Of a stretch of 31,280 nt of DNA, positions 1-31,280 are shown piece after piece (the first letter of the stretch is position 1; every line of letters begins with the position of its first letter). The stretch lies in the IMG/VR virus record IMGVR_UViG_3300047386_000012, positions 1 through 31,280 of that record. One strand, written 5' to 3'. Under the pieces are notes generated by a model. That model worked only from the letters and a program-made list of their open reading frames with translations. It ran no database searches and was not told the origin of the DNA. Origin of the DNA: a virus. Both the position numbers and the translations under genes were made by a program.

Positions 1-1
1 A

Positions 2-961
2 CATTACGCACAGAAAACAGAGTTTCGTATTCTAGCTCGGATTATTGCTGAGAACCTACCGCCTGAGTATCCATATCAGGTTGCGGGTGCGGAGCAGACG
101 ATCAAGGCTGAAGACTTTGATGCGCGTGTGGATATCATTCCCGTTAGCGATCCAAACATATTCTCCATGGCACAAAGGGTGACGTTAGCTCAAACTCAGT
201 TGCAGTTAGCACAGTCCAATCCCCAGATGCACAACTTGCATGCGGCGTATCGACGGATGTATCAGGCCCTTGAGGTTCAGAACATTGACGAGATTCTCCC
301 ACCGCCGCCAGAGCCACAGCCAACAGATCCTGCCTTGGAGAATGCCAAAGGTTTGATGGGATCATTGTTGCAAGCGTTCCCTGATCAAGACCATGACGCG
401 CATATCAAAATTCACGTCATGTTTATGAAGACGCCTTTGGTCACGACTTCACCACAGGTTATGGGTACGTTTTATGCTCACTTACAGGAGCACATTGCTA
501 TGAAGGCGCGTCAGTTGGTTATGGCTGAGATCCAAGGTTTGATCAGTCAGGTGCAGCTAAACGCTCAGATGGGCGCGGTAGATCCGCAAGCAGCGCAGCA
601 GAAGATCATGGAAGTGCAGCAAGAGATGCAGAACCCTGCCGAGGTAGAAAAGTTAGTTGCCTTGCAGGAAATGCAAATCATGCAGCAGACACTTGCGGAG
701 ATTACGCCGCAGGGTCAGGATCCGATGTCAGATCCATTGGTGCAGATTCGTATGCAGGAGCTTGCGCTCAAGCAGCAATCAGAGCAGCGTAAGTCTCAGA
801 TGGACGAGGCAGAGGTTATGATGAACGCAGCGAAAATGCAGCAGCAAGCGGCGACAGACGCAGCGCGTATTGAGAGCCAAGAAGAAATCGCTGGAAATAG
901 AAACGACGTGAACCGTGAGCGTATTGACGTGCAGCGGCAAGCTATGTTGAGGAGAGGTTAG
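2..961 (+). CDS. Portal protein, C-terminal part (5' end outside window)
   Basis: The reading frame is open from the first bases of the window to the TAA at 959-961, so this is the last 319 residues of a larger gene; the GTG at 128 is internal. The segment reads FRILARIIAENLPPEYPYQV, then VDIIPVSDPNIFSMAQRVTL, then a proline-rich stretch (PPPPEPQPTDP) and a long Gln/Met-rich helical tail. This DxxPVSDPN...AQR...AQ pattern is typical of the C-terminal region of P22-like portal proteins from podoviruses. The portal is the dodecameric ring at the capsid vertex through which DNA enters and leaves and to which the tail attaches. The helical Gln-rich tail fits a portal barrel. Capsid assembly genes downstream agree with this. 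The N-terminal half, which would settle the family, is missing. Confidence 0.82.
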   Translation, partial: HYAQKTEFRILARIIAENLPPEYPYQVAGAEQTIKAEDFDARVDIIPVSDPNIFSMAQRVTLAQTQLQLAQSNPQMHNLHAAYRRMYQALEVQNIDEILPPPPEPQPTDPALENAKGLMGSLLQAFPDQDHDAHIKIHVMFMKTPLVTTSPQVMGTFYAHLQEHIAMKARQLVMAEIQGLISQVQLNAQMGAVDPQAAQQKIMEVQQEMQNPAEVEKLVALQEMQIMQQTLAEITPQGQDPMSDPLVQIRMQELALKQQSEQRKSQMDEAEVMMNAAKMQQQAATDAARIESQEEIAGNRNDVNRERIDVQRQAMLRRG

Positions 962-962
962 G

Positions 963-1361
963 ATGGATTTAAGTTTAATACAGCCAGAGCCAGCCATGAA
1001 TGGTCCGTTTATGGGTAGGCCGCTGATGGAAGCGGTTATGCCGATTCAAAGGCCAGACATGAATAATGGGTTCGACCTAATGCCAAGACCAGGTTCTGAA
1101 TATCTTCAACCTGTTGGCGGTGGTGGCATAGGTCAGTATCTTCAGCCGATGATTAGACAGATTAACAGCCATTACCAGCAAAACGAGGTGCAACCGTTTG
1201 TGCAAGAAATAACGCAATTAGCTAATCAGCGTTTTCCAAATGCGTTTCAAGGCGGCGGTATGGGGATAGGGAACTTTCTCCAACAACAGCGTCCTCTGCC
1301 AACACAAGACATCTTTTCAGGTGTTTCGGGCGCGGCCCTTGGCTTGTTAGCTGCGAGGTAG
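963..1361 (+). CDS. Hypothetical protein following portal
   Basis: A 132-residue protein that I do not recognise by function. It starts one base after the portal stop with an AGGAG-type ribosome site inside the portal 3' end, so it is probably translationally coupled. It is rich in Pro, Gln, Met and Gly with no membrane segment; residues 40-60 contain a [11 protein letters not shown] stretch, and the C-terminus ends in a small hydrophobic helix ([11 protein letters not shown]). Low-complexity composition and position suggest a minor virion or assembly protein, but nothing in the sequence proves this. Confidence 0.6.
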
Positions 1362-1363
1362 CG

Positions 1364-1561
1364 ATGCCACTCAAGAAGGGGTCCTCTCAAACCACGATTA
1401 GCTCCAACATTGGCAAGCTAAAAGACGAAGGCTATCCGCAGAAGCAAGCGGTGGCTATTGCATTGAACAATGCAGGTAAAAAGAAATATGCATCTGGCGG
1501 CATGGTAAACAGCCGTTTCAGCAGGATTGCACGTCCTCAAAGGTTTTCTGGAGAGTTTTGA
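1364..1561 (+). CDS. Small conserved phage protein with C-terminal GGMV motif
   Basis: A 65-residue basic protein. Residues 5-40 ([20 protein letters not shown] followed by [15 protein letters not shown]) match a small helical domain that I recall as widespread in phages and annotated as a domain of unknown function. After it comes YASGGMV (residues 42-48), a short motif that recurs in other small proteins in this window. GAGG lies a few bases before the ATG. The stop codon overlaps the next start (TGATG). Function unknown; the helical part could bind nucleic acid or another virion protein, but no diagnostic residues show that. Confidence 0.75.
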
Positions 1562-1734
1562 TGTGCGTACTTGTGTTCGTTGCATACGGACACATGTGGG
1601 TAAACGGATACGGTAGTTGGTTTTATAAAGCCTGTCAGTACGACTGCGGCTCGAACCGTTACGGATATTATGATAGAGTGTATCGCGTAGATCCAGATTA
1701 TCGGTGTCCTGTGAGGTTTCGTAAAGATGATTGA
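1561..1734 (+). CDS. Short cysteine-containing protein with hydrophobic N-terminus
   Basis: A 57-residue reading frame fills the gap between its neighbours. The ATG overlaps the previous stop as TGATG and the TGA lies 8 bases inside the next gene. It begins with a hydrophobic stretch ([14 protein letters not shown]), followed by a Tyr-rich region with three further cysteines (CQYDC, later RCPVRF). The short hydrophobic start and the cysteines suggest an exported or envelope-associated peptide, but the hydrophobic part is too short for a confident signal peptide. No function can be assigned. Coupling at both ends and absence of another reading frame in the gap support it being real. Confidence 0.55.
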   Translation: MCVLVFVAYGHMWVNGYGSWFYKACQYDCGSNRYGYYDRVYRVDPDYRCPVRFRKDD

Positions 1735-2200
1735 TCCTGTTACAGCGGTTGGGTTGGCGACTTCCGCATTCAATGCCATCAAGCAAGGCATTTCTGTCGG
1801 GCGTGATTTGCAAGATATGTCTGGTCAGCTTTCCCAGTGGGGCAAGGCGTTTAGCGATTTTTCCTACGCCGAGGACAAAGCTCAAAACCCTCCTTGGTAT
1901 AAGTTCAAGGGTAGTGACGAAGAGACGGCGTTACAAATCTTTGCCCAGAAAAAGAAAATGGAGCAGATGCGTAACGACATTAAGTCGTTTATTAGCTGGA
2001 ATTATGGGCCTTCTGCGTGGGAAGAGGTTCTCTCTATCGAGGCCAAAATGCGAAAACAGCGTAAAGAAGAGTTGTATCGCAAGGAGGAGTTGAAAAGAAA
2101 GATCGTAGAATGGATTGTTGGGTTATTAGCCGCTGCAATTGGTATCGCGGTAATGGGCTTCGTACTCTGGTTGATTGGGAAAGGCCAAGGCCGATGGTAA
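1727..2200 (+). CDS. Conserved marine-phage protein with C-terminal membrane helix
   Basis: A 157-residue protein. Residues 1-65 carry a small-residue helical region, then NPPWYKFKGSDEETALQIFA, then a Lys/Glu-rich helix (about 75-125), and a hydrophobic segment at about 127-150 (IVEWIVGLLAAAIGIAVMGF) that looks like a transmembrane helix with a basic tail. I recall proteins of this form (start VTAVGLATSAF, core NPPWYK) from marine phages, always of unknown function. A tail-anchored membrane protein at the start of the lysis region could take part in lysis or superinfection effects, or could be a minor virion protein. The start overlaps the previous gene. Confidence 0.7.
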   Translation: MIDPVTAVGLATSAFNAIKQGISVGRDLQDMSGQLSQWGKAFSDFSYAEDKAQNPPWYKFKGSDEETALQIFAQKKKMEQMRNDIKSFISWNYGPSAWEEVLSIEAKMRKQRKEELYRKEELKRKIVEWIVGLLAAAIGIAVMGFVLWLIGKGQGRW

Positions 2201-2323
2201 ATGCGACTTGTGCAAGCAGGTAGGATGCGTTGGATTGTATATGATGCTCGAGGAAAGATTGTGATTATAACACATCATCGCAAAATAGCCGAGTGGGTTA
2301 TTCAAAGGGGCGGATATGTCTGA
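2201..2323 (+). CDS. Very small hypothetical protein (40 aa)
   Basis: A 40-residue frame fills the 116-base space between two clear genes. Its ATG directly follows the previous TAA and its TGA lies inside the next gene's start region, an 8-base overlap. It contains RWIVYDARGKIVIITHHRKI and a WVIQ segment, resembling a short beta-hairpin plus helix. An alternative start is Met9 at 2225. Small proteins with a WIVYD-R-G-IVIIT pattern look familiar to me from phage genomes, but I know no function. Support comes from its exact fit between neighbours. Confidence 0.5.
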   Translation: MRLVQAGRMRWIVYDARGKIVIITHHRKIAEWVIQRGGYV

Positions 2324-2570
2324 CGGGCTGACGGGTGTAAGCAATATGCCGTTCAATGTGGGCAGTGACATACACGCCCAAACGAGGGCGCGTGAACGCA
2401 TAGAAACGCATTTGGTGGAGCAAAGGGTAGAAAAAGAACATAGGGCCAACCACAGCCACTTAGAGGCGCTCCAGAAGCAAAGATTGGACTTACAGGAAAG
2501 TTATGATAAGTTTGGGCGCAAGACTGTGGCGGATAGGCCGCAGGGAACGAAGTTAAACATAGAGGTGTAA
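2316..2570 (+). CDS. Hypothetical charged helical protein
   Basis: An 84-residue protein. Residues 20-70 are a highly charged, probably coiled-coil helix (repeated Glu, Arg and Gln with His), ending in a short basic segment. The AGGGGCGG stretch before the ATG is a good ribosome site. No membrane segment and no recognised domain. It sits between a small unknown gene and the first holin candidate in the same frame-overlapping operon. Function unknown. Confidence 0.6.
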   Translation: MSDGLTGVSNMPFNVGSDIHAQTRARERIETHLVEQRVEKEHRANHSHLEALQKQRLDLQESYDKFGRKTVADRPQGTKLNIEV

Positions 2571-2571
2571 C

Positions 2572-2772
2572 ATGTCAAATACCTTTGAAAAAATACTGCA
2601 ATATAAACTTATGCCCCGTTTTATGATGATTGTTATGACGATCATGTACATAAAAGTTATAAACTGGGGGATGAGCTTGGATGACTTGTCTACGCAGCAA
2701 TCTGCAATGATATCAGTGGTCAGTGGGGCGATGACAGGAACGATAGCCGTTTGGCTGGGTAGTGAGAAATGA
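2572..2772 (+). CDS. Putative small holin or membrane protein (two helices)
   Basis: A 66-residue protein with two predicted membrane segments: about residues 17-34 (FMMIVMTIMYIKVINWGM) and 44-62 (SAMISVVSGAMTGTIAVWL). It ends GSEK. Small size, two helices and position directly before a three-helix holin, a membrane coiled-coil protein and an endolysin fit a holin or antiholin, which controls timing of inner-membrane permeabilisation. Similar proteins ending in a WLGxEK motif look familiar from marine phages. The stop overlaps the next start. Alternative: a membrane protein unrelated to lysis. Confidence 0.6.
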   Translation: MSNTFEKILQYKLMPRFMMIVMTIMYIKVINWGMSLDDLSTQQSAMISVVSGAMTGTIAVWLGSEK

Positions 2773-3158
2773 GTATCTTTACTGCTGCATTAGGACCAAT
2801 AGCCAATCTTGCTGGATCATGGCTGCAAGGTAAGGCCGATAAGAATGCCGCTGCTGCGGAGCTAAAGCTCACGGAGGCGAAAGCGAAAGCCCAGATATTA
2901 TTGTCTGAAAAAACAAGCGTCGCTGACTGGGAACGCATTATGGCAGAGGGTTCTAAGTCAAGCTGGAAAGACGAATGGTTCGTAATTGTCCTGTCTATTC
3001 CCCTTGTTTTGGCGTTTATTCCAGGTGCAGAAGGTTGGGTTGATCGTGGTTTTGCCCAACTCTCCAAAGCGCCAGACTGGTATTTTTATAGTTTAGGTAT
3101 CGCTATTTCAGCGAGTTTCGGTGTGAGAGGGGCAACTGCCCTGTTTAAGAGGAAGTAA
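2769..3158 (+). CDS. Holin of the GTA three-helix family
   Basis: A 129-residue protein. Residues 5-65 form an amphipathic Ala/Lys-rich helix (IANLAGSWLQGKADKNAAAA), then SWKDEWFVIVLSIPLVLAF (65-83) forms the first strong membrane helix and 104-125 the second (WYFYSLGIAISASFGVRGA), with a basic end FKRK. The SWKDEW-IP-FIPG arrangement is the signature I associate with the holin family found in gene transfer agents and prophages of Alphaproteobacteria. It would form inner-membrane lesions that release the endolysin encoded downstream. Overlaps the preceding gene by 4 bases (ATGA) and abuts the next gene. Confidence 0.75.
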   Translation: MSIFTAALGPIANLAGSWLQGKADKNAAAAELKLTEAKAKAQILLSEKTSVADWERIMAEGSKSSWKDEWFVIVLSIPLVLAFIPGAEGWVDRGFAQLSKAPDWYFYSLGIAISASFGVRGATALFKRK

Positions 3159-3523
3159 TGGAAAACTTAAAACTACCTATTGTACTTGTTATGGCTATGG
3201 CGGCACAGCTTGCAGGAGGTGTTTGGTGGGTTTCACAACAAGCGGCAACGATTTCAAATCTTGAAGAAACAGTAAGCCAGCTTGGCTCTAAAATGGCTAT
3301 TGAAGACAACATAAACTTAAAACGTGACGTGCAGTCTAATGCCAAGGAGATTGACGATGTTTGGGATGACATGGAAGATGTTTGGGATGAACTGTCAAAC
3401 TTAGCTAACTCTATCGGTCAGGTTACTAAATTGCAGCAGCGTGTAGCTGTAATTGAAAGTGAGCTTAAATATATTTCTCGTGATCACAATGGGGTTACGA
3501 ATATGAGAGGCAACGGAAGATGA
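3158..3523 (+). CDS. Single-pass membrane protein with coiled coil, possible spanin-like
   Basis: A 121-residue protein with one N-terminal membrane helix (about residues 6-26, LPIVLVMAMAAQLAGGVWWV) followed by a long coiled coil (about 28-105; heptads in ISNLEETVSQLGSKM and in LQQRVAVIESELKY). An acidic repeat, DDVWDDMEDVWDELSNL, sits in the middle. One N-terminal helix plus a periplasmic coiled coil, between holin and endolysin, is the architecture of an inner-membrane spanin, which helps disrupt the outer membrane. No lipoprotein partner with a lipobox is seen nearby, so the role is an inference. Confidence 0.6.
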   Translation: MENLKLPIVLVMAMAAQLAGGVWWVSQQAATISNLEETVSQLGSKMAIEDNINLKRDVQSNAKEIDDVWDDMEDVWDELSNLANSIGQVTKLQQRVAVIESELKYISRDHNGVTNMRGNGR

Positions 3524-4164
3524 GCAATGCAATGAAAGCCTTACAGCAACGGTGCGGAGTATCCGCAGACGGAGCCTTTGGCCCCAACACTGCTAGAGCA
3601 ATCGTTGAGCATTACGAGTTATCACCAGAACGCGGGGCACATTTGCTGGGTCAATCGGCGCATGAGAGTGGTTACTTCAAGCACACAGAGGAAAATCTTA
3701 ACTATTCAGAGGACGCGTTAAACCGTGTGTTCCGCCGTTATTTTGGTGAAGGCAAAGAGGATGCTTCTAAGTATGCTCGAAATCCTCAGAAGATTGCTAA
3801 TTATGTATACATGGATGAGCATCGATCAAAAAAGGGTGCGCTCGGAAATGTTGAGGAAAATGACGGCTGGGCTTTTCGAGGCCGAGGATTTTTACAATGC
3901 ACGGGCCGTACAAACTACCGAAAGTTTGCATCGGAAATGCGTTTGCCTGATGTTATGAAAGACCCTGATCTTGTAGCTACAGAGTATGCTTTTGAAAGCG
4001 CATACTGGTTTTTCAAACGTAATGGGTTGTTTACGATTGCGGACAAAGGTGTCAATGACGAGGTGATCACAGAGGTTACGCGCCGTGTAAACGGTGGCAC
4101 TCATGGTCTTGATGATCGATTAGAAAAAACCAAAAAGATATATGAATGGGTTAGGAGAACGTAA
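3520..4164 (+). CDS. Endolysin, GH19 chitinase-like lysozyme with short peptidoglycan-binding motif
   Basis: A 214-residue protein. Residues 8-30 (LQQRCGVSADGAFGPNTARA) resemble the end of a peptidoglycan-binding type 1 domain (ADGxFGPxT). Residues 38-214 form a glycoside hydrolase 19 domain: LLGQSAHESGYF with the likely catalytic acid Glu49, EENLNYS with Glu57/Glu58 as candidate second acid, and GWAFRGRGFLQCTGRTNY, the substrate-groove signature RGRGxxQxTGRxNY. NGG near residue 193 also fits. This family cuts the glycan strands of peptidoglycan in phages. No signal peptide is present, so export depends on the holins encoded upstream. It overlaps the previous gene by 4 bases. Confidence 0.9.
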   Translation: MSNAMKALQQRCGVSADGAFGPNTARAIVEHYELSPERGAHLLGQSAHESGYFKHTEENLNYSEDALNRVFRRYFGEGKEDASKYARNPQKIANYVYMDEHRSKKGALGNVEENDGWAFRGRGFLQCTGRTNYRKFASEMRLPDVMKDPDLVATEYAFESAYWFFKRNGLFTIADKGVNDEVITEVTRRVNGGTHGLDDRLEKTKKIYEWVRRT

Positions 4165-4541
4165 TGCCTACAATTATGATTAGTATATTACCTGACGGCA
4201 TTCCTGTGGATAAGATGGAAGAAGATGACAACGGGAATAGTTGTCCTTTGCCCACCCAGGATTACGAACTCAATGACATGAATCGTCAGGTGGCTATAGA
4301 TGAGTATGGCTATCGTGAGCCAAACACTTCGGTGGCTTTTCGCAACGATGAAAGTTGTGGAACGTGTGGAATGTATAACCAGACAGAGGATATGCAGGAG
4401 TGCATTGGAGACGAGTCTGGAGAAACAGGCTATTGCCAACTTCTCAAATTTGTGTGTAATAGTGAAAACACATGTGATGAGTGGGCAGAAGGTGGTCCAA
4501 TCACATCCGACTTACAAGAGGAATATAAGGACAACCTATAA
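4164..4541 (+). CDS. Acidic cysteine-rich protein, possible metal or iron-sulfur binding
   Basis: A 125-residue acidic protein with seven cysteines, six clustered in residues 65-104: C65-x2-C68-x11-C80-x10-C91-x6-C98-x5-C104, including CGTCGMY, ETGYCQ and NTCDEW. CxxC followed by a later C and a G-[YW]-C resembles the order in high-potential iron-sulfur proteins, but the full published signature is not met (no hydrophobic residue at the expected place, no aromatic after GYC). A zinc site is equally possible. No signal peptide. It abuts the endolysin gene and the next gene. Function unknown. Confidence 0.65.
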   Translation: MPTIMISILPDGIPVDKMEEDDNGNSCPLPTQDYELNDMNRQVAIDEYGYREPNTSVAFRNDESCGTCGMYNQTEDMQECIGDESGETGYCQLLKFVCNSENTCDEWAEGGPITSDLQEEYKDNL

Positions 4542-4753
4542 TGGATGTTGTCGATTTGGCAAAACACCTGTATAAGAAAATTGAAGAGCGGCAAAAAGAT
4601 ATCGGAGCGGCTCTTTCTCACGGTTCTGTAAAAGACTGGGAGCAGTATAAAATGTCTGTAGGGGAGATACGGGGCCTCGCTTACGCTAGAGAAGAAATCA
4701 AGACCCTGCTGGAGAGAAACGTAGACGATGTCGAAGACTTTATATCTTCCTGA
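4541..4753 (+). CDS. Conserved small helical phage protein
   Basis: A 70-residue, mostly helical protein (VVDLAKHLYKKIEERQKDIG, then KDWEQYKMSVGEIRGLAYA, then REEIKTLLERN). The pattern DLAKxLYKxIEExQ ... YKxxVGxIxGLxYAREEIKxLLE is familiar to me from marine and other phages, with no known function. The ATG overlaps the previous stop (TAATG), and the gene ends 26 bases inside the GroES-like gene. Position before the chaperonin and scaffold genes suggests head assembly, by context only. Confidence 0.7.
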   Translation: MDVVDLAKHLYKKIEERQKDIGAALSHGSVKDWEQYKMSVGEIRGLAYAREEIKTLLERNVDDVEDFISS

Positions 4754-5222
4754 CCATGTCGCGCAGAAAATGAACAAAGAGAAAGACGCTGCTAAAGCTG
4801 AAGTCTCTGGTGTTGCAGTTGACAGCGCATATGTAAATGCACAGGACCGCGTACTAGAACCATCCCTTTTAGAAAAACCGTTACTCGAACGATTGCCGCA
4901 ACCAACTGGTTGGCGGCTTTTAGTTATGCCGTATCAAGGTAAGGCTAAGACTTCGAGTGGCCTATACATCCCTGACGAAGTTCGAGAACGAGAATCGATT
5001 GCTACGGTAGTCGCGTACGTTCTGAAGTTAGGGCCGTTGGCATATAAGGATCCGAATAAGTTTGGACCCGACGAAGCACCTTGGTGTGAAGAAGGCCAAT
5101 GGGTTTGTATAGGCAGGTACTCAGGTTCTCGTTTTAAAATCGACGGCGGTGAAGTCCGCATCATCAACGATGATGAGGTTATTGCTACGATTTTGGAGCC
5201 AGACGATGTGAAACAAGTATAG
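4728..5222 (+). CDS. GroES-like co-chaperonin (Cpn10 family)
   Basis: A 164-residue protein. Residues 60-160 match Cpn10: GWRLLVMPYQ at the first strand, a mobile-loop region KTSSGLYIPDEVRERE, a strand pair VVAYVLKLGP, a lysine-proline-rich insertion in place of the roof loop (YKDPNKFGPDEAPW), EEGQWVCIGRYSGSRFKIDG, and the terminal VRIINDDEVIATI. It has about 55 extra residues at the N-terminus compared with bacterial GroES. Phage co-chaperonins, such as T4 gp31, replace host GroES on GroEL so that the capsid protein can fold; the scaffold and capsid genes immediately follow. GGAGAG lies 11 bases before the ATG. Confidence 0.85.
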   Translation: MSKTLYLPDHVAQKMNKEKDAAKAEVSGVAVDSAYVNAQDRVLEPSLLEKPLLERLPQPTGWRLLVMPYQGKAKTSSGLYIPDEVRERESIATVVAYVLKLGPLAYKDPNKFGPDEAPWCEEGQWVCIGRYSGSRFKIDGGEVRIINDDEVIATILEPDDVKQV

Positions 5223-5231
5223 GGCAGGATT

Positions 5232-6107
5232 ATGGCTGAAGAAAAGCAAGAGATTGAAGAACAAGAAGTTGTTCTAGAAGAGCAGCAAGAAGAACCTAAG
5301 TCGGAAGAAAAGGCGCAAGTAGCGTCGGCGGAAGGCGAAGGTGAACTTGAAGAGTACGGTGAGAAGGTACAAAAGCGTATTAAAAAACTCACTGAGCGTT
5401 ACCGCAATGAACAACGAGACCGCGAAGAAGCGGTACGGGTGGCGCAGAAGCTATTGGATGAAAACAATAAGCTGAAGGGTCGAGTTCAACAGTTAGATAG
5501 TGGATATCTAAATGAGTATGGTAACCGACTAACCACGCAAGAAGACGCGGCAAAACGTGCGTATAAACAGGCATATGAGTCTGGAGATTCCGACGCGATG
5601 CTTGCCGCGCAAGAGCAGATTGCTCAGATTGCGATTGACAAACAACGGTATGGCGCGGCGAAAACTCGTGTTGAACAACAGCAAAAAATGCAGGTTCAAC
5701 AGCAAGCGCAGCCACAACAACAAGCCCCTGTGCAACAGGCTCAAGCCCCTGCAAAGGTTGATCCAAAAGCAAAAACATGGGCCGAAAAGAATGAGTGGTT
5801 TGGGAATGATGAGATCATGACCACTGCCGCATTCACAATACATCGTAGACTTGTCGAGGAAGAGGGGTTTGACCCGAACACCGATGAGTATTATACTGAA
5901 ATAGATGGTCGTATTCGTTCGGAGTTTCCGCACAAGTTTAATACGGCTAAGAAATCGGGTGGAAATCAGGTCGCTTCTGCTGGTAATTCCGCATCCCGCA
6001 CTAACAAACAGGGGCGCAGGTCGGTCAAGTTATCGCACTCTCAAGTCGCGATTGCGAAAAAACTGGGCGTACCTCTCGAAGAATACGCCAAGTATGTAAA
6101 GGAGTAA
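5232..6107 (+). CDS. Capsid scaffolding protein
   Basis: A 291-residue protein with the composition of a phage scaffold: a very acidic Glu/Gln N-terminus (residues 1-45), coiled-coil helices (45-95, VQKRIKKLTERYRNEQRDRE), a helical region to about 150, a Gln/Pro/Ala-rich linker (about 150-180, QQQAQPQQQAPVQQAQAPAK), a conserved segment WAEKNEWFGNDEIMTTAAF with FPHKF after it, and a basic C-terminal part, the usual capsid-binding end of scaffolds. It lies directly between the GroES-like gene and head genes. It would direct assembly of the procapsid and then leave it. Identification rests on architecture and position. Confidence 0.8.
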   Translation: MAEEKQEIEEQEVVLEEQQEEPKSEEKAQVASAEGEGELEEYGEKVQKRIKKLTERYRNEQRDREEAVRVAQKLLDENNKLKGRVQQLDSGYLNEYGNRLTTQEDAAKRAYKQAYESGDSDAMLAAQEQIAQIAIDKQRYGAAKTRVEQQQKMQVQQQAQPQQQAPVQQAQAPAKVDPKAKTWAEKNEWFGNDEIMTTAAFTIHRRLVEEEGFDPNTDEYYTEIDGRIRSEFPHKFNTAKKSGGNQVASAGNSASRTNKQGRRSVKLSHSQVAIAKKLGVPLEEYAKYVKE

Positions 6108-6111
6108 TATC

Positions 6112-6573
6112 ATGGCTGACACAAGAGCACCGCGCAAAAGCGCAACACGCGAAACTGAAACGCGCAGAAAACCATGGGCACCGCCCAGTCACTTAGCCGC
6201 ACCTCCTGCACCTGAAGGGTTTGTGCATCGTTGGATTCGAGTCGCAATGCGCGGCGAAGAAGACAAGATGAACGTAAACTCCAAGTTGCGTGAAGGTTGG
6301 GAACCCGTCCGTAAAGACGAGTACCCAGACTACGAGGCTCCAACTATCGACGATGGTCGGTACGAGGGCGTCATCGGTCAAGGTGGTCTGATGCTGTGTC
6401 GCATTCCTGCCGAAACAGCCCAAGAAAGAAACGAGTATTACGGGGGCCGAACCCGCGAACAGATGGTAGCTGTAGATCAGGACCTTATGAAGGAACAACA
6501 TCCTTCAATGCCGATTAATCAAACTCGGCAAAGTCGTGTAACCTTCGGTGGATCAAGACGAGACACCGAATAA
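6112..6573 (+). CDS. Conserved head-region protein of unknown function
   Basis: A 153-residue basic-start protein. After an Arg/Thr/Lys-rich first 20 residues come WAPPSHLAAPPAPEGFVHRW, KLREGWEPVRKDEYPDYEAP, GVIGQGGLMLCRIPAETAQE, and a C-terminus with REQMVAVDQDLMKEQHPSMP and RQSRVTFGG. I recall this arrangement as a conserved gene next to the capsid gene in many marine phages, usually called hypothetical. Ribosome site AAGGAG just before the ATG. A minor head or assembly role is likely from context only. Confidence 0.7.
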   Translation: MADTRAPRKSATRETETRRKPWAPPSHLAAPPAPEGFVHRWIRVAMRGEEDKMNVNSKLREGWEPVRKDEYPDYEAPTIDDGRYEGVIGQGGLMLCRIPAETAQERNEYYGGRTREQMVAVDQDLMKEQHPSMPINQTRQSRVTFGGSRRDTE

Positions 6574-6590
6574 TTTAGAGGATTGCTACT

Positions 6591-7226
6591 ATGGCAAACA
6601 CTAACGGTGCATTCGGGCTTCGCCCGATTGGCGTAGTCGGTCAGGCTACGAACACCACTGGTGCGACCGAGTATCGTATCGCCTCTGGAAACACTAACGC
6701 GATCTATCAAGGTTCTCCTGTTATCCCGCTTTCAACTGGCTTTATTGACATTGTTGGCGCGGCTGCTGGAGGCACCGTGGGTCTTTTAGGTGTGTTCTGG
6801 GGATGCGAATACGTTTCGTCCACTACTGGTGAAACTATTTTTTCCAATAACTGGCCTGGTTCTGGCGCGGATTCTAATCATCCTGTCAAAGCCTTCGTGT
6901 ATGACAACCCAATGCAAACATTTGTTATATGTTCAGACGCTTCACTTACTAGCGAAGCAACTGCGCGTGGGCATGTGTTCGCAAACGCAAACTTTGCAAC
7001 GGCTACTTCTGGTTCTTCTACCACAGGTATCTCTTCTGCTAAGTTGGGTGTTAGCACAATCGCCACCACTGCTGCGCTGCAACTGCGTATCATCGGAATC
7101 CAAGATGATCCAGAAAACAGCGACTTCACAGCGGCTGGTATCCCTGTAATCGTTCGATTGAATAACAGCTTCAACTCCGCCAATGGTGCGATTGTTGCTG
7201 GTACTCCATCGACTACTGGCGTATAA
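6591..7226 (+). CDS. Probable virion structural protein (head decoration candidate)
   Basis: A 211-residue protein rich in Gly, Thr, Ser, Ala and Asn with few charges, as in beta-rich virion proteins. It starts MANTNGAFGLRPIGVVGQAT, and contains VFWGCEYVSSTTGETIFSNN and a C-terminal LRIIGIQDDPENSDFTAAGI segment. It is placed immediately before the major capsid gene with 12 bases between, both with good ribosome sites. In many phages the gene beside the capsid gene encodes a decoration protein; this protein is larger than most such proteins, so the name is tentative. Confidence 0.65.
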   Translation: MANTNGAFGLRPIGVVGQATNTTGATEYRIASGNTNAIYQGSPVIPLSTGFIDIVGAAAGGTVGLLGVFWGCEYVSSTTGETIFSNNWPGSGADSNHPVKAFVYDNPMQTFVICSDASLTSEATARGHVFANANFATATSGSSTTGISSAKLGVSTIATTAALQLRIIGIQDDPENSDFTAAGIPVIVRLNNSFNSANGAIVAGTPSTTGV

Positions 7227-7238
7227 GGAGACTAACTT

Positions 7239-8150
7239 ATGGCTATCTCTCGCGCACAACTAGCGAAAGAGTTGGAACCTGGTCTCAACGCCTTGTTCGG
7301 TATGGAGTACAGTAGGTACGAAGACCAACATGCAGAGATTTACACAACAGAATCTTCTGATCGAGCATTCGAAGAGGAAGTGATGTTGAGTGGTTTCGGC
7401 GCAGCACCAACCAAGTCGGAAGGTTCTGCAATCAACTACGACGACGCAAACGAAGCGTATACTGCTCGTTATAACCACGAGACTATCGCGTTGGCATTCT
7501 CGATCACAGAAGAGGCTATCGAAGATAACCTTTATGATCGACTAGGCTCACGTTATACTCGTGCGTTGGCTCGGTCAATGGCTCACACAAAACAAGTTAA
7601 GGCCGCTGCGGTTCTTAACAACGCATTTACTGCTGGCGCATCTGCTGGTGGTGACGGTGTTGCGCTTTGTGCGACCAACCACCCACTTACATCAGGTGGG
7701 ACATTTGCCAACGAACCAACAACTGCGGCTGACTTGAACGAGACTTCTTTGGAAGACGCGTTGATCAGCATTGCAGGGTTTGTTGACGAGCGTGGTCTTA
7801 AAGTCGCGTTGCGCGGCACCAAGTTGGTCATCCCACGTCAACTGCAATTTGTTGCAGAGCGTTTGATGGTATCAAACTTGCGTGTTGGCACAGCCGACAA
7901 TGACACTAACGCTATCCGTTCAATGGGTATGTTGCCAAACGGTTACGCCGTTAACGACTTCCTAACGGACCCAGATGCGTTCTTCGTCATGACAGACGCG
8001 CCTCGTGGATTTATCCACTTCGAGCGTACGCCAATGACTACTGGCATGGAAGCAGACTTCGATACAGGTAACATGCGCTTCAAAGCGCGTGAGCGTTACT
8101 CGTTCGGTTTCTCAGACCCACGCGCAGTATTTGGTTCGCCAGGTGCATAA
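7239..8150 (+). CDS. Major capsid protein (Mu gpT-like, HK97 fold)
   Basis: A 303-residue protein. Features typical of the Mu gpT-like major head family: N-terminal SRAQLAKELEPGLNALFGME, ARYNHETIALAFSITEEAIE (residues about 74-93), ALCATNHPL near 143, LNETSLEDALISI, KLVIPRQLQFVAERLM (about 198-213), NDFLTDPDAFFVMTDAP and a final RERYSFGFSDPRAVFGSPGA. These correspond to the A-domain and spine of HK97-fold capsids. It has no obvious N-terminal delta domain; a separate scaffold gene is present. Strong AAGGAG ribosome site. A terminator follows directly, consistent with a highly expressed gene. Confidence 0.88.
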   Translation: MAISRAQLAKELEPGLNALFGMEYSRYEDQHAEIYTTESSDRAFEEEVMLSGFGAAPTKSEGSAINYDDANEAYTARYNHETIALAFSITEEAIEDNLYDRLGSRYTRALARSMAHTKQVKAAAVLNNAFTAGASAGGDGVALCATNHPLTSGGTFANEPTTAADLNETSLEDALISIAGFVDERGLKVALRGTKLVIPRQLQFVAERLMVSNLRVGTADNDTNAIRSMGMLPNGYAVNDFLTDPDAFFVMTDAPRGFIHFERTPMTTGMEADFDTGNMRFKARERYSFGFSDPRAVFGSPGA

Positions 8151-8164
8151 ATCTGTGCTATAGT
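8136..8164 (+). promoter_or_regulatory. Possible sigma70-type promoter at end of capsid gene
   Basis: TGCTATAGT at 8156-8164 is an extended -10 element (TG-n-TATAGT, five of six matches to TATAAT). TCGCCA at 8136-8141 matches four of six bases of TTGACA with a 17-base spacer. It straddles the capsid stop codon. Transcription would begin near 8170, just before two hairpins. A single match of this kind can arise by chance. Confidence 0.35.
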
Positions 8165-8166
8165 GT

Positions 8167-8231
8167 AGGGGGTACTTTCATATACCTCCTCCCTGATAGA
8201 CTGGGGCTACTTCGGTAGCCCCTTTCTTTTT
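8167..8231 (+). ncRNA. Candidate small RNA or structured 3' end of capsid mRNA
   Basis: Two hairpins lie in tandem. The first pairs 8167-8174 (AGGGGGTA) with 8183-8190 (TACCTCCT) through eight pairs including one G-U, around an 8-base loop. The second is the terminator at 8203-8222. The segment contains CCTCCT (8185-8190), the same as the ribosomal anti-Shine-Dalgarno core. With the upstream promoter-like element this could be an RNA of about 60 nt. The simpler reading is a double hairpin that protects the 3' end of the capsid mRNA. Confidence 0.3.
8203..8231 (+). terminator. Intrinsic terminator after major capsid gene
   Basis: GGGGCTAC at 8203-8210 pairs perfectly with GTAGCCCC at 8215-8222 around a TTCG tetraloop closed by C-G, the very stable cUUCGg loop, followed by TTTCTTTTT. 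This is a textbook rho-independent terminator. It separates the head module from the downstream structural genes and probably reduces read-through after the capsid gene. Confidence 0.9.
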
Positions 8232-8309
8232 ATCTGAAACTTCTGTATGGTTAATTTATCCCTGACAGTTGCATTGGGCGACTGACACTAGCCAAGACAG
8301 GAGATCAAC
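8232..8309 (+). other. Non-coding leader before gene at 8310
   Basis: Seventy-eight bases between the terminator and the next gene. It contains an AGGAG ribosome site close to the ATG (in gacaggagatcaacatg) and no convincing promoter or hairpin by eye. Because of the terminator, downstream expression requires either read-through or a promoter in here that I cannot identify. Confidence 0.5.
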
Positions 8310-8780
8310 ATGGCTAATTCAACTTTTTCAGGTCCTATTCGGGCAGGAAACATTAAAAACACAACAGGAACTACTGTTGGTTCGGACATTGCCAACGTAG
8401 GTTATGTTGTAATGATGCAGACGCACACCATGGATCTTTCTGGTGGCGCGATTGCAGCGGGTTCGACTGACATGGTCATCCCAGCAAACTCAAAAATTAT
8501 TGATTGTATTGTTGATCTATCAACAGCGGCGAATGCTACAACCAACATCAGCGTTGGTGACACCGTTGGTGGTGCAACTACAATCCTTAACACTTTGGCA
8601 ACGGGCACGACTGCGGGTCTCAAGACTGTCACTACACAAGGTGGTGGGACAGGCGAGTGGGCTAACACAGGAACCTCGGATTTAAAGCTGACGGTTACAA
8701 ACAGTGCAGCAACTACTGCGGGAGTTGCCGTAATTACAATCTTGTATGCACAGGCATATAACACTGTAATTCGTCCGTAA
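8310..8780 (+). CDS. Probable virion structural protein
   Basis: A 156-residue protein dominated by Thr, Gly, Ala, Val and Asn (more than half the residues), with a beta-strand pattern throughout: AIAAGSTDMVIPANSKIIDC, then IVDLSTAANATTNISVGDT, then ILYAQAYNTVIRP at the end. The composition fits a surface-exposed beta-sandwich such as a decoration or minor head protein. I recall similar proteins downstream of capsid genes in marine phages, with unknown function. First gene after the terminator, followed closely by two other structural genes. Confidence 0.6.
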   Translation: MANSTFSGPIRAGNIKNTTGTTVGSDIANVGYVVMMQTHTMDLSGGAIAAGSTDMVIPANSKIIDCIVDLSTAANATTNISVGDTVGGATTILNTLATGTTAGLKTVTTQGGGTGEWANTGTSDLKLTVTNSAATTAGVAVITILYAQAYNTVIRP

Positions 8781-8791
8781 GGAGATAACTC

Positions 8792-9073
8792 ATGGCTGGT
8801 CCAGTAACAGCGTATAATTGGGTTCAAGGGACATCGGCGGCAGTCGTTGGCCCATCTCGGTCACGTTTACGGCAGGTTGTAATTTACGCGGCGGCTGCGG
8901 GTGCTTTCACGTTGAAAAACGGAAGTGCAAGCGGGGATACTTTGCTTACGCAAAAGTTTCCTACAGGCCATCATGTAATGAACATTCCTGATGATGGCAT
9001 CATTGCAAGTAGCGGTGTTTATGTCTCAGCGTTTACAGGATCGGCTAATGAACTAACGATCATCCTTTCGTAG
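8792..9073 (+). CDS. Small putative structural protein
   Basis: A 93-residue beta-rich protein (RLRQVVIYAAAAGAFTLKNG, TLLTQKFPTGHHVMNIPDDG, and a terminal GSANELTIILS). No membrane segment. It resembles small virion proteins that have a single jelly-roll-like sheet, but I do not recognise a family. AAGGAG precedes the ATG, and the gene lies 11 bases after its neighbour and 9 bases before the next, so all three are probably co-translated virion components. Confidence 0.55.
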   Translation: MAGPVTAYNWVQGTSAAVVGPSRSRLRQVVIYAAAAGAFTLKNGSASGDTLLTQKFPTGHHVMNIPDDGIIASSGVYVSAFTGSANELTIILS

Positions 9074-9082
9074 GAGGATCCG

Positions 9083-9823
9083 ATGGCATATGATCTCCGT
9101 TCTATCTCACAGGTCGGAACATCTGAGCCATTTGAGCTACAGGTGGCTAGGGGTCAGATCCCTGGTCACTCCATTAGGAATTTGTTTGGAACAAATCCTG
9201 CAATCGGTACAACATTCCGTACAGCTTGGGAAAATAACACGACATTGCCGTTTTTGTCGTCTGAACAAAAGCTGGATATAGTAAGCACCAGTGACGATGA
9301 CGCGGAAGGACCGCAGGTTTTAATCGTCGGTGTTGATGGTAATTACAACCAAATAAGTGAAGTAGTTGCGTTGAATGGAACAGCGGGCACTCAAACACAA
9401 CAAAACTTTTTCCGTATAAATGACTTAATTATGTCAACGGGTAACGCTGTTGGAGACATCACGGCAGAGTTTAGCTCAGTAGTTTATGCAAAGATCATCG
9501 CAGGTCGTGGTAGGAATCAGGCTGCGGTGTTTACAGTACCTGCGGGTTATTCGTTCTATCTTGGACGGATTGATGCATTTACAGCAACGGCGAATAACGA
9601 CACTAAAATCATGACATTTAGAAACCAGGTTACGTTTTCTGACGGGCGGGTTTTTGATGTGGCACAAACTAGCTTTGTGTCTCGAATGGATATCGCACGG
9701 ACACTTCCCTTTAAGGTTTCGGAAAAATCAACTATTGAGTTTCAACTCAAGATGTCAGGGCAGACGGCTGACATAGGTGTTTTTGGCGACGGGTTTTTGG
9801 TTAAAGAACAAGGGAGCTTGTGA
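9083..9823 (+). CDS. Conserved virion structural protein, possibly tail or head fibre base
   Basis: A 246-residue protein. It starts YDLRSISQVGTSEPFELQVA followed by RGQIPGHSIRNLFGTNPAIG, an N-terminal pattern I recall from cyanophage and other marine phage virion proteins. The remainder is beta-rich: VLIVGVDGNYNQISEVVALN, FFRINDLIMST, AVFTVPAGYSFYLGRIDAFT, and SEKSTIEFQLKMSGQTADIG. No Cys or membrane region. A receptor-proximal or capsid-surface role is possible, but the exact location in the virion is unknown. Confidence 0.65.
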   Translation: MAYDLRSISQVGTSEPFELQVARGQIPGHSIRNLFGTNPAIGTTFRTAWENNTTLPFLSSEQKLDIVSTSDDDAEGPQVLIVGVDGNYNQISEVVALNGTAGTQTQQNFFRINDLIMSTGNAVGDITAEFSSVVYAKIIAGRGRNQAAVFTVPAGYSFYLGRIDAFTATANNDTKIMTFRNQVTFSDGRVFDVAQTSFVSRMDIARTLPFKVSEKSTIEFQLKMSGQTADIGVFGDGFLVKEQGSL

Positions 9824-10068
9824 TGGCAAAAATCGACAAAGATAAGATGAAATGCAACAAGCCAAAACGTCAAGTTTCTGGTGGCAAAAAGTTTGTCGTT
9901 AAAGCCTGTGACAAGGGAAAAGAAAAGATTGTCCGTTTTGGGGACGCCAATATGAAAATTCGAAAATCTAACCCCAAGGCTAGAAAATCATTTCGTGCAA
10001 GACACGGGTGTGACAAAGGCACTCTTGATAAACTAAAGGCCAAGTATTGGTCATGTAAGCAGTGGTAA
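9823..10068 (+). CDS. Small lysine-rich protein with KSFRARH motif
   Basis: An 81-residue, strongly basic protein with four cysteines. KCNKPKRQ near the start, KKFVVKACDKGKEKIVRFGD in the middle, then KARKSFRARHGCDKGTLDKL and a final KAKYWSCKQW. KxCNKPxR...VKAC..GKEKIIRFG...KSFxARH is a small family found widely in phages that I recall as a domain of unknown function. ATG 9823 is chosen over the adjacent GTG 9820 because GGGAG at 9812-9816 is then 6 bases away and the start overlaps the previous stop (TGATG). DNA or RNA binding is plausible given its charge. Confidence 0.75.
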   Translation: MAKIDKDKMKCNKPKRQVSGGKKFVVKACDKGKEKIVRFGDANMKIRKSNPKARKSFRARHGCDKGTLDKLKAKYWSCKQW

Positions 10069-10073
10069 GTAGA

Positions 10074-10307
10074 ATGGATAAGAACGTACAGCTTTTGTTT
10101 TGGGGCACAGGTTTAACATTAGGATCTGCGGGTCTTGTGTGGGTGATTTCTACGTTACTTACGGTAGACAAACGCACAGAAGTCATGGACGTTAAAATAG
10201 ATCATTTAGTTCAAGCAGTAGAGAGTTTGACAGAAAGGCAAGCAAGTTATGATCAGTCGTGGACAGATGCCCTTTCAAATCTCCAAACCTCCAGAGGAAA
10301 TGACTAA
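10074..10307 (+). CDS. Small membrane protein with coiled coil
   Basis: A 77-residue protein from ATG 10074 (81 residues if GTG 10062 is used). Residues about 5-28 form a membrane helix (VQLLFWGTGLTLGSAGLVWV), then a helix with heptad character (VMDVKIDHLVQAVESLTERQ). One N-terminal helix plus a short coiled coil resembles the gene at 3158, in miniature. No strong ribosome site for either start; coupling to the upstream gene is likely. Function unknown; a membrane or virion protein. Confidence 0.6.
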   Translation: MDKNVQLLFWGTGLTLGSAGLVWVISTLLTVDKRTEVMDVKIDHLVQAVESLTERQASYDQSWTDALSNLQTSRGND

Positions 10308-10600
10308 TGGCAAAAAAGGCAAAAACAAAAAAGGACGCGTGTTACCACAAAGTCAAAAGTCGGTACAAGGTTTGGCCCTCGGCGTACGCAAGCGGGGCGC
10401 TGTCCAAATGCCGAAAGGTCGGGGCCGCAAACTGGGGAAACTCTTCTAAGAAAAAACAAAAGAAGGCCGATGGTGGGCTAGTAGCTTCGGTTGATAACCC
10501 CAAACGGACCACGCGCAATCGGTATAGAGATGGCGGAATGGTAGCTTCTGGTTGTGGTCAAGTCATGGAGGCTCGTCGTAAGGGGACGAAGTACGCATAA
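10307..10600 (+). CDS. Small basic Cys-containing protein with two GG-x-V motifs
   Basis: A 97-residue protein. Residues 8-45 (KKDACYHKVKSRYKVWPSAY, then ASGALSKCRKVGAANWG) form a small domain I recall from many phage genomes (DACYxKVKxRYxVWPSAYASGAxxKCRK), possibly a helix pair held by Cys12 and Cys35 or binding a metal. A lysine tract follows, then ADGGLVAS (54-61) and RDGGMVAS (74-81), two copies of a short motif seen elsewhere in this window. Its start overlaps the preceding stop (TAATG), and its own stop overlaps the next start the same way. Function unknown; strongly basic. Confidence 0.75.
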   Translation: MAKKAKTKKDACYHKVKSRYKVWPSAYASGALSKCRKVGAANWGNSSKKKQKKADGGLVASVDNPKRTTRNRYRDGGMVASGCGQVMEARRKGTKYA

Positions 10601-10836
10601 TGGCGAAAAAGAAAAACTCTCTCCGCGAATGGTTTTCTCAGAATGATGGGAAGGGTTGGGTAGACTGTAAGACAGGTAAGCCGTGTGGTCGTCAAAAAGG
10701 GGAAAAGCGGAAGGGATATCCCGCTTGTCGTCCTACGATGGCTCAATGTACATCGGCAGCTAAAAAGAAAAAGTCGTCAAAACGGATTAGCTGGAAACAG
10801 AAAAAAGCCAATGGTGGGTTAGTGAGGGTGTTTTGA
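10600..10836 (+). CDS. Small basic protein with four cysteines
   Basis: A 78-residue protein. KGWVDCKTGKPCGRQKGEKR and then KGYPACRPTMAQC (residues 19-50) form a Cys-rich knuckle with Cys23, Cys29, Cys43 and Cys50, a likely zinc site; this WVDCxTGxPCGRxxGExRxxYPxCRPT pattern is familiar from phages as an uncharacterised family. The tail is lysine-rich and ends ANGGLV-RVF, again the shared GG-x-V motif. It is coupled to the gene upstream, which also has a Cys-containing domain and similar tail, so the two may act together. Function unknown. Confidence 0.75.
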   Translation: MAKKKNSLREWFSQNDGKGWVDCKTGKPCGRQKGEKRKGYPACRPTMAQCTSAAKKKKSSKRISWKQKKANGGLVRVF

Positions 10837-11273
10837 TACAACAGTGGGCAGAAGAGTTATCGAAACCTACCGTTCATAACAACGGGGTAGCTGCCTGTCC
10901 ATTTGCTTTACCTGCTTATCAAAACCGTGAAGTAAAAATGCTTGTAACGGATGACCTATGGGCCGATGTCCTGAACGAGTCATCGAAGTTTTTTCGCACG
11001 GGTTACAAAGTCACTATGATTTTTGACTATGACTACGATAACGACTACGATCAACTAGAAGAAGAATGTATGGCCTTGAACAAGTTTTTTACTTTTGCGG
11101 GTATTGATATATGGCTGTTGGCTTATTTGCGCGAACACGCCGTAGTTTTTATACAGCGTTGGAGCGAATTAGAAAACGCTGCTGCAAAGTTGGAAAAACT
11201 AGGGTATTATACAAACTATGATAAAGAGGATTACGAAAGACACATCTTAGCTCGGAGAGAAAGGAGACTCTGA
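10833..11273 (+). CDS. Acidic conserved phage protein with TTG start
   Basis: A 146-residue protein using TTG at 10833, overlapping the previous TGA as TTGA; GAGG lies 6 bases upstream, and the next in-frame ATG (Met35, 10935) would remove residues that look conserved (NNGVAACPFALPAYQNREV). This AxCPFA segment near the start is familiar from other phage proteins. Residues 60-75 hold an unusual acidic repeat (IFDYDYDNDYDQLEEECMAL). The rest is helical with aromatic residues. No recognised catalytic motif. It is the only acidic member among a run of basic genes, which may indicate partnership with them. Confidence 0.65.
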   Translation: MIQQWAEELSKPTVHNNGVAACPFALPAYQNREVKMLVTDDLWADVLNESSKFFRTGYKVTMIFDYDYDNDYDQLEEECMALNKFFTFAGIDIWLLAYLREHAVVFIQRWSELENAAAKLEKLGYYTNYDKEDYERHILARRERRL

Positions 11274-11274
11274 T

Positions 11275-11406
11275 ATGCCTGGAATGATGCGTGGTGGAAA
11301 AAAGAAAATGATGCGCGGTGGCGCGGTCAGCAAGCCAAAGAAGAAAATGATGCGTGGCGGTAAAGTCAAGATGATGCGCGGCGGTAAGGTAAAGGGTAAA
11401 AAATGA
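11275..11406 (+). CDS. Tiny Lys/Arg/Gly repeat protein (43 aa)
   Basis: A 43-residue frame made almost entirely of MMRGG units: MPGMMRGGKKKMMRGGAVSK, then MMRGGKVK and MMRGGKVKGKK. Four copies of MMRGG are present, and about half the residues are Lys, Arg or Gly. AGGAG precedes the ATG by about 8 bases and the stop overlaps the next start as ATGA, so it is almost certainly translated. I recall similar MRGG-repeat peptides in marine phages. High positive charge suggests nucleic acid or membrane binding. Function unknown. Confidence 0.65.
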   Translation: MPGMMRGGKKKMMRGGAVSKPKKKMMRGGKVKMMRGGKVKGKK

Positions 11407-11612
11407 GTTTTCCAGATTTAACAGGTGACGGTAAGGTCACAAAGAAAGATGTATTAAAGGGCCGAGGCGTCGAAGGATTTAAAAAAGGCGGCAAGGTCAA
11501 AGGTATGATGCGTGGCGGCATGGCGCGTAAGGGTTTTATGGCTGGCGGTAAAGTAGACGGCTGTAATCCTGCGGTGCAAATGTCTGGCATAAAACAAGGG
11601 ACTACTTACTGA
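11403..11612 (+). CDS. Small protein with EF-hand-like loop and GG motifs
   Basis: A 69-residue protein. Residues 5-16 (DLTGDGKVTKKD) fit a calcium-binding dockerin/EF-hand loop: acidic or oxygen ligands at loop positions 1, 3, 5, 9 and 12 with Gly at 6 and Val at 8. Then come three GG motifs (KKGGKV, MRGGMA, MAGGKV at residues 27-51) and a C-terminal region VDGCNPAVQMSGI. Only one loop is present and no classic flanking helices, so calcium binding is an inference. It shares the MMRGG element with the gene immediately upstream, suggesting duplication or shared function. Start and stop both overlap neighbours. Confidence 0.65.
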   Translation: MSFPDLTGDGKVTKKDVLKGRGVEGFKKGGKVKGMMRGGMARKGFMAGGKVDGCNPAVQMSGIKQGTTY

Positions 11613-12277
11613 TGGCTACTTCAGGTTCACGCGACTTTAACATGGACGTTGGCGAGATTATCGAGGAAGCGTATGAACGCTGTGGCCTCGAGGTTCGCAC
11701 GGGCTATGATGCCAGAACGGCGCGGAGGTCGTTGAACCTGATGTTTGCCGACTGGGCTAATAGAGGATTAAACCTGTGGACTGTTAAACAGGCCACAATT
11801 ACTTTGACCCAAGGGCAAGCCCAAGAAACTCTTACCAGCGATGTTGTTGATATATTGGATGTTGTGGTTCGTAGAAATAATACGGATTACTCGATAGATC
11901 GGATCAGTCGTGGGGATTATTCGGGTCTACCCAACAAAACAACGCAGGGCCGACCAAGCCAGTTTTATTTCGACAGGCAGATCGATCCCGTAATTAACCT
12001 TTGGGCGGTTCCTGAAAACTCAACAGATCAACTTATTTATTATTACGTTCGGCGGATCGACGATGCTGATACCCTTGTTAATACTACTGACATGCCTTTT
12101 CGTTTTTATCCTTGTATGGTGGCGGGGTTAGCATATTACATGGGAATGAAACGAGCACCCGAACGCTTGCAGATTTTAAAGTCGGTGTACGAGGAAGAGT
12201 TCCAACGTGCAGCGGACGAGGATGAAGGTCGCACACCATTGAAGTTGCAGCCTAGCATTCGTTACTTGAGGGCATAA
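11612..12277 (+). CDS. Head-to-tail connector / tail accessory protein
   Basis: A 221-residue protein: IIEEAYERCGLEVRTGYDAR, TARRSLNLMFADWANRGLNL with WTVKQATITLTQGQ, then a central beta part (DVVDILDVVVRRNNTDYSID, RPSQFYFDRQIDPVINLWAV) and helical C-terminus FYPCMVAGLAYYMGMKRAPE. The order of an N-terminal helical domain (RSLNLMFADWANRGLNLW) followed by a beta-barrel matches the gp4/tail accessory type proteins of P22-like and other podoviruses, which sit under the portal. It is followed by an adaptor and other tail genes, in keeping with this role. Confidence 0.75.
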   Translation: MATSGSRDFNMDVGEIIEEAYERCGLEVRTGYDARTARRSLNLMFADWANRGLNLWTVKQATITLTQGQAQETLTSDVVDILDVVVRRNNTDYSIDRISRGDYSGLPNKTTQGRPSQFYFDRQIDPVINLWAVPENSTDQLIYYYVRRIDDADTLVNTTDMPFRFYPCMVAGLAYYMGMKRAPERLQILKSVYEEEFQRAADEDEGRTPLKLQPSIRYLRA

Positions 12278-12600
12278 TGACATACGCTAGTGGTAAACAT
12301 GCTTGGGGTATATCGGATCGGTCAGGTCGCCGTTACCGTCTTCGTGAGATGAAGAAGGAATGGACGGGTGCCTTGGTGGGTCCTGATGAGTATGAACCCA
12401 AGCATCCACAGCTAGAACCTATTCGTGTAGGTCCTGATCCACAAGCCTTGTACAATCCGAGACCAGAAACGGGGTTGCCTAATCAACGAGCGACACAGTG
12501 GGGCTGGAACCCTGTGGGGTACAATTACCAAGACGGGCTATCGCCGCCGAATAAATTGGTTGCGGTTGGTTCAGTCGGAACAGTGACGGTGACGACATGA
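12277..12600 (+). CDS. Conserved tail-region protein ending in VGTVTV motif
   Basis: A 107-residue protein. Residues 1-60 (TYASGKHAWGISDRSGRRYR, then LREMKKEWTGALVGPDEYEP) look like a small conserved family found next to connector genes in marine phages. The rest is Pro-rich (KHPQLEPIRVGPDPQALYNP). It ends VAVGSVGTVTVTT, almost identical to repeat units in the protein starting at 13973. The start abuts the previous gene and the stop overlaps the next by 4 bases. A small virion or assembly protein is likely; function unknown. Confidence 0.65.
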   Translation: MTYASGKHAWGISDRSGRRYRLREMKKEWTGALVGPDEYEPKHPQLEPIRVGPDPQALYNPRPETGLPNQRATQWGWNPVGYNYQDGLSPPNKLVAVGSVGTVTVTT

Positions 12601-13244
12601 CTATGACATACGGCGAACTGAAGACTGCCATTCAGGATTACACAGAAAACGACGAGACAAGTTTCGTAAACAACTTGCCTTTGTTTATCCGACTGGCAGA
12701 GGAGCGCATACTAAAAAGTGTGCAGCTTAACCTGTTTCAAAAGAACCAAGGGGGTTCTATGACTACGGGCAACGAGTATTTAGGTGCTCCATCTGATTTC
12801 CTTGCACCGTTTTCTTTGAGCATTGATGTCAGTGGGGCCAAAGAGTTTTTGTTGTTTAAAGATTTGGACTTCGTGCAGACGTACACGCCTAATTCAACAA
12901 CCACAGGTCAACCAAAGTATTACGCTCAATTTGATGTAGACAACTTTATTCTCGCGCCAACACCAGATGCAAACTACACAGTGGACATTCATTATCTGTA
13001 TCGCCCTGCTTCACTAACGTCTGGAGCCGACAGTGGTACAAGCTGGCTCAGTGAAAACGCGGAGATCACTTTGCTTTATGCATCTTTAATCGAAGCGTAC
13101 ACTTACATGAAGGGGGATCCCAACCTAATGCAGATGTACAATCAGCGTTATGCAGAGGGGGTCACAAGACTGAAGAACCTTGGCGAGGCTCAAGAGGTTG
13201 TTGATGAGTATCGTTACGGTCAGATTAGGAAACCACGCACATGA
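12597..13244 (+). CDS. Head-tail adaptor protein (SU10-like type)
   Basis: A 215-residue protein: MTYGELKTAIQDYTENDETS, FVNNLPLFIRLAEERILKSV with a following QLNLFQKN, then SMTTGNEYLGAPSDFLAPFS, KYYAQFDVDNFILAPTPDAN, YTVDIHYLYRPASLTSG, and helical EITLLYASLIEAYTYMKGDP. The pattern of F(I/V)xLAEExIx, a 'Y..P..F..P' beta portion and a C-terminal helix is typical of the adaptor that joins portal to nozzle in SU10-like and other podoviruses. The genes before and after are connector-like, supporting this. A second ATG lies 6 bases downstream (Met3). Confidence 0.75.
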   Translation: MTMTYGELKTAIQDYTENDETSFVNNLPLFIRLAEERILKSVQLNLFQKNQGGSMTTGNEYLGAPSDFLAPFSLSIDVSGAKEFLLFKDLDFVQTYTPNSTTTGQPKYYAQFDVDNFILAPTPDANYTVDIHYLYRPASLTSGADSGTSWLSENAEITLLYASLIEAYTYMKGDPNLMQMYNQRYAEGVTRLKNLGEAQEVVDEYRYGQIRKPRT

Positions 13245-13537
13245 TTCCAGAGTTAAATATAGATTTATCTAAAGATTTTAAGGTAGAGGTACACACCACT
13301 CAGAACCGTGGCTTTACGCCAGAAGAAATAGCAGAACGGTGTGCGGAAAAAATTATTTCGGTCTCGGATGAAGCACATCCTGCAATACAAGCGCAAGCCC
13401 GTGCTTTTCAGAAACGTATTGTACAGTTAGTCGGGTTCTATTTACGCGAAGCTGTTAAAAGTGATCGAACTACTGTATATAATGCAATCAAAGATGCGGG
13501 GCACCCTGACCTCGCTGAACTTATAAGGAGAATGTGA
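13241..13537 (+). CDS. Hypothetical small helical protein
   Basis: A 98-residue protein with helical pattern: FTPEEIAERCAEKIISVSDE, AIQAQARAFQKRIVQLVGFY, and AVKSDRTTVYNAIKDAGHPD. I recall similar proteins between adaptor and tail genes in marine phages; function unknown. It overlaps the previous stop by 4 bases and is followed 1 base later by the next gene. No membrane segment, no Cys cluster. Confidence 0.6.
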   Translation: MIPELNIDLSKDFKVEVHTTQNRGFTPEEIAERCAEKIISVSDEAHPAIQAQARAFQKRIVQLVGFYLREAVKSDRTTVYNAIKDAGHPDLAELIRRM

Positions 13538-13538
13538 C

Positions 13539-13973
13539 ATGGCCTTTACTGGTAACTTCATGTGCACGAGCTTTAAGAAGGAGCTTCTTGAGGCTGTTCA
13601 CAACTTTAAACTTTCAGGTGGTAGCACCTTTAATCTCGCGCTTTATACAAATAGCGCGTCTTTTGATGCCTCAACAACAGCGTACACCGCTTCAAACGAA
13701 GTATCTGGAACTGGGTACACTGCAAAGGGTGGTGCGCTTACTCGAGTTGATCCAAGCACAAGTGGTACAACAGCGTTAACTGATTTTGCTGATTTAACAT
13801 TTAGCACGGCGACAATCACTGCCCGTGGCGCGTTGATCTTTAACGATAGCGCGGCGGGTGATCCTTCGGTTGTGGTGCTGGACTTTGGTGCAGACAAAAC
13901 GTCTACCGCAGGTGACTTTACGATTGTATTCCCAACAGCGGACGCAAGTAACGCCATCATTCGGATAGCCTGA
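13539..13973 (+). CDS. Conserved beta-rich virion protein
   Basis: A 144-residue protein that I recall as very frequent in marine phage genomes. It starts MAFTGNFMCTSFKKELLEAV followed by a sheet-rich region with alternating small residues: FNLALYTNSASFDASTTAYT, TLTRVDPS-type segment, DFADLTFSTATITARGALIF, and VVLDFGADKTSTAGDFTIVF. No membrane helices. It probably forms a beta-sandwich in the tail or head surface. Its stop overlaps the start of the repeat protein gene, indicating coupled translation. Exact location in the virion is unknown. Confidence 0.7.
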   Translation: MAFTGNFMCTSFKKELLEAVHNFKLSGGSTFNLALYTNSASFDASTTAYTASNEVSGTGYTAKGGALTRVDPSTSGTTALTDFADLTFSTATITARGALIFNDSAAGDPSVVVLDFGADKTSTAGDFTIVFPTADASNAIIRIA

Positions 13974-14866
13974 TGGCAGACATTATCGTTCCAATTGGCG
14001 GTTGGTCCCGCTTCGGTTGGGGCGATATGCCGTGGGGTCAAACGGACCTTCCTAAAGCCACGGCATCTGTTGGTTCCGTTACTGTAGTCGCAGAAGCGAA
14101 CGCGCCCGTTACAGGATTATCTGCAACGGGTTCTGTTGGTTCTGTCACAGTAATCGCCGCAGCCAACACATCTGTAACTGGTGTATCTGGCGCGGGTGAA
14201 GTCGGTTCAACTACTGTTATTGCAGAAGCAAACGTTTCTCCAACTGGTGTCTCTGGTACTGGAAACGTTGGTTCTGTTACTGTTACAGCAGACGCAAATG
14301 CTCCCGTCACTGGTCTTGAGGCTACGGCGTCAGTCGGTTCTATTACAGTGGTTGCCGAGGCTAATGTGTCTCCGACTGGTCTTGAGGCTACAGGTCAAGT
14401 TGGCACTGCAACTGCTACCGCAGATGCGATAACCCCTGTCACGGGTTTGTCCGCAACAGGTTCCGTTGGTAGTGTCACTGTAGTAGCTGCGGCGGACGTA
14501 GATGTCACTGGACTTGAAGCCACATCTGGTCTTGGTAGTGTTACAGTAATTGCCCTAGCTAATGTTCCTGTCACGGGACTTGAAGCTACGGGTTCCGTTG
14601 GTAGTGTGACTGTTAACTTTGGAATGTCTGTATTCGTTACTGGCGTTGCAGGAACTGGAGCCGTTGGCAGTGTCACGACCACCGCTGATGCACCCGTATC
14701 TGTTACTGGTGTGACCGCCACGGGTATCGTTGGAACACCGCTAGTTTACGGACGTATTGTTCCAGATCAAAATCCGAGTTATACTCCCGAACAACCATCA
14801 CAATCCCCTGGTTGGACTGATGACAATCCATTGCAGTCACCAGGTTGGACCCGAATAGCAGCATAG
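13973..14866 (+). CDS. Tail protein built of ten 22-residue VGSVTV repeats
   Basis: A 297-residue protein. The first 27 residues contain WSRFGWGDMPWGQ, a GWG-type segment that resembles one in the nozzle-like protein at 19091. Residues 28-247 are ten contiguous repeats of exactly 22 residues, with consensus ATGSVGSVTV at the start, AEAN in the middle and VTGL/VTGV at the end; an eleventh copy is partial. The C-terminus has two QSPGWT units (residues about 275-296). Repeats of this length with alternating small and hydrophobic residues should build a beta-solenoid or fibre. It lies between virion proteins and the long tail fibre, so an adhesion or fibre role is likely. No charged catalytic residues are seen. 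Confidence 0.7.
   Translation: MADIIVPIGGWSRFGWGDMPWGQTDLPKATASVGSVTVVAEANAPVTGLSATGSVGSVTVIAAANTSVTGVSGAGEVGSTTVIAEANVSPTGVSGTGNVGSVTVTADANAPVTGLEATASVGSITVVAEANVSPTGLEATGQVGTATATADAITPVTGLSATGSVGSVTVVAAADVDVTGLEATSGLGSVTVIALANVPVTGLEATGSVGSVTVNFGMSVFVTGVAGTGAVGSVTTTADAPVSVTGVTATGIVGTPLVYGRIVPDQNPSYTPEQPSQSPGWTDDNPLQSPGWTRIAA
14054..14713 (+). repeat. Tandem repeat, ten units of 66 bp
   Basis: Ten units of exactly 66 bases, in frame, encode the 22-residue repeat. Units are diverged at DNA level (for example ggttccgttactgtagtc against ggttctgtcacagtaatc), mostly by synonymous changes, so the array is old or kept by selection, rather than newly expanded. Constant unit length argues for a structural repeat. 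Confidence 0.85.
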
Positions 14867-14875
14867 GATAGAAAC

Positions 14876-17800
14876 ATGCCTAGTACATATACATTAAACA
14901 ACGGTATCGAACTCATAGCTACTGGTGAACAGTCAGGCACATGGGGTGATACGACTAACACAAACCTTGAACTTTTGGATACGGCTCTTGATGGTCAGGT
15001 CACGGTGACTTTGGCTTCGGCGGGGACATCTGGTTCACCAAACACACTGCCTATTAGTGACGGTGCGGCATCAAATGGTCGTAACCGTATGGTTATTTTT
15101 GATGACAGCAGTGATCTGGGTGCAACAGCCTATGTGCAGTTGACGCCAAATGACGCTGAGAAGATTGTGTACATCCGTAACAGTCTGTCTGGTGATCGAA
15201 GCATTCTATTGTTCCAAGGCACTTACAGTGCATCAAACGATTATGAAGTTCCCGCTGGAAAAACAGCAGTTATTTTCTTTGATGGGGCGGGTTCTGGTGC
15301 GGTAGCGGCAAACGTTTTTAACAACGCCCATTTTGATGCATTGAACATTGTCGGAAATGTAGATGTTGGTGGTGATCTGACAGTAGACACAAACAGTTTG
15401 TTTGTGGATTCCACCAATAACGTGGTTCTTGCGGGTTCAACGTCTGCGACAAATAACGTGCGTCTTAACCAAAAACTTTCTACGGTCAGTGTTGGGGGTA
15501 ATTTATATGGTGGTGCCTCACACGTTTCATACTCTGGAACGAATGTTCAACCAGCATCTACTATTGATATTCAACGTTCTCGCGGAACTACTGATGGGGA
15601 TTATACAAAGGTTGAGGACGGCGACAGACTAGGTATTATTATTTTCCGTGGGGCAGATGGAGCGGGGTTTGAAGATTCTGCCGCGATTTCAGGTTATGTA
15701 GATGGATCGACAGATACCGATGATATGCCTGGACGTCTTGTTTTTGAAACATCTAACGATGGTGGTGTCACGCTAACTGAGCGTACCCGTATTGCTAGTG
15801 ATGGTACTCTTACCCACCGTTACGCGGCAGTGTTTAACGAAGACGGTGGGGACTATGATTTTCGCGTTGAAGGCGACACGCAGCAATATTTAATTATGGC
15901 AGACGCGAGTTCGGACCGCGTAGGCATCAATCAACAAATTCCATACGCACAATTGCAAATAAACGGCGACATGCGTTTGGGTTCTACTGACTTAGCCACT
16001 GATGATGACGTAGAATATACAATTTCGTCAGGTGGTCAGCTTGTAATTCATTCGAATGACAGCGGTGCAGATGCTAGTTTTGTAGCTTTGAGTTTACGCA
16101 CAGGCGCAAGTGGTGGAAACACTAGCGCAATTATTGATTTTTATATCAATGACGACGAGAAAATGCGCCTGAATAATAGTGGCTATTTGGGTTTGGGGAC
16201 TAACAATCCACTGCAAGAATTGCACGTTTTTAACGAGGGCACTCTAGGAACATCTGCCGATAACGCAGACATTCGCGTCCAAGGTAATAATGGCGGGGCG
16301 GGTTACATGGATGTTTTCCATGGCCCCACTGCTATGGGAATTTATGGTGCGTCTACCTCTCCATTCCAACTCGCTTGGAACTCCATTGATCGTTTAAACA
16401 TAAACGGCAATGAAACTATTTTCCACGACACTGGCGACGATTATAACTTTAGGATCGAATCTTCAGGCTATGAAAATATGTTTTTCATGGATTCTACCAA
16501 TTCAAAAATTGGGATTCGGACCAACTCACCTGATGCGGTTCTCGACGTTTATGGATCGTTACGTTATTTCAACGTAAGACCCGGTTATTCCTCCACTGTA
16601 GGTTCAGGTACGAGTGCAAATTGGTGGAAGCTAGGTAGAGCGTCTTCTTTATTTGGTTCAAGAAGCCTTAAAATCGTCATACTTGGTACGCAATCGTATG
16701 GTGCTGGCGGTAATATCGGTGGTGAAACTACCATTCTGTTCCGTGGTAACAATGCTACGACAACGATTGATGGTACATTTTGGTCTGAAACTCAAGGAAA
16801 CGGTCACATTTCGAGCGTTGCGTGGAAACAAACAGGAACTAGCGACGAATTTGACATATGGGTAAATTGGACTTCTACGTTTGCTGGGGTAGATATATAT
16901 GTTGATACCCAAGCCACTTGGGAATTTGGGGTCTTAGACACAGGCTCCGAAACTACTCCAGCAGGGGCAACAACGATTTCTCCCAAGAAATTTACTTATA
17001 TGGGTACATCCCAGACTATAGCTCAAGTAAGTAATGAAGTTGTAATTAACAATGGCGAGGTTGACATTGATTTCAGAGTGGCTTCAGCAGATTACACCTA
17101 TGCTCTGGCAGTGGATGCCGCTACGAACCAAGTTTTAATCGGAACAAGCGACACAACGCATTCAATTAGCTCATACTCCCTGATCGTAGGTGTTGAGAGT
17201 GGCACGATGAAGCCGCATGTGTTGATTGACGGCACGTTTACTCAACAAGACATAAACACCCACAGCTTCATCAACCTAAGTGACCATAATTTTGGTATTG
17301 GCGGCGGTAACTTTAACACAGGGTCCACGGCTGATGACCTGTATCTCTTTGCATATGAAGGTGTTGGTCGTGGTATTCGTTTCTCCACGACACTTGATGG
17401 ATCAACAGACCGCTCTGAAGACAATGCCAACTGGACTACACGAGGTTTTATTAACGCTTCCACAGGTTATTGGGGCATCGGGAACTTTGCGCATAGCTCC
17501 CCCCCCTCAAGACTTCTTCATGTTAAAGGAGCCGTGGGCGACTCCACTCCCCCTCTTTTTATTGAAGCAAGTAGCGACAGCTTTTCAGGCAGCAACTTTA
17601 ACTGGGCTTCAAATGCAATAGCTTCTGGTATGCCGAATACGGCGACTAAACGGTTTGTTCATGTAATTGGTCAAGGTGAAAGTACGGGTCAAGCAGCAGT
17701 ATTTGGTTATGCCGCTGGTACAAACGACAACGAAAAAGCCTTTACACTTGGCCTGTATAATAAAAACGACGTTATTCTGGGGAACATGAACGGTTACGTC

Positions 17801-18217
17801 ACCAAACAATACCAGCCGTTCTTCTATGCTAAAACAACTAACACTGGTGACGGAAACACAGCAAACCCATATCAATTCCAAAACGTAGTACACAATATCG
17901 GCGGTATGTTTGTGACCACTGGAACAGGCGCATTCGAACGGTTTGTTGCTCCGATTGATGGAGTTTATGCTATTACAGTTCAACCTGGATATAAACAAAC
18001 AGGCGTGGATTTTTCTAGTCGCCTAAGAATCAATGGATCAGAGTTTACAGATTTGGTGAGACTAATCAGTACGGTTGACCCCGATAGTCATTCGGGAGCG
18101 GCAAGTACAGTTGTAATCAAATTAAGTGAAGACGACTACGTTGATGTAGTTCCAGGTTTTACCCCGTACCACTGTAACGACGTTTATAACTTTTTCTCAG
18201 CGCACTTGTTGTCATAA
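14876..18217 (+). CDS. Long tail fibre protein
   Basis: A 1113-residue protein. Residues 1-160 contain STYTLNNGIELIATGEQSGT with GTWGDTTNTNLELLDTALDG, the N-terminal virion-attachment region I recall from marine phage fibres. The middle contains three similar blocks spaced about 200 residues apart (near residues 320-352, 516-546 and 724-755), each with DFRV/NFRI followed by a hydrophobic strand, VDAS/DST, and VGI or IGI. Fibre-type phrases such as YLGLGTNNPLQELHVF and KIGIRTNSPDAVLDV occur between them. The last 130 residues (GAFERFVAPIDGVYAITVQP and following) look like a C1q/TNF-like jelly-roll, a plausible receptor-binding head. Binds host surface. No intramolecular chaperone is visible. 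Confidence 0.85.
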   Translation: MPSTYTLNNGIELIATGEQSGTWGDTTNTNLELLDTALDGQVTVTLASAGTSGSPNTLPISDGAASNGRNRMVIFDDSSDLGATAYVQLTPNDAEKIVYIRNSLSGDRSILLFQGTYSASNDYEVPAGKTAVIFFDGAGSGAVAANVFNNAHFDALNIVGNVDVGGDLTVDTNSLFVDSTNNVVLAGSTSATNNVRLNQKLSTVSVGGNLYGGASHVSYSGTNVQPASTIDIQRSRGTTDGDYTKVEDGDRLGIIIFRGADGAGFEDSAAISGYVDGSTDTDDMPGRLVFETSNDGGVTLTERTRIASDGTLTHRYAAVFNEDGGDYDFRVEGDTQQYLIMADASSDRVGINQQIPYAQLQINGDMRLGSTDLATDDDVEYTISSGGQLVIHSNDSGADASFVALSLRTGASGGNTSAIIDFYINDDEKMRLNNSGYLGLGTNNPLQELHVFNEGTLGTSADNADIRVQGNNGGAGYMDVFHGPTAMGIYGASTSPFQLAWNSIDRLNINGNETIFHDTGDDYNFRIESSGYENMFFMDSTNSKIGIRTNSPDAVLDVYGSLRYFNVRPGYSSTVGSGTSANWWKLGRASSLFGSRSLKIVILGTQSYGAGGNIGGETTILFRGNNATTTIDGTFWSETQGNGHISSVAWKQTGTSDEFDIWVNWTSTFAGVDIYVDTQATWEFGVLDTGSETTPAGATTISPKKFTYMGTSQTIAQVSNEVVINNGEVDIDFRVASADYTYALAVDAATNQVLIGTSDTTHSISSYSLIVGVESGTMKPHVLIDGTFTQQDINTHSFINLSDHNFGIGGGNFNTGSTADDLYLFAYEGVGRGIRFSTTLDGSTDRSEDNANWTTRGFINASTGYWGIGNFAHSSPPSRLLHVKGAVGDSTPPLFIEASSDSFSGSNFNWASNAIASGMPNTATKRFVHVIGQGESTGQAAVFGYAAGTNDNEKAFTLGLYNKNDVILGNMNGYVTKQYQPFFYAKTTNTGDGNTANPYQFQNVVHNIGGMFVTTGTGAFERFVAPIDGVYAITVQPGYKQTGVDFSSRLRINGSEFTDLVRLISTVDPDSHSGAASTVVIKLSEDDYVDVVPGFTPYHCNDVYNFFSAHLLS

Positions 18218-18228
18218 GGAGAACACAC

Positions 18229-18483
18229 ATGCCCACAATAAACATAACCATCACAGATGCACAGCAACAAGCTCTTGAGTTTGTAGCTTCTAATGCAAAC
18301 GACTGGATTAACTTCTTAGTCGAAAACAGAATCAACAAGGCTACCGACCAGATTGTAGCCATATACACAGAAAAGGCTTTAGCCGAAGGGGTTCAAATTC
18401 CAACGACTAAGGCGGAAATTGTTGCAGACGCCTATACTCGCGGGTGGGTTGTCGCAGCGGCAACAGAAGCGGAGCCAGTATAA
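18229..18483 (+). CDS. Small protein following tail fibre
   Basis: An 84-residue protein, mostly helical (ITITDAQQQALEFVASNAND, WINFLVENRINKATDQIVAI). AAGGAG precedes the ATG. Small helical proteins in this place after the fibre gene are common in marine phages and could act as fibre assembly helpers or baseplate parts; this is context only. The stop overlaps the next start as TAATG. Confidence 0.65.
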   Translation: MPTINITITDAQQQALEFVASNANDWINFLVENRINKATDQIVAIYTEKALAEGVQIPTTKAEIVADAYTRGWVVAAATEAEPV

Positions 18484-18824
18484 TGCCAGTAGCTACAGAG
18501 TGGTCTATCGTAGATATGAAACATATGGATTCCGATGGGGGAGTCTTTGAGGTAAAGTGGAGTTGCATTGCTCGTAACGATTCTGGCCCAGAATCAGCAT
18601 CAGCAGGGGCAGAAGCAAAATTCACATACGATGCGTCATCTCCAGACTTCACGCCATATGCAGATTTAACCCAAGATCAAGTTCTAAACTGGGTCTGGGG
18701 CCAAGAAGGTTTTGACAAAGACGCGGTTCAAACACGTCTTGTTGAAAAAGTGGATGCCCAAATTCAAAAGAATGCCACAGAATCTACAGGTTTACCTTGG
18801 GCAGTAGAACCTGAAGGACAATAA
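18483..18824 (+). CDS. Conserved fibre-associated protein family
   Basis: A 113-residue protein from the ATG at 18483, which overlaps the previous TAA; a longer frame from 18444 adds 13 residues inside the previous gene and has no better support. TEWSIVDMKHMDSDGGVFEV is a beta-strand pair, followed by WSCIARNDSGPESASAGAEA and FTPYADLTQDQVLNWVWGQE. The arrangement of a beta domain, then FTPYxxLTExQVxxWV, is a common small protein next to tail fibre genes of diverse phages, with unknown function. The C-terminus contains LPWAVEPEGQ. Confidence 0.7.
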   Translation: MPVATEWSIVDMKHMDSDGGVFEVKWSCIARNDSGPESASAGAEAKFTYDASSPDFTPYADLTQDQVLNWVWGQEGFDKDAVQTRLVEKVDAQIQKNATESTGLPWAVEPEGQ

Positions 18825-18847
18825 ACTTTTTATAAAGGAGACTTACG

Positions 18848-19072
18848 ATGGGAAAAGATGAAAAGAAAACCATCAGTGTCAACGATGTTGAATATAACAT
18901 TGACGACTTAACTGACCAACAAAAAGCTATGGTTAATCACATTACTGATTTGGACCGCAAACTAGCCAGTGCGCGGTTCAACGTAGATCAGTTGGCTTTT
19001 GGTCGTGAAGCGTTTGTAAATGCGTTGGCTCAATCGTTGGAAAGTGATACAACGGATGTAGCCGCCGAGTAA
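18848..19072 (+). CDS. Small conserved phage protein
   Basis: A 74-residue protein: KTISVNDVEYNIDDLTDQQK, then AMVNHITDLDRKLASARFNV, then DQLAFGREAFVNALAQSLES. The pattern of a short beta-hairpin (ISVNDVEYNIDDLT) with a helical tail matches a family I recall as widespread and uncharacterised in phages, usually in the tail fibre region. AAGGAG precedes the ATG. It could bind the fibre or nozzle gene product; no function is shown. Confidence 0.7.
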   Translation: MGKDEKKTISVNDVEYNIDDLTDQQKAMVNHITDLDRKLASARFNVDQLAFGREAFVNALAQSLESDTTDVAAE

Positions 19073-19090
19073 ACATGCTGGGAGTAACGA

Positions 19091-21205
19091 ATGCCGCTAA
19101 CCAAACTCCAGTTCCGCCCAGGAATTAACAGAGAAACCACGTCCTATTCTAACGAGGGCGGTTGGTTTGACATGGACAAGGTTAGATTTCGGTTTGGTTA
19201 CCCTGAAAAAATAGGTGGGTGGGAGAAAACATCTGCCACCTACTTTCTAGGTACATGCCGTGCCTTGCACCCATGGGTTGCTTTAAGTAGCGAACGCTAC
19301 CTTGGTGTGGGTACACACCTAAAGTATTATATTAACGAAGGTGGTGGGTATAACGACATCACCCCCCTTCGTGCTACAACATCCGCAGGGGACGTAACGT
19401 TTTCTGCTTCGGCAAACACATTAGGTGCAAACGTAGCTATTGTAGACACAAATATTACGCTTACCTCTGCATCAGGATTTCCTGAATCTGGGCGTATCAA
19501 GATAAACAGCGAAATAATCACCTATGCTGCGGTATCAGGCAACATATTGCAGGGTTGTTTGCGTGGTCAATCTGGTACAACAGCGGCGGCTCACACCTCA
19601 GGTGATGTGGTACTCTGTGCCACGCTTATTGTTACTGACAACGACCACGGTGTGTTAGAAAATGACTTTGTTACTTATTCAGGTGCGGCAACCTTGGGCG
19701 GTAACATTACGGCGGCTGTCCTAAATCAAGAATATCAGGTTGTTAGCAAGGTCAACGCCAACAGCTATCTCATAGACGCTCGAGAAGAAGCCTCTCTTAA
19801 CAGTATTACTACCACCACAGGTTACACTCCCACTTACGTTTTTGCTTCCACAAGCGACAGCGGCAACGGCGGCTCAAGTGTCGTTGGTGCATATCAAATC
19901 AACACGGGTCTCGACACTACTATCGTAGGCACAGGCTGGGGCGCAGGAACGTGGAGCCGTGGCACTTGGGGCAGCGCAGCTTCTTTGGCAGCGTCAGGAC
20001 AAACGCTTCGCATCTGGTCGCATGACAACTTCGGTGAGGATCTTTTGATCAACGTGCGGGATGCGGGTATATACTACTGGGATAAAACCAACGGCACTTC
20101 TACTCGCGCCGTAGCTATCAGCGACCTGACAGGAGCTAACACTGCCCCGACCATCGCTAAAAAGGTTCTTGTTTCTGACAGAGACAGACACGTCATAGCC
20201 TTTGGTTGTGATCCACAGGACAACATCGGTACGCAGGACCCGCTGCTCATACGGTTCTCGGACCAAGAGTCTATTACCGATTGGGCGGCTACAGCAACCA
20301 ATACAGCGGGGGACTTGCGCCTCGGTTCTGGGTCCGAAATTATTACCGCCGTTGAAACGCGGCAGCAGGTGCTTGTGTTTACTGATGTATCGCTTCACGC
20401 CATGCAGTTCCTCGGACCGCCGTTTACCTTTGGTATCAACACTGTGTCGGAAAACATTACGATTGCTAGTCCGTTGTCGGCTATTGCCATCGAGGATCAA
20501 GTGTACTGGATGGGCGCGGAAGAGTTTTATGTTTACTCAGGTAACGTGCAACGATTGCCATGTTCTGTTCGGGACTATGTGTTTAGTGACATCAATAGCG
20601 ATCAGCTAGAAAAAGTAACGGCATCCACCAACACCGCATTTTCTGAGATATGGTGGTTTTATCCATCGGCTTCGAGCACCGAGTGCGATAAATACGTCGT
20701 GTATAACTACCAACAGCAGATATGGTACTACGGATCTCTGAACCGCACGGTCTGGTTGGACCGTGGGGTTGAAAGTTTCCCGATTGCAGCAAGCACAGAC
20801 CATGCCTTGTATTTCCACGAGCGTGGGTTTGATGATGGGTCAACATCCCCTGCAAGTGCAATCACCGCGTATATTGAAAGCAGTCAGATGTCGATGGGTG
20901 AGGGGGACAACTTCGTATTCCTACGCAAGCTCATTCCTGACCTGACGTTTCGAGATAGCACGGCGGTTTCTCCGTCGGCTACAATGACGCTTCAAACACG
21001 AAATTACCCTGGTGGCGCGTACCTCCAGACAAACAGCAAGACTGTAACCAAAACGGCATCAGTGCCTGTGGAACAGTGGACCAACGAAGTAAATGTCCGA
21101 CTGCGTGGTCGTTCGTTTGCGTTTAAAATAGAAACAACAGACACAGGCGTGGGGTGGAGACTTGGTTCTCCAAGGGTAGAAGTGCAGCCTGACGGGATGC
21201 GGTAA
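19091..21205 (+). CDS. Tail nozzle-like protein (P22 gp10 / T7 gp12 type role)
   Basis: A 704-residue protein. The N-terminal FRPGINRETTSYSNEGGWFD with MDKVRFRFGYPEKIGGWEK is a recognised start of podovirus tail proteins that form the nozzle or hub below the adaptor ring. Residues about 95-260 look like an inserted beta region with GRIKINSEIITYAAVSGNIL and GCLRGQSGTTAAAHTSGDVV. A GWG-GTWSRGTWG stretch sits at about 281-294, then a long beta-propeller-like region (WSHDNFGEDLLINVRDAGIY, VLVSDRDRHVIAFGCDPQDN, EIITAVETRQQVLVFTDVSL, VYWMGAEEFYVYSGNVQRLP). The stop abuts the next gene. Podoviral nature follows from this gene and the adaptors. Confidence 0.75.
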   Translation: MPLTKLQFRPGINRETTSYSNEGGWFDMDKVRFRFGYPEKIGGWEKTSATYFLGTCRALHPWVALSSERYLGVGTHLKYYINEGGGYNDITPLRATTSAGDVTFSASANTLGANVAIVDTNITLTSASGFPESGRIKINSEIITYAAVSGNILQGCLRGQSGTTAAAHTSGDVVLCATLIVTDNDHGVLENDFVTYSGAATLGGNITAAVLNQEYQVVSKVNANSYLIDAREEASLNSITTTTGYTPTYVFASTSDSGNGGSSVVGAYQINTGLDTTIVGTGWGAGTWSRGTWGSAASLAASGQTLRIWSHDNFGEDLLINVRDAGIYYWDKTNGTSTRAVAISDLTGANTAPTIAKKVLVSDRDRHVIAFGCDPQDNIGTQDPLLIRFSDQESITDWAATATNTAGDLRLGSGSEIITAVETRQQVLVFTDVSLHAMQFLGPPFTFGINTVSENITIASPLSAIAIEDQVYWMGAEEFYVYSGNVQRLPCSVRDYVFSDINSDQLEKVTASTNTAFSEIWWFYPSASSTECDKYVVYNYQQQIWYYGSLNRTVWLDRGVESFPIAASTDHALYFHERGFDDGSTSPASAITAYIESSQMSMGEGDNFVFLRKLIPDLTFRDSTAVSPSATMTLQTRNYPGGAYLQTNSKTVTKTASVPVEQWTNEVNVRLRGRSFAFKIETTDTGVGWRLGSPRVEVQPDGMR

Positions 21206-21501
21206 TGTCCAGAAATCTTGTCCTACCATTCTTTCCTGTTGCGCCGAAAGACTATAACCAACAATACCTCGAAGAGGTGGTTCGCTCGTTTTCGGTCTAT
21301 CTTGAGCAAATGCAAAACCCAGGAGAGGGTCGCAATACTTTTTCCGTTTTTACCAATCTTCAAACCGACGACAGCGGCCTAGAGCCAGGGGCTATCTTTA
21401 ACCACGATGGATATGTTAGAGTGCCAGTAGAACATTCTCCATATGTTCGTGGATCCCAAGCTACGGGCACAGTTGGAACAGTAACAGTGAGTACGCCATG
21501 A
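21205..21501 (+). CDS. Conserved short tail-region protein
   Basis: A 98-residue protein: NLVLPFFPVAPKDYNQQYLE, EVVRSFSVYLEQMQNPGEGR, and a C-terminus ATGTVGTVTVSTP that closely resembles the repeat units at 13973 and the end of the gene at 12277. The first half has a helix typical of a protein that binds a fibre or nozzle (YLEEVVRSFSVYLEQ). It follows the nozzle gene with a 1-base overlap and overlaps the next start by 4 bases. Possibly a fibre attachment part; not proved. Confidence 0.65.
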   Translation: MSRNLVLPFFPVAPKDYNQQYLEEVVRSFSVYLEQMQNPGEGRNTFSVFTNLQTDDSGLEPGAIFNHDGYVRVPVEHSPYVRGSQATGTVGTVTVSTP

Positions 21502-21725
21502 CCGATACAATTATAACAATGCCCGACGGGTCACGCTGGAAACCTTCGTCGTCTTCTGATACAGTGCATTGTGTAAACTGTGATAACGCAGTTGACACGC
21601 CAGAAGAAGTCGCAAGCTACCCCGATGGGAACTGTCCAGATTGCGGACAGTCTTGGACAGGCGCAGAAAAACGCAGTACAACGATTACAGTAACTGCGCC
21701 AGAAGCTATTCGAGGTGAAGCATAA
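21498..21725 (+). CDS. Small zinc-ribbon protein
   Basis: A 75-residue protein with two CxxC pairs: HCVNCDNAV (Cys25, Cys28) and GNCPDCGQSW (Cys46, Cys49), 17 residues apart, which is a zinc ribbon. The first 20 residues carry a short beta stretch TIITMPDGSRWKP, and the C-terminus is a strand TTITVTAPEAI. Zinc ribbons in phage structural regions often stabilise small proteins; a DNA-binding role is also possible. Overlaps neighbours at both ends. Confidence 0.65.
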   Translation: MTDTIITMPDGSRWKPSSSSDTVHCVNCDNAVDTPEEVASYPDGNCPDCGQSWTGAEKRSTTITVTAPEAIRGEA

Positions 21726-22513
21726 TGTCATTATTAGGTGCACTAGGTGGATTAGTTGGATTTGCGATGGGTGGCCCTGCGGGGGCCGCGCTTGGTTCTG
21801 GCATTGGGTCTCTTGCATCTGGCGGTGATATAGGTGACGCCCTGAAATCAGGCATGTTAGGCTTTGTTGGTGGCGGAGCTATGGCTGGTATGGGGGCCGC
21901 AGGTGGTCAAGGTATTGGCTCGTTGCTTACTTCAATGGGTCTTGGGGGCCAAGCAGCAACAACAATGAATCCACTGGCACGAATTGGTTCGGCTATGACT
22001 GGCGGCAATGCAGCCGCAGGTGGCGCAGCAATGAACCAGATGAGCAATATGGCTCGTGCGGGTAGCGCAATGGGTGGCGCAGGTGGCGGTGGTCTAACCA
22101 ACCTGTTTAACCTTGGTCCACAGGGCGGTTCGATCTTGTCCAACCCGATGATCCAAGCAATTGCACTACAGGCTTTAGAGCCAAAAGAAGTTAAGATGAC
22201 TACACCATTACAAGATCGGCAGTTAGCTACGGGGGAAAGACTACCGAGTTATCGTGGAACACAGGCTAACGACGTTCGCCGTCGTAACTTTGCTATGGGC
22301 GGTTATGTAGAAGGGCCAGGTACGGGCACGAGTGACTCGATTCCTGCACAGATTTATCAAAACGGTATGCCAGTACAGGAAGCTGCGCTTTCTGACGGCG
22401 AGTTTGTATTGCGAGAAAGAGATGTCAACGCTATAGGCGGCGGAGATCCTGGTGTTGGAGCAGCGCGGTTATACGCCATGCAACGCCAATTTGACCAAGG
22501 AGGTATGGCATGA
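21725..22513 (+). CDS. Putative internal (ejection) protein, Gly/Ala-rich, with GTSDSIPA-SDGEFVL motif
   Basis: A 262-residue protein. Residues 1-140 are Gly/Ala/Met-rich hydrophobic with glycine-zipper character (GGLVGFAMGGPAGAALGSGI, GGGAMAGMGAAGGQGIGSLL), like proteins that insert into membranes. Residues 190-262 hold AMGGYVEGPGTGTSDSIPA followed by ALSDGEFVLRERDVNAIGGG. A G-TGTSDSIPA...LSxGE(F/Y)V motif is also known from the C-termini of many tape-measure proteins of long-tailed phages. The AMGGYV segment matches the GG-x-V motif in small genes here. First of four large genes that fit an ejection set that crosses the host envelope with the DNA. Confidence 0.65.
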   Translation: MSLLGALGGLVGFAMGGPAGAALGSGIGSLASGGDIGDALKSGMLGFVGGGAMAGMGAAGGQGIGSLLTSMGLGGQAATTMNPLARIGSAMTGGNAAAGGAAMNQMSNMARAGSAMGGAGGGGLTNLFNLGPQGGSILSNPMIQAIALQALEPKEVKMTTPLQDRQLATGERLPSYRGTQANDVRRRNFAMGGYVEGPGTGTSDSIPAQIYQNGMPVQEAALSDGEFVLRERDVNAIGGGDPGVGAARLYAMQRQFDQGGMA

Positions 22514-24507
22514 GCGACACTGATGACACAGGTATGGGCCGCAGTGCGAACTTTATTCCCGAATACCAAGAACGATTTCTAAAAGATTTACTCGCCAACG
22601 TCTACAATGTTGAGCTTGATGACGAAGGTAACCCGCTCCTCGATGAAAGTGGGCAACCGATTGTTACGGGTATTGCCGCTGACTCTCCGTTGTACGGTAC
22701 ACCTGTACTGGATGCCGATGGCAACCAGATGTTCGAAACAGACCCGACCACAGGGGAGCAACTACTAGATTTCCGTGGGCAACCAATTCCTATGGTCGAA
22801 GGGGGTGTTCGTCGTCCTGACGTAGCACCAATGACCCCGAACCAGCTAGAAGCCATACGTCTGGCGGAAGAGGGCGTGGGGGCCTTTGGTCCCATGTTCG
22901 ATCAGGCGCAAGCAGCGTTTGGTGGTTTTGAGTTTAACGAAGACGGTTCAGTAAAAACAGACGCAGAAGGCAACCCAATTCGTTCGGGAGCCATTGGTCA
23001 GGTTGGTGAGGGTGCAGGTGCCGTAGGTGAGGGCGTTACAGAGTTACGCGGAACCACGGGCCTTTATGATACAGCCACACGTCGAGCGGCAACGGATCCA
23101 ATATTCTCGGACTTCAAAGAAGATGTAATCGGGGACACCGCAACAGATGTGGGTACAGCAAGTACCTCTATAGGCAGTGCCGCAACAGGTGGGGCCGCTG
23201 GTATACGCAGTGCCGCCGCAGGTGCGGACATTCTTGGACAGGCTGGTACAGCGCAGCAAGGTATGCGTGACGCAGGTGCGGGTATCGCGGGTCAGGTCGG
23301 AGCGGCACAGACTGGTGTAGACGTAGCGGCACAACGTGCCCGTCAAGCGTCGGCACAAGCGCAGCGTGATCTGTCGGGTGCAGGAGCCTTTGGTTTGGGA
23401 GCCGCCGCAGAGGGCATTAGCCGTCTAGACGACACCACTGGGGCGTTTGATCCACAGGGTATTGGCGCGTTTATGAATCAGTATGAGGATGCAGCCGTAC
23501 AACAGGCCATCCAAGACATCGCTCGAGCAGGGCAGATGCAAAGAAACGAGCTTGGTGCACAGGCCGTAGGCGCGGGAGCCTTTGGTGGATCTCGTGAGGC
23601 GGTAGCGCAGCAGGAACTCGGACGGAATATTCTAGAGCAGCAGGGTCGCACCGCAGCAGGAATGCGTCAGGCAGGGTTTGAGAGTGCCGCGCAACGTGCA
23701 CAATCAGCCTTCGAAGCACAACAGGGCCGTGGTCAAACAGCCGCGCAGCTTCGTGGTCAGCTTGGTCAGGCGGGTGCAGGTACGGCATTAAATGCAGCAG
23801 AGGCCGCAGGTAGACTGGGGCTATCCGCAGAGCAGCTTGCACAGACAGGATCTTTGCAGGGTGGTCAGCTTGGGTTGTCAGGTCAAACCAATCTAGCGAA
23901 TATCCTGCAACAAGCAGGGCAGATGGGTATATCAGCGGAAGAAGCTGCGGCACAGTTGGGTATCAGCGCGGAGCAAGCAGCCGCTGGAATGCAAATGCAA
24001 GGTGCAGGAGCGCAAGCGGATCTATCTATGGGTCTAGCGGGTCTACGGGGCACAGGCTTCGAGATGTCGCAGAACCTTGGTCAGTCTGCTTTCGAGGATC
24101 AGATGCGCCGTGGTCAGAACGCTTCACAGATATTTGGTCAGCTTGGTCAGGGCCTTGGCTCACTGGCGGGTCAGCAAACAGACATCGGTGTGCGTCAGGC
24201 TGCGTTGGGCGAAGCTGCACAGCAAGCCAACCAGAGCGATGTCAATTCCCTATTCAACATCGGAGCCTTGGAACAGGGTCAGATGCAATCAGAGTACGAT
24301 GTACAGCGTCAGGCAGATATCGAAGAAGCATACGAGCCATACCAACGGTTCAACTACATGTCCGACATTTTCCGAGGTGTACCTTCTACTCAAAGTTCAC
24401 TAACCGTACAAAGTGTGCCAACACCAAGCCCCGTGTCCAATATTATTGGTATGGCGCAGGGTCTTCAGGGTTATCAAAACGCTGGTGGCGGTGGGATATT
24501 CGGATAA
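22510..24507 (+). CDS. Putative internal virion (ejection) protein, Ala/Gln/Gly-rich
   Basis: A 665-residue protein. Residues 1-95 hold three D-x-D/E-G-N-P type segments (DDEGNPLLDESGQPI, DADGNQMFETDPTTGEQ, NEDGSVKTDAEGNPI). The region from about 200 to 600 is an almost continuous Ala/Gln/Gly helix-repeat zone (for example AQRARQASAQAQRDLSGAGA, AAQLGISAEQAAAGMQMQGA), like internal core proteins that form channels. The C-terminus (YEPYQRFNYMSDIFRGVPST) is more structured. Overlap with the previous gene is 4 bases and a GGAGG ribosome site is present. The exact place in the core is unknown. Confidence 0.65.
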   Translation: MSDTDDTGMGRSANFIPEYQERFLKDLLANVYNVELDDEGNPLLDESGQPIVTGIAADSPLYGTPVLDADGNQMFETDPTTGEQLLDFRGQPIPMVEGGVRRPDVAPMTPNQLEAIRLAEEGVGAFGPMFDQAQAAFGGFEFNEDGSVKTDAEGNPIRSGAIGQVGEGAGAVGEGVTELRGTTGLYDTATRRAATDPIFSDFKEDVIGDTATDVGTASTSIGSAATGGAAGIRSAAAGADILGQAGTAQQGMRDAGAGIAGQVGAAQTGVDVAAQRARQASAQAQRDLSGAGAFGLGAAAEGISRLDDTTGAFDPQGIGAFMNQYEDAAVQQAIQDIARAGQMQRNELGAQAVGAGAFGGSREAVAQQELGRNILEQQGRTAAGMRQAGFESAAQRAQSAFEAQQGRGQTAAQLRGQLGQAGAGTALNAAEAAGRLGLSAEQLAQTGSLQGGQLGLSGQTNLANILQQAGQMGISAEEAAAQLGISAEQAAAGMQMQGAGAQADLSMGLAGLRGTGFEMSQNLGQSAFEDQMRRGQNASQIFGQLGQGLGSLAGQQTDIGVRQAALGEAAQQANQSDVNSLFNIGALEQGQMQSEYDVQRQADIEEAYEPYQRFNYMSDIFRGVPSTQSSLTVQSVPTPSPVSNIIGMAQGLQGYQNAGGGGIFG

Positions 24508-24518
24508 GGGTGTAGTCG

Positions 24519-25802
24519 ATGGAACAAAACGTATTCAACCGCAAACTCTTCAAGCGTAAGTCCGATGCAGCAAGTAAGACCGCTGCTCGGGACAAGCTGC
24601 GTTCGATGGGTGGGATCATGGCATCCTCGGAGCCTCTGCTTCAAGAGGCGATGAAAGCGGTACAGGGTGCGCCTACACCACAGATCGACATACAAGGTAT
24701 TATGCAAGCACAGAAACGGATGGGTCCAATGCCCTCCGCTCCGATGCCGCAGGTTGCCCCGCAGATGCCACAAATGCAGCAGCCGCAAATGCCGCCGCAA
24801 CCCGCACCTCCGCCACAAGCACCAGCGCAACCCGCGCCTCCACAGGGTATGAACCCGATGCAAAAGCCTATGGGTTTGAACATCGGTGGTCGCCCGATGG
24901 ACCGCAGACAGGAGTTGGCAAACTACTTGGGGGCAGCAACAGGACCGATGCCGTCGGTTGATATACGCCGTCAGGCAGGATCTGTTGTACAACAGCCTGA
25001 AGTAGACATGGATGCCATCACACCTGAACGTGCTATTGAGTTGACTAGCGCAGCGCAGAGCGGGAAGTTTCCTGTAAACCTGCGTCCGTTTACGGCTGAA
25101 ACCGCAGGTAGTGTAGAAAACGCGCAGTTGTTGAACGACAAAGCCGAGCAGATTGCAGCGGCAATGACAGATCCAAACCTAGATGATGAGGATCGATCTC
25201 GTAACTTACTTGCTGCATTAGGCGGTGATGCGTCTGCATCAAACGTAAAGAAAGCCTTGGCGGATACCTCCGAACAGGTGTTCGGTAAGAAGGTAGACCG
25301 TGAAGCTAAGATCGACGCTATGAACGATGCTATCACAGGCTTTGCTATTGCCGCAGGAACAAGCCCACGCGCCTCAAAGAACATTGCCAACGGCATGTTG
25401 GTCGGGTTGAAGTCAATGAAAGAGACGGAGCAAGGGCGTATCAACACAGAAAACGCTATGGCGCTTGCCGCAGCCAAGGCAGCAGCCAAAGGCACAGGGT
25501 CCGACGGCACATATAACAAGCTATATCAGAAGGCGATTGAGAAAATCATGACGCGACCTGATGAGTTTGGCATCTTTGTTGACGAGGATGATCCAGCCGC
25601 ATTGGATTCCGCATCTAATCAAATTACCACACTCGCTGACCGTATTGCACGAGCACAGGCAGGTGGAGGTCCCGCACCCAGCACCACGCAACCTATGACT
25701 GATATTGTTACTATCGATACTCAAGAAGCGTTTGACGCGTTGCCTCCTGGGTCTCAGTATATAGATAAAGCTGATGGGATTACTTATACTAAACCAACTT
25801 GA
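24519..25802 (+). CDS. Putative internal virion protein, Pro/Met/Gln-rich
   Basis: A 427-residue protein. Residues 1-55 (NRKLFKRKSDAASKTAARDK) are basic and helical; 60-125 are Pro/Met/Gln-rich (MPQVAPQMPQMQQPQMPPQP), which is likely unstructured; the C-terminal 260 residues are helical and contain LTSAAQSGKFPVNLRPFTAE, LDDEDRSRNLLAALGGDASA, and a terminal TIDTQEAFDALPPGSQYIDK, an extended element. I recall QEAFDALPPGSxYxD(K/P)-type endings as frequent in phage internal proteins. Located between two larger ejection candidates, so a core component is likely. Confidence 0.6.
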   Translation: MEQNVFNRKLFKRKSDAASKTAARDKLRSMGGIMASSEPLLQEAMKAVQGAPTPQIDIQGIMQAQKRMGPMPSAPMPQVAPQMPQMQQPQMPPQPAPPPQAPAQPAPPQGMNPMQKPMGLNIGGRPMDRRQELANYLGAATGPMPSVDIRRQAGSVVQQPEVDMDAITPERAIELTSAAQSGKFPVNLRPFTAETAGSVENAQLLNDKAEQIAAAMTDPNLDDEDRSRNLLAALGGDASASNVKKALADTSEQVFGKKVDREAKIDAMNDAITGFAIAAGTSPRASKNIANGMLVGLKSMKETEQGRINTENAMALAAAKAAAKGTGSDGTYNKLYQKAIEKIMTRPDEFGIFVDEDDPAALDSASNQITTLADRIARAQAGGGPAPSTTQPMTDIVTIDTQEAFDALPPGSQYIDKADGITYTKPT

Positions 25803-25817
25803 TAGAGGATAACCCAC

Positions 25818-28800
25818 ATGGCAAATCGTTTTGGTGGCATTCCTGTCGAGCAAGAACAACCCACAGCAAATCGCTTTGGTGGTATTCCTGTTAACCAACC
25901 TCCAAAAGAAAAAGTCGCAGAAGACGAAGGCGTTCTACAAGAGTTTGCAGAGGGCGTTGGCTCTGGTCTGATTGGTATTGGTCAAGGTATCGGGGAACTC
26001 GTAGCTTCGGGCATCGATCTTGTTGCCGATACAGACTACGCGGACGCGGTTAGTAACGCGGGGGAGGCCACCCGTGACTATCTAGGCTTGGATCCCACAG
26101 GTTTTGTGGGCAAAGGCGCAGAGATCATAACCCAGTTTGTTATTCCAGGTGTAGGTGTGGCTGGCATGGTATCTAAGGCAGGTAAGGCGGCACGTCTTGC
26201 TCGAGGTGCCACAGGTCCGATGACACGATCACAACGCTTTGGTCAGGCTGCGAAGGAGCTTGCCGCAGCGGGAGCCGTAGACGCAGCCGTAGCTAACGAC
26301 GGGACAACTACTGTCGGTGATTTTTTTGATGGTGGGCCTACTGCGACCAACCAAGAGTTGGGACTATCGGGTCGGGAAGAGGCGCTTCGTCGTCTAGGTA
26401 ACAAGTTTAAAGTTGGCACAGAAGCCGCGTTGCTTGGTGGTGTGGCACAGGGTGTGTTGTCTGGATTAGGTGTAGGCGCACAGAAAGCTGCTCAGACGCA
26501 AACGGGACAGGCCGTGGGTCGAGCGGTTGGAGAGTCCCAGCCTGTGCAAGCAGGTAAGGGTTTGGTCAATCGTACCCGTGAGTATCTCAAGAATGCAGAA
26601 CGCCGTCGTGTGTTTGGTGTAAATCCAGGTGAAGCAGACATGGGTCGGGGCGAACAGTTTATTGCTGACGCCTTGGGATCGTTACGCTACCGCTCCTATC
26701 TACCAGAAGAAATGGCAACTGAACGTCTGTTGGTGCAGGGTAAAGTGCAGCCATATATTAAACGTGCCGAGGTCACACTGAACAAGCTCGAGAGAAACAT
26801 CGACAATGCGATTGGTAAGATGGGCAAGGAAGTGGATAGCGAAGTCGAACGTCGAATGATCTTCGACAATATCGAAGAGTTCCTGACCAACCCAGACGCT
26901 GAGACTAAGAAAAAGTTTTTGTCCAAGTTACCTTCGAACATTCGGAGTGATGTGCAAAGCATGCGTCAACAGGTCAACGACCTAAGTGAAGGCGTATTGA
27001 ACAGTAACTTTTTAAAAGAAAATAATTTTGTTGATAAGGCCAGTGGTCGTGCCGTTAAAGATGTGATCAACGAAAACATAAACTCGTACCTCCGTCGCCG
27101 TTACCGCGTATTCGAAGACAAGACGTATACTCCAACAGGCGAACAGCTAAACATAGCCACCAAAGAGTTTCAGAAGGATAAAAAATCTGTCCAGTCCGAA
27201 CTAACCAAGATGGCTCGGGGTGATGCAGAAGGGTTGTTTACCGATGCAGAGTTAACGCGTATTGGTGCTCAACGTCTAGGGGCGGGGGACCAACAGCGTA
27301 TTGTCATTGAGGGTAAGGTTACAGACGAAGCTGCTCGACTTGCTCGAGATAGTTTTCTTGGACGCAATCGACTGCGTAATAGATCCAACGCCAAACTAAG
27401 CGGAGGCCGTGTAGCAGAAAACCGTTTGGACACGGGGATGTTTATGGAGCGTAAGTATCTACCCAAGTACCAAAGAGAATTGCTTGGAGAGATCGATGAC
27501 CCGAGAGAAGCGTTCATCGGTACAGTAGCGGATCTCGCACAATTCAAAGCTGTGGATGAATATTTTGGTAACCTGAAAACCATGGCGCAAGCCAACGATG
27601 GGTTTGGTAAATTCTTTATCGATCCTACTAGCATGACCCCACTACAACAAAAACAAATGCTCGATAGTGGGCAGTACGTTCAGCTTGGTAGTGCAAGAGG
27701 TCGAAGCACCCTACGAGGTGAAGCAACAGATGAGCTAGATGAGGCCGTAGACCGTTCGGGTTGGGGTTCTTTGCATGGGTACATTGTGCCAGAGCGCATC
27801 TACAAAGACTTGACCCAGACAGTGTTAGCGGAAGATGGGTTTGGATCGACGGCTATCCGAGGCGTGTGGGACACGTTCCTCCGAGGCAAAGGTATTTCTC
27901 AGTATTCCAAGACTGTTCTGTCGCCTGTCACGCAGGTTCGTAACTTTACCACGGCATCCTTGTTTGCTTTGAGCCAAGGCAATATTGGACGTGGTATGAA
28001 GGGTAGCCTTGGGGACTCTATGAAGATGACGTTTAGGCAGATGTTTGAGAAGGTCCCTGAAGACGAGGTACTTGACGAGCTTGCTGACTTGCAGCGTCGA
28101 GGCATTATCGGAACCCAAACTGAGCTTCGAGAAATTCAAGACATGATCAACAAGGGCATCGGGTACTCGACCCGTGGACCTAAAGGATTGTCGGAGGCGT
28201 TAGGCGGAGAAGCTGGACGCAAACTCGCGGACACAAAACTGGCTCGGACTGTGGGCAAGGGCACCAAGATGTTCGAAGACGCCTATCAAAACTCAGACGA
28301 CTTTTGGAAGATTTACAACTATCAGTTCGAAACAAACAAACTGCGTAACGCGTTGCGCGAAATGAACCCTGTGGACCAATATAAATATTTGACCAAGGGC
28401 CAAGACTTGAACCCACAGATGCGTCGGCAGATTATTTCTGACCCATCCAAGATGGATGAATTGCTGAAAGATCGAGCCGCACAAATCGTACGGGATACCG
28501 TACCAAACTATAACAAAGCTCCTGAGTTAATCAAAGCTGCGCGTAAGTTGCCTGTTGGTAACTTCATCACCTTCCCGTATGAAATCTTCCGCACTGGTGG
28601 CAACACAATCCGTCAGGCTATCGAAGAGATGAACCCCGCAAATGCGGAGGGTATTCGCAACATCGGACGCCGTCGTATGGCTGGAGCTATCGGTACGTTT
28701 GGTGTTATGCCAGCCGCTGTGGCAAATTTTGGATACGCGGCATCAGGCGTAAGCCGAGACGAGATGAAGGCATACCAACGCTCCTTCTCTGCACCATGGG

Positions 28801-29951
28801 AAAAGAACGCGGTGCTTGTTCCGATTGGTCGGGATGATGACGGCAATCTACAGTACGTCAACTTCAGTACCACCAACCCATATGATTCTATTATCTCTAT
28901 GTTTAACGCTGCAATCAACGAGGCGGACGAAGGATATCGTCAGGGTAAATCAGCAGGTGAGATTACACTACGGGCAGGGTTTGAAACGCTCAAAGATTTC
29001 TTCGAACCTTTCTTGAGCCAGTCCATTGTGACCGAGGCATTGTTGGATGTGACAGCCCGAGGCGGTAAGACAAGCACAGGAGCGCAAGTCTACAACCCAC
29101 AAGACAGTACGGGGGACATTCTCGGAAAGAGTTTTGCTCACGTTCTAGAGGGCATTGTACCAAACGTAGTTCCTGCGGAGATCAAAAACTTGAACCCTGC
29201 AAATATGCAGTTTGAACCTAGCAGATTTGCTCGTGGCGTTGTCGGATCAATGGCACCAGGTGTTATAAATCCAAAGGACAAACTAGGGAGAGAGCGCAAC
29301 CTGTCTGAGGAAATGTTCCGCGTCTTTACTGGTGTTACGCCCATGCAGTTCGATCCTGAGTTTGCATTGCGGATTAACGCAGGACGATTGCAACGTGCCC
29401 AGACTGACGCCAAACGTATTTTCAACAGTGTGATTGACGATGCCAACCTGACGCCAGATCAAATGATTAGCGCGTATCGCAGGGCCAATGACCGTAAGCG
29501 CGTGGTTGATGAGCAATACTTCCAAGTCATCGAGGATCTACAGACACTTGGCATGAGCAAAGGTCAGATCCGTCGTTTGTTGAAAGAAAATAAAATTGGT
29601 GGGGCAGACCAAATTATGCGGGGTCGCTTCGAACCATTCAAACTAAGTGATGACGCTCGAGGCAAGATGCGTAGAGCAGGAACCTTCGACATCTACAAGC
29701 AAACACGAAAACCGTTGCGTGACATATATAAAGACTTGCGTGGAACTAAGTTGACCCGTGACGAGGAACCTGCACCTCGACCCGCACCTTCAGCTAATCG
29801 GTTCGGTGGCAACCCCGTTCAACTACCCGCTCCACCACAGTCAACTCCGATACCTCGGCCTTCAGCTAATCGGTTCGGTGGCACCCCTGTTCAACAGGTA
29901 GACCCACGGCTGCTCCCTGATCCTCGGACCAGAGAGTTACTAAAACCTTAA
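25818..29951 (+). CDS. Large internal (ejection) protein with ANRFGG-x-PV motifs at both ends
   Basis: A 1377-residue protein, the largest here. Two motifs, ANRFGGIPV at residues 2-10 and 17-25, open it; two more, ANRFGGNPV and ANRFGGTPV, lie at about 1326-1334 and 1350-1358. Residues 40-135 are Gly/Ala-rich hydrophobic (GVGSGLIGIGQGIGELVASG, VIPGVGVAGMVSKAGKAAR), possibly membrane-inserting. Long helical parts follow (VSELTKM-like helices, EVERRMIFDNIEEFL), and a conserved GKGISQYSKTVLSPVTQVRN segment with FTTASLFALSQGNIG lies near 690-730. No lytic transglycosylase signature is seen. Size and place fit a T7 gp16-like ejection protein by role, not by sequence. Confidence 0.7.
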   Translation: MANRFGGIPVEQEQPTANRFGGIPVNQPPKEKVAEDEGVLQEFAEGVGSGLIGIGQGIGELVASGIDLVADTDYADAVSNAGEATRDYLGLDPTGFVGKGAEIITQFVIPGVGVAGMVSKAGKAARLARGATGPMTRSQRFGQAAKELAAAGAVDAAVANDGTTTVGDFFDGGPTATNQELGLSGREEALRRLGNKFKVGTEAALLGGVAQGVLSGLGVGAQKAAQTQTGQAVGRAVGESQPVQAGKGLVNRTREYLKNAERRRVFGVNPGEADMGRGEQFIADALGSLRYRSYLPEEMATERLLVQGKVQPYIKRAEVTLNKLERNIDNAIGKMGKEVDSEVERRMIFDNIEEFLTNPDAETKKKFLSKLPSNIRSDVQSMRQQVNDLSEGVLNSNFLKENNFVDKASGRAVKDVINENINSYLRRRYRVFEDKTYTPTGEQLNIATKEFQKDKKSVQSELTKMARGDAEGLFTDAELTRIGAQRLGAGDQQRIVIEGKVTDEAARLARDSFLGRNRLRNRSNAKLSGGRVAENRLDTGMFMERKYLPKYQRELLGEIDDPREAFIGTVADLAQFKAVDEYFGNLKTMAQANDGFGKFFIDPTSMTPLQQKQMLDSGQYVQLGSARGRSTLRGEATDELDEAVDRSGWGSLHGYIVPERIYKDLTQTVLAEDGFGSTAIRGVWDTFLRGKGISQYSKTVLSPVTQVRNFTTASLFALSQGNIGRGMKGSLGDSMKMTFRQMFEKVPEDEVLDELADLQRRGIIGTQTELREIQDMINKGIGYSTRGPKGLSEALGGEAGRKLADTKLARTVGKGTKMFEDAYQNSDDFWKIYNYQFETNKLRNALREMNPVDQYKYLTKGQDLNPQMRRQIISDPSKMDELLKDRAAQIVRDTVPNYNKAPELIKAARKLPVGNFITFPYEIFRTGGNTIRQAIEEMNPANAEGIRNIGRRRMAGAIGTFGVMPAAVANFGYAASGVSRDEMKAYQRSFSAPWEKNAVLVPIGRDDDGNLQYVNFSTTNPYDSIISMFNAAINEADEGYRQGKSAGEITLRAGFETLKDFFEPFLSQSIVTEALLDVTARGGKTSTGAQVYNPQDSTGDILGKSFAHVLEGIVPNVVPAEIKNLNPANMQFEPSRFARGVVGSMAPGVINPKDKLGRERNLSEEMFRVFTGVTPMQFDPEFALRINAGRLQRAQTDAKRIFNSVIDDANLTPDQMISAYRRANDRKRVVDEQYFQVIEDLQTLGMSKGQIRRLLKENKIGGADQIMRGRFEPFKLSDDARGKMRRAGTFDIYKQTRKPLRDIYKDLRGTKLTRDEEPAPRPAPSANRFGGNPVQLPAPPQSTPIPRPSANRFGGTPVQQVDPRLLPDPRTRELLKP
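25821..25892 (+). repeat. N-terminal ANRFGG-x-PV motif pair
   Basis: Two copies of ANRFGGIPV, 45 bases apart start to start, at the very start of the 1377-residue protein. Synonymous changes (cgt/cgc, ggc/ggt, gtc/gtt) differ between them, so the peptide rather than the DNA is conserved. Confidence 0.85.
29790..29891 (+). repeat. C-terminal SANRFGG-x-PV motif pair
   Basis: Two copies of SANRFGG-x-PV start 72 bases apart in a Pro-rich C-terminal tail. The stretch tcagctaatcggttcggtgg is identical in both copies, with few differences after it, so this pair looks like a more recent duplication than the N-terminal pair. Confidence 0.85.
29948..29951. other. Shared TTAA at convergent stop codons
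   Basis: TTAA provides TAA (29949-29951) for the plus-strand ejection protein and TAA on the minus strand (29950-29948) for the small acidic gene. The two operons meet tail to tail with a 4-base overlap. No hairpin with a U-tract is visible within about 100 bases on either side. Confidence 0.85.
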
Positions 29952-30148
29952 ACGTCGATCTTAACCGACACCCCGTTGCCACCAAACAGGTGAATGACTT
30001 CGTCGGAAGCCTGTTCGATCTCTTGGATAATTTCCTCGTCGCCAGTTATGCATGCCAGGTTTAGTGCGCGGTTAATCAAATCAACCAAAGCCTCCACTTG
30101 CATCGGGTGCATTTCCTTAAAGCCGAGGGTATTAATTGGTTCGTTCAT
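29948..30148 (-). CDS. Small acidic hypothetical protein downstream of DNA polymerase
   Basis: A 66-residue protein on the minus strand: MHPMQVEALVDLINRALNLA, then CITGDEEIIQEIEQASDEVI, then HLFGGNGVSVKIDV. Acidic and helical. Its ATG overlaps the polymerase stop (ATGA), so it is probably translated after the polymerase from the same mRNA. Its stop shares TTAA with the opposite-strand gene. Function unknown; a replication accessory or regulator is possible from context. Confidence 0.6.
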   Translation of the reverse strand: MNEPINTLGFKEMHPMQVEALVDLINRALNLACITGDEEIIQEIEQASDEVIHLFGGNGVSVKIDV

Positions 30149-31280
30149 TCTATTTCACCCCAATCATCTTGGATATCTACATCAATTTTCGAGGGGACTT
30201 TGAGCGGCACACCAGTTTCCATAATTTCCTGTATTTGAGCAGCTTGCTCCTGCCCCTCTACGTTAAAGCATAACTCATCATGCACTGTCAGCATAGGAGT
30301 AAGTCCCGCCTCGTAACAATCGAGCATGGCTTTTTTGGTTTGGTCCGCCGCCGAGCCTTGGATCAATCTGTTTAACGCCTTGTAAGTAAACGCTCTTCTC
30401 AGCTTGCCCATGCCCCCGTACTTTTTGTTGGCCTCGTCGTACGGCAACGGTTTGTTGTACCCGAATGTGCTTGGTTCCCACAGGTCGAAGCGGCACAGTC
30501 TACCCAACAGGGTTCGGATCTGCCCCTTGTCTCCCGCTCTGTTCGACGCCGCCGTCGCCAACTGCTTAACAAACGGAACCTTCTGGTGGTGCTTGTCGAT
30601 CAGTTCCTTGGCCTCGTCTCCCGAGATAGCCAACTGGTCTGCCAGTTTACCAACACCCATGCCGTACATAATACCAAGGTTTACTGTCTTCGCTTCCTTA
30701 CGGGTAATCCCTGCTAGGTCCGCAACCATCTGGTGCAGGTCCACGTCGCCGTTGTTGAACTCATCGACGATGTTATCGACCAACGGACCGCGCATCATGT
30801 CTGGCATGTTTGCAGCAAAGTGTACCAAGAGCCTCGGTTCTTGGCTCGAGTAGTCGAAGGACCCCCACTTGCATCCATCCTCGGGGATAAACAAACCTCG
30901 GATTAACTTCTTCAGTTCCTTGTCCCGTGCAGGAATTTGTTGGAGGTTGGGGTTCGATGCCGAAAATCTACCCGTGACGGTGCCACCTTCGTCCCTACGC
31001 GTGGAGTGCAGTTCCGTATGGATACGCCCGTCGTGCTCGTGTCGCAGGATGCTGTCGATGAACGTGCTATCTGCTTTGTCGAACTCGCGCAGCCGTACCA
31101 ACGCTTGACACACCTTGGCCTTGTGGCTGTTAAGGTATGCCTTGGTGAAGGAAGGTGCACCTTTATCGGTGCGCGGATAATCCATATCTAACTTCTCGAA
31201 CATCTTCTGAATGGAGGCGGATGCCCAAATGTCTACGTCGATACCTGCTTCTTTCTTGATGATCTTACGCAGGGCGTCTG
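30145..31280 (-). CDS. DNA polymerase, family A (C-terminal polymerase part; 5' end outside window)
   Basis: The minus-strand frame stays open to the right edge (reading IIKKEAGIDVDIWASAS upstream of MFEKLDMD), so the apparent start at 31203 is internal. Counting from that Met: TVTGRFSASNPNLQQIPARD (75-94), motif A DYSSQEPRLLVHFA (117-130) with Asp118, motif B RKEAKTVNLGIMYG (168-181), and motif C VHDELCF (307-313) with Asp309. These are palm and finger elements of Pol I-like polymerases. The residue equivalent to E. coli Phe762 is Leu (Leu176). Motif A reads SSQEPR where Pol I usually has SQIELR. The exonuclease domain, if any, is outside. It replicates the phage genome. Confidence 0.9.
   Translation of the reverse strand, partial: DALRKIIKKEAGIDVDIWASASIQKMFEKLDMDYPRTDKGAPSFTKAYLNSHKAKVCQALVRLREFDKADSTFIDSILRHEHDGRIHTELHSTRRDEGGTVTGRFSASNPNLQQIPARDKELKKLIRGLFIPEDGCKWGSFDYSSQEPRLLVHFAANMPDMMRGPLVDNIVDEFNNGDVDLHQMVADLAGITRKEAKTVNLGIMYGMGVGKLADQLAISGDEAKELIDKHHQKVPFVKQLATAASNRAGDKGQIRTLLGRLCRFDLWEPSTFGYNKPLPYDEANKKYGGMGKLRRAFTYKALNRLIQGSAADQTKKAMLDCYEAGLTPMLTVHDELCFNVEGQEQAAQIQEIMETGVPLKVPSKIDVDIQDDWGEIE

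Follow-up and report, generated by a model that had tools for sequence, protein, structure and literature searches.

The peptide ANRFGGxPV, which occurs twice at each end of a large protein of a marine phage, is proposed to be a multi-copy docking tag that would bind a small C-terminal domain of the directly upstream, probably ejection, protein (probability about 0.8). Docking tags of this kind would explain how each part of a DNA-injection machine finds the partner that belongs to it. The window, i.e. the whole stretch of viral DNA that was analysed, is 31,280 bases long, and the features concerned are as follows.

22510..24507, plus strand: 665-aa protein, a neighbour in the same cluster (weak match to phrog_4287 'DNA ejection protein', E 2.3e-4)
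24519..25802, plus strand: 427-aa protein directly upstream, proposed to carry the tag receptor; putative ejection role from its position
25701..25799, plus strand: proposed C-terminal receptor module (...TIDTQEAFDALPPGSQYIDKADGITYTKPT), from covariation with the tag class and a structure model
25818..29951, plus strand: putative large virion protein, 1377 aa, with tags at both ends (ORF)
25821..25847, plus strand: N-terminal tag copy 1, ANRFGGIPV, aa 2-10 (sequence)
25866..25892, plus strand: N-terminal tag copy 2, ANRFGGIPV, aa 17-25 (sequence)
29793..29819, plus strand: C-terminal tag copy 1, ANRFGGNPV, aa 1326-1334 (sequence)
29865..29891, plus strand: C-terminal tag copy 2, ANRFGGTPV, aa 1350-1358 (sequence)

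The large protein and its terminal tags

The motif is present four times in the 1377-residue protein, two copies per end with none between, as the preliminary description had stated, and no other NRFG occurs in any of the six frames of the window. In a composition-matched protein of equal length, 7e-7 copies would be expected. The two N-terminal copies are identical in residues (9/9) and differ by three synonymous codons, which bears out the peptide-level conservation noticed earlier for this pair. The N- and C-terminal copies share 8/9 residues, with four to five synonymous differences, and the two C-terminal copies share 8/9, with one. Judging by these synonymous differences, it is the peptide that is conserved between the two ends. 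The two C-terminal copies may have arisen by recent duplication. The gene stops at 29951; the coordinates given in the preliminary description run only to the last tag.

The protein has a weak PHROG match (phrog_22602 'virion structural protein', E 1.2e-15, aa 879-1021) and a distant relative, of 22.5% identity, in Cellulophaga phage phi18:3, annotated there from virion MS/MS. It is through these homologies only that the protein is putatively placed in the virion.

The upstream protein and its C-terminal module

The window contains two adjacent late genes (24519-25802 and 25818-29951), the larger product being encoded downstream. The 427-residue protein gave no match in PHROG or Pfam, in other words no homology to a known ejection protein, and its probable role in ejection is therefore assigned from its position. 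The receptor module is predicted to form a β-α-β-β mini-fold (pLDDT 88-89). In AlphaFold2 models of receptor-plus-tag read-through fusions, the domain was folded and the tags were at pLDDT 49-67 without a docked pose. Foldseek searches of the PDB with two models gave no match at E<1 for one and returned nothing for the other, and a Pfam search with eight module peptides gave only matches below the curated cut-offs. No description of these motifs was found in open-licence papers.

Tags in relatives of the large protein

The tag peptide changes drastically between phages. The classes NRFGG, NRFGD, NPFLS, FVPIPV, LFGVPV, IVDPF, and GLSxTPP were found, and the peptide can differ even where the cores of the large proteins are about 99% identical. 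Loss of the motif from homologues with intact ends had been named in the preliminary description as what would refute it. ANRFGGxPV itself is lost in such homologues; however, a matching end-to-end peptide replaces it, one peptide being present at both ends in 20 of the 27 nonredundant full-length relatives. The matched C-terminal copy is absent in the other seven (L008, L100, L106, L112, L113, L116, and L127). In L100, the N-terminal tags and the upstream module are of the FG type but the C-terminal tags are NPFLS. The match between the N- and C-terminal tags of the same protein gave a score sum of 714, against a maximum of 627 in 100,000 permutations (27 nonredundant proteins, left from 30 after removal of end-truncated proteins and near-duplicates). 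The tag classes are scattered on the core tree of the large protein, and independent pairs agree in 4/4, 3/3, and 4/4 cases.

The literal motif, ANRFGGxPV, was found in six stretches of viral_contigs, two on the L001 and L002 contigs, and the other four were rejected as internal or chance matches. Elsewhere, RFGG-type tags were reached only via the receptor scan described below, and in L119 and L122. Across these 38 loci, tags were seen in none of the remaining ORFs of 60 aa or more. Tag repeats were absent from the cultured relatives HTVC027P and 023Pt_psg01 (24-25% identical) and from the named phages vB_Pun_Y3, phi18:3, SIO1, ICBM1, P12053L, CRP-4, RHph_I3_18, Mwe-JY13, PfAn1, Mae-JY35, and ctXG6705.

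Covariation of tag class and module

In this clade (30 upstream proteins), the tag class follows the last approximately 35 residues of the upstream protein, and follows neither its body nor the phylogeny of the large protein. With core identity controlled, the partial r between the N-terminal tag and the upstream C-terminal 40 aa was 0.336 (0/10,000 permutations), and the value for the upstream body was 0.078 (2114/10,000); near-duplicates L001, L096, and L122 had been removed, leaving 27 of 30. The nearest neighbour had the same N-tag class in 23/23 cases when chosen by module, 7/23 by body, and 10/23 by core, where the classes had been defined after the data were seen and single-member classes (L008, L113, L106, L109) were left out.

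The distant C-terminal tag showed the same dependence, with r of 0.404 against the module (0/10,000 permutations) and -0.025 against the upstream body (6304/10,000). This test left out the proteins lacking a C tag (L106, L127, L008, L113) or a C-end (L126, L117) and those whose upstream protein was not long enough (L112, L101). The C-tag class was the same in the nearest neighbour in 18/20 cases by module, versus 7/20 by body and 7/20 by core, the single-member class L109 being left out. Judged from the sequences, the covariation of motif and domain does not depend on the remainder of either protein, as is characteristic of an exchangeable docking pair. Docking to another ejection protein, one of the functions suggested in the preliminary description, is thus well supported by this covariation, and the partner would be the C-terminal ~35 residues of the 24519-25802 product.

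The same pairings in unrelated phages

A module matching F..KYG, a pattern also defined after the data were seen, lies upstream of 67/73 NPFDQFD loci, versus 3/846 other ORFs (after removal of loci with less than 350 nt of upstream sequence and of duplicate upstream ends). The L202 module and the tagged gene are separated by 1.5 kb. When loci were scanned for the receptor first, tags of the RFxGxPV or WxxAP (F- or W-) type followed in all 30 distinct receptor loci with a downstream gene, and the receptor subtype equalled the tag type in 28 of them, the exceptions being L261 and L273. Removal of repeated receptor/tag pairs had reduced these loci from 42 to 33, and L259, L280, and L284, with no downstream gene, were also removed. 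Module scans gave new loci with the predicted tag in 3/3 and 1/1 cases. In other phages, the NPFDQFD, RFxGxPV, and W tags are for the most part confined to the N-end, with the module still upstream.

Some of these receptors are on proteins of known kind. The receptor proteins of L291 and L271, unrelated to the 427-residue protein of the window, are homologous to a known ejection protein (phrog_2534), and the L291 protein is a relative of P22-type gp20. In Sf101, a gp20-like protein has a KYG-type module and a gp16-like protein has NPFAQLE/NPFAQIE. An FG-like module is present in Siovirus, P12053L, and CRP-4, where the neighbouring protein is without an FG repeat. In the annotated phage collection, neither tblastn with an NPFDQFD repeat nor a search with an NPF-module peptide gave a match.

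Proposed docking and alternative explanations

The tag and the module would bind each other. Several tags would provide multivalency, so that one large protein might be held through both its ends by multiple copies of its upstream partner. The contact would help the ejected conduit to assemble or to work, and would not serve packaging as such, because mismatched gp16 in P22/Sf6 enters the virion yet fails to function. The N-terminal tags and their socket, close together at the gene junction, would be exchangeable as one. For the C-terminal tags a separate change is needed, and this would account for the occasional mismatched protein, L100 being one example.

The short distance, approximately 100 bp between module and N-terminal tags, also suits an explanation by linkage only, in which the upstream C-end and the downstream N-end are swapped as one recombination block with no functional contact; between L114 and L105/L097, a block is indeed replaced between nearly identical flanks. 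However, the C-terminal tags, approximately 4 kb off and across a core of different phylogeny, also follow the module, unrelated proteins show the same pairings again, and the L202 module is well separated from its tagged gene. The C-tag test largely refutes this explanation, which is considered very unlikely. Slightly less unlikely is that the tags are capsid- or scaffold-targeting signals, which load the protein into the head via the shell or scaffold. The tags are terminal, flexible, proline-rich, and repeated, features that are common in loading peptides. Against this, the tag covaries with the C-terminus of the neighbour, and the major capsid protein, found in 5 of 22 records searched, is 91-94% identical to that of the window in these five, which have five tag classes. 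Since the tags change completely while the capsid protein stays so similar, the head shell finds no support as the class-specific partner in these records. Moreover, Sf6 gp16 is reported to enter P22 virions without cognate gp20 (PMC10883804).

The matching of the two ends within a protein would also be expected if the N- and C-terminal tags bound each other or self-assembled, the upstream module covarying for some other reason. This leaves that covariation unexplained, and in other phages the tags are mainly N-terminal only, yet the module is upstream; it seems even less probable than linkage. The reading of the tags as protease sites, offered in the preliminary description, is unsupported because no sequence is kept across phages. 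Prohead-protease trimming of both ends would suit the extreme position of the tags, and P22 gp7 loses 20 N-terminal residues, according to a database record note. The peptides are, however, wholly different between near-identical phages, with no conserved cleavage consensus, they occur in pairs, and they covary with the C-terminal module of the neighbour. Trimming is considered the least probable of these explanations.

Comparison with known systems

PKS/NRPS docking domains are exchangeable C-end/N-end pairs, including small β-rich domains with short linear motifs, which set the order of consecutive proteins. The proposed docking resembles them by description; the machinery is different, and here the tags are duplicated and occur on the opposite end of the partner as well. 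Short terminal peptides on internal cargo are likewise known from encapsulins (cargo-loading peptides) and from T4 (capsid targeting sequences), whereas the tag class here is not tied to the shell protein and covaries with the upstream C-end.

In P22/Sf6 hybrids, gp16 and gp20 function only as a cognate pair, and the incompatibility is rescued when both are exchanged (PMC10883804). This requirement would fit the docking reading. The gp20-gp16 genes (Lederbergvirus) are adjacent, as the two genes in the window are, and the upstream C-end changes along with the downstream N-end among P22, Sf6-type, and Sf101. The polarity seems to be reversed in P22 and Sf6, with a small domain on the N-end of gp16 and a short tail on gp20, and, unlike in the window, there is no repeated tag. 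The incompatibility is published for whole gp16/gp20 and is not mapped to these ends. In T7, gp16 is the largest of the ejection proteins and its N-region lends stability to the flexible C-termini of gp15, its partner, and the proposed contact is alike in this respect; however, the portion available describes a long 'molecular tape' and not exchangeable short tags, and no C-end tag (PMC8954989).

Docking by tags would provide a sequence-readable rule for the pairing of ejection proteins in phages that have few annotations for their internal proteins, and in metagenomes the tags would point out proteins that are injected as cargo. It would also help to explain why ejection genes evolve as mosaics and why gp16 and gp20 of P22 and Sf6 are incompatible. 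The long-standing question of how internal proteins find one another would become directly testable with short peptides. More broadly, with somewhat better than even chances, tailed phages might have a widespread and diversifying plug-and-socket code, in which small exchangeable domains and matching peptide tags occupy the ends where one ejection protein faces the next, and are found also on injected cargo, for example polyvalent proteins; at least eight types of pair were seen here. Such a code would keep the conduit and cargo of each phage homotypic in a cell co-infected by related phages and recruit new injected proteins by tag gain. Polyvalent proteins are thought to be packaged and injected; in the part of the source available, terminal tags are not in their definition, and 'NPF', 'tandem', and 'linear motif' are absent from the main text (PMC5512222). 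At least one tagged protein, that of L262, has ART-PolyVal and ddrB-ParB domains.

Tagged protein and its surroundings

The peptide ANRFGGxPV occurs twice at the N-terminal end and twice in the Pro-rich C-terminal tail of the large protein, as claimed in the preliminary description. NRFG is absent elsewhere in all six frames of the window, and the ANRFGGxPV count expected from composition is 7e-7. The proposed peptide-level likeness of the N-terminal copies also holds: three synonymous codon differences separate this pair. Between the N- and C-terminal copies, eight of nine residues are kept with 4-5 synonymous codon differences, and the two C-terminal copies differ at the codon for x and by a single synonymous substitution. 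The 31,280 bases of the window are the complete virus record, which includes the following features.

7239-8150: capsid protein, upstream of the tagged ORF
13973-14866: 297-residue protein, mostly ~23-residue repeats (VGSVTV.A.AN..VTGL.AT); no match in PHROG or Pfam
14876-18217: tail-fibre-like protein, 1113 residues; C1q-like match near its C-terminal end, slightly below the Pfam cut-off
Upstream of the tagged ORF: 665-residue protein, weak match to 'DNA ejection protein'
24519-25802: 427-residue protein, upstream of the tagged ORF, bearing the proposed receptor (C-terminal module of ~35 residues)
25818-29951, plus strand: tagged protein, 1377 residues
Downstream of the tagged ORF, opposite strand: family-A DNA polymerase fragment

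Tags in related proteins

A profile scan for relatives gave 42 loci (L numbers denote loci on viral contigs or phages), and both ends of the large protein were then read. The repeated-peptide architecture is kept in the relatives, but the sequence ANRFGGxPV itself is not conserved. It is lost in the close homologue L003, which has NRFGD at all four sites instead; RFGG reappears in L119/L122 (38% identical). The window and L003 share 86% identity in the large-protein core and 76%, 73%, and 82% in other proteins of the cluster, versus 56% in the receptor-bearing protein, whose divergence thus outpaces that of its neighbours.

The N-terminal repeat of the relatives recurs, in the same or similar form, in the C-terminal tail, and the peptide varies between phages (LFGVPV, NPFLS, NPYIK, FVPIPV, FVPSPV, YTPPPIV, IVDPF, GLSxTPP). 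When the N- and C-terminal ends of the same protein are compared by best 6-mer (BLOSUM62), the scores of 27 nonredundant full-length proteins total 714, with a mean of 26.4 versus 19.2 for mismatched pairs; none of 100,000 permutations was above 627. The score is at least 20 in 20 proteins, in which the match is also visible by eye, and no N/C match was found in the other seven (L008, L100, L106, L112, L113, L116, L127). The tag patterns are absent from every other ORF of at least 60 residues in the 38 loci checked.

L100 (439-4569) has LFGVPV at the N-terminal end and NPFLS at the C-terminal end, and L112 (77-4267) has TIFGDE and SFSTPST, respectively. It is possible that these are transitional forms or assembly chimeras. 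The C-terminal end of L100 is common to L128 (core identity 99.6%), and that of L112 to L130. The large proteins of L008 and L113 have a helical-looking N-terminal start (DLMNALRKADSAGNEADAKALAAMIRRE and QLRKALPRAKAAGDTAAVNSILRQLR) and no repeated tags; a repeated VSNLTP closes the protein upstream of L008.

Correspondence of tags and modules

In 30 proteins encoded directly upstream, the module type (last ~35 residues) follows the tag class.

Tag classes and the modules found with them
FG-type: TQEEYDALPPGTxY[IV]D...
FVPxPV: AANxAAKxAGxxxYTxxGxxFxVQ
NP[FY]LS: EAxKLEPxRRxEILKQATExGVDxKGL
IVDPF: [ED][ED]LTKYY...
GLSxTPP: YDASGxPFYSTDGVNYVDAQGxPY
LLxGLG-like (the 25%-identical L010/L011/L017, which are three close relatives): AKExGASNDxIRxxLIxxGxxPxDYGF

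In L013, a relative of the last three, both tag and module are different. L109, L116, and L127 show weak likeness to the FVP pair, and L008, L106, and L113 are outside every class. The classes were defined after inspection of tags and modules; the Mantel test is independent of them. In a partial Mantel test on 27 loci with core identity controlled, the N-terminal tag correlates with the module at 0.336 (0/10,000 permutations) and with the remainder of the upstream protein at 0.078 (2114/10,000). The N-tag class equals that of the nearest neighbour in 23/23 cases when neighbours are chosen by module, versus 7/23 by upstream body and 10/23 by core. Phylogenetically independent pairs agree in 4/4, 3/3, and 4/4 cases, numbers too small for significance.

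Linkage alone could account for this, since the module and the N-terminal tags adjoin in the DNA and might travel as one block. The C-terminal tags, however, lie ~4 kb away, past a core of different phylogeny, and yet follow the module (partial r 0.404, 0/10,000; upstream body -0.025, 6304/10,000). Their class is shared with the nearest neighbour in 18/20 cases by module and 7/20 by either body or core. L100, with its FG module, FG N-terminal tags, and NPFLS C-terminal tags, is part of both misses. In L202, an extra ORF of ~200 residues separates the NPFDQFD-tagged gene from the gene of the KYG-type module, 1.5 kb upstream, so that the pairing survives separation.

The tags are exchanged between phages, and their classes are scattered over the core tree (FG, NPF, and FVP at four places each, DPF at three, GLS at two); the C-tag classes require 12 changes on a tree of 21 proteins. 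L096/L114 (NPFLS) and L097/L105 (C-terminal FTPIPV) have ~99% identical cores and almost identical flanks around a replaced C-terminal block of ~95 bp, the comparison being of C-terminal ends because the N-terminal ends of L097/L105 are off the contigs. Both ends differ alike between L101 (NPYIK) and L125 (NPFLS; 94% identical), and L110 and L123 (96%) differ at the C-terminal end.

The tags are predicted, with a probability of about 0.8, to be docking peptides whose target is the C-terminal module of the neighbouring protein, itself probably ejected. Elsewhere, PKS/NRPS systems have exchangeable docking pairs. Structure models give the FG-type module a beta-alpha-beta-beta mini-fold (pLDDT 88-89 for the block) and the KYG-type module three helices (80-87 in its first 30 residues), neither with a significant match in the PDB; the tag regions have pLDDT of 49-67, and the models therefore speak neither for nor against docking.

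Pairings in unrelated phages

A receptor scan ([YF]DALPxGxx[YF]xDP) gave 42 loci, 33 distinct, of which 30 have a downstream gene. This gene matches loose tag patterns (W or F) in 29/30 when read from an ATG start and in the last from a GTG start, with at least two copies by eye in at least 24/30. Loose single patterns also occur in 52/290 and 43/290 other ORFs, and the weight therefore rests on the repetition and the sub-code. DxDGxxYxKP receptors go with F tags in 8/9 and DPxGxxRxKP receptors with W tags in 20/21 cases (Fisher 1.8e-5 for the table 8/1/1/19, before the GTG case joined; L277 assigned by eye; exceptions L261 and L273). The window's YIDKADGITYTKPT and RFGGIPV agree with the former kind, and NRFGGIPV itself is present in L292.

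Module scans gave 8 loci for FVP and 9 for IVDPF. The predicted tag is present in 4/4 new gene-end loci (FVP: L302, L304, L305; IVDPF: L314); the rest are on contigs already seen (five FVP, two IVDPF), in other contexts (three), or unparsed (three). Downstream of other C-terminal modules, Alcaligenes phage QDWS535 has PxGFE[IV]V three times and podovirus ctNMl277 has DYAxLIAKHGG twice.

NPFDQFD repeats occur at N-terminal ends of phage proteins. A pattern scan gave at least 120 stretches. Among the matches listed, 80 loci were read, and there the motif is mostly near the N-terminal end, often twice. Among these matches, 73 loci are distinct with at least 350 nt upstream. F..K[YF][GK] (KYG type), a pattern composed after inspection of the data, is in the last 60 residues of the upstream ORF in 67/73, versus 3/846 other ORFs; a stricter pattern gave 60/73 versus 1/846, the sole background match being the module gene of L202. 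The six misses are L173, L202, and four ORFs of one kind (L169, L174, L185, L190) whose single NPFDQFD looks accidental.

N.NA[LM]AR or similar (NALAR, NAMAR, NALAPQ, NRMAR) recurs at C-terminal ends of NPFDQFD- or W-tagged proteins (L133, L137, L139, L153, L172, L274, L276, L295) and may be a further terminal tag with its own partner.

Relation to known ejection proteins

In L291, the protein with the receptor module has 29 record matches, many to gp20 of P22-like phages, and also matches phrog_2534 ('released from the phage upon host infection'). In Lederbergviruses, the gp20 C-terminal tail and the gp16 N-terminal part vary together (P22; Sf6 type: Sf6, SE1, VSe13; Sf101). A KYG-type module terminates the gp20-like protein of Sf101, and its gp16-like protein has NPFAQLE and NPFAQIE at residues 153-181, NPF-like motifs having been sought after the module was found.

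The gp16-gp20 specificity is already known genetically. According to the hybrid study (PMC10883804), P22 with Sf6 gene 16 or gene 20 alone forms no plaques, whereas P22 with both does; Sf6 gp16 by itself is still incorporated into the P22 particle, function is lost when gp20 lacks its 33 C-terminal residues, and the authors inferred that a gp16-gp20 interaction is necessary. In T7, the gp15 C-termini are stabilised by the gp16 N-terminal region (PMC8954989). The hybrid and T7 data favour a contact needed after packaging. P22 and Sf6 differ, however, in that the domain-like segment is seemingly on gp16, and the published incompatibility is at the level of the two genes rather than of these ends. 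The open-licence literature searched gave no account of a code of tags and modules among phage ejection proteins in which one protein is tagged at both ends.

The polarity is perhaps reversed where a small domain-like segment starts the downstream protein (P22 gp16, MKVTANGKTFNFPDG...; ctXG6705, MPKFEITAPDGRLFEV...) and a short tail closes the one upstream (NFSSLWGD, GSWGIREIK, SKSGIKFTVE). It is possible that plug and socket have swapped places in the following loci.

L297: 1352-5428
L316: 2110-5402
L318: 2625-5971
L320: 2754-5488
L321: 1601-4821
L323: 1070-4314
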